Program-made: the position numbers and the translations under genes
Assembly: GCA_029204225.1 (NCBI GenBank)
Contig: MU831845.1
Location: 1 to 64,000, forward strand
Reading direction: 5' to 3'
DNA from: Diphasiastrum complanatum
Taxonomy: Eukaryota > Streptophyta > Lycopodiopsida > Lycopodiales > Lycopodiaceae
DNA length: 64,000 nt
Part shown: piece after piece, positions 1 to 64,000 of the stretch
Numbering within the stretch: the first letter of the stretch is position 1
Layout of the letters: each line of letters opens with the position of its first letter
The notes under the pieces: model-generated
What the model was told of the DNA's origin: nothing
What the model saw: the letters and a program-made list of their open reading frames with translations, nothing else
The model's database searches: none

Positions 1-1050
1 AACTAGATCTTGTTTTTTGATTACTAGTTTCTGATAGATTGTTTAACAAGCATACAATCACCTGTGATCATTCAAAGATCCATTTATGGTCCTTAGTACT
101 GTACTTTTCACAAGAGAAATTCTGTGCGAGAATGATCGTAGACCAGTGGTTAGTATTTACAATAATTGTAATACCAACGGTTGAACCATTGATTATTTTG
201 GTTAGGGTATTTGGAGAAGTTATGAGAGATAGATCCGGATCCTCAATGTATCTCATAAATTTCAAATTGGAAACTCTTAAAAGCTATTTTCAAAGAACCT
301 TAATTCTTTTGAATTTTTCAAATATGGACTCACACTAAAATTCATATGATACTTCCAACATGGGAATTTCTTTTCTGGAATGTTTATAATCATGTAAATT
401 ACTACTTGGATAAGCTTGGAATTTGAATGTTCCACGATGTTGGTATTTTCAATTTTTTAATTTCGGATTGTCCTCTATGCATAGATAGAGCTCAAATAGA
501 TGATAGTTACTATCACTCGTGTTGAATATATCTAGAAGAAAAGTCGTGTGTATAATAAGGGAATTCTTTTTGGAAGACATTTATTATTGTCTTTTCATTA
601 TTTAGATATTTTTCATTTGTCATCTCTCCAGAAACTTTTATAAGAAATTGGAAATTTCTTTTAAAAGGAGGAGTGAAGTGATGAGCAAATTCTATTTACA
701 AGTGTTTTTTACACAGTTTGCAAAATTACATGGAGTTTACAACAGTGTCGTCTTTTCGCCTATCAGGAATCCCGTTGAAGAATGCAGTGTCGCTTTTTTG
801 CATTTTTCACCTGACAAAAATCTCGTGGTAAAAATCATAGTGTCCATTTTCGCTTTAGATTATCAGAAGAAAGTTTTGAATAGTTAGCTCTCTCTCTCAA
901 GCCTGAAAGCTTGAACACTCCTGAGTATTCTAGCTCACTTCTTAGAGTTGTTTTAGAGATTGTTATTGCGCTACTGCTTATCAGCTTTGCGCATTAATTC
1001 CGACTTTCATTTTAGCCGTTCATAGATAGCATAGAGTACACGGCTTCGAT
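1..1050. other. No recognisable gene; flank of Copia-0
   Basis: I find no coding region that I can assign. Short open frames exist (for example 39-338) but none shows a known motif. The stretch may contain the 5' part of the old copia element whose protease begins near 1051, but no LTR or primer-binding site is visible. Two copies of CAGTGTCG, at 743-750 and 785-792, recur in similar spacing near 42.6 kb and may mark a small transposon remnant. Confidence 0.4.
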
Positions 1051-1409
1051 ATGCAAGGTGCATTTTTGGATGATTCATGGTTTCTGGATTCTGGAGCTAC
1101 ACAACATGTGACCAATCAACATGAGATCTTCAACTCCTACATGCCTTACAGCACGAAAACAATTTGTTCATCTTGGTGGACAATAGTACTCACCACTATT
1201 GAAGGTGAAGGTACTGTAAGATTGCGATTCCAGCATGATCAATTCAAATAACTATCAAAGGTCCTATCTATTTTTAAACTCTCTACAAAATCTATTATCA
1301 ATGAGTAGAATTACAGATTTTGGTCATAAGGTAGAATTCAAGTCTGATCAATGCAAAATTGTTGATAAGAGTAATAAGATCCTTGCACTCGCCAAGAAAC
1401 AGGGTTACT
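1051..1409 (+). pseudogene. Copia-0 protease fragment (5' half of a split element)
   Basis: The frame at 1051-1251 carries the copia aspartic protease signature DSGATQHV, with the tract upstream of the integrase following in broken frames up to 1409. At 1410 it is cut by Copia-1, and the same element resumes at 7643. The five bases TTACT are present on both sides (1405-1409 and 7643-7647), as expected for a target-site duplication. Gag, the 5' LTR and the primer-binding site are not recognisable upstream. This is the remains of an old Ty1/copia polyprotein, with no intact function. Confidence 0.8.
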
Positions 1410-2148
1410 TGTGAAGAATTGAAAAAGATTATCTATGTTAGATATAGGGGTCTTATGTTTTTACATCAAGCATCTAGGTGTAGGATGTTGATAGGAATAA
1501 ATTTGGCATAGATGGCAAATTATGCATTTTCACTTGTAATGCCACTATTGAGCCAAAATAGAGTAAGAGGCTAAACACTTGCCAATTAGAGTGTAGACAA
1601 GTGTAAAGTTTTTGTTTGATGAATTCCAAGAGGTCCAATAGGATTTAGAGGTGGAAACCTTGTGAGCTCCAATTGAAAATTGAGGTGTGCTTGAATATAG
1701 TCCAATAAACATTAAGAGGTGCATGGATCAATGAATCCATAGGATCAAGAGGTGACAAAATATGGTCCAATCATAGTAAGCATAGTGGTAGCTCGTGGAC
1801 CTACTAGTATCATTGTACTCCTCATTTTGAAGCCAATTGATTTGGTGATTTCATGGGATTTAGTGAGTTATTGGATTTCTAGCTTTCTCTCTCTACCCGA
1901 GAGCTCATGATGCATTTTCTCTCTCTACCACGAGGAGAGCAACTTGTTTTTACTTAGATTATTTTTTGAATACTTCCCACACGTGTGAGTGAGAGTTGGA
2001 AGTGATTGAATGCATGTAGTAGTGTGTTTTTGCCATAGGATTCAAGATTGATCTTGAATCTCAATCTAGTCTTGATCTTGGTGCATCTACACACCTTAGG
2101 AGATCACAAGTACATGTAGTGGACAGTCCACACGTGTGAAATTCAACA
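1410..2148 (+). repeat. Copia-1 5' LTR
   Basis: 739 bp, TG...CA ends, nearly the same sequence as 6906-7642. Contains CACACGTGTG at 1978-1987 and again at 2129-2138 close to its 3' end. The preceding five bases (1405-1409) match the five after the 3' LTR. Confidence 0.95.
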
Positions 2149-2160
2149 TGGTATCAGAGC
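2149..2160 (+). other. Copia-1 primer-binding site (initiator tRNA-Met)
   Basis: TGGTATCAGAGC lies immediately 3' of the LTR and is complementary to the 3' end of plant initiator tRNA-Met, the usual minus-strand primer of copia elements. Confidence 0.93.
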
Positions 2161-2906
2161 CTACCTAAGGTTACCATGCATTTTGATCCATCTAAGTGAA
2201 AAAAATTTCATCAATCTTGAGCTAGAAGTTGTCAAGGCCCATTTTCCTAGCTATCTTGTTCAATCTTGGATCAAAAGAGATCAAAAGGACATTGATTGGG
2301 TCTGACCTGGTACTGTACGGATAAGGTGCTCAGACACGTGTGAGGAACATCCAATTTCAGTTTGGAAGTTCTCTCTCATGTTTTGATCCATTTATCTTGC
2401 TTGATAGCTTGTTTTGAAGCTATTTTTGTCTAGTTTCTGTTGCAATCAGTTTCATTACCATTTGGTTGAGCCAATCAAAAGTTATAAGCTTTTGAAGAGG
2501 GTTAGGTAGGGCACCTAGACCTGGGTGGACACATTTGGTTTGGTCAAGAGATTGCTTGGTTGATCCAAAATCACAGTTGTATGCTTGCCAATCTCATCTA
2601 TATGTGATCTAGGCACTGTTTTGAGATCTTAGCCATTTTGTTTCATGCAATATCATTGTATTTGAGTCAAATTTGGTTTTTTAGTGTATTTCACACGTGC
2701 TAAGAGTGTTAGATCCTAACTTTGCCTATACTCCATAATTTGATGTGAAATAGATCTTGTTTTAGAGAGATTTGAGTAGCTAGTGAGAATCAATTCAAAA
2801 TTGTTGCAAAGATCTTTCATAGGAGGAGATAGTACTCAATTATTGGATCCTATTGAAAGTGTGTAACAACATTTATTGTTCATCATTTTAGTTTTCTTCA
2901 CTTCAA
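2161..2906 (+). other. Copia-1 untranslated leader
   Basis: 746 bp between the primer-binding site and the gag start at 2907, with no open frame of note. It carries another CACGTGTG-containing site near 2334. Confidence 0.7.
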
Positions 2907-3282
2907 ATGTCTTCAATGGTTTCATCCTTGTTGGAACCAAGTGAAAGATTGACCACTTCAAATTATTCAATTTGGAAAATGAGGATGGAGTCCATCTTGA
3001 TCCTTCAAGACGTGATGGACATAGTTCTTGGCCTTGAAGAAGAACCACAAGTTCTTCAAGAGGTTCAAAAATACAAAAAGAGAGCTAGGATGGCTCTCCA
3101 CTACATTAAGATGAATGTCTCTAATGAGATATGAGGGAGATAGGTACTTGTACAACAGCCAAAGAAGCTTGGGATTGTCTCAAGACTATCTATGAGGCTA
3201 AGAATACCTCTAGGCTTCTCACTCTTAGGAATCAAATCTTTCAAAGTAGCCAAAAGAGTGATGAGAGTGCATCTAGTTATGT
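2907..3282 (+). pseudogene. Copia-1 gag, N-terminal part (broken)
   Basis: The ATG at 2907 opens a copia-type Gag: an N-terminal block with SNYSIWKMRME, typical of the DUF4219 segment of plant copia Gag, followed by the start of the UBN2-type Gag domain. A TGA at 3132-3134 ends the frame after 75 residues. The related sequence continues in other frames until 3283, where the long frame takes over. Copia-3 (59274-64000, minus strand) carries the uninterrupted equivalent. Gag would form the virus-like particle around the element RNA. Confidence 0.85.
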
Positions 3283-5694
3283 TTGAGAGTAAAAGATATT
3301 CATAGAGAGGTTGTTTGCATTGGTGATTCCATCAATCAAAATGAGCTAGTTCAAGTCATTCTCAATGGCTTGAGAAGTGAATTTGATAACCTTGTCCAAT
3401 CCTATGCCATTAAGGAGGAGCTACCAAGTTTGGAGGCTCTCCAAAGTGTGCTAATTTCAGAAGAATCAAGACAAGAGTACAAGCTCTTGAGGATGGACAA
3501 GCTTTCTCTCACTCATAATGATGGCAAAGCTCTCTTTTCAAGGATAAGCACAAAGGGAGGAGCAAGAACCAACATCAACAATCCTCAAGCAAGGACAAAG
3601 TCAAATCCAAAGACAAAGATGAGGAGGAAGATGATTTCTCTAATGCTTCATCATCCAAGCTCAAGAAGAAGAAGATCAAGTGCTTTTATTGTGGCAAGAA
3701 AGGTCATTATGCCACCAATTGCTTCAAAAAGAAGAATCAACTCAAGCAAGCCAATATTACCAATGAGAAGGAAGACATTATTGCAAGTGATGGAGAGGGA
3801 TCTCTTATGGTCCTCTAGTTTCTCATCTACTCCTTTCAAGAAGAACGCCTATGGTATATTGATTAGTGGAGCCTCTTCACATATGTGTAGCTCCAAGGAC
3901 TCTTTTTCTTCTATTGCACCTTATGATGGAGTGAAGAAATCAATATACACTGCAAATGATTTTGAATGTCCTATTGAAGGCATAGGGAACATTCCCTTGA
4001 AGCTTGCATCCTCTAAAGTTCTTTCTCTCTCTAGAGTTCTTTATGTACCTAAGCTTACCAAGAATCTTATCAGTGTTGGCCAATTGCTTGATAATGGCCT
4101 TGATGTAAAATTCAATGTTGATACTTGCACTATCAAGAAGAATGATGAGATACTTGCATTAGGATCTAGATTTGGTGGCATCTATAAACTAGATCCAAAT
4201 GAGTATGTGAATGCTTGTAATGTTGCTCTTGTGAACAAGCTCTCTATGGAGGAATTATGGCATAGGAGGTTGGGACATCCCAACTACAAATCCATGCTCT
4301 CTATGATCAAAGAATCCAAAGCTATTGGCTTGCCAAAGTCATTCTCCAAGAAGATCAAGCCTTGTGAGGCTTGTGCTATTGCTAAATCTCACAAAAAGCC
4401 ATTTACAAGATCTTCTATCAAAAGCAAGCATCCTTTGGAGTTAATCCACTCGGATGTGCATTTCTCATCAACTACAAGCAAGGGAGGAGCCACTTGTTTT
4501 GTTACTTTCATTGATGATTACACAAGATTCACTTGGATATATCTTCTTGCTTCAAAATCTATGGTGTTTGATCATTTCCTTATTTTCAAAGCTTATGTAG
4601 AGAAGCAATTCTCATTCAAGATTAAAGCTCTTAGAAGTGATGGAGGTGGTGAATATGTCTCCAATAAATTTCAAGATTTTTGTGAGCTTGACGGCATTAA
4701 AAGAGAGTTTTCTTGTGCCTACTCTCCATCTCAAAATGGAGTGGCCGAGAGAAAGAATAGATCTCTATGTGAATGTGCAAAATCTATGAGAATTGAGGCA
4801 TCTTTGCCCAAAGATTTTTGGGGAGAAGCTATTAATTGTGCAAATTATCTTTGCAATAGGCTCCCACATATAGCTCTTGGAGGAAAGTCACCATATGAAA
4901 TCTTATTTTTGAAGAAGCCTAAGGTTGATCACCTTAGAGTTTTTGGATGCTTATGCTTTGTCCATATTCCCTTGGAAACAAGGAAGAAGGAAGATCCTAG
5001 TGCATGCAAAGGGATCATGGTTGGATACTCATCCACCAAGAAGGCCTATAGAGTCTTTATACTCTCTACTTCTCAAGTTATTGAAAGTAGAGATGTTGTC
5101 TTTCATGAAGATCAACACTCATCATTTGAAGAGGCCAAGATCAAGAAATCTATGGATGCATCATCAATTATTGATTTTGAAGACAATCATGATGTGATGG
5201 GGTCGAGATTTGAAGAAGACTCTCCTCGGATTTTTTCACCAAGAAGATCCATGAGAGACAGATCCGAGCCTAAGAGGCTCTCATATGTTGACAAAGGCAA
5301 ACAAGTGGATCTTGATTCCACTAATTATGTTTTTTATGTCTCTCATGAAGAGCCAAAGAATGTACAAGAGGCACTCAATACCAAGGAGTGGTATGATGCC
5401 ATGAAGCAAGAGTATGATGCATTGATCACCAACAATACTTGGGAGCTTGTGGATCCTCCATCCAACAAGCATGTGATTGGTTGCAAGTGGGTATTTCGGA
5501 TCAAGTTCAATCATGATGGCACCATCAACAAGCATAAAGCAAGATTATGTGCCAAAGGATTTGCTCAAATCCATGGTCTTGATTATGAGGAGACCTTTGC
5601 ACCAGTTGCAAAGATGGTGATAATAAGAATTCTTATTTCTCTTGCTTGTTTTTTCAAGTGGAAGGTGTTCCAATTAGATGTATCCAATGCCTAA
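3283..5694 (+). pseudogene. Copia-1 gag C-term, protease, integrase, start of RT (803-codon frame)
   Basis: One long frame covering the end of Gag, the GAG-pre-integrase zinc region (HRRLGHPN at about residues 327-334), the integrase core with its DD35E-type acidic residues, the chromatin-facing linker and the start of reverse transcriptase. From roughly 3540 to 3830 the frame is the wrong one: the zinc knuckle CFYCGKKGHYATNC is encoded at about 3680-3720 in a different frame, and the protease motif reads ISGASSHM instead of DSGASSHM. A deletion near 5692 ends the frame just inside the reverse transcriptase. It is therefore open but lacks key Gag and protease residues. Confidence 0.9.
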
Positions 5695-5696
5695 AT

Positions 5697-6887
5697 TGTT
5701 ATCTTGAGGAGGAGATCTATATTGAACAACCTCAAGGATTCATCAAGGATGAGTCCAAAGTGTGCTTGCTCTTCAAAAGTCTTTATGGACTCAAGCAAGC
5801 ACCAAGATCATGGTATTCAAGACTTAACTCTTTTCTTATCTCACTAGGATTTACTCTTAGTGACTATGATCCTTCCATGTATCTAAAGTTTGTTGATAGC
5901 AATATTGTCATTCTTCTAATTTATGTTGATGACATTATTCTTTGTGGAAGTTGTATCAAGTTAGTTGATGAAACCAAGCTAGCACTTGGATGTGAGTTTA
6001 AAATGCAAGATCTAGGAGAGATACATTACATCTTAGGCCTAGAAATTGATTTTTATGAAAATCATGTCTTTTTATGCCAATCTAGATATGCTCACTCTAT
6101 GTTGAAAAAATTTCATATGAAAAATTCTAAGAGCATAGATACTCCAATGGAGCAAATTGTAAAAGATCCTAATAAAGGTGATGAAATATCCTTTGAGGAC
6201 ATCACACTTTTTAGGAGTCTTGTAGGCTCCTTGATTTGGCTTACCATTACTAGGCCTGATCTTAGTTTTTGTGTGCACAAATTGAGTCAATTTATGCAAG
6301 ATCCTAAGATCCATCATTGGAAGATGGCCAAGAGGATTCTAAGATATGTATCTTCATCTTGTGATTATGGTCTACTCTATAAAAGTGAAGATCTATCCAT
6401 TATTGGCTACTCGGATTCGGACTTTGCAAGTGACAAGATGGATCAAAAGTCTATTAGTGCATACACTATCTTTCTTGGAGGCAATCTAATATCTTGGCTT
6501 TCCAAAAAGCAAGATACTATATCTCTCTCTTCATGTGAGGTCGAGTACAAAGCACTCACTACAACTACCAAAGAATTGCTTTGGATCAAGAGGTTATTAA
6601 TGGAACTAAAGTGCATCAAGGAGGATGATCTACCAATGATCAAGTGTGATAACATCTCGGCCCAAGCTCTTGCCAATAATCCCATATTTCATGCAAGAAG
6701 CAAGCACATAGAAGTGGCACACCATTTTGTGAGAGAAAAGCTTATTGGAGGAGAAATCTATTTGGAGCATGTCAACTCGTCCTCTTGTATTGCCAATCTA
6801 CTCACCAAGCCTTTGAGCAAAAGTGCTTTCATCAAGCATAGATCTAATCTTGGAGTTTTATCAAGATCAATGCTCAAATCTTCATAG
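5697..6887 (+). pseudogene. Copia-1 reverse transcriptase and RNase H (3' frame)
   Basis: Continues the polyprotein in another frame after the deletion near 5692. Visible motifs are LYGLKQAPRSWY, the catalytic YVDD at about 5920, HYILGLEID, GSLIWLTITRPDL and the RNase H part with SDSDFA, SSCEVEYKAL and ARSKHIEVAHHFVRE. The frame ends at 6887, 18 bases before the 3' LTR. These domains would copy the element RNA into DNA; separated from the upstream frame they could not be made as the usual single polyprotein. Confidence 0.92.
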
Positions 6888-6897
6888 ATAATTTTTT

Positions 6898-7642
6898 AGG
6901 AGGAGTGTGAAGAATTGAAAAAGATTATCTATGTTAGATATAGGGGTCTTATGTTTTTTACATCAAGCATCTAGGTGTAGGATGTTGATAGGAATAAATT
7001 TGGCATAGATGGCAAATTATGCATTTTCACTTGTAATGCCACTATTGAGCCAAAATATAGTAAGAGGCTAAACACTTGCCAATTAGAGTGTAGACAAGTG
7101 TAAAGTTTTTGTTTGATGAATTCCAAGCGGTCCAATAGGATTTAGAGGTGGAACCTTGTGAGGTCCAATAGGAAATTGAGGTGTGCTTGAATATAGTCCA
7201 ATAAAATTAAGAGGTGCATGGATCAATGATCCAATAGGATCAAGAGGTGACAAAATATGGTCCAATCATAGTTAAGCATAGTGGTAGCTCGTGGACCTAC
7301 TAGTATCATTGTACTCCTCATTTTGAAGCCAATTGATTTGGTGATTTCATGGATTAAGTGACTTATTGGATTTCTAGCTTTCTCTCTCTACCCGAGAGCT
7401 CATGATGCATTTTCTCTCTCTACCCGAGGAGAGCAACTTGTTTTTACTTAGATTATTTTTTGAATACTTCCCACACGTGTGAGTGAGGGTTGGGAGTGAT
7501 TGAATGCATGTAGTAGTGTGTTTTTGCCATAGGATTCAAGATTGATCTTGAATCTCAATCTAGTCTTGATCTTGGTGCATCTACACACCTTAGGAGATCA
7601 CAAGTACATGTAGTGGACAGTCCACACGTGTGAAATTCAACA
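6898..7642 (+). repeat. Copia-1 polypurine tract and 3' LTR
   Basis: The purine tract AGGAGGAG (6898-6905) abuts the 3' LTR (6906-7642, 737 bp), which repeats the 5' LTR with scattered substitutions and 1-bp indels. CACACGTGTG occurs at 7472-7481 and 7623-7632. TTACT follows at 7643-7647. Confidence 0.95.
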
Positions 7643-8727
7643 TTACTTATATAGATTGGCACATTGCTATTATGAGTCTAGTTAGACCTTGAAAACGTCT
7701 GTTCTATTCAATAAAGCATTAGTATGGCATCATTGCTTAGGACACTTGAATTATGCATCTGTTTTGAACATGTACAGACAATCTATGGTACTTGATCTCG
7801 ACTATCCATCTGGTAAGGTTGATCTCCTTGTCTGTCATAGTTGCATCTTTGGAAAGCAGGCTAGGATTCCTTTTAGATCAAATCATATGCATGCAGCAAA
7901 AGATCTGTTAGATGTTGTTCATATAGATACATGTGGATCTATGCAAACTCCTTCATTGTTAGATGCAAAGTACTTCATTACCTTTATTGATGAATTCTCC
8001 AGAAGAACGGCTATTTATTTCATTAAACAGAAGTCAGAGTCTTTCATCAAATTCAGACAATTCAAAGAGCATGCTGAAAATCAAACTGGCAAATGAATCA
8101 AAGCACTGAGGTCAGATAACCGGGGGGAATATATCTCCAACGAATTCAAGGATTACTTCCTATTCGTCTCAATCAAATGGTCTTGCTGAGAGAAAGAGCA
8201 AAACCTTAGTTGAATCGGCAAAGTGCGTGTTATCAATTCGACACTTCCGAAGTGCTTCTGGGCTGAAGCTGTTTCAACAACAACCTATATTTAGAACAGA
8301 TGTCCTACTAAAGGCCTCTCAGGCAAAATACCATTCGAAGTTTGGACATGTACCAAACCTTCTTTATCAAGCCTACGAGTTTTTGGATGTACTGCTTTTG
8401 CGCAGATACCTCATGATCTCATGAAGCAGCTCGACTTCCAGAGTATCAAATGTATTTTCATCAGCTACACTACTTTAGATCAAGCCTACAAGTTGTTCGA
8501 TCCCATTGAGTCAAAGATATTCACTAGTTGGAGTAAGCACATTGAACTGAAGTATCATTTTGTTAGAAGCAAAGTTCTCAATGAAGAGGTCAAATTGCAG
8601 TACTATAGAACGCAAGATATGACAACAGATGTTTTTACTAAAGTATTAAGTTTGGGATCACATAGAAGATTTTGTGTAGAACTAAGTTTGAAGGTCAAGG
8701 CATTCAAGGATTTAGATTAAGGGGGAA
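7643..8727 (+). pseudogene. Copia-0 integrase and RNase H end, with RT deleted
   Basis: The host element resumes directly after the Copia-1 TSD. The frame at 7689-8096 has VWHHCLGHLNYASV (GAG-pre-integrase) and the start of the integrase core (VVHIDTCG, FITFIDEFSRR); the rest of the integrase follows in shifted frames (8100-8400). At about 8520 the sequence jumps from the post-integrase block straight to the RNase H C-terminus (WSKHIELKYHFVR), so the entire reverse transcriptase and most of RNase H are missing. A purine run at 8719-8727 followed by TGTTAAAT may be the polypurine tract and LTR start. Confidence 0.85.
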
Positions 8728-8784
8728 TGTTAAATTATTTTCCTTCTTACCAATCGACTAATCAGCTTTAATCTTCATCCATTG
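8728..8784 (+). repeat. Possible start of Copia-0 3' LTR, truncated
   Basis: TGTTAAAT after a G-rich purine tract is where a 3' LTR should begin. Only about 55 bp remain before minus-strand gypsy coding sequence starts, and no second copy is in the window. Confidence 0.4.
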
Positions 8785-10349
8785 TTAATCAAGTTTTGAA
8801 CTAGGTGCATAATAGAGTCCAAACGACATTACTTTATAAGCATAAGTGCCCCACTCTATCGCAAAAGTTATTTTATGGCGATCTGCAGGTGTAATCTTGA
8901 CCTGATTGTATCCACTGAATCCATCCAAAAAATTGTAAGCTTTTGCTCTAGCAAGGCGATCCGAAATGCTTTCAGTAAAAGGTAATGGAAAGTGATCCTT
9001 TCGCGTTACTTTGTTCAAAGCTTTGAGATTCACACAAATTCTCAATTTTCCATTCTTTTTAGGAACAATGACAATTGGTGAAACCCATTCCGTGTGCTCG
9101 ATCTCATAATGAAGTCGGCTTATAGCAATCTCTATAACTCTTTCTTTATCAAATCTATAACATTAGGATTACATCGATAGAACTTTGTGACTTTTGGAAT
9201 TGCATCAGGTACTAAGGGTATGGTATGCTCCATAACTGATGTTGGAATTCCCTTGAGATCTTTATAAGTCCAAGCAAAGCAATATTGATACTTAGTAAGC
9301 AATTTCCATAGCACTTGAAACTGTTCAGGAGTAAGTTGTGCTCCAGCTTGTACAATCTTTTCTGGTTCTCCTGGTTCCACAAGATTCATAGGCTGCGTCC
9401 TAGCTAGACCATCATAAACATTTTTCATTTCTGGCACCTATTCTTCAGGTTCGCGATGTGATTTTGGTAACATGATAACTACATCATCCAGAGCATAGCA
9501 TTTGAAATGCTCTGGCATATCATGCTAGACTTCCTCTGATTGTTCTTTGTCGAAAAATAGTCTTGGATATTCGCTTAGCTTTCTTAGCAAGAATCGATTG
9601 TGGAGGCGATAACTTCCTGGACTGTGATGTCTCGCGAGAATTCTGACTTGAAGAATCATCCTTGACTTTTTTTTTCCTTTATCCAATAAGAGTGGCATGT
9701 TTTTCAGCTCAACCTTTTGAGGTGGATTTTCCCATCTCATGACCATATTATAATGTTGCTTGGCTTGTTTCTTCGTCATTGATCCTATGATCTTGTCTTC
9801 CTTCAATATAACTGCTTTTGACGATTTTATTGCTGGTTCATCAGGAATATGATGTACTCCAAATCTGGTAGGATCCATGTGATTTAGAACCTGCTCATCA
9901 GTAAGTTCTGCATTGTCATCATAAGTGAAGACATGACTCACATGAATAAGTTCATCTTCAATTGGATCTGGTATGGGTTCCGTTGATATCCAAGCTACAT
10001 TCAGCACATTCAAAAAGAAAAGTGATTGGTGTATCCAAAGTTCGATCCAGTAATGAAATCTCGCTCAAGTCGGAGTGATTATCTTGTTGACACATATATC
10101 CTGCTGTACAATCAATTGTTGCAAGAGCTTGATTCTAGTTGACAATATCGGTTTGAGAGTCATAATGAACTCTCCAATTCTTTTACTGGTCGGTCACATG
10201 TATGATCCATTGTTGATGAATCATCATCCTCTTTTTGGACTATTGGCTTGATAATCCAAGTGATCAGATCAACTTTGACTGCACATTCACGATTTTCAAA
10301 AGTGATTTTGCCAGTACCCCAGTTATGAATCACTTGGACAACTTGTAAC
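8785..10349 (-). pseudogene. Ty3/gypsy pol fragment (reverse transcriptase and upstream region)
   Basis: Read on the minus strand. The segment 9045-8785 contains RICVNLKALNKVT, YNFLDGFSGYNQV and IEWGTYAYKVMSFGL, which are RT motifs of Ty3/gypsy type. Upstream, 9437-9132 has the conserved pre-RT block (FAWTYKDLKGIP, YRCNPNV). Further upstream, 10013-9525 and on to about 10345 lies the region between protease and RT (NWGTGKITF near 10320). Stops and frameshifts separate the parts, and the RT breaks off at about 8800 before the catalytic YXDD box. The element was later split by the family I insertion at 10350; its protease continues at 13634-13770. Confidence 0.85.
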
Positions 10350-11429
10350 TGTTATATACCTATGTAACTAGCAGTACTTCAGACCCCTAATAGTCCATTT
10401 AGTGTTGGGGGCTAAATGGGAAGGTACCCTTAGGATTAAGGGTATGTGTCCTTGGATAAGGACAAGCAAGTGACTATACCTTAGTTGGAGGTATGGAGTC
10501 ACGTGACCCTTGGATAAGGGGTACCCTTAGTATTAAGGATAGGTGCCTTAGATTAAAGTACTAGTGTCCTTGGTTAAGGGCAGGTAGGTGTCTATGCCTT
10601 GAATGGAGGTATGGAACCTAGAGAGGTGTTAGAAAGTCATTGGATGACTAGTTTTCTAAAACCTTGGGCCTCAACCTTGAACCATATCACTTTATTGGTC
10701 TAGGACCAAAGTATACATGCACAACTTGGGCAATGGGACCTAGTAGGAGGGCGCCCTTCTAAAGTGTCCATTGAGTTCCCAACTCCCACAAGAAAGGCAT
10801 TCAAAGAGTCATAGGTTATGGAAGGAGTCTCTTGACCTTCCATAAGCCTATGGAGGCTCTTGGAGATTCTTTAACTCCCCTAGGCTTCTCTCTCTCTCAT
10901 TGGATGAGCATGGAACTCCATAGTGCATTGGAGGGGTCCATGGGCCATCTACATGAGGGTAGTAAGGCGCCCATTGGGAGGGGGGAGATCTCTCTTGTTT
11001 GCTTTGCTTATGCTCTAGTGTTGCTACTAGTGTGTAGAGTGCTTTCTTGTGGTAGTATGCCTGAGGTTTGGATCTTGCTTATGGTATGGGACATAAGTAG
11101 GGTTTGGATCTTGAGAATGGTATGGAGTGTTGTGGTATGCTTGTGATTTGTTTATGGTTAGCAAATGGGTGCTAGATAGTCTTGCTTGGAGCTTGGATCT
11201 AGCTATGGTTGGGTGGTGAATTCTTGAGGCCAGCTTGTTATCTATCTTTGTGTTTAAAGAGTAGGGACACAAGTGGAGGAGAGATCCTTGGAGGCTTGCA
11301 AATCCTTACTTGCAGGTGGAGGCATCCTAGCTTGGAGTTGGGGAGCATCTTGAAGCTTGCAGGTTGCTTGGAGGACATTTGGAGGCTCTACCTTGGATTT
11401 GGAGGTCTTCCTCACTTTTATTTGTAAAA
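10350..11429 (+). repeat. Family I 5' LTR
   Basis: Long LTR with an internal run of degenerate direct repeats built on CCTTGGATAAGG and GGTACCCTTAG at about 10425-10590. The last 480 bp match 13153-13633 closely. Confidence 0.85.
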
Positions 11430-12649
11430 GTGATATCAGAGCTAGACAAAGGATGGTAACGTTTCTAACCTTCTTCAAGTTCTATTAAGATTACCAGCGA
11501 AAAAAAAAAATTGGGGAAGATTATAGGCTTTTCTAGTTGTAGGAAGCTTGTAGTTGAAGTACCCAATGAATCTAGTTCTCTTTGGAAGAGAGTAGTGATG
11601 CTTATAGAATTGTTTAGGGGCTGATTTTTTATCATGTTAGAGAAGTTTTAAAGTGGACTTTGGGTTTTTAAGAGTTCTGAAAAAAGATTTGTGGGATGGT
11701 TAGAGGAAGTCTTCCTCTATATACACAAACTTTTTTTTGCAAAAAGATTGATTCTAGCTATGTGTTTTGATCAAAACTAGTGTTTTTTTTGCATAAAGGA
11801 AGCGTTTGAAGTTTTGATTTTCATTTTGAAGTTCTTTTTTTCAGACCTGTAAATCTGAAAATTAGATCTGAAAAGTAAAGTTTTCATCTAAACTTCATTA
11901 GTTACACCTTTCTATCTCCTAGTTTCATGAAAATGGCAATGTAGGAAGGGAATGGTAGAGTAACTTTGTGCATAAAACAAGTTTTGAAATTCTGTTTTCT
12001 GTCATTTTGAAATTCTTATTTTCAGACCTGTAAATCTGAAAATTTGATCTGAAAATTGAAGTTTTCATAAAGCTTCATTAGTTATCCATTTCTAGACACT
12101 AATTTCTTGGTTTTGGAAATCTAGAATAGTGAGAAATGTGAAAACTTTGGTTGCTTTTGAAATGACAAATGGAATTGGAATTGGAATGGGAACTTTATGT
12201 AAACATTAGCTTGGAATAATTAATTGAAGTTTACATAAAGATTTGGTTTTCATTTTTGCTTTTGATTAGGGCAAATGTAGCTTGTCGTTGGTTTCCTCTT
12301 AAGCTTGGATTAAGCTTGCAAATAGTAGGCTTGGATTGAGCTTACAAACAATAAGAGTAAATGAATATAAGTAAATGCTTTTTATTTGCATTGGATGTAA
12401 CAATAGAAACATTTCTATCATTCTAATTTGAGCACTTGTTGTTGTATTTGCATAATAGGAAAACACACAAGCAACTCCAATGGATCAAACCAATGAAAAC
12501 CCAACATTTGATCTATCAGACCCATCCAATGTGGCACAAGCTCTTGAACTTTTATACCAACAAATTCAAGCCACTAGTAAGTAGCTTCTTGAAACTAATC
12601 AAAGAAACCAAGACTTAGAGTCTAGGTTAGCCAATCAGAAGAAGCATGT
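11430..12649 (+). other. Family I primer-site region and leader
   Basis: Starts with GTGATATCAGAGC, one mismatch from the initiator tRNA-Met complement. The remainder, about 1.2 kb, has two similar blocks (TTTTCAGACCTGTAAATCTG at about 11838 and 12021) that look like an internal duplication. No gene is visible until gag. Confidence 0.6.
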
Positions 12650-13152
12650 AGTTCCACCTCCCGTAAAAGTGTTTAAGGGGGAGAAGAAGGATAGGAACTT
12701 ACAAGTGGTAAGTTCTTGGCTAAATGTTTGGAACAAATACTTTGCCATGAACCAATTCCTTGAATATGAAAAGTTATCCACTGTCACCATGTTCTTTGAA
12801 GGAAGAGCCTTAGATTGGTGGGATGACTTAGTTGCAAAGGGCAATTAACCTTGTACATGGGATGATTTTTGCAAGCTTTTTAGGGATTATTTTCTACCAC
12901 TTTTAGATGACTATGAACACTTTCAAAAGTTGTCATTTATGAATGAATAAAGGTTTGGAACAATTTATTCAAGATTTTCATGAGTACCTGAATCCACTTT
13001 ATAGTGACATTCTGCCTAAGGTACAAATGTTAATGTTCATTGATGGGTTACCAAAAGATTATCAAGTGGATGTTCGTAGAAACCATCAAAAAATCCTAGA
13101 AGATGCTATTAGAGCTGCAAAATACTTTGATGACACACCTAAGCCACCTTGG
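12650..13152 (+). pseudogene. Family I gag (broken)
   Basis: In successive frames the plus strand encodes a plant retrotransposon Gag domain: a segment with MFFEGRALDWWDDL (about 12790-12840), a stop TAA at 12845-12847, a further segment WDDFCKLFRDYF, then QFIQDFHEYLNPLYSDILPKVQMLMFIDGLP. Alternating W/F residues and this order are typical of the retrotransposon Gag family of gypsy-like elements. The frame then runs directly into the truncated LTR at about 13153, so zinc knuckle, protease and pol have been deleted. Confidence 0.75.
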
Positions 13153-13633
13153 GGTGGCCATCTATATGAGGGTAGTAGGGCGCCCATTGGGAGGGGGAAG
13201 ATCTCTCTTGTTTGCTTTGCTTATGCTCTAGTGTTGCTACTAGTGTGTAGAGTGGTAGTATGCTTGAGGTTTGGTCTTGCTTATGGTACGGGACATAAGT
13301 AGGGTTTGGATCTTGAGAATGCTATGGAGTGTTGTGGTATGCTTGTGATTTGTTCATGGTTAGGAAAGGGGGTGCTAGATAGGTCTTGCTTGGAGCTTGG
13401 ATCTAGCTATGGTTGGGTGGTGAATACTTGAGGCCAGCTTGTTATCTATCTTTGTGTTTAAAGAGTAGGGACACAAGTGGAGGAGAGATCCTTGGAGGCT
13501 TGCAGATCCTTACTTGCAGGTGGAGGCATCCTAGCTTGGAGTTGGGGAGCATCTTGAAGCTTGCAGGTTGCTTGGAGGACATTTGGAGGCTCTACCTTGG
13601 ATTTGGAGGTCTTCCTCACTTTTACTTGTAAAA
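13153..13633 (+). repeat. Family I 3' LTR, 5' part missing
   Basis: Matches the last 480 bp of the 5' LTR. The deletion junction has the short shared word GGCCATCTA, consistent with microhomology between gag and LTR. Confidence 0.85.
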
Positions 13634-13770
13634 GTAACCATGGGCGTCCCAATAGGACTTGGTAGACATTTGGTGCATCAGATAAGTCCATTGCTACAAA
13701 AGTAATGACAAACTGTACTCCAGCAATTTTGACTGGTATGTCTTCACCCATTCCTCGCGGAGCACTCAAA
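13634..13770 (-). pseudogene. Gypsy protease end, upstream half of the split remnant
   Basis: Minus-strand frame with VYQVLLGRPWL, the conserved block after the gypsy protease; the same frame continues beyond the family I element at 10349. It starts abruptly at about 13770, where a different plus-strand sequence begins. Confidence 0.75.
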
Positions 13771-13780
13771 TATCAATTCC

Positions 13781-14861
13781 ATGGATGATGACTCTTATGT
13801 TCACATCAAAATTGATGTTTTTTATGTGATTGAAAGTGTTGCAAATGGTGGTAATGTCAAGAAGACTTCAAGGATCAAAGAAGAGCACCAAGAAGATGAT
13901 CTTGAGGAGCCATCTCAAGGTTCAAGTGTGCCAATGATTGAGGAGGAGAGTCCTTCTTCTCAAGTTATGATTCCAAGAAGAATCTCAATAGACATGGCCG
14001 AGCCTATGTGGCTCACATTTCAAGGAAAGAAGAAGCAAATTTTAGGTTTCCAACATATCCATCTTTGCTTCCCTTGTATCATTTGAGAAATCACTTTGTT
14101 GTGATGAGATTTTTGCATATCAAGTTTGGAATGATAAAACTAGTTTTGTATGATGTCTCTTGGAAGGACATATCTTATGTTCTTAATGGTCTAGAACTGG
14201 TTCTAGATCAATTGGAAAGCAAGTGGTTATGTCATCAAATGTATGCTCTTGGATCTTGTAAGAGCAAGAATGAGGTTTTCATTCATAGTGTGAAAATTTG
14301 TGTTTTTTCATTTTGTGAGGCAGTTTGTAAACTTCTCATGAGAATAAGTGCATTATCCAAAAAGGACACTTATGTCCATGAGCAAGTAATAAGCCTCAAT
14401 GAGTTCAAGATTTTTATTGGTTACAGGATTAGAGTTATTATGCAAAATGTTCATAGTTTGACAACTAGTCAAGCTAGTATGCAAAATATTCTTGGTAATC
14501 AACATTTGTGCCTACTTTGTAATCTTGATCTCCATGATCATTTTGAGGCATTGAGGCCTCGGATCTCCATCATTATGGTTTTAAGAAAGATGAGCTTTCA
14601 AGTCAAAGGTCTTCCTCAAGCATGGAAGGAATCAAAGGGCAAGGTGCCAAGATGGTAGAATGTTCATCAAGGAAGGTGGTATTCGATTTTCATCAAAGAA
14701 ATCCTCTCATGGCAATGGTGAATTGGCTGCTACCACATGTTCTTTGGCTGGTCTTCACAACATATCCATGCCAAAGGATCCAATTAAGAAGCTATCATAT
14801 CACAACCTTGGACCTCTACACCAAGACAATTCTAACTAGGCTTGGTATAAATGTTATTTAA
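13781..14861 (+). pseudogene. Unrecognised ORF cluster
   Basis: Three overlapping frames: 13781-14086 (101 codons, acidic and Ser/Glu-rich, EEHQEDDLEEPSQGSS), 14008-14658 (216 codons) and 14622-14861. The longest has a CLLCNLDLHDHF segment but no motif I can assign. A further frame near 14660-14840 (IRFSSKKSSHGNGELAATT) also looks protein-like, which suggests a frame-shifted gene or a retroelement connecting region rather than an intact gene. The first ORF resembles the charged linker after the integrase in copia elements only in composition. I do not assign a function. Confidence 0.3.
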
Positions 14862-15902
14862 TATTATTGATTGTGCACATAGATTGTGTTGTTTAGGTTC
14901 ACATATTTTGTCTTCATAAAAATTTCATAGATAATGCAATATTATCATTGATGTTAAATAAATGCAAGAATCTCTATTAGAAAAATATGGAGCTCCATTA
15001 TTCAAAATCTTAATATATTTATATTCTTAAGGCAAAGTCACATTCAAAGTAAACTATAGAAAATTATTTCAAAAAACATGTTGAGAAGTTTGGAGTGGAA
15101 GTCCTAGCTTTGAATGGAAAAATTTATTGCTAGTGCTACATGATTTAAAATTGTTGGATAGACTTGAAATATGGTAATGTTCCTACAAAGGGGTGGATGT
15201 CAAAGTACAAATGAAGGAAAATCAATAAGAAATTACTACACTTTATTCATGTTCTTTTGAAATTTAAATTTAAAGGAATGCAGGTAAATAGGTAACATTT
15301 TGTGGCCAAGTTATGGGGTTCTATAAGCATTATATGGTAATAAGTACCATAGAGCTCTATAATATTAAGTATTGGACCTTTTTTTCTATTTTGCTTTTAT
15401 ATTTATTCTTGCCCATTTCATGTTTATATCTAACTCAAAGAAAAGATGGCACGTGGTGGCCTAAAGTGCTATCCAAGTGGACAGATATGGTCATTCCAAT
15501 GAAGGAAGCATATTGCATAGATAATGTAAATAATGATTTAAAGGTGGTGGTTTTCTACAAGAAAAAAAAAATTGTAAAGTTTCTTCTATAATATAAAAAT
15601 TGGAGTAACTATGCTTATTGTTAATCTTAGTAATATTTTTTAATGTTATATTACTTGGCCATTTTCAAATTGGTGACATGGAGCTTCAAATTGCCCTCAA
15701 ACTAAGCAGAGTAAAATTCTAACCTTGAGGGTCTACCAATGATCCCAAAAGATTAATTTGTTCTATCTTGCCTTGGTGTCTCCCGATCTGTGTTATCAAC
15801 CTTTGGGCACCCAACACAAGCCTAAATAGTCACTTGGTGAAGAAACTTGTTTTCTTGTGTGTGGTCTTGGAGCTAAAACAACCAACCTCAAGGAGGTATG
15901 TA
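14862..15902. other. No recognisable gene
   Basis: AT-rich, with one open frame at 15313-15591 that is hydrophobic at its N-terminus but matches nothing I know. Confidence 0.4.
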
Positions 15903-16026
15903 TTAGGTAATGGCCATTGGGAGAGCCATTACCATAAATAATCCGGGACCCGACAGCGAGTGGCAGAGGCCACGAGCTACTCGGGGACCGGATTATTTAT
16001 GGCCTGACCAAATGGCCATTACCTAA
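15903..16026. mobile_element. Small structured inverted-repeat element (MITE-like)
   Basis: TTAGGTAATGGCCATT (15903-15918) is perfectly inverted at 16011-16026. Inside it a second perfect 15-bp pair, CCATAAATAATCCGG (15932-15946) with 15988-16002, encloses a GC-rich centre that can form a third hairpin (GTGGC/GCCAC). A further GCCATTACC copy (15925-15933) could pair with either outer arm. TA on both sides of GGTAATGG...CCATTACC would fit a Tc1/mariner-type two-base duplication. It has no coding capacity. The nested stems could equally be a structured RNA. Confidence 0.65.
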
Positions 16027-16068
16027 CATAATTGACGTTTGCTTGATTTTTTTATTCACTCGATGATT

Positions 16069-16076
<8 letters not shown>

Positions 16077-16126
<50 letters not shown>

Positions 16127-16361
16127 GCTCCCTCCGCTCTCTCTCCCTCGCTACGCACGCTCTCTTCTCTCCGCTCTCTCCTCTCTCCTCTCCCCGCTCT
16201 CTCTATCTCCTCTCTCTTCTCTCCCCTCTCTCTCTCTCCTCTCCGCACGCACACACACACACACACTCTCTCTCTCTCTCTCTCTCTCTCCATCCGCATG
16301 CTCTCCTCTCTCCACTCTCTTCCTCTCTCCTCTCTCTCCAAGCGTTGTCGCACCCAGGTAG
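16077..16361. repeat. CT/CA-rich microsatellite tract
   Basis: Nearly uninterrupted (CT)n at 16078-16124, imperfect CT-rich sequence to about 16240, (CA)n at 16250-16266 and more CT to 16350. Long open frames over it on both strands are artefacts of the repeat. Confidence 0.95.
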
Positions 16362-16711
16362 CAATCTCAATCTAAAAATACAAAAAAGGTGACCGGAAAT
16401 AATATAGGGCCCAAAATGACCCTAAAATTTGGCGAATGGTGATTACAATATCGGGAATGCCATAAGGGAATCTGTAGTGTGGCCAATCCCCTTGTTTAGA
16501 ATGTAGTCTCAAAGGTAAAACCATAAAGCTAAAACCCACCTCCCTAACCCCTGGCGGACATTCTCTGGCCGCGTCGTCTTTTTCTTTTTCTTTCTCTCGA
16601 TCCTCTCTTTTTTCTCACGCAGAATCTCACTCCCTTTACGAATTGGTGCATACCTTCTTTACTCTGCTGCTACTGTTACAATCGCTGCTTGCTTGCTGAC
16701 TCACTCAAACA

Positions 16712-16757
<46 letters not shown>

Positions 16758-17549
16758 CACACACACACGCACACACACACAGACTCACCCTGTGTCTGTC
16801 CCTCTCTCGCGTGTCTTCCATATACTGTTTATACTGTCAGCCGAACACACACGCACATAAGAAAGCAACACACACGCACATACAGAAAGCAACAGCAATT
16901 TGTTTAAGGTTTAGACTCTAGAGGAGTTCCATACGCTACAGCCTCACACAAAAACAAAATTCTGGAGCTAGTTTCTTAATGCCCGATGGAAAAACCTTAT
17001 CTTCCATTTTCTGTTTGGCCCACAATCCACTCACGATGCATGGAGGTCAACCACGTACGCTTCTTCTTCACTCCTCTAACATTTACCCCATCGAAGCTCG
17101 AATGTGCACATGATATATATATCCACTGGCAGGAAGCATGAACATAAGAGAAGTTGCATTGGTGATTGTCACTCATCCTTCCATCTCGATTAGCTAGTAA
17201 ATACTCTATCATCTCTGAAGTATCCACAAAGTACAAAGATCAGATCTCCTTTGAAATTACAAAAAGTAGCTGTTGTTTGCGCACTGTGGAATGCAGTGGG
17301 TATGATGTTGGAGACTATAAATGCCAAAGCTGGCGTAATCGAGTGTTGCTGATAGCCAGATTGAGAAAAGGAGTCGCAAATCTTGATTTTGACAGAATGC
17401 TGTCTGATTTATCACAAAATTTTGCGGTATGTTGGGAAATATAGCTTTGCCTCACTTCTCCCGAAGTTATTGTTGAGCAATTGGATTGGGAGAAAAGAGA
17501 AATTTGTGCTGCACTTTAGTAAGAATTAATCTTTAGGACGTACTTTATC
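16362..17549 (+). other. Upstream region of the permease gene, with CT and CA microsatellites
   Basis: Contains (CT)n at 16713-16754 followed by (CA)n at 16757-16780, then about 770 bp up to the permease ATG. Pyrimidine-rich tracts are common in plant 5' leaders and promoters, so these may lie in the transcription start region, but no start site can be fixed from sequence. ATATATAT occurs at about 17113. A short open frame at 17166-17444 shows no known motif. Confidence 0.5.
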
Positions 17550-18031
17550 ATGGCTCCACAAACTTTGGATATTGAAGGAGCGGTGGAGACCCAGATGAAG
17601 TCCCTGGCAGTGGACGATGATGGAAAGCCCGCCCGCACAGGTCAGAATGCTGAAAACTAACGCATCTAGGATTGCTTAGATAATGCACCATTATAATTTG
17701 ACTTAGAAGGAGATGCTGGAACAAACTAAAGGAGAATTCTGTATATATTTGATCGAGAGATGTTGATTTCAGGAAATCAGTGGACTGCTCTAGCTCATGT
17801 TATCACGGCAGTTTCGGGAGCTGGTGTGTTATCCCTGGCGTGGAGTTTGTCTCAGATAGGCTGGATTGCAGGCCCTGTGGTTATCGTTGTGTTAGCTCTT
17901 GCTACACTTTACGCTTCATTTCTACTAGCGGACTGCTATAGATCCCCATGTCCAGTTACTGGCACGCGCAATGACACTTACTCAAAATGTGTCGCTAATA
18001 TTCTAGGTGGGCGGGTGTGGGTGCGCGTTTG

Positions 18032-18121
<90 letters not shown>

Positions 18122-20169
18122 GTGACAAGTGTTTTGACGTGTATCAGGGAAGCCGCAAGCTTGGATTTGTGCACTAGCTCAGTATATTGATCTATACGGT
18201 GCAACAGTTGCCTACACGATTGTGTCTTCATCCAGCATGGCGTGAGTATTAGCGTTTCTGCAAAATCATTGAGCAACAGGTTGCCCTGTCCAATTTCTTG
18301 ACCTACAGTGCAATAGATTCGTCATTCTAGATAATAAAGGTCTCACGGATCTAAACAGAGCTTTGTATTTGTAATATTTCAGATCCATCGCCCAATCTGT
18401 GTGCTATAGAAAACATGGGTCCCAGGATGCATCTTGCGAGGATATGAGGTCTGGGCGCTACATGCTCATATTTGGAGCGATGGAGATTTTGTTTTCGCAG
18501 CTTCAAGATATGCACAGAGTTTGGTGGCTATCCATAGTTGCCACCTTGATGTCGTTTTCCTACTCTTTCATTCTCCTCACTCTCAGCGCTACCAAGGCTT
18601 CTGGTAAAGTGTCCATTTGGCTTATCTACGAATCAAACTTTCTGAAGAGCTCACAATTAATGAAAATTAGTCACTTAAATAAATCCATGACAAAAACAGA
18701 AAATTTAGTATCATGATTCTGCTGAAAGAAACTTCCTGGTTCTGAGACAATCATGATTATACCGTAAGCCCAGAATAAAGTGAACAAATAAGAATGAATG
18801 ATCAATCATTCTGGACTGGATCAATTTCCTGCTTGCTATGAAAGCTTTTAGCAGAAGAGAAATCGATGTTCTTTGTCAATGTCCTGCTTCAATTCTGAAA
18901 CAGATCAGAATGAGCTTGAAAGCCTTATTCCACACTAATGTGGGCGTGATGAATTTATGCATTTAGTCTTGAGTAGAGTAATTTCACGATTCCTACTATA
19001 TTCTTGAAGGATTTTGTGCAGATTAATGTTTTGAAGTGGGTTTCCGTTTTTCTTGTAACAGAGCACGGCCACTCGCACGGCACTGCATTTGGGGTGGCCG
19101 TTGGACCCCATGATGTGCTGGGGGACGTTTCTCCATACCAGAAAACACTGGGTGTGCTTCAGGCAATTGGGAACATGTCCTACAGTTTTCTATTCACATC
19201 CGTCTTGATCGAAATTCAGGTATAGCTTACCACCAGCTTCTATTGAAATCGTATAATTTCATTGGATCAAACCTTCAATACTTATATTGATCACCTTTCT
19301 TTATGAAGAGAATCTTTCAGGTGAAAATATATTCGTTTTTTAGTACTTCAGTTAGTACCTCTGAAGAAAATAACGTGGGGATTAAATTACACAGGACACC
19401 CTGAAATGTTCACCTCCAGAGAATAAAACAATGAAGAAAGCCATATCAGTCGGGGTACTTTACACCACAATATTTTACATGGCATTGGGTGGCATTGGCT
19501 ATGCTGCCTACGGGAGCAAAACTCCTGGAAACCTTCTTCAAGCTTTGGGGTCCTATCACCATGTCTTCTGGCTTGTTGATCTGGCTAACCTCTTCATTAT
19601 CATTCAAATCATGGGTGCATATCAGGTTAGCATCAAATATTACTGTATCTGAAAAAAGATTTCTTGCTTGAATGCTGGTATAATTGATATCAATCATACT
19701 ACCTATTGAAGATTTAAGTAAAATTCCTGTTCTGTAGGTGAATGCACAGCCCATCTTCGGATTTGTGGAGGATCATGCTGTCAAATACTTCCGTAGAAGA
19801 AGAATCATAAACGAGGAACAGCCTTCACATGTGGTTTTGTTTCAGACGAAATTCACCGTTGACCATCTCACCATCTTTAGGATTGTGTGGAGGACGGCTT
19901 TTGTCATTCTAACAACATTTATATCTATGGCCTTGCCCTTCTTCAATGCCATCCTGGGCCTGCTGGGTGCCATGGCATATTGGCCCCTCACAATCTACTT
20001 CCCGGTTAATATGCATATGAGGCAATCCAAAGTTCGGCCATGGTCAGCAAAGTGGATAGGATTACAGCTCTTTGTGGGAGTTTTCCTGCTGGTTTCGTGC
20101 AGCGGCATTGCTGGATCCATTCAAGGAATCCTTCAAGCAGTGAAAGGTCACCAAGCATTCCGCATTTAA
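17550..20169 (+). CDS. AAP: Amino acid permease, AAP type (7 exons)
   Basis: Proton-coupled amino acid importer of the plasma membrane (AAAP superfamily). Exons: 17550-17640, 17773-18006, 18148-18241, 18383-18603, 19062-19219, 19395-19625 and 19738-20169; all introns have GT-AG ends and the phases agree, giving 486 residues, the usual AAP length. Family blocks are GNQWTALAHVITAV and GVLSLAWSLSQIGWIAGP (residues 31-66), LLADCYRSP, AYTIVSSSSM, the TM segment before SATKAS, LIEIQDTLK and the hydrophobic C-terminal half (VNAQPIFGFVE onward), with about ten membrane spans. The start ATG precedes a short hydrophilic N-terminus as in AAPs. The loop after SATKAS carries an unusual EHGHSHG. Intron 2 is mostly (CT)n. 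I see no stop or frameshift, so it is probably functional. The exon 5 acceptor is the least certain junction. Confidence 0.9.
18035..18117 (+). repeat. (CT)n microsatellite filling permease intron 2
   Basis: About 41 uninterrupted CT units in a 141-bp intron (18007-18147), placed where the polypyrimidine tract should be. Length variation is likely. Confidence 0.95.
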
Positions 20170-21800
20170 TTCGGATCAACAAAACCCGGTCCTGTCATAT
20201 AGATTTCTCACACACTAAATCCTAATTTTTGTCTGAGTTTACCAGAACAGTCCAGGTTGCCCGATCATGCAACAACAGAACATTATCCTTTCAATCATCA
20301 ATCAAAGACAACGGTGTTGGATCAAACCAAATGACTGGGAGATTCTTAGTTTATGTCAACTAAACGAAGTGTTTATGTGATTAAGTATAATTTACTGCTG
20401 ATTAAGCCTGGAGATTAATTCTAGCCAATTTTTTTGGTCGTTGAGGTCAGTTATATAGTAGACCTGACTATATTCTTGAAGAAAAAAAACGATGTGTTAC
20501 TTTGTATGTAAAAACTGAACAAGGAAATCTCAAAAGAGCTTAGTAATTTATTTCCAATACCATACTGAAGATTGATTTCGAAGAAAAGTTCCCAATAGTG
20601 TTTGCTTTGGTATTTGGAGTAACTAGCTCAATCACAAATATTGAGTGTTCTCATTACACGTTGGTCAATGTTTTCCATGATATACCAGTCAAACGATCAA
20701 ATTACAAAAGAAAAGCACTTTGCTTTCAGTTCATTCTTCTACAATTGAATGTAGTACAGAATTTCAAAGCAGCTTTATGGTGAAGTTTTACTTTCACTTT
20801 ATTCTTCCATGATTGAATGCATGAAAATAGAATTTCAAGGCAACTTAGTGAGGATGAAGCTCGAACTCTAAAAGAAACTTTGAATTCTCCACTTACATTC
20901 CTAGCACCACTGATTTAAGTTTTTTAGTAATCTCATAGCATTGTGAACATGAGTGATTCCGAAATTGATCACCTTTCATAGGCACTCATGAAGTGAGGAA
21001 TGTGTACTATTTCACTTTTTGATCTTTTCTAATATGATACCTAAAAAAGAATGCACCATGAGAACAAGATCTAAATTGATGAAATATGAGCATGTGTTGT
21101 GCGTATAATGCGCAAGGATGCAAGATAGAAAAAATTGTAGCAACTCATCATTTATGAATGTTAAAACTGTGTCCCCCACTTACTTTGGTGAGGCATGCGA
21201 TGTAAAGTTAATATTTGTCTTGAAACAATCTAGTCTCATTTTTGCAAAAGACTTGTGCAAATATGACTTTGTTATGGAGAGAATATTGTTACTAGTAGTT
21301 GTGGATGATCATTGGCTTTTGATCTTTGCTCTCATGACATCTCAAGTGCAACATTATTGATTCAAATTTTGCTACAAAGCATTTGCAGTAGTGATCATTA
21401 TTAAGTGGCATTTTTTATCATGAAGAAGATAGAATGGCTTTGATAGTTCTAAGATGGAGCGTGAAGAATGAATTTTCTTTTTTGGAGAATCCAATGACAA
21501 AATGGAAGAGGATGTTTCGTGTAGTTGTGGATGGATGAAGGAGCTCCAAATTATTTCTCACTAGGAAAATGTCATTGAGCAAAAAGATTCCTCCAATGTC
21601 TACATGATCCTCATGTGAAGTCACTATCTATCAATTAGCTCTACTTTGAAACTTTGATGATGTCCCACAAGGAGTTCAAATTTATCTATAAGGTTAATGA
21701 ATGCTTTTAGCTTCAATAAAGCTTCACATGTATTATTGACACTAGGATTGTTTTAGGCACACTTTTGGGCACATGGGCAAAAAGTTTGCATTTAACCCTT
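20170..21800. other. Permease 3' flank, no further gene seen
   Basis: The 3' untranslated region presumably occupies the first few hundred bases. The open frames at 20598-20783 and 21118-21360 show no known motif, and I see no repeat with identifiable ends. Confidence 0.4.
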
Positions 21801-21915
21801 TCTCAGGGCATAATGCTTCTTGGTTTCCAAGGGGAGGCTCGAACCTGGGACCAAAGAAACTTTGGATGCCAAGCTAACCAGTTGAGCCAACCCCGTTGGG
21901 TCTCAGGGCATAATG
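21801..21915 (-). mobile_element. tRNA-derived SINE, 85 bp, with target-site duplication
   Basis: The 85-bp body at 21816-21900, read on the minus strand, starts near GGGGTTGGCTCAACTGG and ends near GGTTCGAGCCTCCCC. It has a pol III A box (TGGCTCAACTGG, 21889-21878) and B box (GTTCGAGCC, 21844-21836), and GGGG/CCCC ends as in a tRNA acceptor stem. The 15 bases TCTCAGGGCATAATG occur exactly at 21801-21815 and 21901-21915, proving retroposition. It is close to a bare tRNA in size, so it may be a very short SINE or a retroposed tRNA relative. Confidence 0.85.
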
Positions 21916-23000
21916 GAATTTCAAATAGCTAAAACCTAATTATTTCAATCATAAGGGTAATTAGACTCACATATGCATCCACATCTTTCACGACCAAAAA
22001 GATATTTACTTAGGTTGATGGGAGTTCATTTTTGATAATAATTCAAAATATAATCATGTGATCTTGGTTCTTGGATTATTATTGAACATGAATATCATTC
22101 ATGAGAAAATCTTATTTCATTCTAAATGTGTCACATGTACTTTGAATCTCGTTGCCCAATGTAAATTGTAAATGGCTAAGTCACCGGCCTGTGGAGACAA
22201 TTGTAATTAATTGCAATGTAAATATTGATTATAGTGACTAATTCCGAGATGGCCAAGGGGATACTGGGTCCCATGAGAGTTTGCTGGACTGACCTCCTAA
22301 AACATAGGAAAGGTTGATCGGTCAATGTGACATGTGTCATATTCTCACTAGGACACTTGGTCCAATGCAGGACACTTGGTCCAATGTATGAGTGACATGT
22401 GTCAGACATTCCACCTACTAGCTTGCCTATGTGTTAGGGTACTGCCAAGTGGCAAGTGTCGATTGTGCATGGAGTTTGCCATGTGTCAATGTTAGGATGT
22501 GCCAACTTGGTTAAGAGGTGCTTGAGGGGATATAGTGTGAGCCTTGCTGGGCAGCATTCTATTAAAATTTCACAAGCTAGTTTGGACCAATTTTGGTCAC
22601 ATGTATTGTAGTTGGCAAGATGGCCATGTAAATAGATGCCACATGTGCCAAAGAGCATAGGATACTTTTCCAAAGTTTTATTCTACATCTTGCTTTGTAA
22701 TGGCACATTTGAAATGAGGCCAAAAAGTGCTTAGATAGGGTAGAAAGAAAATAGGACCCAAAAATAGCATGTTTTTCATTGTTTTGGGTTCTCGAGATCT
22801 AGACCCTAATTAGGGTGGATCCAATGATAAATTAGGTTAGATGTTAGGGTTAGGTTATGAAGAGTTCAGATGAGCCCTAAAATGATCATATCCGATCTAC
22901 TAATGTATAAATATGTGATAGTTTTTCCATCAAATAATGAGTAAAAATTTGTGGGATTGATTTACAAGTTCAGGTACTGTACTTTGCCTATGGCAGTCCT
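21916..23000. other. No recognisable gene; small tandem duplication
   Basis: A 19-bp unit AGGACACTTGGTCCAATG(C) is tandemly duplicated at 22350-22386, in a stretch with several ACATGTGTC words. The minus-strand open frames at 22176-22673 look like by-products of these repeats. Confidence 0.4.
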
Positions 23001-23692
23001 CACTACAAGAGGACGAGCAATTACCAAGGCTTTTTTTGAGCATTTTTTTGAAAGATAGTTTTTAAAATGAGTCGTGGGGGGAGCGGAAAGCTTGAGTCTC
23101 GGCTCCGGTTTTTGGCCTCGGTATAAGCCTACCATATTTTAACTTATTTTTCAAACATTTATAGAGAGAGTTATAGAGAGGTATATAATGAGGGATATAA
23201 ATAGGGTTATAGAGAGGGTCAAAGTGGTCAAGAGGCATTCCAGGACACTCTGCTAACTGAGGGTAATACCGACTGATGAAAAACAAGGCCCCTCGGTATA
23301 ACCCACGGTATGTTATAGAGTGTAAATGGATCTTACTTTTGGAATTTGTTACTTATCAACACATTGAATTCCATTTTCTATCAACATTGGCTGCCAAATG
23401 CATAAGTGAATAAAGAAATGTATCTATCACAAAAAAATGATGATCACAAATTGTGTACTCACATGCGTCGACTTCTTGTTCGATGTCAACTAGTCAATTA
23501 TTAAAGTGTAATTGCATCTGTGAGAAATATGATTAATATTACAATGAGTTGAAATACATCGTATTGTCTCACTTATTCATTTGGTGGTTCATCATTATCA
23601 TTTGCCACATCATCATGTGACAAATCCGCCAAACCAAATGAGTCTATCTCTAATTCTACCCAATTATCTCCTATAGCTTCGCTATTAATAAG
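23001..23692 (-). mobile_element. CACTA transposon terminus and subterminal region
   Basis: CACTACAAGAGG at 23001-23012 matches the start of CACTA (En/Spm) terminal inverted repeats. The next 320 bp hold short subterminal repeats typical of this class: CCTCGGTATAA (about 23116 and 23293), several TTATAGAG(A) words and TAATACC/GGTATAA inversions. Minus-strand CACTA-like coding pieces follow at 23693-24243 and 31580-32080. The opposite terminus is not visible, because the element is cut by a copia fragment at about 32060. Confidence 0.6.
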
Positions 23693-24243
23693 CTAATCTT
23701 GAAAAGCTAATGGTGATGGTGACAACGAGTGAGATCGAGAAGGTGTGTCGTGTGCCATCGATCCATCCAATGATGATTCATCATGCTCAACATAATCATT
23801 AGCTTGTGAAGCTTGCACATGATCATCCTCCGAAAATGTGTCATCGAATTCATCATCACGATCTTGTTCATGAGGTGCATCAGTTGGCAGCTCCATGTTC
23901 TCCACGACATCTCTATCTTCAAAAATTATTTTACTTCGAGGAGCGACTTGAATCACGTACCACCATTAGGATCTGAATGATCGGGGTGAAAGACCACCTG
24001 TAATGGATTGATGTTACCATAAATGTTGACTTGTAATTAGTGTCCACAGCTATGTTAAAGTTGCTTGGGTATACATGACACAACGCCCCCCAACGGCAAG
24101 GTCCGGGGCTCCGACGGTAAGGCCTCTATATGACTTGGCCTTCCAACTCCCTGAGCGAAAACATAGTTACTGGGATCATCTGTGATCGTAACAGACAGGC
24201 TAGAGGTTAGTTTTGAATTTTTATCCTTGACAGAATCCAACAT
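23693..24243 (-). pseudogene. Probable CACTA transposase C-terminal part
   Basis: Minus-strand frames 24243-24055 and 23956-23693, separated by stops. The second begins around YVIQVAPRSKIIFED and becomes very acidic and Ser-rich (QDRDDEFDDTFSEDDH). A VxxVxPR block followed by an acidic tail is how the DUF4216 end of plant CACTA TNP2-like proteins looks. Its position just inside a CACTA terminus supports this. The match is from memory and weak for the first frame, so the domain call is tentative. Confidence 0.45.
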
Positions 24244-24589
24244 GGATTAATGGACCATCCTGCACCCGAAACAGTTGACAAACTACACAGTAATTATGCT
24301 TTGTATTTTTCAGAAACGCATTTTTGAACCGCGTTTCTGAACACGATTTTGAAACGCGTTTCAGAAACGCAGTGCATCTATGCTACAGACATAGCATGTG
24401 ATAAGATGAAAAAGAAGCCACATTGTACCATAAAGCACCGTGCAAACCAGCAATGAAACTGGAAATGAGCTCATCTTGGTGTATATCCGAAAAAAGATAG
24501 AGAGCTCAAGAAAATAGGCTAAATATGTGTTGTAAGCTCATTGAAGAACACTTCAATGTGTTGTAAGCTCCTAAAAACATCACTCTATG
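24244..24589. other. Short palindromic words; no clear exon
   Basis: Contains CAGAAACGC / GCGTTTCTG / GAAACGCGTTTC / CAGAAACGC within 24311-24370, a cluster of inverted 9-12-bp words. May include unresolved 3' exons of the neighbouring transposase-like gene or the boundary of its element. Confidence 0.35.
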
Positions 24590-26327
24590 GTACATGCCAT
24601 TGAAAAGAAGCCCATTGGGTTATGTACAATGGTGATCGTCAAATTTGGATCATTTCGAACATTGGGATAATTAAAAAAGACCTTGGACTCTAAAGTGCCA
24701 TTAAACACAAGTGCTCGAGATGAACCTGAATAAAATCTGCCTCATTCAAATTTTTGGGCACTCTGACAAAATGAGGCAACATTGTTTTCTTCTGATCCAT
24801 GCCATCAATAGCAAGGCCCAAATATTTTTGTGGACATTCCAAACATTTTTGTCGATGCTTGGCCAACTTTTGTCTTTCAACTGTTTGTTGATCTCTGTGC
24901 AGTTGAAGAGCTTTGGCAGCATCCACTGAAAATACAATGATTCACTTATTTAATAGAATAAGAATCATACCATAATGATATTAAAAAAGATTGCAACTTA
25001 ATTTTTTTCAAAACAGAAAGTATTAAAATGAATGACAAATTTGATTAATATTTACCTTTCTCATCATTTGGTCTTTGCAAGTTGTTTTGCAGACTTTAAC
25101 AACTCGCAAGTGGAGCATATTGTCATTCGTGATTTTTTGGAAATCTTTACCAGTCCAAGCTTTCTTTTCCAGATTCTAAGAAAATATGAGTAACTCAAAT
25201 AGGAAATATTATTTGTTTTGGCAAATTCTTTGTACATAAAAAATATTTCTAATTTTGTAAAATTATCCGGCAAGTAAAGATATAAGAAATTAGGCAATTT
25301 CTCTCCATGCACATCTATGAAATGCTTTAGAGAAACAGTTCGCTCTGTAAGGATCCCCGTAATGTTGGGTCTTTATGAAGTTGTGCATGTATTCGTTGAA
25401 GCCGTGAGTTTTCGATTGCGTGAACTGCTTTGTAAGCTTTGCGACACACCTCCAAAGCATTAAAAAAAAATACAAAAATGAGTTTTAGTCTAGCCTCACT
25501 GTTGCACACAAATAGTTATTTCTCTCATCCTTACTTCATAAAAATAAATTTGATCTTAATTTTTCAATTTCTTTGATACTCAACTTTTGCAAACAACAAA
25601 ATGAGCAGCATATAATATTCTATACTTTTCGAATCTCAGATTTTGTAGTCAACTGTTTTTGACGATTCATTAAATCAAGTGAGGATCTCAAGTCTCTCTT
25701 GTATTTTTCTTTTTGTTTGGAGTTTGATCTATAAATTGAACTTGTGACACTAGTAGGTGTTTGAATTGGTTGAGAAAGTGTTAGAATTTCATGACTCGAA
25801 ATTTTGGCTCCAACCTCAGGATGTTCTGGAAGCTGAAAAGGCTCTAAATCCAACGAATATAGCCCAAGTTAGATTTAAAACGATGAACATCACTTTGAGA
25901 AGGTCTCCTATGAATATGAGAAAAGCTTGAACGTTGTGGATCAACAGACTTACGTGGATCTGTTGATTTACTAGAATCAGTAATTGAGTGAATTGAAGCT
26001 TTTGACTCATCACTCAATGATTCAACTTGTTCAAAAGAACAATGTTCTAATTGTGCAGAGCCTATACTTGAAGAGGAGGACAAGGTCATAAGATTTGACA
26101 CAAGTTGAGTTACAAGCGTCATTTCTTGAAAAGTACTTGCTTGAGGAATTTCAGAAGATGAACGGGTAAATGATGATGATGCCACATCATTTATAAAAAC
26201 ATGTTGAGAATCAGGAGTGGCTTTATAAAAAAAAGCTTTCATTGGAAATATCAGATGAAGATGATGCACTTGTTGCAATATATTGAGTTACAACTACTGA
26301 AATAGAAGAGGTAGAACTACTTGACAT
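24590..26327 (-). pseudogene. DUF7869-like transposase-related protein (decayed, 3 exons visible)
   Basis: ATG at 26327-26325 opens a Ser/Thr-rich N-terminus (MSSSSTSSISVV). An A8 run at about 26230 shifts the frame, and the low-complexity region continues to about 25622. After an intron, exon 2 (about 25500-25055) carries EVCRKAYKAVHAIENSRLQRI, YLPDNFTKLEIFFMYKEF and an FLRIW...ICSTCELL zinc-binding-like CxxC block, again with a frame change. Exon 3 (about 24925-24590) has LGLAIDGMDQKKTMLPHFVR, where the Asp residues could belong to an RNase H fold, then after a frameshift NGTLESKVFFNYPN. This order of blocks matches my recollection of DUF7869-type proteins found in mobile elements of many eukaryotes. 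The C-terminal catalytic part is not visible. It lies head to head with the ParB-methylase gene. Confidence 0.6.
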
Positions 26328-26360
26328 CGTAACCTTAAACAAAAATTCTAACTATGTACT

Positions 26361-29300
26361 TATGCTAAGCATAGACCTGTTAAAATAGTTAACACATAAA
26401 ACTAAATGTGCTCCACAAACTTAACTGCAACCTATGCTGGTCATAGAACAAATAAAAATCTATGTGAACCTCAATAGACGTAAACAAGAAAAACAACTAA
26501 ATGCAAATGAGCAACAAGCCTAGAAAGTAATTGGTTAGTTGAAATTTCCAGTGGCTACCATGCCAAGCATAACTCACCTCATCTGCGAATTCAGAAGCAC
26601 ACATGCTGCCAAAGCTCTCGCTACAACAAAGTCACAGATTTCTATAGTATATTGCATACGTTCTCGCTCACACATTTCTTGATGGTAAGATTATTGTCAT
26701 TTTTTAACTTTGTTCTATGCTTAGCATGGATACTAAATTATTGCATTACTAAATATTCAGGTTTTAGCTAGTGTTCAAATTCTTCAAACTTGGGTGACTT
26801 ATGCTCAGCATAGGTGGTTGCACGAGTCCTCTCCACTAACCTATGTTGAGCATAGATTGTGTTCGGGTCCTAAGTAACAACCTATGATCAACATAGGAAG
26901 CCGGCGAGATGTTTCTATTCTAACCACGTTTCGACCTATGCTGAGCATAGGTTGCATCTCTGGTCCTCTTCCCACCTATGCTCAGCATAGGATGTCTTTG
27001 CATGCTGCTTGCTAACCTATGCTTAGCATAGGTTAGAAGAGGACTAGAGATGCAACCTATGCTCAACATAGGTCGATAGGTGATAAGAATAGAAAGATCA
27101 TGTTGACATCCTATGCTGAGCATAGGTTGTTACTCAGGACCCGGACACAACCCATGCTCAACACAGGTCGTTACTCGTATTTTGCCCGTTTTACAAGGCT
27201 TTGTCTAAGAAAAGTGAAACCTTTGAGTGTTTTAGTAAGAAAATGTGTTGAATTTTTAGTTATGATTTTTAGAGATTTTTTACAAAAACTACTTGTCTAT
27301 TTAAAGTTTTCGGTATTTTCATTAAGGTGATGTTTTAAATTTTCCTAAAAAATCTTTTCTGCAGATTCTCAATTGTCTAATCTTTGAAATGTCGAGGATT
27401 TTTTTTTAAATTTTGGGTAAACTTCAAGATATTCCACTGAAAGATAAAAAAAAATTCATGTACTACTTCACCAGAGGGGTCAACAACACAAAGCTATTTG
27501 AGCTTTAGCTAAGAAGCCTGGCAGGGGAGACTCACAATTTTGAATTCAAGGAAGATTGCTTGCTGATCAACCAGATGAGGATGAGGAAGAAGGTCTTGTG
27601 AACGTGCTTGTAAAGGAGACGGATAAGTCTCGTTCTATTTTCATTCTGAACGAGACTATGATAAAGATTCGACTTTGCCAGGACAGCCTATTTTGATAAA
27701 GCTCTAGTTACTTTGGTGTGTAATTATAAAACAGATTTTTATTCATGTATGTTTACATTTGTTCCATGCTTAGCATAGTGGCTACTAAATATAAAATTCT
27801 ATGAACTTTTAAGTAAAAGCCTTTACTCATTATATTTAAAACTTGTTTTTTTGTTTCTGTCTAGGGCATGAAGCAATGCTTAAAAATGGTTCTAGCTGCT
27901 ATTATTGAGGGGAAAGATCCAGTCTACTCATTACGGAGTTCAAAAGGTGTATCTATTGGACCTCATAAGCCTGCTTCTGCCACTACTCAGATCACAAAGC
28001 CAGTCTCTGAAAATGTTGAGGATGATACTGTAGCTGTCCCTCATCCCAAAAAAAAAGATCTCATAATATTTCTGAGTCCTCTCTCACTAGACCCAAGTCA
28101 CGTCCAAAGACCATGGCTACACATTGCCAAAAGTCCATTCCATCTGTTGAAAGCAAGAAAGCCACGACCAAACCGTTGATGTCTTTACTTGGTGCCTCCA
28201 TCCGTCCCTTACAAGATAGCTCTGAACTTGCTAAATTAAGAGAAGATTTTCATAAAGCAAAAAAATTAAAGAAACAACTTTGATTTTAGATATGAATCAG
28301 TGTGATAGGCCATCTGTAGACCCAATAATAGGAGATAGGCCAATGGAAGTAACAGAACCATATGAAACACATGTACATAACTTAAAAATAAAATTTAAAG
28401 ATCATATATAAGCCATAGTTACTCCTTTTGTTGTTTTGGTTGATCCCAACGAATGTAACAATGTTGCATATTTTGATTTTTCTTTATTAGATTCATATCA
28501 TTTTTTGGTTCTTGGGGACATACACAGTTTACAAGCCCGAAAACAGTTATCTCAAGAGTATCCCCATATTCCATCCTTTCGAATTGTGAGTGCAATTGCA
28601 TTTGCTGGCCTGACAGTGGAAGAATCCAAATTATTGGCTTGGGAATATAACATTGATTAAGATTATCGGATGAAAATGACCGTCATACAAAGAATCCGAT
28701 TCTTTCACAAAGAATACACGGGAGTATCCAAAGCAGGAGATGTGAATCAACTAGAGCTGAAAGCACTTTGTGCTCAAGAGACAGGCCTACCTTTTTATTT
28801 GAAAAATCCTACGCAGAGCCTTACAAAATATGATAATTTTTTTCAGCTTGCTTTTCGTAGTGGCTAGGTAATTTTTTTTGGCTATGCTCGTCATGGAATT
28901 CTCTGGTCATAATATATGCTATAATTCTTTTAAATTATTTTTATCAGACTAAAATTTTGAACTCAATTTTAATACTACCTAAATACCTTATCAAATAATT
29001 TTTTTTTGTTTTATTTTAGGTGTGGGCCCTTGTTGATAAAATTTTTGACAAATGAAAAACTTTTCAAATAAAAGGCCAACCTGCTCAAGGTGTCTCAAAG
29101 TCAAAGAAAAAAGTTGTCAGCACTCAAACTCTGAAGCCAATCCCTACAGAAATGAGAATATCAGAGTGGAAGAACATGCAAGGGATTAGTTCTTCAAAGC
29201 TTATAATAAGTGTTCTTTCTAGAGTTGCCGATGGTCAACTTTCTTTGGCAGAAATGGAGAAGAATTTCAAAGGTAATAATCATAATCTTAATATTTATTT

Positions 29301-29607
29301 ATATGTTACTTTTTGTAATAAAGTTCCAAAAACCCTTGTGACAGGGTTAAATTATCAAGATTTCGAAGAGTGCCAAAGGCCTTATCCTTTGAACAGCCGA
29401 AATGAATCTTTGAGTCCATTTCTGGTTTTGTTTAGAGACATGGTATTTATTTCACCCATGCTTAGCATAGGTGCTTATTAATTGTTTTTTTTTTTCTATT
29501 TTATATCTCCTATGCTAAGCATAGCTTTTTCTTTATTTAATTATTTTTTTTGATACTTTAAATCTCCTATTCTATCTTGTATTTTATGTCTCACATGCTA
29601 AGCATAG
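26361..29607. repeat. Dispersed palindromic 17-mer CCTATGCTNAGCATAGG
   Basis: At least 17 exact or near copies: 26361, 26431, 26715, 26799, 26840, 26881, 26935, 26975, 27016, 27056, 27110, 27151, 27764, 28881, 29455, 29509 and 29593 (starts). Eight sit in the long inverted repeat 26840-27167. The others lie upstream of the minus-strand gene or within introns of the plus-strand methylase gene, not in its exons. Each unit is itself a dyad (TATGCTNAGCATA), typical of a dimeric protein-binding site. Confidence 0.9.
26840..27167. repeat. Long inverted repeat between the divergent genes
   Basis: The arm 26840-26991 is inverted at 27016-27167 with roughly 80-85 percent identity by eye, around a 24-bp centre. 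Identical words in both arms include TTGCATCTCT, GTCCTCTTC and GTAACAACCTATG. Each arm carries four or more copies of the 17-bp palindrome. Transcription across it would give a strong RNA hairpin. It sits between the transposase-like gene (start 26327) and the methylase gene (clear from 27865). Confidence 0.85.
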
Positions 29608-30837
29608 CTTTTTCTTTTTCAGTCTCCTGAAGATAAGAAAAACAAAGTCCTTCCAAAGCAATTCAAGAGACATATTCTGAAGGCAAAAGCAGAAAAAAGA
29701 GACAAGGAGAGATTAGCACGGGGTGAGACCATTGCCGAAGAGGATCCATTAGAGACCTACCTTCCCAAAAGTGTCGATGATCAACCATGTTTAGTGGACG
29801 ATTGTAGAGAAATTTCAAAATTTTAAAAAAAAAAGGCCTTATACACTCTGCATTGCCAATATACCATATGGATTTCAGATGAAGGAATCATTAAATGGCG
29901 ATTTCTCCTTCAAATTCACTGAAATCCATAGTTTCATGCAGGGTTTTCTCGAAATCACAACTTTTCCATTTTGGAGAGTTGTTATTTTTCATTATTCTAA
30001 TTGGCAGTCAACTTCAGTACAAAAAGCTCTACTAACTTTTTATAATGCGAGAATAGAAAATACTGTGTGGTAAGTTTTTAAGTTCTTGAATTATTAATTC
30101 GTATTTTAATTCATAATTATATTTTAAATTTTTTTATTTTAAAGTTAAATTTTTTTATTTATTTTACTTGTAATGTTCCATGTCAGGTACAAGCTCAATG
30201 TCAGGAATTCGGAAGGAGCACGACTTTGCAATGAAATAGAATACATAACCATCGGTTATTATTCTTTGGATGACAAACGCTCAATGCTTCATTACAATAC
30301 TTCCGGACTAACAAGCTTTGGAAACTTGTTCCAGTATCTAGCCGTGACCAAAAAACTAAAGAATTCAATGACGGGTTCCATGGTTTGTCTTTACCAAAAG
30401 CCACAACAATTAATTAATCATTTAATTGATATTTTTCTCACCCAGCTGATTGGATTTTGGATTTATTTAGTGGTAGCAGCACTACGAATGCATGTGCTGT
30501 TCAAAAGGGTAGACATGTTGCTGCAGTAGATTTAGATTCTAATTTAGTTGATTTTGTGAAAATGAGAATGAAATCTCTTTCAGTTTTGTCAGATAAACTA
30601 TCTGAGGTGAGAAAGAGTTTAGATAGCGAGGATTCAGTAATTTCATTGTCCAAAGAACCTCAGCCTCCTACTAGCGGTAAAGTAGGCGATATAGGAGAAT
30701 TTGCTAATGTCTTGGTTCAAGATTATAATGTGGTTACGGTAGTCGAGAAAATTGTAGAAGAGGTGCCACTTGAAGCTACAGTGGCTACTCAAGAAAAAGA
30801 AAAAAATGTAAATGACCTCGATGATTTTTTAGAATAA
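27865..30837 (+). pseudogene. ParB-like plus N6/N4 DNA methyltransferase gene (decayed, multi-exon)
   Basis: A probable earlier exon at about 27540-27712 (acidic PDEDEEEG) contains stops. From 27865 the gene encodes a linker (KGVSIGPHKP), then at 28436-28867 a ParB-like domain: YHFLVLGDIHSLQARKQL, with GDIHS in place of the ParB GxHR box, and GLTVEESKLLAWEYNID. After introns at about 28868-29020, 29271-29325 and 29441-29622 comes a methylase of the N6_N4_Mtase family: catalytic motif IV as ANIPYGF (about 29860), EITTFPFWRVVIFH, ENTVW then NSEGARLCNEIEYITIGYYS, the YQKPQQLINHLI box and finally motif I ILDLFSGSSTTNA (about 30460). Motif IV before motif I is the beta-class order. Lesions: stops near 28410 and 28658, frameshifts at A or T runs near 28050, 29823 and 30431. 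The role would be adenine-N6 or cytosine-N4 DNA methylation. Plant nuclear genes do not normally encode this architecture. Confidence 0.75.
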
Positions 30838-31579
30838 AAATTTCTCTTTTAATATTAAATCAATCAAAAAAAATTGCGTTTATATTTTTTAATGTATTGT
30901 GTTTTGAGATCTTTTTGATTGATTTAATATTCTTAAATTTGTTTTTTAATGATTTAAAATTAAGAATTCGAAATATTTTAAAAATTTTAACATTGATAAT
31001 CATTACCAAAACTAAAATTGTAACGATTTGTCAAGTTTATAATATTTTAATTTTGAATGTGTTTTTATAATATTTTTTGTAGAAAAAACTATTGTTAGAA
31101 ATTTAAAAAAATGAAAAGATTTTTTTCAAGGTGATTTAAATATTTACACAAATTATTTAATCTCGATTATTGTAAAGTAATTTCATTTGCGTTTATTTAA
31201 TGTTTAAATATTCAACGAACTTACATAGGTATAAGTAAAGATTTTAAAAAATTTTAAAACTTTTAAAATACTTATTAAAAATTTTATCATAATTTAAAAA
31301 GTATTTTTTTATACAAGAGTTGTAATTTAAAAAACTTTTAAAATTTAAAAAAATATATATATAACTTTTGCTCTAAATAAGCAAAAAATATTTTTTTTTT
31401 ATTTTAGTGTTTGGGTATCTAATGATTTTATTTTGAATAGTATTATTATCTCATATAAGCTAATTTTAAGTTATTTATGAAAATCTATTGACCAAATTTT
31501 TGTAGTTTGAATTATTTTATTGTAAAATACAACATTTTTTTAATATTACAATATATTTATTTGAAGCATTTTAAATCTG
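30838..31579. other. AT-rich gap with a perfect 20-bp hairpin
   Basis: 30851-30870 is perfectly inverted at 30912-30931 (core TTGATTGATTTAATA) just after the methylase stop. The next 600 bp are almost entirely A and T, without codons of interest. The boundary between the methylase element and the CACTA fragment should lie in this gap, but I cannot place it. Confidence 0.6.
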
Positions 31580-32080
31580 GATACTTTAAAAAAAAAATGG
31601 GTCTCCATGTCATTTCTATTTTTTTTGGTCATCATGTTTTTTATGAATCGTTCGAAGAAAAACATCCAACGACCATGGACAATGCTTGAAATAAAAATAC
31701 GAATAGTCCACTTAGCTTGTTGTCCCTTGTGAAGGCACCTTTTAGGCATCGCATGTGTCCTGTCGGAGTTTGAAATGAGGCTATTGCCTTCTTTATAATA
31801 GTCTCTTCTCTCCTCGAGAAGATCCATGGAGCCTTTGTGAGGACAATTGAATTCCCCACCATTTGTGGCCATAAATCGGCCATCTTTTCTACTTCTTTTA
31901 AGTCATCTCGTACATCTTTTTTATCTTTCAACCTGGTCAAGTGCTCCCAAATCGTGCTCCCGACATTCTTGAATAAAGTGCATCGGGTCCAAAAAATGGT
32001 TTATCAACAATTCTCCCAATACGGAAGTTCACGAAATATTGATAACCTCTTCATACCAAGAGGGAGAGTTGAAGAGAGAG
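31580..32080 (-). pseudogene. CACTA (En/Spm) transposase fragment
   Basis: On the minus strand the frames give FLDPMHF near 32000, equivalent to the LDPMHI block of Transposase_21 proteins. They continue with EHDLGALDQVER, LWPQMVGNS and a DUF4218-like stretch (KAIASFQTPTGHMRCLKG, 31750-31700), ending with HGRWMFFFERFIKNM near 31650, which corresponds to the HYRWMYPFERFM block. Frames change several times and the segment between the last two blocks is shortened. Together with 23001-24243 it outlines one minus-strand CACTA element whose middle is occupied by the transposase-like/methylase gene pair. Confidence 0.7.
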
Positions 32081-32524
32081 TGTGAAAGATTCAACTAGTT
32101 TGATCATATTTGCTATATTTTCATATTTGGCATATTTAGGCCAACTTTGTTTTTAGACTTAGAGATTGACTTTTCAAAGTTCATTAGTCTAAATGTCATT
32201 TGAATAAACACTTTTTGAAAGTGTGGAAAAGTTAGAAGGCGAGTTTGAGTAGATTCAAATTTGAATGTTGGATACTTTGAATCTAGACCCAAAAACAGTA
32301 GGGTTAGCATTTTGGAGGGAAAGCCAAGTGGCCAAATAGGTTTTGGACCTATTATAAAAGGATGTAACTCATGGAGAGAGTGATCTTCTCTCTTCTCTAT
32401 CTCATTTCATGCTTATACATGGTTCTCTTGTGTTCTACTATCCATTGGTGCACTATACTTGTGATTGCATGCAATTCTATGTGTAGAATGATCTATATTT
32501 GTTATTTTTGGATCCACACACCTT
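32062..32524 (+). repeat. Copia-type LTR fragment or solo LTR with polypurine tract
   Basis: GAGGGAGAGTTGAAGAGAGAG (purine tract to 32080) precedes TGTGAAAGATTC at 32081; a stretch ending GATCCACACA at 32524 gives TG...CA ends and about 444 bp. It has a TATAAAAG-like word at 32353 and no second copy in the window. Retention of the purine tract means it is a truncated 3' end rather than a clean solo LTR. Confidence 0.6.
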
Positions 32525-32870
32525 CATGCCCCAGTGCTAGCAGTCACATGAGCACAAAAGCGGAAGGAAGTGGCTACCTCACCACCCCCGTTAGTATCTG
32601 ATCGCCCCTCAACTGCAGGACCATATCCGAATGTGAGAGAAGAAGGAAGACTGAAAATCTGGCAAGTCCAACTTCTTGCTGATCACCACCATCTAATAAA
32701 GCCTCAGGTTTTATGTAAGCAAATTCTAAAACCGTCTTTCCTGAAGCATCCATTTTCCAGCAATAAATGAACTGACAACAATGCTCCTCCACGACAAGTA
32801 CAGGCATAGTGCCGAGGAACCAGTACTACTTTGGGCCGAGGACCCTGTTGTGGGTATTTCTTGTACAATA
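32525..32870. other. Unrecognised sequence, minus-strand frames open
   Basis: A minus-strand frame at 32807-32574 (77 codons, GKTVLEFAYIKPEALLDGGD) is less AT-rich than its surroundings and could be a captured exon. I do not recognise it. It joins copia RNase H sequence at about 32870. Confidence 0.3.
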
Positions 32871-33438
32871 ATAAATAACAAAAGATGATTGGTATCTCTG
32901 AAAAATCCAGAAAGTGAAGATCCTTGATCATCCTCTGATCCATACCATCTCCTTTGTGCAATGTGTAAGAGCTTTGTACTCGGCCTCACTAGATGGCAAT
33001 GAGATAGTGGCTTGTTTCTTCGACATCCATGATATAGCTCCATCACCTATGAAAATACAATGAGCACTAATGAATTTCCTATCCATTACATCTCCATCAT
33101 AGTCTGAATCTGAAAATCCAAAAAGATTAGGTGATGATCCCTCATACAATTTGCCAAAATCTTGAGTTCCAATGATGTACCTCAAAACTCGTTTTCCTAG
33201 CTTCCAATGCTCCTCACTAGGATCTTGCATGAATTGACTCAATCTTCCAGCACAATAGCTTAGATTCCATCTAGTAATGGTTAGATAGATGAGTGAACCA
33301 ACTAGCTTCCTATAGAGAGTAATGTCCTTGAAGGATCCTTCATTACCTCTTATAGTTAGCTTTACATGAGACTCCATAGGTATATCACTAGCTTTTGTAT
33401 CTACCATATGAAATCTTTCTAGAAAAGAATTAGCATAT
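32871..33438 (-). pseudogene. Copia RNase H fragment
   Basis: Minus-strand frame 33407-32928 and a short extension across a TGA: DIPMESHVKLT, GSLIYLTITRWNLSYCAGRLSQFMQDPSEEHW, SDSDYDGDVMDRK, SSEAEYKALTHCTKEMVWI, then LHFLDFSEIPIIFC. This is the end of a Ty1/copia RT plus RNase H, close to the composite copia at 41-54 kb. Two conserved positions are changed (TRPDLSF reads TRWNLSY). The fragment has no LTR and is inverted relative to the copia sequence that starts at 33439. Confidence 0.88.
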
Positions 33439-34876
33439 TTCTAATTAAGAATGGTTTTATTCCAAACTCAACAGATTTGAATGTTTATTTCAAGTCTGTA
33501 TTGAATTTTTTCATTATCATCACTATTTATGTAGATGAATCATTACTATTCAATAACAATCTGATGAAGGATATGAAATACATGCTAGCATAAGAGTACA
33601 AAATGACTGATATGGGTCTACAACCCATTACTCTCTCAGGATTTATATGTTTCAAATTCGATCTTATAGATAAATTTTCATCATTCAACAATGATATTTC
33701 ACCAACGTGCTAGATAGATGTGGAATGACCAACTGCAAATTGAGTCACTTTCCACTCGACCTTGGAATGAAGCTGTCAAAGGAACAATCTCCTCAAATAG
33801 AGGGAAGAAATGAAGCAATAAGTCAGAATCTCAACGAATCCAATCACATAAGAGGATCAAAGTTCATCCCAGAAGATCGAACCGATCCAGACATTCTAAA
33901 TCTTGATTTATAAATGATCCAGCTTGTTACTTTGTGTAGAAAACAAACACAATTTTTGAAGCAATGTCAACTTTTGATGTTGACCAGTGGAAAGCTACAA
34001 TAGACACATAATCCAATTCTCTGATAGAGAATCAAATGTGGACACCAAAATCCGATTCTATGCAAATGGTTATTCAAATCAAAGTATGATGCTGAAGGAA
34101 GTTTAAATCGATACAAGGCCAGACTAGTCACCAAAGGCTTCTCCCAGATTCTAGATCTGAATTATTCTAAGACCTTTAGTCTTGTTGTCAAACATGCTTC
34201 AATTCGATTACTTCTTCCATATGCAACTGCAACAGACTCAAAGTCCACCAAATGGATGTCCATATTGCTTTTCTCAACGAGACTATCAAAGAGAAAATAT
34301 ATATGTCACAGCTAGAGGGATATGAACTGAAGGGTAAGGAGCACCTAGTGTGTAAAATTCACAAGGCTTTGTATGGTCAGAAATAGTCACCAAGAGCTTG
34401 GTTTTAGAAAATTAATACATTTCTAATTAAGAATGGTTTTATTCCAAACTCGACAGACTCGAATGTTTATTTCAAGTCTGTATCGAATTTTTTCATCAGC
34501 ATCACTCTTTATGTAGATGATACATTACTATCCAATAACAATCTGAATTTGATGAAGGATATGAAATTCATGCTAGCAAAGGAGTACAAAATGACTGATA
34601 TGAATCGACAACCCATTACTCTCTTGGAATTTATATTTTTCAAATTCAATCCAATAGACAAATTTTCATTATTCAACAATGATATTTCATCAACATGCTG
34701 GACAGATGTGGAATGACCAAATACAAATCAAGTTACTTTCCACTTGACCTTGGACTAAAGCTGTCAAAGGAACAATCTCCTCAAATAGAGACAAAAAAGG
34801 AAGAAATGAAGCAATATTCATTTCACTCCATCATCGGCTCACTGATGTATACAATGGTCTGCACTCGACCCGACCT
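33439..34876 (+). pseudogene. Copia RT fragment with an internal duplication
   Basis: The segment 33439-33822 recurs at 34421-34816 with about 90 percent identity by eye. Between the copies lies the part that belongs upstream in RT (LNRYKARLVTKGFSQI). The second copy carries LYVDDTLLSNN, the catalytic YVDD, and runs into GSLMYTMVCTRPDLA. Stops and frameshifts are frequent, so this is old. The duplicated order RT-3', RT-5', RT-3' suggests a tandem duplication or two overlapping fragments of one family. Confidence 0.8.
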
Positions 34877-36462
<1,586 letters not shown>

Positions 36463-37716
36463 TCATGTATTGGCGAAGAAAGAGAAAAGTAAGGTGTGCT
36501 TTGACAACCTCCCTAGGGGGTTTGTGAAGCCATAGAAAAAAGCATTGAGTTGATTATGTGCATAAGGTCCAGGAAAGAAAATACTCAGGTGGTTCATCAT
36601 ATACCAAATGGCATGGTCGAGACACCAATCTTCCTCGACCTCAACCATTGCAAGAATGTTGTCATTTCTTTTCACTGTAATCTGAAGTTGCTCTTGAGGG
36701 TTTATACCAAAATCTTAATCAAGTGGCTTCCAAACATTTTTGCATTTAATCCATCTTCTATAATAGAGCAGCAAAGTGAGCATTTGTTTTTTGATGTGAT
36801 ATCTAAATGTCATGGATGAGTAACATACTTTGCACTCAACTTGTTGATTTTGTTTTGTATCCCAACCATCATCCAACAACTCGGTGATTATTTCAGCACT
36901 CAAGTCCTTACAAATAAATATTGTTTTCGTTCTCCAAACATTGCATTTGGAAAAAAAATCAACAAAAATAGTAAAAGGTAGATACCAACGTAATCTATTA
37001 TTCTTTGATCTAGTGTTACATTTTAATATACTCTGAATATCAATATATAGCCTAGATCAAAAGCTTTCTGAAATTGCTGCATCAAGAGAAATCCATTTCT
37101 CACACGAAAAATCTGGTAGCGGATATGGCTCTAATCTACCAACTAAGCCATTTTTATCAGGAAAATAGGTGTGATCATAAAGAAAAATCTCCTGAATGTG
37201 ATTTTGGAGAACAACCTTTATATTGTAAAATACCGATATCTGAATGTATGACATCGATTATTCTTGCAATCGATTGAACTGTTTGTCATTCAACGAAATT
37301 TGATGGATACAAATATGCAAAACCAACAAAAACATCTCAAGAAAAATATAATTTAAAGAAAATGCTAACTCTAAAGAAATTAAATTTGAAAACTTGTAAT
37401 TGCATTTTCTTCTATCATTTGGATTAAAATCATGAATGTTGAGCTCATTGTGAAGATAAGCATGCTGAACTAAAACTTCCGTGATAGATTGACCGATAGG
37501 TGATACTTTAAAATCCATTATCCTGCCTTTCCAAGAGCTTCTATATATGTTATCCGATCTTTTTCTTTTTTGGAATGAGCCTTTTCCAGAGGGGTGCATC
37601 AAGATCCATTGATATTTTTGATATATTCTTGGTATCCATTGATCTTCTACATTTTTTTCATTGCAAATATTGATTGCATCAATGGTTCCTCTTGGTCTCC
37701 GATTATGTGTAGCCAT
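36463..37716 (-). pseudogene. Unrecognised minus-strand gene-like region
   Basis: Minus-strand frames at 37716-37258 (starts MATHNRRPRGTIDAI, basic N-terminus), 37254-37057, 36903-36715 and 36675-36463. The third has DDGWDTKQNQQVECKVC, which loosely resembles the BED-type zinc finger start of hAT transposases, but the His pair is not clear. If these are exons of one gene it would be about 1.2 kb with AT-rich introns. No DDE or dimerisation block is visible. I cannot name it; a plant transposase remnant is the best guess. Confidence 0.3.
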
Positions 37717-38160
37717 TACTCAAAAATATGAGTACGCAAGCTGAGAACGGAGAGAATGTAGAGATTGTGAGGGAAAGAATGACAATCCAAAATAAGAGAT
37801 AGAATGAAGAATATGAGAGGTATACCTATGAATGACAAGAAGTGCCTAAACTACAAGGATTAGCTAACCATAGTTTATGACTATTGACGTCAAATCAACC
37901 TCGAGTGTACAATGACGGACAACATAAGAATATTCGGGCAGTAACTGTGGTATAAATCACATTTGTTTGTTCTGCCCGACGGGATATTTGAAAATCATGG
38001 AAATTTGACCGGAAAAGTTAAATACAATTTCCATCTGTCAACTACTATTATACTTTGTCACAGATGGACACCATTCATTGGGAGACATAAGCGTTGAAAT
38101 TGTGCGAACATCTTGAGAAAGGGCCCATTTTGAGTTCTAATATCCCCTAATGAAGGGCAA
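37717..38160. other. No recognisable gene
   Basis: Short unique-looking stretch before copia coding sequence. Confidence 0.35.
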
Positions 38161-40019
38161 GGGAAGTTGTTCAAACTAGATGCTTGTGTTATTGCTAACC
38201 AAGTTGGATGTGTTGCAAGGGAGCAAATACCCATTCAAGGCATTTGGCATAAAAGTATGGGACACCTCAACTTCAAGTCATTGGAGGTAATGGCTAGAAA
38301 GAAGGTTGCGATAGGTCTCAAACATGTTTGTGAGTCTTGTGCTTTGTCTAAGTCACATAGACTACCTTATACTAGATCTAGATCTAGATCTACAAAGCCT
38401 TTTCAACTCGTGCATTCGGATATTCATGGATTTACTACAATTAGCAATAGTGGAGCTAAGTTGTATGTAACATTCATTGATGATTTTAGTAGATTTTGTT
38501 GGATGTATCTACTAAAGAGCAAGGATGAAGTGTATGATGTCTTTGTTAAGTTCAATAATGCAAGGGAGAACCAATTTTCCACAAGGATCAAGTGCTTAAG
38601 GAGTGACAATGGTGGTGAGTACATATCTACCAAGTTCAAGGCCTTTTGTGATGAGCATGGATTCAAGAGAGAGTATACAATATCAAGGACCCCACATCAA
38701 AATGGAGTGGCTGAAATAAAGAATAGGAATTTATGTGAAAGTGCTAAAGCATGAGGTTAAGTGCTAATCTTGACAAACCATTTTGGGATCAAGCTTTGTT
38801 GTGTGCCAATTTCTTGTGCAATAGCTGGCCAAGTGCTATTTTGGATGGAAGGACACCTTCTGAGATGCTATTCAAGAGGAGGCCGAGTGTCACCTTTCTA
38901 AGAACCTTTGGATGCACATGCTATTTCAACATTATTACAAGACCAAGGAGAATCCATCTTCAAGAAGAGGTATTTTTGTTGGATATAGTGAAGTGAGTAA
39001 AGCCTACAAGGTTTACATTCCTTCTACTAATCAAGTGATTTTTGGTAGAAATGTCATCTTTGATGAGGGGAACATTCCAAAAGTGTCTTCAAGCATGATT
39101 GATAAAGGTGTGGATGGATCTAACATTCTTGATGTTGATGAAAATGATCCTACTTTGGATGGCGATGATGATGGACCTTCATCAAGTTCAAAGCCAAGGA
39201 GAACATCAAGAGAAAGACAAGTACCTTCAAGGCTCACTATGATCAAAAGGGTAAGCAAGTAGTTTCTGGAAATTATGTTGCTTTCCTAACCTCTTTGGAT
39301 GAACCTACGAGTGTATATCAAGCAAGGAAAGAAGAGGAATGGATCCAAGCAATTGATCTTGAGTATCAAGCTCTTATGAAGAATGGAACATGGAGATTGG
39401 TGGAGTTGCCTAAGGACAAGAAAGCTATTGGATGCAAATGGATCTTCAAGGTGAAGACAAACCAAGATGGATCTATCAACAAGTACAAGGCAAGGTTAGT
39501 GGCAAAAGGATATGCTCAACAACAAGGAATTGACTATGATGAGACCTTTGCACCCGTGACAAAGATGGTAAGCATTCAAGTCATCATTTCACTTGCTACA
39601 CTTTATGGATGGGATCTATGGAAAATGGACATTTCAAATGCATTCTTGAATGATGATATTGAGGAGGAAGTGTACATGGAGTAGCTCGAGAGCTAAATTT
39701 CATCAAAGCCAAATCATGTGTGTCTACTACAACATAGTTTGTATGGCCTTAAGCAAGCACCTAGGAGTTGGTATGCTATGCTTAACACTTTTTTACTCTC
39801 TCAAGGCTAATCATTCACTTTATTATAGGTTTGCTAGAAATGATGTTACCATCTTGCTAATCTATGTGGATGATATCATCTTGAGTGGTGGAGACAATCA
39901 AGATGTGGAGGATATCAAGAGTGCTCTTAAGAAGGATTTTGAGGTGCATGATATTGGTAATTTGCATTACATTTTGGGAATAGAAGTCATTAGGTCTTCT
40001 CTATCGACTTTCATTAGGG
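38161..40019 (+). pseudogene. Copia-2 integrase and RT fragment
   Basis: Related to the composite copia gag-pol (49698-53550). Starts in the GAG-pre-integrase region (GIWHKSMGHLNFKSLEV), with the first integrase Asp in LVHSDIH, then FIDDFSRF, SDNGGEY and HQNGVAE (38167-38754). A 1-bp loss at about 38750 shifts the frame, and the linker continues at 38751-39262. The RT starts at 39295 (GCKWIFKVKTNQDGSINKYKARLVAKGYAQ), with a stop at 39683-39685 and LIYVDDIILSGG at about 39860. Breaks off at about 40019 in the word HYILGIEV...STFI, at the edge of a minus-strand LTR. Gag, protease, RNase H and LTRs are absent. Confidence 0.9.
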
Positions 40020-40578
40020 AATAGAGGCAAGGAACAACACAAGAAATCTCCCCCCCTTTTGGGCATCCTCTCCCTCTCTTATAGATGGCAAATGACTCAC
40101 TCCAAAGCATTGTGAAATGTCCACACAAGTCAATGAGAAGAGAGGAGGCAAAGGAAAGGCCAAGAGCCTCACAAATTAGTGGAATGTCAAAAGGCACCTT
40201 CCATAACTTATGTTTCTTGGTTATAACTTCTTGGTTTCTTTAGGGACATCAAGGGACCGTAGTAGGTGCACCCTCCTACTAACTCCCCATGACCCTTATG
40301 TGATGGCTAACTTTGGACCAAGGCCAATTATGTGATCATGGCTCAAGGTTGAGGCCCAAGGCTTAGGAAAATGACCAATAAGGTCCTCCTAACACCTTAC
40401 TAGATTCCATACCTCCATCCAAGACATAGACACCCTCATGCTCTTATCCAAGGACACAATTACCTTAATCCAATGGCACCTACCCTTATCCAAGGGTGAC
40501 TCGCCATTTAGCCCCCTTAGAGTCTAAATGGGCACATAGGAGTTACTAAAGTACTGCTAGTTACATAGGTATGTAACA
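40010..40578 (-). repeat. Family I LTR, 5' half, minus strand
   Basis: Read on the minus strand it begins TGTTACATACCTATGTAACTAGCAGTA at 40578 (first 18 bases nearly as at 10350) and follows the family I LTR for about 550 bp, including the CCTTGGATAAG repeats and GCCTTGGGCCTCAACCTTGA. It lacks the 3' half, so it is a truncated relic between two copia fragments. Confidence 0.8.
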
Positions 40579-41101
40579 AAAGTGGTCATTGGAAGAGATG
40601 TCAATTTTTATGAGGAAAACTTTCCAAAAGTTTCTTCAAGTGCTGGTGTGGATGTTGAATCTAACATTCTTGCGTGGCATGTGTATTGTAAGTCCACATG
40701 TGAATAATTGTTAATAAACTTCTACCATGGCATGTGTGTTATAACACCATGAGTAGAAGCTTTCCTTTGCTTAATAAGTTCTAAACTTTTAAACTTAGGA
40801 AACTTAAGTTAGAAAACTTGAGAAATAAAAGATTCTAAGTTTAACTTGAGTTCTAAGTTTAGGGACTCAAGTTTCTAAGTTAGAAGTTGTGAGACTTAGA
40901 ATAGCAAGTAGAAGAATAATCCCATAAGTTAGTGGAAACTTATTGAAGGCCCTCTTGCTATAAACAGAGAGGCATTTTCCTTGTAAACAACACATTGAGA
41001 TTATGCTACATGCTTATCACATTACAAAAGTAAGGTATGCTAGATCTAATCATATTGATTTACTGTAGTTTGATGCATTTACATGATTGTAGCTTTTAAC
41101 A
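40579..41101 (+). other. Short copia linker fragment, then no gene
   Basis: 40579-40665 encodes KVVIGRDVNFYEENFPKVSSS, the post-integrase block of the Copia-2 type. After about 40676 the sequence is AT-rich with many CTAAGTTT-like words and shows no gene. Confidence 0.55.
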
Positions 41102-41408
41102 ATGGCGATGTTCCATTTGCATGTTGCTCTTCTGATGGAATGCACTCCAATTATCAAGAAAAATGCGAAAGTTGTAGAGAATGTTGCTGCAATAGTTAGA
41201 GAATTGAAAATAAATAATCATATGAATATAGATTTGTGGGTGGATGGATCAATTTATCCTAATGATCCACCTACCAATTTGTGTCTAGATTTTAAATCTG
41301 TAACTCATCTTCTCAGATATGTATGTGAAGGAAATAGCGGATTACTTGGATATTGTCAAAGGTTGCGTGATATTGGAATGCATAGCATATCTTGTCTTAA
41401 TCAACAAT
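41102..41408 (+). pseudogene. Unrecognised ORF, 5' part, interrupted by the three-LTR composite
   Basis: An ATG at 41102 opens a 102-codon frame (MAMFHLHVALLMEC at the start, LDFKSVTHLLRYV in the middle) that runs into the LTR at 41409. The right flank of the composite (from 54275) continues in the same frame with a Gln/Leu/Asn-rich stretch that looks like a short coiled coil, after one copy of the ACAAT duplication is discounted. So this was one continuous coding region before insertion. I do not recognise the protein; it may be a host gene or an ORF of another transposon. Confidence 0.5.
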
Positions 41409-42064
41409 TGTGAAAATTGTCAACATTTCCTAGCTAGTTTGAGGCCTAAATTGGCTAAAATTGTAAATAGTTTTGGTTCTGGAGTTTCACACGTGTGAAC
41501 CAGGCCACAATGTTTTTATTTACTGTATTTTTTCAGTATGATGAAGTGTCAAACTTCATACCCTTCAAAATGAGACCATTTTGATGTATTTTGGTCATAT
41601 AAGCCATTTTTAGCTATTTTTCCTATATAGGGAATATCTAGGGTCAAGTACCTTCTAGAGAGAGGAGAGAGAGTCATCTTCCTCATCCATAAATAGTAGG
41701 GAAGTCGTGGAAAACAGGTTGGAGAAACCTTTTGTATGCTTCATTGAGATCAATAGATCATTGTCATTGTTTCTTCCTCCATTGAGAGCATTGTTGTGTG
41801 TATTGTCTTCAAGCTATTGTGTATGATCTTAGGTGCTTTCCAAAAGTGATAGGCTGATGTATTATGGACTGTATAATGCTATTTTGGGCCGCACTTGATG
41901 TTTATGGAAGTTTCCATTTGTGATAAATGCTTTTTGATCAAGTTCTTTGCATTCTAGGTAGCATAGAATGTGTTGCCAATTCCTAGCTTATGTAGTTTGG
42001 AGTGCAAGCATTCAAGCCAATGATCTTGGAGTTTAGATCCACTTAGGATCTGTATTTTTTCACA
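41409..42064 (+). repeat. Composite LTR-A
   Basis: 656 bp; TTCACACGTGTGAA palindrome at 41486-41499. Followed by primer-binding site TGGTATCAGAGC at 42065-42076, as for LTR-B, after which the two internal regions diverge within about 8 bp. Confidence 0.95.
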
Positions 42065-43117
42065 TGGTATCAGAGCTGGTTGCCACTTGATTCGACTGCC
42101 CCTTGCTGTTGTTCTTGCTTGCAGTATCCGACAGTCTTGAATTTCGTGGTTGCTTCGCTTGCAGTATTTGCAGAACAACTTCTTTTTTGTTTGCGGATTC
42201 GACAGTTCTTTGTGCTAAGCTAGTTTATGGTCTGGCTTTGATTGCTTCGGGCCTTTCTTCTTCTTCTACTTAGTCGTGCTCTTGTTGGCGTATAGGGCGT
42301 GAAAATCAGCTGAGAAACTTGAGGCTTTGTTCCTCTGCGTGTCTTCTTGCAACAACATAGTAATGACTCTCCAAAGAGTCAGTTCTAGATGAGTCGTGTT
42401 GAGCAATCGTTGTCAAGTCTGTTAGCGCAGTTGCATGGGGTGAGTGTGAAGATGCCGCGACGCCAGCCTTTGCTGAAATGAATGTTGGTGAATATGCAAA
42501 AAATGCGACACTCTGACGAAATGCCTTAGGATTTGATTTACAGGGTGGCTTCGCTTTTCCTAGGGCACCTTCGGCATTTTGTCAGGCAGTGTCGTCTTTT
42601 TTTGCCTGTCACAAATCATGTGTAAAAAACACAGTGTCGCGGTTTTCACCTTTCTTTTGCCTGTGAGAATTTACTTGTATTTATGTTGTGCGACAATGTG
42701 AGTAAACATGCAGCATGAATGGAGGCAGATTAAAATGGGATTTAGGAGAGTAGAGGAGATAAATCCAACATCCAAGGCTTTAACAAAAGAATAATACTAC
42801 CCACATGGCTTAAGTCCTGTGATATGGATCTAAAACTTATTTTGTGGACTGTAGGCAAGAGGGAAGGAAGAGCAAGGAGACAAACTATGAAAAAGCTTGG
42901 AAGTCGTTCTTCCTAAGTGCAAATCCATAGCTTGGCACTAAAAACCTGGATAGCAAATCTAGCATTTCTATGGCAAGAGAGGATGCTACTTATGTCTAGA
43001 AATCTAGGCATCAAGCATACATAGTAGAGAAACAAGCATCAACACATAAAATGGAAACACTCGCCTCACAATTCTCTCTCTTTTCCTCTCTCAAAGTGTA
43101 AAATACCTATGTAAACC
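42065..43117 (+). other. Composite internal region 1: primer site and unrecognised leader
   Basis: Begins with the initiator tRNA-Met primer site. The rest shows no Gag. It contains a cluster of CAGTGTCG words (42587-42594 and 42632-42639) and an inverted CGACACT (42506), in a layout resembling 743-792. Confidence 0.5.
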
Positions 43118-43503
43118 AAATGAGGGGAGATTTTCTTGGTTGTTACTTGCTTCTTTTCCCTAATGGAAGGCTAGTGTGTAGAGAGCATAGATTTGGCTTG
43201 CTTGTTCTTGAGAGGATCACCATCTTTGGCATAGGACTTAGATGGGAGTAGGATCTTGAGCATGCTAGTGATTCTGATGGTTGTGATTGTGGTTTAGCAA
43301 GGGAGTGCTAGATAGTCTTGCTTGTGCATAGATCTAGAAGGGTGGTAAATTCTTGAGGCCATTTGATTGTCTACTTTTGGAAGGATCTTAGGAGCATTGG
43401 AGGAGAGGCACAAATGATTGGAGGGCTTTTGGAGGCATCGGTGGACATCAACTCAAAGGCTTGGTCGACAGCTCTTCCTTGTTGTAGAAAGTGGTATCTG
43501 AGC
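43118..43503 (+). repeat. Family I-like LTR 3' part with primer site
   Basis: Diverged match to the second half of the family I LTR (GCTAGATAGTCTTGCTTG, GAATTCTTGAGGCCA-like words) ending GTTGTAGAAAG at about 43491, followed by TGGTATCTGAGC (43492-43503), one mismatch from the initiator tRNA-Met complement. It marks the 5' end of the gypsy remnant that follows. Confidence 0.7.
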
Positions 43504-45034
43504 CTCTTAAGACCAAATTGGGAATGGTAACTCTAAAGCTCTTTCTTTTGTTGCATAAAAATCTACCATCAAATTGTTTTGCTAGTGTGGTTGATTAATA
43601 TTTGTTTTCTTAGTTCAATATTTTATGGACCTAATGACTTAATTTGCATTAAGGGTAAAATTGGAGGACATGTTGTTAATGTACTTTTTGACACGAGATC
43701 CACTCATAATTTTATAAATGCAAATTTGGTATAGATGCTAAACCTTCCTATCAAAAAAAGTGAGAAGAAATACTGTGTGACAATGGCGTCTGGATGTAAT
43801 TCCAAACCCATGGATTATGTGGTTCCTAATGTACCATTGCACATATAGGACTATGTTGAAAAACTAGAATTCCATGTCATTAATTTGGCAAATGTGGATG
43901 TTGTTCTTGGGCAACAGTGGCATTATGATAAGAATAAATCTTTGAAAATTGATTTTGTTGAAAAGTCTTTAACTTTTATGCATGATTGTCTTTTAATAAA
44001 GATTAGTGCTAGTTTAAGTTGATGCTACTGGTATTAAATTTTACTCTAAGCTTGAGCCTAATTCTTCAATAAAGAACACAGAGTATAAATTTTATTATGT
44101 TTTCATAAAAACTTAATTTTTTGCAATGATGAGATTCTTAAACATAATGCCATGAATGTACCCAGTGAGAACACTCCTGAATTTGAAGCCTATAGTGGAC
44201 TTAGGCAAGAATTCAATGATGTTTTTCTAGACCTTTCTATAGGTTTACCACCTGAAAGGTCTATAGATCACAAGATTGACCTCATACATGGTTCAATTTT
44301 GATTGCACAACACTCTTATAGGATGAATGCATCGGAAGAGACTGAGGTACAAAGGCAATTAAGTGAGTATCTAGAGAAAGGGTGGGTTAAACCTAGTAAG
44401 TCTCCTTGGGCATATCACTAGTGGTTCTGGTCGCCAAGAAGGATGGGACTATAAGGTTTTGCATGGACTATAAAAAGTTGAACAAATTTACATTTAAAAA
44501 TAGGTATCCACTATAATGAATGGATAACCTGATAAATTATCTTGGTGGTGCAAGGTACTTTACCAAGATAGATCTAAGATCAGGGTATCATCAAATTCAC
44601 ATTAAGGTAGAGGATATACATAAGACAGGTTTTCGAACTCGGTTTGGACACTACAAGTTTTTGGTGCTTCCATTTGGTTTGACCAATGCACCAGTGACTT
44701 TCCAACAAATGTTGAACGATTTGTTCAGGCCATATTGGGAAGATTCTTAATAGTTTTCTTGGATGATATCCTGCTCTTTAGTAAGACTTCGGCGAAACAT
44801 AAAACGCATCTTAAGATTGTCGTGGACATCTTAAGAAAAGAAAAGCTCTTTGCCAAAGAGTCTAGGTGTGATTTTTTTGCTAAAGGGTTATCATACTTGG
44901 GGCATAAGATTTTCGAACGTGGTATAGAAATAGAGGCCGATCGTATTCGAAGGATTATTGAATCGCCAATTCTTACTACGGTTTGGGAAATCAAGTCATT
45001 CTTGGGTTTTGTGCAATTTTTTCGTCAACATATA
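43504..45034 (+). pseudogene. Ty3/gypsy protease and reverse transcriptase, truncated
   Basis: A diverged protease at about 43655-43740 reads VLFDTRSTHNFI, with Arg in place of Gly in the DTGS active-site triad region. Then at 44152-44421 the pre-RT block ([40 protein letters not shown]), at 44520-44750 RT with [14 protein letters not shown] and [12 protein letters not shown], and at 44735-45034 the catalytic FLDDILLFSKT and LSYLGHKI. Three frame changes and stops separate these. The sequence ends in FLGFVQFFR at 45034, where another LTR starts. Gag, RNase H and integrase are missing. Confidence 0.88.
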
Positions 45035-46563
45035 TGTTAGAAATCAGTTTGATCTGATTCATTTTATGTAAGCTCTAAATGTGATATCGTAATTAGTGTA
45101 CAATTAATTAAATTTGTTGTATTCAGTAGTGTTCGGGACTTGACCCGCCATCCACATATCAGTCTAAACACTCGTCCTGTAGCCAGCTACTTGGGTTAGC
45201 CTGTTGAAATGTCACGTCTAACTTGTAGATCAAACTTGATAATCTTATGGTTGATGTTCACATTCTAATTTCACACGTGTGGAACTTGTTCACACGTGTG
45301 AGTGGAAGCAAAAGATTACTTGTATATAGTTGAATTTAATTTAGATCAATCTACACAAGTGTGAACTAGTTTTTTGACTAGAATCTATGAAACTGCCATT
45401 TGGCACTATTTCGTTGTATAGTAGCTAGCACTTCCATGTGAATGAGTAAATGCTCCCACATGCTAAGATGCTATTCACATGTGTGAAGGTAGCTGTACCT
45501 TATGTTGACAGATCCCCTGCTCCAGAGGACCTGTTGTTTACTTCGATTCTTTCTGGCCACTTTTTCAGAACCGTTTCTGCCTGTTATCAGGCTTCATGGC
45601 ATTCGTTAGATAGTTTCCTGATTTTACGATGCCAAACCAGGCAGAAGGAAACATGTAGACGTTGCAGAATAGATTTTATGTCCTGCATGTCAGAGGACTA
45701 CTCATGACGTCACTCTTGAACGCACTTACATTCTACATAGGATGCAAGCCTAGAACGCCCATTCATAGATCAGCATGTAAACCAATGAACGTTCAGTAGT
45801 TTCTACTGCTACTTACTCTAAAAGCGATTGAAATTAGATCCTACACTACACTGAACTGAGCTACATCAAGAACTGGATTGTACAGAGATATGCAAGAATC
45901 ACACCACAAATCCAGCCTATTTAATTTACTTGAATGCTAGCTCCTACATTAATTCACAAGAAAACATGAAATCTAATCCACAACTAGGAAAGCAAGAAAA
46001 CTAATCCACTCTAAATCCACAACCACACACAAAAGGATGGAAGGGCCAGATCATAAATGCATCACTCAAGAAACAAGCATGACCAAGGAGATCAATGGTT
46101 GCACCAAACTCGTGAAGGCTCTTCTCATTTCAGCATGGAATTGATACAAATCACAAAAAGCTCCTCTACACAAAGAGGGAGTCTCTTAAATAAGCAAGAG
46201 AGCTACTTAGGTGGCATCCTAGTGGAATTTCCACATTTCACAAATTACAAGTGGAATATTGCTCTCCACCAGAGGTCACCATCAAAAGGTGGCTCACTCT
46301 ACTTTCTTTAAGAGGGGTCTACTTGCCTTTATTACATTTGCCTAGAAATACTAGTTCCTACATGGTCATTCCATCTTCCGGGATTCACCACGAGGCTTAC
46401 ACAGTTCTTACTTGTCATTACTAACTAGTATTCCTCGGCTCTCATACTCGGCTCTCAGTCTTCATTAGTCTCGTCTTCTCAGAGACCTCCTCGGTCTAAG
46501 GTGAGAGGCGCTCTTGAGTTGTTCTGTCCGAGTATCTTGGGGATTCGACATAATCAACCAACA
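45035..46563 (-). repeat. Gypsy-type 3' LTR on the minus strand
   Basis: On the minus strand TGTTGGTTGATT (from 46563) to ...TTTCTAACA (45035) gives TG...CA ends and 1529 bp. The minus-strand sequence just before it, AGGGGTGGGATGA, is a good polypurine tract, and upstream lies probable gypsy pol end. CACACGTGTG occurs at 45272-45281 and 45291-45300. No partner LTR is in the window. Confidence 0.65.
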
Positions 46564-47870
46564 TCATCCCACCCCTAATGTGTTGCAGGACCCACTGCAA
46601 CTCATATTGGACGATGTCGCTCCGCTTTCGCATTGGCATCTTCGATCGGCACTTGGAAAAGCGTAGATCCTCGTTCGCTTACATAAAACCACGTGCTTAT
46701 TGTCGCTAGTCTTTATCAACACTGTTTCTGCAAATTGCCGCAGTTTAACCAGAATGTCTTATTGCTATAAGTGGTTGACATTCTCAAAATTGGAGAGCTT
46801 TCCATGTGTCTCTTCGTTTGTCACTTGTATCTGCCATTGACGGTTTCATCTTTGGTTTCTTGGCAGATTCTAACTCATGGGAGGTCTGTATCCTCCATTT
46901 TCTTCTGGGTGTCTCCGTGGTTCTTCCCTCAGTTGAAGTTCCAGTCTCAAGGAAAACCTTTGATCTGCAGGTTGCAAAAACTTTGGTTATCAGTCTCAAG
47001 GAGTTGGATTCATCAAAAATTGGTGGTAGGAACAGATTTGGATGGACAGTTCAATAACGGTAAGGAAACGTGATGAAGGCTTGGTGAAAAGATGAAGGAA
47101 CTGATAGTTCTACAGTTGCAGCCTTGGACCCTTGCAATGTCAAGCTTTGACCACCACTTGCTAGGTGAGGAGCTCACTTTATTTGCAGGTTCACGTTGTC
47201 TTCATCTTTCTTTTTTCTGTAGCTTTTTCTTTTGATTCGTTACTTTTGGATCTCTTTGGGCTTCATAAGAGGGGATTCAACTATCATTGCTCCAGAGAGT
47301 TTCTTTTAATCAAGGTTGATTAGACTCATCTGTTGCTTAAGTTTTGTCCTTTCCTCCTCAGCTTCTTGGATTTTTCTCTTTATTTGTTCTCCCTTTCTGA
47401 AGGATCTTCGTCGTGACTGGGGTACTTCTTCTGATTGAGTCTCTTTAACCCCCCCCCCAAAAAAAAAAATATGTTGGTGGGGATGTTGTTACTGGTAACT
47501 GGTCATGTTCAAGGTTGGATCTGTGTGTGGAACACATAGTTGAAACTCGTTGAATATGTGACGGTACTAAATATTGAGCAAATTTTAACTAAATTTGTTT
47601 CGATCTTGCTATAGTTGACTCGAAGATGAATATGGCAAGGAGATGCAGGAATCAACTCTAATGTGACATGGATTTCGCATATTTCTCAAGAATCCTAAAT
47701 TTTTGTGCAAGGGAATCTGAAGATGGTGAGATGAATGAAAATGTGTTCTGGAGATGCTCTACAAAAGACTCTCGTGCAGTAGCTATTCCTCATGCAAAAA
47801 TCAATCACACAAAATAGGTGAAGAGAAACAAGGAAATAAACAAATGTGGCAGAGAGTGAGAACTGTATAG
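46564..47870 (-). pseudogene. Remnant of gypsy pol 3' end and unassigned sequence
   Basis: Minus-strand sequence near 46620-46570 reads DIVQYELQWVLQHIRGG, just upstream of the polypurine tract, and the region up to about 47050 is open in short minus-strand frames, probably the degenerate integrase end. From about 47100 to LTR-B I see no coding motif; a C10A11 run lies near 47451-47469. Confidence 0.45.
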
Positions 47871-48525
47871 TGTGAAAATTGTCAACATTTCCTAGCTAGT
47901 TTGAGGCCTAAATTGGCTAAAATTGTAAATAGTTTTGGTTCTGGAGTTTCACACGTGTGAACCAGGCCACAATGTTTTTATTTACTGTATTTTTTCAGTA
48001 TGATGAAGTGTCAAACTTCATACCCTTCAAAATGAGACCATTTTGATGTATTTTGGTCATATAAGCCATTTTTAGCTATTTTTCCTATATAGGGAATATC
48101 TAGGGTCAAGTACCTTCTAGAGAGAGGAGAGAGAGTCATCTTCCTCATCCATAAATAGTAGGGAAGTCGTGGAGAACAGGTTGGAGAAACCTTTTGTATG
48201 CTTCATTGAGATCAATAGATCATTGTCATTGTTTCTTCCTCCATTGAGAGCATTGTTGTGTGTATTGTCTTCAAGCTATTGTGTATGATCTTAGGTGCTT
48301 TCCAAAAGTGGTAGGCTGATGTATTATGGACTGTATAATGCTATTTTGGGCCGCACTTGATGTTTATGGAAGTTTCCATTTGTGATAAATGCTTTTTGAT
48401 CAAGTTCTTTGCATTCTAGGTAGCATAGAATGTGTTGCCAATTCCTAGCTTATGTAGTTTGGAGTGCAAGCATTCAAGCCAATGATCTTGGAGTTTAGAT
48501 CCACTTAGGATCTGTATTTTTCACA
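47871..48525 (+). repeat. Composite LTR-B (5' LTR of the right-hand copia)
   Basis: 655 bp, palindrome TTCACACGTGTGAA at 47948-47961. Primer-binding site TGGTATCAGAGC at 48526-48537. Confidence 0.95.
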
Positions 48526-49697
48526 TGGTATCAGAGCTGGTTGGCTTCTATTTACAGTAAGTATTCCATTTTTGGTGATATTTGGATGTTTGATCAAGTT
48601 CTAGCATGATTTTGCATTGCTTTGTTGATCAAATCTTACTAACCTTTGTTTTGTGAGTTGAACTTGTGGATCAAAAGCATATTTCAGGTCTATTGAAGAT
48701 CAGAGGCTGAAAAGAAACTATTTTGGATCAGATCATAACACCTAATCATTTGTGATTGTGAGGCTTGTGCATATTCAATACTAACAATGTTCTTTTCAAT
48801 CCTATTGTTGACAATCTCCATTCTTGGATGAACACTCTCCTTAAGTGGATGAAACTTCTCCTTAAGTGGATGACAAATGCTCTTTTGAGTGAGTTGTAAT
48901 TCTCCTAAAGGCTGAGCAAAGCTCCCATTTGGATGAAAGATCCCCTTTTTTGGGTGAACATATTGTAAGCTCCATTGTGAAGAGCATATTGTAAAGATTG
49001 TCATCAATTTTGGCATAAATTTTGGTGTACTTTGTTGAGCATGTAAGTAACTCTCCTTATGTAATTTGATTGGAGCATTTGCTGGAAGGTGTTAACCATT
49101 ATGCAAGTGTGTTTTCAGGTTCTTAACAGGTTGAGGAACATTCTCATGTGAAGTGATCTTAGATCTACATCTAAACACCAAGATTTGACAAGATAGTGAA
49201 GCTAGTCTTGTGATTCACTAAGTGTGCTCATTCATTCACCTCTAAATCTTGTATTTATCACTTGCTGGAGTTTATAAACTTTTAGAAGTGTGGTTTACAT
49301 GTGGTTTTACAGGTTGAATCAATATCTTAGTGTGTTGATCATATGTTGATCAAGTTTGTTCATTACTAGGTAATCTTGGCATCCTAGTTTTGGGTATTTT
49401 CTAAGAATGCAAGTAACTCTTCACACCATAACTTGATTTGGTCACTTGCTGGAAAGTTTGAGAGCTTAAGCAAGAGTGTGTTCAGGTTGGTTTGATTTTG
49501 TAATCCATTCTTAGTGTGTGCAAAGTGTTGCATGTGTTTCAATCTTCCTTTCTATGCTTGGAAACCATCTAGGTTCAAGATAGAAGTGTTTTAGGGTCCT
49601 AAATCTTCATAGATCTCTTTATCTATCATTTGTTGAGAGAAAAGTGAGTGCTAAGTGCTTTAGGACAGAACCTAAAAGTTGAAGAAACATTAGAATC
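48526..49697 (+). other. Primer site and leader of the right-hand copia
   Basis: About 1.15 kb without a gene; includes short direct repeats (CTCCTTAAGTGGATGAA-like words at 48838-48870). Leader of the genomic RNA, probably with the packaging signal. Confidence 0.7.
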
Positions 49698-52600
49698 ATG
49701 GCTTCCAATGGTGGGATCATGCTAGAGTCTAGTGAAAGGTTGAGTTCATCAAACTACTCTACTTGGAAAGTGAGGATGGAGTCCTTACTTGAGTTGAATG
49801 AACTCATGGACATAGTTGCAGAAATTGAAGAGAGACCTCTCACACTTCAAGAGCAACAAAGGTTTGATAAGAAGGCCAAAAGGGCTCTTCATATCATTAA
49901 AATGAATGTTACAAATGAACTTCTCAAGGAAGTTGGAAAGTGTCAAAGTGCAAGTGAGGCATGGAATGCCTTAAAGAAGCTCTTTGAATCAAAGTCCACA
50001 TCTAGGGTATTGACCCTAAGGAGACAAATATTTTCTAGTAGGCAAAGAGAGGGTGAAAGTGCTCATGCATTTATCTTGAGATTTAAGTCCCTAAGTGATG
50101 ATTTAGCATGCATTGATGAGAACATAAAAGATGGTGAAATAGTCCAAGTTATGTTGAATGGTTTGCTAAATGAACATGCTAACCTTGTGCAAAGTTTTGC
50201 CATTCAAAGAGTCTTGCCAAGTGTGGTTGACTTGCAAGAAATCTTATTGGCTGAAGAACATAGGTTGCAATCAAAGCTTGATGGTGCATCCTTGCAAGGT
50301 GGAGGTGAAGAGGCTTTCTTCACAAAAGGCAAATTCAAGGGCAAAGGTAAAGGCAAAGGGAAATGGTCCAAAGGTGGTAACTTTGATCATGATGATCACT
50401 CTTCCTCTTCCTCTTCTACTAAGAACAATAAGTCAAAGTTCAAGTGCTTTTATTGTGGGATAAAAGGTCATTTTGCAAATGAATGTTATAAGAAGAAAAG
50501 AGAGCAAGGAGAGAGGCAAGGAAATCTTACAATAGATGAGGAAGAACATAACACATGTGAATCACTTGTTATGACTTCAAGTTTGTTAGCCAACATAGAT
50601 GATAATGATCCTTGGTGGATTGATAGTGGAGCCTCATCTCACATGACAAGACATAAGGAATACTTTACATCCTTATTGTCTTATGAGGGAGAAGGTAACA
50701 TCATCTACACTGCAAATGATGGTCAATGTGACATCAAAGGCATAGGCACTATTCCTATTTCCCTTTCAACAAATAGGAAAGCAAATCTTGAAAATGTTTT
50801 GTACATTCCTTCAATCACTAAGAATTTGCTTAGTGTAAGTCAAATGATTGACAAAGGACTTGATGTGGAGTTCATTGGAGATGCATGTTTGATAAGTAAA
50901 TGTGGATCCTTGATTGCTCAAGGTAGGAGGCATGGTAAACTTTTCAAGCTTGATGCATGTGTGATCTCTAATCATGAAGGATGTATGGCTAGGGAGCAAT
51001 TGACAAACCAAGAAGTTTGGCACAAGAGGTTGGGCCATCCCAACTTCAAATCTTTGGAGGTAATGGCAAAGAAAGAGCTTGTTCTTGGTCTCCCTAAAAG
51101 TCTTGTTGCAAACAATAGTGTTTGTGAACATTGTGCCTTGTCCAAATCTCATAGACTTGCTTATTCTAGATCTACTTCTAGATCTAAAGAAGCTTTTCAA
51201 CTTGTACATTCTGATATTCATTCTTCTAGTACAACTAGCAATGGTGGGGCAAAGATGTATGCAACTTTCATTGATGACTTTAGTAGGTATACTTGGATCT
51301 ATCTTCTTAAAAGTAAGGATGAAGTGTTTGCTGCATTTGTCAAGTTCAAGAATGAAATGGAAAACCAATTCAATACAAAGATCAAATGCTTAAGATCTGA
51401 TAATGGAGGGGAATACACCTCAAATAGGTTCAAAGACTTTTGTATAGCACATGGGATTAAGAGGGAGATGTCTAGTCCTAGGACTCCACAACAGAATGGA
51501 GTGGCCGAGAGGAAGAATAGAACCCTTTGTGAATGTGCCAAGGCAATGAGACTACATGCTAATCTTGCTAAGTCTTTTTGGGGGGAAGCTTTAGCATGTG
51601 CTAACTATCTATGTAATAGATGGACAAGTGCTTCCTTGGATGGTAAAACTCCTCATGAGGTTCTTTATGGTAGAAGGCCGAGTGTCAAGCATTGTAGGAT
51701 CTTTGGATGTACATGTTTTGTCAATATCACACTTGATGATAGAACTAAAGAAGATCCTTCATCAAAGAAGGGTGTGTTTGTTGGCTATAGTGAAGTAAGC
51801 AAGGCTTACAAAGTGTACATTCCTTCTACAAAGAAAGTTGTCATAAGTAGGGATGTCATCTTTCATGAAGAGAATGTTTCCAATGTTGTTGATGTTGATG
51901 TTGATGTGCCTACTAATCATCATGATGTGCAAGATGTCTTGGATGAAGATGGAGATGCCACTCCAAAGCAAACTTCAAGGAAGACTCAAAGGCAAAGGGC
52001 TAAGCCATCAAGGCTAACCTATGATGAAAAAGGAAAGCAAGTGGTGGACAACTCTAACTTTGCTTTTCTTACCTCTTTTGATGAACCAACTTGTGTAGGT
52101 GAAGCAATTCAAAAGAAGGAATGGATCCAAGCCATGGATCATGAGCATCAAGCACTCATCAAAAGCAACACATGGAGGTTGGTAAAGCTTCCAAAGGACA
52201 AGAAGGCAATTGGTTGTAAGTGGATCTTCAAGATCAAGACAAATCAAGATGGATCAATCAACAAGTACAAGGCAAGGTTGGTGGCAAAGGGGTATGCTCA
52301 AGAATATGGTATTGACTATGATGAGACCTTTGCACCCGTGGCAAAGATGGTAACTATTCGAATCCTAATCTCTCTTGCAACTCTTTATGATTGGGATATG
52401 TGGCAAATGGATGTTACTAATGCCTTCTTGAATGGTGATCTTGAAGAAGATATTTACATGGAGCAACCCGAGGGCTATGTTTCACATGATGAGCCTAATC
52501 ATGTGTGCTATCTCCAAAAGAGTTTGTATGGGCTAAAGCAAGCACCAAGGAGTTGGTATGCTAAGCTCAATTCCTTCTTACTTTCTCAAAACTTTGTTAT

Positions 52601-53045
52601 GAGTGAGTATGATCATTCTCTCTACTTTAGATTGAATGAAAATGATATCACTTTACTTTTGATCTATGTTGATGACATTATCTTAAGTGGTGGTAACAAT
52701 CTAGATATAGATGAAATCAAGATGGCACTCAAAAGAGAGTTTGAAATTCAAGATCTTGGTAAACTTCATTATATCTTAGGAATAGAGATTATTAGAACTT
52801 CTAAATCTACATTCATATGTCAAGAAAAGTATGTTAACTCTATTCTAAAAAGGTTTCATATGGAAGATTGTAAAGTTGTTTCTACTCCTATGGAATCAAA
52901 TGTAAAGCTAACTACAAGAAGTAATGAAAGATCCTTCAAGGACATTACTCTCTATAGAAAGCTAATAGGATCTCTTATATGGTTAACCATCACAAGACCT
53001 GATCTAAGCTTTGTGGTTGGTAAGTCAATTTATGCAAGATCCTAG
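49698..53045 (+). CDS. Copia gag-pol polyprotein, nearly complete (1115 codons)
   Basis: One frame from ATG 49698 with all domains in Ty1/copia order: Gag N-terminus (SSNYSTWKVRMESLL), UBN2-type Gag, Lys/Gly-rich linker, zinc knuckle CFYCGIKGHFANEC (about residues 249-262), protease WWIDSGASSHM (about 307), GAG-pre-integrase WHKRLGHPN (about 438), integrase core with HSDIH, SDNGGEY and NGVAERKNR (about 505-610), and RT with NAFLNGDLEE, GLKQAPRSWY and catalytic YVDDIILSGG (about 990). A small deletion near 53023 shifts the frame just after TRPDLSF, so RNase H follows in another frame (53011-53550). Apart from this it looks recently active, in keeping with the near-identical LTRs. Confidence 0.95.
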   Translation: MASNGGIMLESSERLSSSNYSTWKVRMESLLELNELMDIVAEIEERPLTLQEQQRFDKKAKRALHIIKMNVTNELLKEVGKCQSASEAWNALKKLFESKSTSRVLTLRRQIFSSRQREGESAHAFILRFKSLSDDLACIDENIKDGEIVQVMLNGLLNEHANLVQSFAIQRVLPSVVDLQEILLAEEHRLQSKLDGASLQGGGEEAFFTKGKFKGKGKGKGKWSKGGNFDHDDHSSSSSSTKNNKSKFKCFYCGIKGHFANECYKKKREQGERQGNLTIDEEEHNTCESLVMTSSLLANIDDNDPWWIDSGASSHMTRHKEYFTSLLSYEGEGNIIYTANDGQCDIKGIGTIPISLSTNRKANLENVLYIPSITKNLLSVSQMIDKGLDVEFIGDACLISKCGSLIAQGRRHGKLFKLDACVISNHEGCMAREQLTNQEVWHKRLGHPNFKSLEVMAKKELVLGLPKSLVANNSVCEHCALSKSHRLAYSRSTSRSKEAFQLVHSDIHSSSTTSNGGAKMYATFIDDFSRYTWIYLLKSKDEVFAAFVKFKNEMENQFNTKIKCLRSDNGGEYTSNRFKDFCIAHGIKREMSSPRTPQQNGVAERKNRTLCECAKAMRLHANLAKSFWGEALACANYLCNRWTSASLDGKTPHEVLYGRRPSVKHCRIFGCTCFVNITLDDRTKEDPSSKKGVFVGYSEVSKAYKVYIPSTKKVVISRDVIFHEENVSNVVDVDVDVPTNHHDVQDVLDEDGDATPKQTSRKTQRQRAKPSRLTYDEKGKQVVDNSNFAFLTSFDEPTCVGEAIQKKEWIQAMDHEHQALIKSNTWRLVKLPKDKKAIGCKWIFKIKTNQDGSINKYKARLVAKGYAQEYGIDYDETFAPVAKMVTIRILISLATLYDWDMWQMDVTNAFLNGDLEEDIYMEQPEGYVSHDEPNHVCYLQKSLYGLKQAPRSWYAKLNSFLLSQNFVMSEYDHSLYFRLNENDITLLLIYVDDIILSGGNNLDIDEIKMALKREFEIQDLGKLHYILGIEIIRTSKSTFICQEKYVNSILKRFHMEDCKVVSTPMESNVKLTTRSNERSFKDITLYRKLIGSLIWLTITRPDLSFVVGKSIYARS

Positions 53046-53619
53046 TGAGGCTCATTGGAAGCTAGGAAAGAGAGTACTTAGATACATCTCGGGATCTAGA
53101 GATTTTGGCATCTTGTATGGAGGTACTACACCTAACCTTTGTGGATTTTCAGATTCAGATTTTGCAGGTGATCAAATGGATAGGAAGTCAACAAGTGCCT
53201 TTGCAATCTATCTTGGAGATGGAGTGGTCTCATGGCTATCAAAGAAGCAACCAACTATCTCTCTATCTTCCACCGAAGCCGAGTACAAGGCATTAACAAC
53301 ATGCACCAAGGAGATTCTTTGGATCAAGAGGATGTTATTGGATCTTCACTTGCTGGAACCAGAGAAGACTCCAATCATACTTTGTGATAACCTTTCAGCC
53401 CAAAGCTTGGCAAGCAATCCTGTTTTTCATGCAAGGAGCAAGCACATTGAGATTGCTCACCATTTTGTGAGAGATCAAGTCATTGCCAAAGAGGTGGAGC
53501 TTCAACATGTCTCTTCAAAGGAGTGTGTGGCTGAAAGGACCTATATTTAATTCATAGATCTAATCTTGGAATGTGCTCAAAGACTATGTTGAAACTAGCA
53601 TCCAATGTTGAAGAGGGAG
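53046..53619 (+). pseudogene. Copia RNase H end and polypurine tract
   Basis: Continues the polyprotein in the shifted frame (open 53011-53550): QFMQDPSEAHWKLGKRVLRYI, SDSDFAGDQMDRKSTSAFAI, SSTEAEYKALTTCTKEILWI, SAQSLASNPVFHARSKHIEIAHHFVRDQV. A second lesion near 53530 replaces the usual ADILTKPL end with a stop at 53548-53550. Polypurine tract GAAGAGGGAG at 53610-53619 abuts LTR-C. Confidence 0.92.
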
Positions 53620-54274
53620 TGTGAAAATTGTCAACATTTCCTAGCTAGTTTGAGGCCTAAATTGGCTAAAATTGTAAATAGTTTTGGTTCTGGAGTTTCA
53701 CACGTGTGAACCAGGCCACAATGTTTTTATTTACTGTATTTTTTCAGTATGATGAAGTGTCAAACTTCATACCCTTCAAAATGAGACCATTTTGATGTAT
53801 TTTGGTCATATAAGCCATTTTTAGCTATTTTTCCTATATAGGGAATATCTAGGGTCAAGTACCTTCTAGAGAGAGGAGAGAGAGTCATCTTCCTCATCCA
53901 TAAATAGTAGGGAAGTCGTGGAAAACAGGTTGGAGAAACCTTTTGTATGCTTCATTGAGATCAATAGATCATTGTCATTGTTTCTTCCTCCATTGAGAGC
54001 ATTGTTGTGTGTATTGTCTTCAAGCTATTGTGTATGATCTTAGGTGCTTTCCAAAAGTGATAGGCTGATGTATTATGGACTGTATAATGCTATTTTGGGC
54101 CGCACTTGATGTTTATGAAAGTTTCCATTTGTGATAAATGCTTTTTGATCAAGTTCTTTGCATTCTAGGTAGCATAGAATGTGTTGCCAATTCCTAGCTT
54201 ATGTAGTTTGGAGTGCAAGCATTCAAGCCAATGATCTTGGAGTTTAGATCCACTTAGGATCTGTATTTTTCACA
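53620..54274 (+). repeat. Composite LTR-C
   Basis: 655 bp, palindrome at 53697-53710, followed by ACAAT (54275-54279), the right-hand target-site duplication. Confidence 0.96.
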
Positions 54275-55395
54275 ACAATTACAGTTTGCTAATCAACAAT
54301 TGCAACATGCAAATAAGCAATTGCTTCATTATGTGCAACACACTGGTGCTGAAAACAATGCACTTCAAGAATGCTATGTCAAAGTTGAATGCTAAAGTCA
54401 CTACTCTTTGGCGATCAAACCAAGAAATGTTAGAATCCATGGAAAAGTTGTGATCCGAGAGTTTAAAATCTATTGTTGATATAAAAGTTATCAATAAGGC
54501 AATGATGAAGAGGAAAAGAAAGAGAGTATCGATGAAGAATATTGATGACTTATCTACACATAGCGGCAATCAGAAAAAAAGAATTTGAGCATTCAAGTAT
54601 GTTGTCATATAAACTATATATTTGATTTGTATATGTCATTTAAGTTTGATTTGCACTTTATAACATGGATTATTTATTTATTAAACATAATTGAGTTTTG
54701 TATGTTTGTTGCAGATCATGTTTGGTGGCAAAGAACTATTTAACAGATCATTCATGCATTGGATAATCTGTAAGTCATGTTTTACCAAGAAAGTCAGCAA
54801 AGGAAATGATAAAAAATGTTCAGTTTGAAAAAATGAAACATGAAATTGGACTGTTTTGATTAAGGTTTAATCATACTTGGATGCAAATGTGATACAAGGT
54901 GCATGTGATGTATCTGGAATTAGCATAAATGCTTATTCTACTTATTTTAGAATAGTTAAAGAAGTTTTTTCCCAAGTGATGGTGAAGAAAATTTATCTTC
55001 CGCGTCCATATTGGGTAAGATTAGCAAGAAATTATTATAATGATGGAATGTTCAAAGTAGTTGGCCAACCACTTCATATAACTGAATTATACAAATCAGA
55101 ATATGGTGAGCTCAATTACAACGATTGCAATAATATTTTTTTTGATATTGAAAACGTTCTAAAATACATTATTCGATTCCATAAACTAGATGAACATCAA
55201 GTAAATGAAAAAATCATTATTGTAATTAAATTGGATGAATCTGAAATCATCAAGGGTCAAAAGTTGGAACGAGTGAGTGCCACTTTGATGAACAAAATTT
55301 CAGATACAAATGATCGAACGTTTAGTGTTCAATCGGAAAATCACATATGGTGGTTGGCGGCATTCCAGGTTCCTATTTATTGTTTGAGCAAGTAA
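54275..55395 (+). pseudogene. Unrecognised gene, 3' part
   Basis: Continues the frame interrupted at 41408 with ANQQLQHANKQLLHY, then breaks after about 40 codons (AAGAATGCTATG region). After probable introns (a GT...AG pair around 54600-54715) a clean frame at 54877-55395 encodes 172 residues with LPRPYWVRLARNYYNDGMFK, IIVIKLDESEIIKGQKLERVS and HIWWLAAFQ. The KLDESEI strand followed by WWLAAF could be the first acidic strand of an RNase H-fold transposase, but that is a guess. A GT after AAFQ may be a splice donor. No named family can be given. Confidence 0.45.
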
Positions 55396-56716
55396 ATTAT
55401 AATGCATTTATGAAAATAGCTAAAAAAATATAGTGTAAAACACTAACATATAAGTGGCTTGGACCAGCACATGATTTGGGGCAAATCCATGCCATACTAA
55501 ATTCCTACTTATAAACAAGCAATGTGTGGTTCTTGTGACTTCTTGGGCAAATCCATGCCATACAAGAGTCCGCAAGAAATCTTATTGTTAGATAAGCTTA
55601 AGAACTATGATCATAATTTACTATGCACTAGAGCACAATACTTGTTATCATAAACAAATCCTTTTATTTATGCCATTTATGAGGACGATTGTTTATACCA
55701 AAAAAGTTATATATACTACATTCAATCATGCCAAAGATGAGTGTAATTTTTGTGAATACTATAGCATTCATTCTTTATCATATTCCATATACCCAGCTTT
55801 AAATCTTTTGTCTTAGAGTAACTCTGAAATATATGAGAAACACTAACCTAAATGGTCAACGCAAGTGATTCATGTGATCTGGCCATATAAGCTTTTGATT
55901 TCTCTTGAAAACCATCAACGTCCGTATGCAAGTCTATTTATAACAATGCATATTAATGCACATGAAAGATATATTGTGGTTGTGATCCATACTATCTAAT
56001 ATAACCCATTATCGAAGCATTCTTACCATTGTACATCGTGCATGGCAACCGTTTAGGTAGTAGAGATCATACCTTATCTATTTGTATGCTAGAAATTGAT
56101 GGTATAAAGCTCAGAGCTTATGCGATCTTGCTGCTATACTGTTGAAAGCCAAATATGATAGCATATCTGGTTATAACATAAACGTGTTTGAAGTGCTCAT
56201 TGTGATAATACAAATCATACATTCAAACAAAATAATTGAGCTCATAGCCGGAACGTGGAATGAGACATGTATAGAAGCTCATCGCTGGTCTATCATAATA
56301 TACTTCTCCATATCAAAATTTCTAAAAAACTATCCTACTATATGTAGGATAGTAAACTGGATAGGCAGTGTTGAACCGCATTGAATGCTATTGAAACGTG
56401 GATACCTCATGTATCATGCATGCAAGCTATATAAAGAGAGCAAATACTTCTCTAGTTAGCAATATCATGTGGGATCGCGATTGAGTAGCATCTATAAATC
56501 TTCCATTGCAGTGATTTGCAATGTATATTGCCCACATACTATGCTCTTGATCAGCGATTGAAAGGATTCATTTTCAAACTCGATTTCTGGCTAGCTTACC
56601 TCTTTGGCCATTACTGCATGATCACATATGAATGAATGCTAAAAAGCCATATTTGAGCAGCAATTGCATACAAACTAATCTCATGCAAACTTTCTTATAA
56701 GTAATAGCCTATACTG
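55396..56716. other. No recognisable gene
   Basis: A direct repeat GGGCAAATCCATGCCATAC at about 55480 and 55542 is the only structure I notice. Open frames at 55607-55816 and 56142-56384 show no motif. Confidence 0.4.
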
Positions 56717-59273
<2,557 letters not shown>

Positions 59274-59763
59274 TGTGTTACAAGCAAGATCTTTCAACAA
59301 AACATAAGACTAAGCATCATAAATGCCTCTACTCAGCTAGAGAGAGAAAATAACAAGTACAAAACTCGTGGAGAGAGAGAGGGCACAAAGAGCTTGTCTC
59401 CAAATTTGCATTACACACAAATTTCATCATCTTCTCAATGAGAGTACATCACATATATATAGATCCATGGACTCTTCTCCTACTTTGAGTTGAATTGGAG
59501 TTGTGGATCCACCTCTCAAGCTATCTAGACTTATTCAAGCCACCTCACTATGTCTAATTGTGCCACCTAGTCTTTTCATGCATTAAAGGTGGCATGTAAA
59601 GTACAAATGGCAATTCCTATGGTAGCTCGAGTTTCTACTTCTACCTACCTTGAATATTTTATTCTAAGATGGGTCTTTACTAAGCCAAAAGAGCTCAATT
59701 CATCTTTGACATTTTTAGGACCCATACACACAACATTAGATAGATTTTTCAATAATTTTGACA
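59274..59763 (-). repeat. Copia-3 3' LTR
   Basis: On the minus strand TGTCAAAATTATTG (from 59763) to ...TTGTAACACA (59274), about 490 bp, after a TTTTTAGGAG purine tract. Has TATATATATG near 59455 as a possible TATA region. Confidence 0.75.
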
Positions 59764-61190
59764 CTCCTAAAAATGTATCTAATGTGGATCAAGCATTGAT
59801 CTTGAGATAAGACCAAGATTAGACCTACGCTTTGAAAAGGCACTTTTACAAAGTGGCTTTGTGAGAAGATCGCAATACACAAAGATGTGTCGACATATTC
59901 TAAGTTGATTTCACCTCCAATGAGCTTTTCCCTTACAAAATGGTGTGCCACTTCTATATGCTTGCTTCTTGCATGAAAAATAGGATTGTTTGCAAGAGCT
60001 TGTGTCGATATGTTGTCACATTTGATCAAGGGAAGATCATTCTCTTTGATGCACTTTAGCTCCATGATTAACCTCTTGATCCAAAGCACCTCTTTAGTTG
60101 TTGTAGTGAGTGCTTTGTACTCGGCCACACAAGATGATAGATATATGGTATCTTGCTTCTTTGAAAACCAAGACACAAGATTGCCTCCAAGAAAGATAGT
60201 ATATGCATTAATGGACTTCCGATCCATTTTATCGCTTGCAAAATCAGACTCTGAATAGCCAACAATGGTTAGATTTTCTCAACATAGAAAAGACATATCT
60301 AGATTGACAAATAAAAGCATACTCTTCATGAAAATCAATCTCAAGGCCCAAAATGTAATGGATCTCTCCTAGATTTTGCATTTTAAATTCTTTTCCTAAT
60401 GCATCTTTGGTTTCTTGAACTAGCATCAAACAACTTCCACTAAGAATAATGTCATCTACATAGATTAGGAGACTGACAATATTATTACCATCAAACTTTA
60501 AGTACATAGAAGGATCATAGTCACTAAGCACAAATCCTAATGAAAGTAGAAAGTTGTTGAGTCTTGAATACCATGATCTAGGTGCTTGCTTTAAGCCATA
60601 AAGACTTCTAAATAGCAAACACACCTTAGATTTATCCTTGATAAATCCTTGAGGTTGTTCCATGTATATCTCCTCCTCAAGATAGCCATTCAAAAAAGCG
60701 TTGGAGACATCAAGTTGAAACAGTTTCCACTTAAAAAAATAAGGCAAGAGAGATTATGATTCTTATTGTCACTCTTTGTTACAGGAGCAAAGGTTTCTTC
60801 ATAGTCAAGGCCATATATTTGTGCAAAGCCTTTAGCACATAATCTTGCCTTGTACTTGTTGATGGAGCCATCATGATTGTACTTGATCTTGAACACCCAC
60901 TTGCATCCAATGATATGCATGTAAGGTGGTGGATCCACTAGCTCCCATGTGTGGTTGGTGATCAAGGCATCATATTCAATCTTCATGGCCTCATACCACT
61001 CCTTGGTATTGAGGGCTTCTTGAACATCTTTGGGCTCCTCATGAGAAACAAAATAAGCATAAGTGGAATCAAGGTCCACTTGTTTTCCTTTGTCATCATA
61101 AGTGAGACTCTTGGGCTCGGATATCTCCCTCATGGATCTTCTAGGAGTGAAAATCCGAGGACTTCCATCTTCAAATCTTGACTCCTCCAT
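59764..61190 (-). pseudogene. Copia-3 linker, reverse transcriptase and RNase H
   Basis: Three minus-strand frames. 61190-60690: charged linker and RT start (EEPKDVQEALNTKEWYEAMK, GCKWVFKIKYNHDGSINKYKARLCAKGFAQIYGLDYEETFAP). 60747-60244: NAFLNGYLEEEIYMEQPQGF, LYGLKQAPRSWYSRL, catalytic YVDDIILSGS, HYILGLEIDF. 60227-59736: RNase H with KALTTTTKEVLWIKR and ARSKHIEVAHHFVREK. At about 60275 an internal deletion removes the block between MLRK and the SDSDFA region. These frames once formed one polyprotein. Confidence 0.92.
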
Positions 61191-62416
61191 ATGTTGATTG
61201 TCTTCAATAACAATAGGTGATAGATTTTGAGGTTGCTTGATCTTGGCCCCTCCAAGATTGGACTTTTCTTCTTCATGAAAATCTACATCTCTACTATCAA
61301 TTACTTTAGAGATAGAGAGCTTGTAGATTCAATAGGCTTTCTGTTGGATGAATATCCAACCATTACTCCTTTGCTTGCACAAGGATCATCCTTCTTTCTC
61401 GTTTCCAAGGGAATATGGACAAAGCATATGCATCCAAATACTCTAAGGTGTTCAACCTTAGGTTTCTTCAAATAGAGTGCTTCATATGGTGACTTTCCTC
61501 CAAGTGCAACATGAGGGAGTCTATTGCAAAGATAGTTTGAACAATTGATAGCCTCACCCCAAAAGTCTTTTGCCAAGGATGCCTCAATTCTAATGGTTTG
61601 GCACATTTACACATTGTCCTATTCTTTCTTTCAGCCACCCCATTTTGAGATGGTGTATATGCACAAGAAAACTCTCTTTTAATGCCTTCAAGCTCACAAT
61701 AATCATGAAATTTATTGGAAGCATAGACTTTGAAGCTAGAAGATATACCCAGGTAAATCTAGTGAGATCATCAATGAAAGTTACAAAGCAAGTAGCACCA
61801 CCCTTGCTCTTTGATCCAAGTGTATGAGCTCCAATGGATGTGTAGTCTTGATAGATGACTTTGAAAAAGGCTTCTTATGAGACTTAGATATGGCACAAGA
61901 CTCACATGGCTTGAAATTCTTGGAGATAAGATTAGGCAAGCCAATAGCTTTGGCTTTCTTGACCGTGGACACCATAGAATTATAGTTAGGATGTCCCAAC
62001 CTTCTATGCCATTGTTCCTCCAAAGACATATGAGTAGCAAAAGCACTATCACAAGAGTTAGCATACTCTTTGGGATCAAGCTTGTAGATTCCACCATATC
62101 TAGACCCAAATGCAAGGATCTCATCATGCTTCTTGATTGTACATGTATCAACATTGAAATTCACATCTAGTCCACTATCAAACAATTGCCCAACACTAAT
62201 AATATTTTCTGTTAACTTGGGAACAAAAAGTACATTAGACAGAGAAAGAACTTCTGATGAAGAAAGCTTTAAGGGAATGGTCCCTATGCCTTCAATAGCA
62301 CACTCATGATCATTTGCTGTGTAGATGGACTTCTTGGCTCCTTCATAAGGTGACATGGATGAAAAAGAATACTTGGAGCTACATATATGTGAGGAAGCTC
62401 CACTGTCGATATACCA
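61191..62416 (-). pseudogene. Copia-3 protease, GAG-pre-integrase and integrase
   Basis: Minus strand. Directly after an in-frame TAG at 62419-62417 comes the protease motif WYIDSGASSHIC, with the catalytic Asp intact. The frame continues to 61781 (TANDHECAIEGIGTIPLKL, EQWHRRLGHPNYNSM, CESCAISKSHKKPF), then is lost by a deletion in the integrase after ELIHLD. The integrase end and the following linker (DFWGEAINCSNYLCNRLPHVALGGKSPYE) are at 61606-61301. The first integrase catalytic Asp region is damaged by the deletion. Confidence 0.9.
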
Positions 62417-63241
62417 CTAAGGTGATGAAGAAAAACTCGAGACCATAAGAGATCCCTCTCCATCACTTGCATGAGCATCTTCCTTCTCTTCATCAGATAT
62501 GTTGGCTTGCTTGAATTGACTCTTCTTTTTTAAGCAATTGGTGGCATAATGCCCCTTTTTGCCACAAAAGAAACACTTGATGTTTTTCTTCTTCTTCTTG
62601 GATGTGGAAGCTTGAGAGGACTCATCCTCTTCTCCTTTCTCCTTGGAAATAAGATTGTTCTTGCTTGAAGAGGATTGGTGTTGATTCTTACTTCTTGTCT
62701 TGTGCTTGTCTTTGGTAAAGAGAACTTTACCATCAATGTTGAGAGACAATCTCTCCATTTTTAAGAGTTTATACTCTTGTCTTGATTCTTCAGAAATGAG
62801 CACACTTTGGAGTGCTTCCAAACTTGGTAGCTCCTCCTTAATGGCATAACTCTGAACAAGGTTGTCATATTCCTCCTTTAACCCATTAAGTATGACTTGA
62901 ACAAGTTCATTTTGGTTGATGGAGTCTCCTATGCATGACAATTCTCTATGGAGGTCTTTAACTCTCATTACATAAGCTGAAGCACATTCATCACTTTTCT
63001 GTACACTTTGAAAAATTTGGTTTCTTAGTGTTAAAAGTCTAGAAGTATTATTTGCCTCATAGATAGACTTGAGAGTATCCCAAACATCTTTGACATTAGT
63101 ACAAGCACCAATTTCTCTTAAGATGTCATTTGAGACATTCATCTTAATATAATGCAGAGCCATCCTGGCTCTCTTTCTGTACTTTGGAATTTCTTGAGGA
63201 ATTTGTGGTTCTTCTTCAATGCCAAGTACAATATCCATCAC
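62417..63241 (-). pseudogene. Copia-3 gag
   Basis: 274 residues on the minus strand, with the first codons of Gag lying just upstream in another frame (SNYSIWKVRMES near 63280). Shows MALHYIKMNVSNDILREIG, SRLLTLRNQIFQSVQKSDECASAYVMRVKDLHREL, LPSLEALQSVLISEESRQEYKLL and the zinc knuckle CFFCGKKGHYATNC. It ends at a TAG that is in frame with the protease immediately downstream. Confidence 0.9.
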
Positions 63242-64000
63242 ATCTTATAGTATTAAGACAGATTCCATTCTAACCTTCCAAATTGAGTAATTGGAGGTTG
63301 ACAATCTTTCACTTGCTTCTAATAGAAAGACACCCATTGAAGTCATAAAGAATGATGGAAATAAAAAAAGATGGATGAAAGAATTGCTTATCTTCTCACT
63401 ATAGAAACCAATCAAGGGTATAGAACCAAATACTATATAAGACTAAACAAAAAACTGTGAGATAGATCTCACTAGCTTGACAATCTCTCTAAAACAAGAT
63501 TTGAATCATCAAAAAAGATAAAGTATGGCAAAAGTTATGGTTCTCTGAATTTCACACATGTGAATTATTCCAAAAATGTCAAATTGGCTCAAATACATAT
63601 TTGTATGAAACAATTTGTCTAGAACCTATAAATCTTGTCTAAATCACATATAGATGAGATTGGTCAACTTCTGGATGATTTTTGTGATCATTCAGGCAAT
63701 AAATGACATGTACTCATGATTTGCCACAGGTCTAGACACCCTACCTACGACTCTTCAAAAGCTTATAACTTCTGATTGGCTTATCTAGCTATCATGATTC
63801 AAATTGCATCAAATTCTACACATTTCTAGCTTTCTAGTGGGCTAATTTGCTTAAAATTTGGATCTAAGGTGAGAGAGAACCACCAAACTGAAAATGGGCG
63901 GATTTCACATGTGCCAGCACCTGAAATTCCGTACAGTACCTGATCTGGCCCATTCAATGTGGTTTGAAACTTAGAATCACAAGAAAACCGCAAACTAGCT
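63242..64000 (-). other. Copia-3 leader (5' untranslated part)
   Basis: Similar to the Copia-1 leader at 2161-2906 read in the opposite direction. It includes the frame-shifted first Gag codons and TTCACACATGTGAA-like sites at about 63550. No other gene. Confidence 0.65.

What the first reader, a model, noticed from the sequence alone, without database searches (positions are those of the whole stretch)
24590..30837. Candidate mobile system: DUF7869-like protein head to head with a ParB-DNA methyltransferase gene
Seen: minus-strand exons with IDGMDQKKTMLPHF and ICSTCELL blocks; plus-strand exons with a ParB-like LVLGDIHSLQA block and, downstream, ANIPYGF then ILDLFSGSSTTNA. Known: ParB-N fused to N6/N4 methylases is common in phages and bacterial mobile elements; the order motif IV before motif I defines beta-class enzymes; DUF7869-type proteins occur in eukaryotic mobile elements. 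Inferred: the two genes are the core of one eukaryotic mobile element that carries its own non-5mC DNA methylase, perhaps to mark or protect its own copies. I do not recall such a pairing described in plants.
Basis: partly seen in the sequence, partly recalled or inferred. Interest (0 to 1): 0.92.

Follow-up and report, generated by a model that had tools for sequence, protein, structure and literature searches.

The report
Plant transposon carrying its own DNA methylase
The stretch is a broken copy of what looks like a plant jumping gene that pairs a probable transposase with a bacterial-type DNA methylase and carries a row of regularly spaced mirror-image DNA sites, a layout that recurs in probable fern DNA and suggests that the element recognises and marks its own copies.

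Summary
Window 24620-31638 is a decayed copy of a repeat family. The minus gene is a DUF7869 protein: relative L028 hits Pfam DUF7869 at 7.8e-35, but most of that domain is deleted here. The plus gene ends in a beta-class N6/N4 methylase (relative L012 2.2e-14; nearest solved CcrM and RsrI). The ParB label was not confirmed by any profile or fold. The genome gave 150 scored N6_N4_Mtase matches. Nine of 21 copies examined keep DUF7869-gene pieces, each divergent from the methylase.

New here: six of those 21 copies keep the region between the genes, and all six carry 10-13 palindromes, CCTATGCTNAGCATAGG, mostly 40-42 bp apart. Six methylase contigs, probably from the fern Azolla, are under strong purifying selection. 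Four of them carry a different array, GTCGATGCNNNGCATCGAC, with the shared core ATGCNNNGCAT, stepped by about 41 bp in three and by 50/31 in one. One contig has DUF7869 head to head.

ParB-methylases in algal DNA transposons are in print (PMC12477816, passages read). This is a land-plant variant with a candidate target site. Mobility and methylation are inferred.

The parts
24620..24941 (-). DUF7869-gene exon (IDGMDQKK...); left edge of the surviving element, where similarity to other copies stops; rest of the DUF7869 domain deleted
   Evidence: relative L028:2574-2999 hits DUF7869 at 7.2e-06 and L028:2047-2631 at 7.8e-35
25064..25372 (-). DUF7869-gene exon with ICSTCELL block
25620..26327 (-). 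N-terminal exons of the DUF7869 gene; ATG at 26325-26327, frame change near 26287
26359..26447 (.). two palindromes just 5' of the DUF7869-gene start
26714..27167 (.). array of 10 palindromes CCTATGCTNAGCATAGG (up to 3 mismatches), steps 84,42,41,54,40,41,40,54,41, in the region between the two genes
26839..27168 (.). large inverted repeat (arms 26839-26991 and 27016-27168, 153 nt, 85%) formed by the array
27505..27684 (+). decayed N-terminal exon of the methylase gene (N1)
   Evidence: WIN 3506-3685 plus 23999
27763..27779 (.). single palindrome in a presumed intron
27865..28283 (+). methylase-gene exon E1, split by a frame change
   Evidence: 43-44% identical to six probable-fern contigs (PARBw rows)
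29080..29271 (+). middle exon (EMRISEWKNMQG...)
   Evidence: MID
29455..29608 (.). three palindromes in a presumed intron, also present at the corresponding place in other copies
29608..29826 (+). linker exon before the methylase
29795..30073 (+). methylase exon with motif IV: NIPY here; DIPY in 9 of the 15 copies where it can be read and in 6 of 6 probable-fern contigs
30186..30443 (+). methylase exon (YKLNVRNSEGARLCNEIEY...)
30430..30837 (+). methylase exon with motif I (DLFSGSSTTNA); Pfam N6_N4_Mtase 1.6e-05, 25.4 bits (cut-off 26.7)
31628..31638 (+). candidate right terminal repeat GTCATCATGTT (reverse complement AACATGATGAC)

Best explanation
The window holds a dead copy of a two-gene DNA transposon of land plants. 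One gene encodes a DUF7869 protein, most likely the transposase. The divergent gene encodes a large protein ending in a beta-class, probably N6-adenine, DNA methylase, an accessory that acts on the element itself. The region 5' of the methylase gene (between the genes in the window's genome; in the probable fern, apparently in intron 1 of the methylase gene) carries an array of 17-19 bp palindromes with the core ATGCNNNGCAT, stepped by about 41 bp. Most likely an element-encoded protein, probably the methylase protein through its N-terminal or middle part, binds these palindromes and methylates adenines in or near them, so that element copies are recognised and marked, tuning their expression, silencing or transposition. 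Shown: gene identities in relatives, divergent pairing, the array and its conservation, purifying selection on the methylase. Inferred: transposase role, mobility, which protein binds, methylation and its purpose.
For: DUF7869 7.8e-35 (L028) and N6_N4_Mtase up to 2.2e-14 (L012) in copies of the same genome. Methylase nearest CcrM 2.2e-9 and RsrI 9.8e-9 by profile. DIPYGF motif IV before DLFSGSGTT motif I. 150 scored N6_N4_Mtase matches of 1605 first-look candidates; some are duplicates on small contigs, and I checked family membership only for the copies I fetched. Divergent pairing in 9 of 9 copies that keep any DUF7869-gene piece, of 21 examined. Array: 16 sites (up to 3 mismatches) within 26359-29608 and none elsewhere in the 64-kb window, 0.12 expected; 117 sites in 21 copies against 0-10 for 40 arm-shuffled motifs; 67 sites in the 6 copies that keep the region, T5, T8 and A13 each 67 of 67. 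Palindrome columns differ in 6.7-8.3% of comparisons against 16.3-20.7% for spacers; palindromes were defined on a row left out of the count, and L028 was never counted. Probable-fern contigs: same core and similar steps, including a 54-bp one (L040: 41,40,40,43,41,43,42,54), and 19 sites at up to 3 mismatches against 0-1 for 40 shuffled motifs. Their exon pairs differ by 0.53-0.98 per synonymous site against 0.03-0.24 per nonsynonymous site. Median dN/dS 0.20 (0.06-1.28, 246 of 253 pairs) over a 99-residue methylase stretch in 23 copies of the window's genome, the window not among them. Candidate terminal repeats: AAYACGATGA at 3 left ends, TCAYCATGYT at 5 right ends; L012 left and window right match in 10 of 11 bases.
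Against: No copy with both ends was found and no target-site duplication was seen. The fuller copies of the window's genome whose frames I listed (L012, L015, L028) all carry lesions. DNA binding and methylation are untested. The ParB identity failed every test. DUF7869 has no solved relative by sequence below E 0.1, so its transposase role is inference. 12 of 21 copies show no DUF7869 piece in the 10 kb fetched. In probable-fern L042 the pair adjoins across what looks like a deletion; the stretches fetched of the other five start too close to the methylase gene to show a DUF7869 gene, and at least two of those contigs (L041, L045) continue beyond what I hold. 6 of 21 copies in the window's genome and 2 of 6 probable-fern contigs show no palindrome at up to 3 mismatches. 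In L045 the steps are 50 and 31, not 41. The two arrays differ in sequence outside the core. Some dN/dS pairs exceed 1.
Confidence: 0.5

Rival explanations
1. The palindromes are binding sites of the DUF7869 protein (transposase or its regulator), used for promoter autoregulation or transposome assembly; the methylase acts elsewhere or only on host silencing.
For: Arrays of repeated sites near transposase genes are common in plant transposons (recalled). Sites also lie next to the DUF7869-gene start (26359, 26431), and the array forms a large inverted repeat between the genes.
Against: In probable-fern L045 and L041 the sites lie within what looks like intron 1 of the methylase gene, and further sites lie in presumed methylase-gene introns in the window and other copies. 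None of the window's sites lies within 2 kb of the right end.
Confidence: 0.3
2. In the probable fern these are domesticated host methylase genes, not transposons; the window's genome holds transposon copies or decayed paralogues of such a gene.
For: Four of six probable-fern contigs keep a large first exon open, with saturated synonymous change and strong constraint, as expected of maintained genes; no ends were recognised there.
Against: Six diverged copies in one sample, arrays in four, DUF7869 gene attached in L042. Constraint is also expected of transposon lineages that must stay functional.
Confidence: 0.2
3. Two unrelated genes that happen to lie side by side and were amplified by chance with other repeats.
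For: Many copies are truncated and lack one partner: 12 of 21 show no DUF7869 piece in the 10 kb fetched.
Against: Divergent pairing in every copy that keeps both, including diverged copies (L009, L016) and probable-fern L042.
Confidence: 0.03

Closest known systems
ParB-like plus N4/N6 methylase accessory gene of the Ectocarpus Sola1-1_Ec32 DNA transposon (PMC12477816, passages; green and red algal cases mentioned there)
   Same: Methylase of the N6/N4 kind encoded on the strand opposite the transposase of a DNA transposon; same suggested role of binding and modifying its own transposon
   Different: Here the partner is a DUF7869 protein (relation to Sola1 transposase untested), the host is a land plant, the element is about 8.2 kb (L028) rather than 21.5 kb, and a conserved palindrome array is found; ParB part unconfirmed
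DIRS retrotransposons with Dam-like adenine methylase (mentioned in PMC5890265, passages)
   Same: Mobile element that carries an adenine methylase
   Different: Retrotransposon; Dam-like enzyme (alpha class as I recall), not beta-class; no DUF7869 partner known to me
Bdelloid rotifer N4CMT (PMC8885841, passages)
   Same: Bacterial-type permuted (beta) PF01555 enzyme in a eukaryote, with introns
   Different: SPPY motif (N4-cytosine); described there as a horizontally acquired host gene, not a transposon gene
Beta-class bacterial methylases CcrM and RsrI
   Same: Closest solved relatives of the methylase domain by profile; motif order IV then I
   Different: Free bacterial enzymes; motif IV here is DIPY rather than DPPY

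Membership tests
N6_N4_Mtase (Pfam PF01555) | Score over the curated cut-off | tested here: met
   Relatives L012 54.4 and L028 47.4 bits against 26.7; window exon alone 25.4 bits, just below
N6_N4_Mtase (Pfam PF01555) | Beta-class order: motif IV (DPPY type) N-terminal to motif I (FxGxG) | tested here: met
   DIPYGF then DLFSGSGTT in relatives; window has NIPY and GSS, probably inactive
DUF7869 (Pfam PF25273) | Score over the curated cut-off | tested here: met
   L028 120.6 bits, L042 121.4 bits against 26; window pieces: no hit, domain mostly deleted
ParB/sulfiredoxin-like N-terminal domain | Profile or fold match to ParB | tested here: inconclusive
   No ParB match in Pfam, NCBIfam, PHROGs or PDB sequences; SopB profile 0.5% (exceeded by 2 of 15 column shuffles); folds at mean pLDDT 37.7 and 41.7; weak DUF6551 at 0.019-0.071 in 3 of 4 probable-fern stretches, below cut-off
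DNA transposon | Terminal inverted repeats | tested here: inconclusive
   AAYACGATGA at 3 left ends and TCAYCATGYT at 5 right ends, 10 of 11 bases matching; no single copy with both
DNA transposon | Target-site duplication | not tested
   No copy with both ends available
DNA transposon | Dispersed repeat family | tested here: met
   150 scored methylase matches on many contigs; 20 read out, each matching the window's methylase exons
Sola1 transposon with ParB-methylase | Sola1 transposase | not tested
   No Sola1 profile at hand; relation of DUF7869 to Sola1 unknown

The most novel reading that the evidence does not exclude
A land-plant transposon family carries a self-recognition system: its own adenine methylase binds a phased palindromic array (core ATGCNNNGCAT, about 41-bp step) in its own regulatory region and writes a non-5mC mark there, and site, spacing and enzyme have been kept together by selection across lineages as distant as (probably) lycophytes and ferns.
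Probability: 0.3. Interest if true: 0.9.

Novelty: new variant of a known kind. Interest (0 to 1): 0.72.

Why it matters
Whether transposons write their own epigenetic marks, and whether adenine methylation has a real role in plants, are open questions. A conserved, regularly spaced candidate target site beside a methylase under selection gives a specific sequence at which to look for the mark; the passages that I read of the published algal case name no such site.

Tried and rejected
ParB domain: tested by Pfam, NCBIfam, PHROGs, PDB sequence search, profile comparison with SopB and two AlphaFold2 jobs; none supports it. The folds were too poor to be worth a fold search, so none was made. Phage DNA gave 40 records, of which the 20 listed match only in the methylase part; of the four proteins I then scanned, three were matched methylases and one (from L033) was by oversight a neighbouring C5 methylase; none had a ParB domain at E up to 0.001. 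Viral contigs gave no relative of DUF7869 or of the supposed ParB stretch, and one weak methylase match (none). Plasmids gave none for the supposed ParB stretch. N-terminal homology between the methylase gene of the window's genome and the probable-fern gene was seen by eye only; BLASTP at 1e-2 found none. Palindromes ACGTCGGAATCCGACGT in L016 and L019 lie outside the aligned element and were set aside.

Not answered: the genome-wide DUF7869 search (genome search, family PF25273) was asked 30 times and did not complete, so genome-wide co-occurrence, copy number and target duplications are untested.
Full report
What is there. The window is G000:C327 of a 1.74-Gb, 5176-contig genome. The named peptide blocks are all present in open frames at the coordinates given. 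Pfam on ten of the window's own pieces gives only the last methylase exon, just under its cut-off (N6_N4_Mtase 1.6e-05, 25.4 bits against 26.7); other hits are weak and unrelated. The copy is decayed: a stop at 28658-28660 and several frame changes.

The family. A search of the genome with N6_N4_Mtase gave 1605 first-look candidates, of which 150 were scored and listed as over the cut-off; several look like duplicates on small contigs. I read out 20 stretches of 10 kb, chosen by me for match quality and open frame; with the window that makes 21 copies. Nine of 21 keep at least one piece of the minus gene, and in all nine it lies 5' of the methylase gene on the other strand; in L013 it is about 5 kb away. 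Copies L012, L015 and L028 align to most of the window's element, mostly at 82-89% identity. In L028 the minus gene hits DUF7869 at 7.8e-35 and the methylase exon hits at 3e-12; L012 gives 2.2e-14. In the window the similarity stops at 24620, so most of the DUF7869 domain has been lost. Next to L012 lies a second copy in the same orientation (L030).

Ends. Three copies (L010, L012, L015) share the left end AAYACGATGA, with different sequence outside, and five (window, L011, L023, L027, L028) share the right end TCAYCATGYT (window 31628-31638); L012 left and window right match in 10 of 11 bases as inverted repeats. No copy that I hold has both ends, so target duplications are untested.

The methylase. 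Motif IV precedes motif I (DLFSGSGTT), the beta-class order; motif IV reads DIPY in 9 of the 15 copies where it can be read, NIPY in 3 (the window among them), YIPY in 2 and DITY in 1. By profile the nearest solved enzymes are CcrM (2.2e-9) and RsrI (9.8e-9), adenine methylases (their base specificity recalled); that the product is N6-methyladenine is therefore likely, not shown. Among 23 copies of the window's genome (not the window itself) a 99-residue stretch has a median dN/dS of 0.20, range 0.06-1.28, in 246 of 253 pairs with a usable ratio; among 162 deep pairs the median difference is 0.56 at synonymous and 0.18 at nonsynonymous sites.

ParB. No library or comparison supports it, and two structure predictions were of low confidence (means 37.7 and 41.7). 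A weak DUF6551 match (E 0.019-0.071 in three of four stretches, below cut-off) falls on the same part in the contigs of the next paragraph. The by-eye motif is compatible with ParB, no more.

Relatives elsewhere. The six carry exons broken by introns with GT donors and are therefore probably host DNA binned with the cyanobacterium. Trichormus azollae is a listed cyanobacterium; that it lives in the fern Azolla is recalled, so the plant is probably Azolla. Four of six hold an open first large frame of 562-584 aa; L040 has three stops in it and L042 lacks its 5' part. They are 43-46% identical to the window's family over the supposed ParB stretch. Differences are 0.53-0.98 per synonymous site against 0.03-0.24 per nonsynonymous site across the exon pairs compared; exon limits were taken as open frames, so a few intron codons are included. 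L042 has a DUF7869 gene (4.6e-35) head to head with the methylase gene, across what looks like a deletion. The stretches fetched of the other five start too near the methylase gene to tell, and the contigs of L041 and L045 continue beyond what I hold.

The array. CCTATGCTNAGCATAGG (up to 3 mismatches) occurs 16 times in the window, all within 26359-29608, against 0.12 expected. In the 21 copies there are 117 sites in 15 copies and none in 6 (L014, L016, L017, L020, L022, L027); 40 arm-shuffled motifs gave 0-10. The six copies that keep the region between the genes carry 10-13 sites each, 67 in all (in L015 and L028 two of them near the DUF7869-gene start), with steps of mostly 40-42 bp, recurrent 54 and 84, and a few others. 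T5, T8 and A13 are invariant in the 67, while the central base is free. Palindrome columns, defined on one row and counted among others, L028 never counted, differ in 6.7-8.3% of comparisons against 16.3-20.7% in spacers for each of six choices of row. One search gave 8.9% against 21.5%, but there sites were picked by similarity, which favours the result. The diverged copies L011, L013 and L009 keep ATGCTNAGCAT sites.

In the probable-fern contigs a different palindrome, GTCGATGCNNNGCATCGAC, stands 5' of the first large exon in L040 (9 sites at up to 4 mismatches, steps 41,40,40,43,41,43,42,54), L044 (4; 41,41,41), L045 (5; 50,31,50,31) and L041 (2; 42); L043 has none and L042 one stray 4-mismatch match inside coding sequence. 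At up to 3 mismatches there are 19 sites, against 0-1 for 40 arm-shuffled motifs. The two palindromes share ATGCNNNGCAT. In L045 and L041 a short exon 1 with a GT donor appears to precede the array, which would put it in intron 1; this gene model is mine.

How it most likely works. DUF7869 as transposase, the methylase as a self-directed accessory, and the array as the site that one of the two proteins reads. Shown: identities, pairing, array and its conservation, constraint. Inferred: everything about binding, methylation, movement and benefit.

What is known. A search for DUF7869 in 5.39 million open papers gave none. A 2025 Ectocarpus paper (PMC12477816; [quoted passage not shown] Of the two works it cites for this, I did not try the 2011 chapter by Iyer and others, and the 2025 Bostrychia paper is not held; a 2016 review by Iyer and others is not held either. 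DIRS elements with adenine methylases are mentioned in PMC5890265 (passages), and TET/JBP genes in fungal transposons in PMC12730594 (passages). The listings (15 of 19 papers shown, 10 of 98) showed no land-plant case; I opened passages of four papers only, and this is an open-licence library. Hence a new variant of a known kind: land plants, a DUF7869 partner, and a conserved candidate target site.

Species. The contig lengths I saw fall from 83.9 Mb (C2) to 44.8 Mb (C22) and then 10.9 Mb (C24), which fits 22 or 23 chromosomes if contigs are numbered by size; I recall n = 23 for the lycophyte Diphasiastrum complanatum. This is inference; the listing does not settle it.

Noticed in passing
G000:C22:12333634-12347569: Four N6_N4_Mtase matches about 4.5 kb apart on one strand, a probable tandem array of partial copies
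   Followed up: no
L012 and L030: Two copies of the element lie head to tail, about 370 bp apart
   Followed up: partly
L016 and L019: Another palindrome, ACGTCGGAATCCGACGT, repeated outside the element; may belong to a different repeat
   Followed up: no
L040-L045: A prokaryote species genome (Trichormus MAG CAKZGI) in the collection seems to contain plant host contigs with introns
   Followed up: partly
window 32928-33440 (-): Frame that looks like a Copia-type retrotransposon polyprotein beside the element (recognised by eye)
   Followed up: no
window 24318-24383: Short inverted repeat with GAAACGCGTTTC-like motifs just outside the truncated left edge
   Followed up: no
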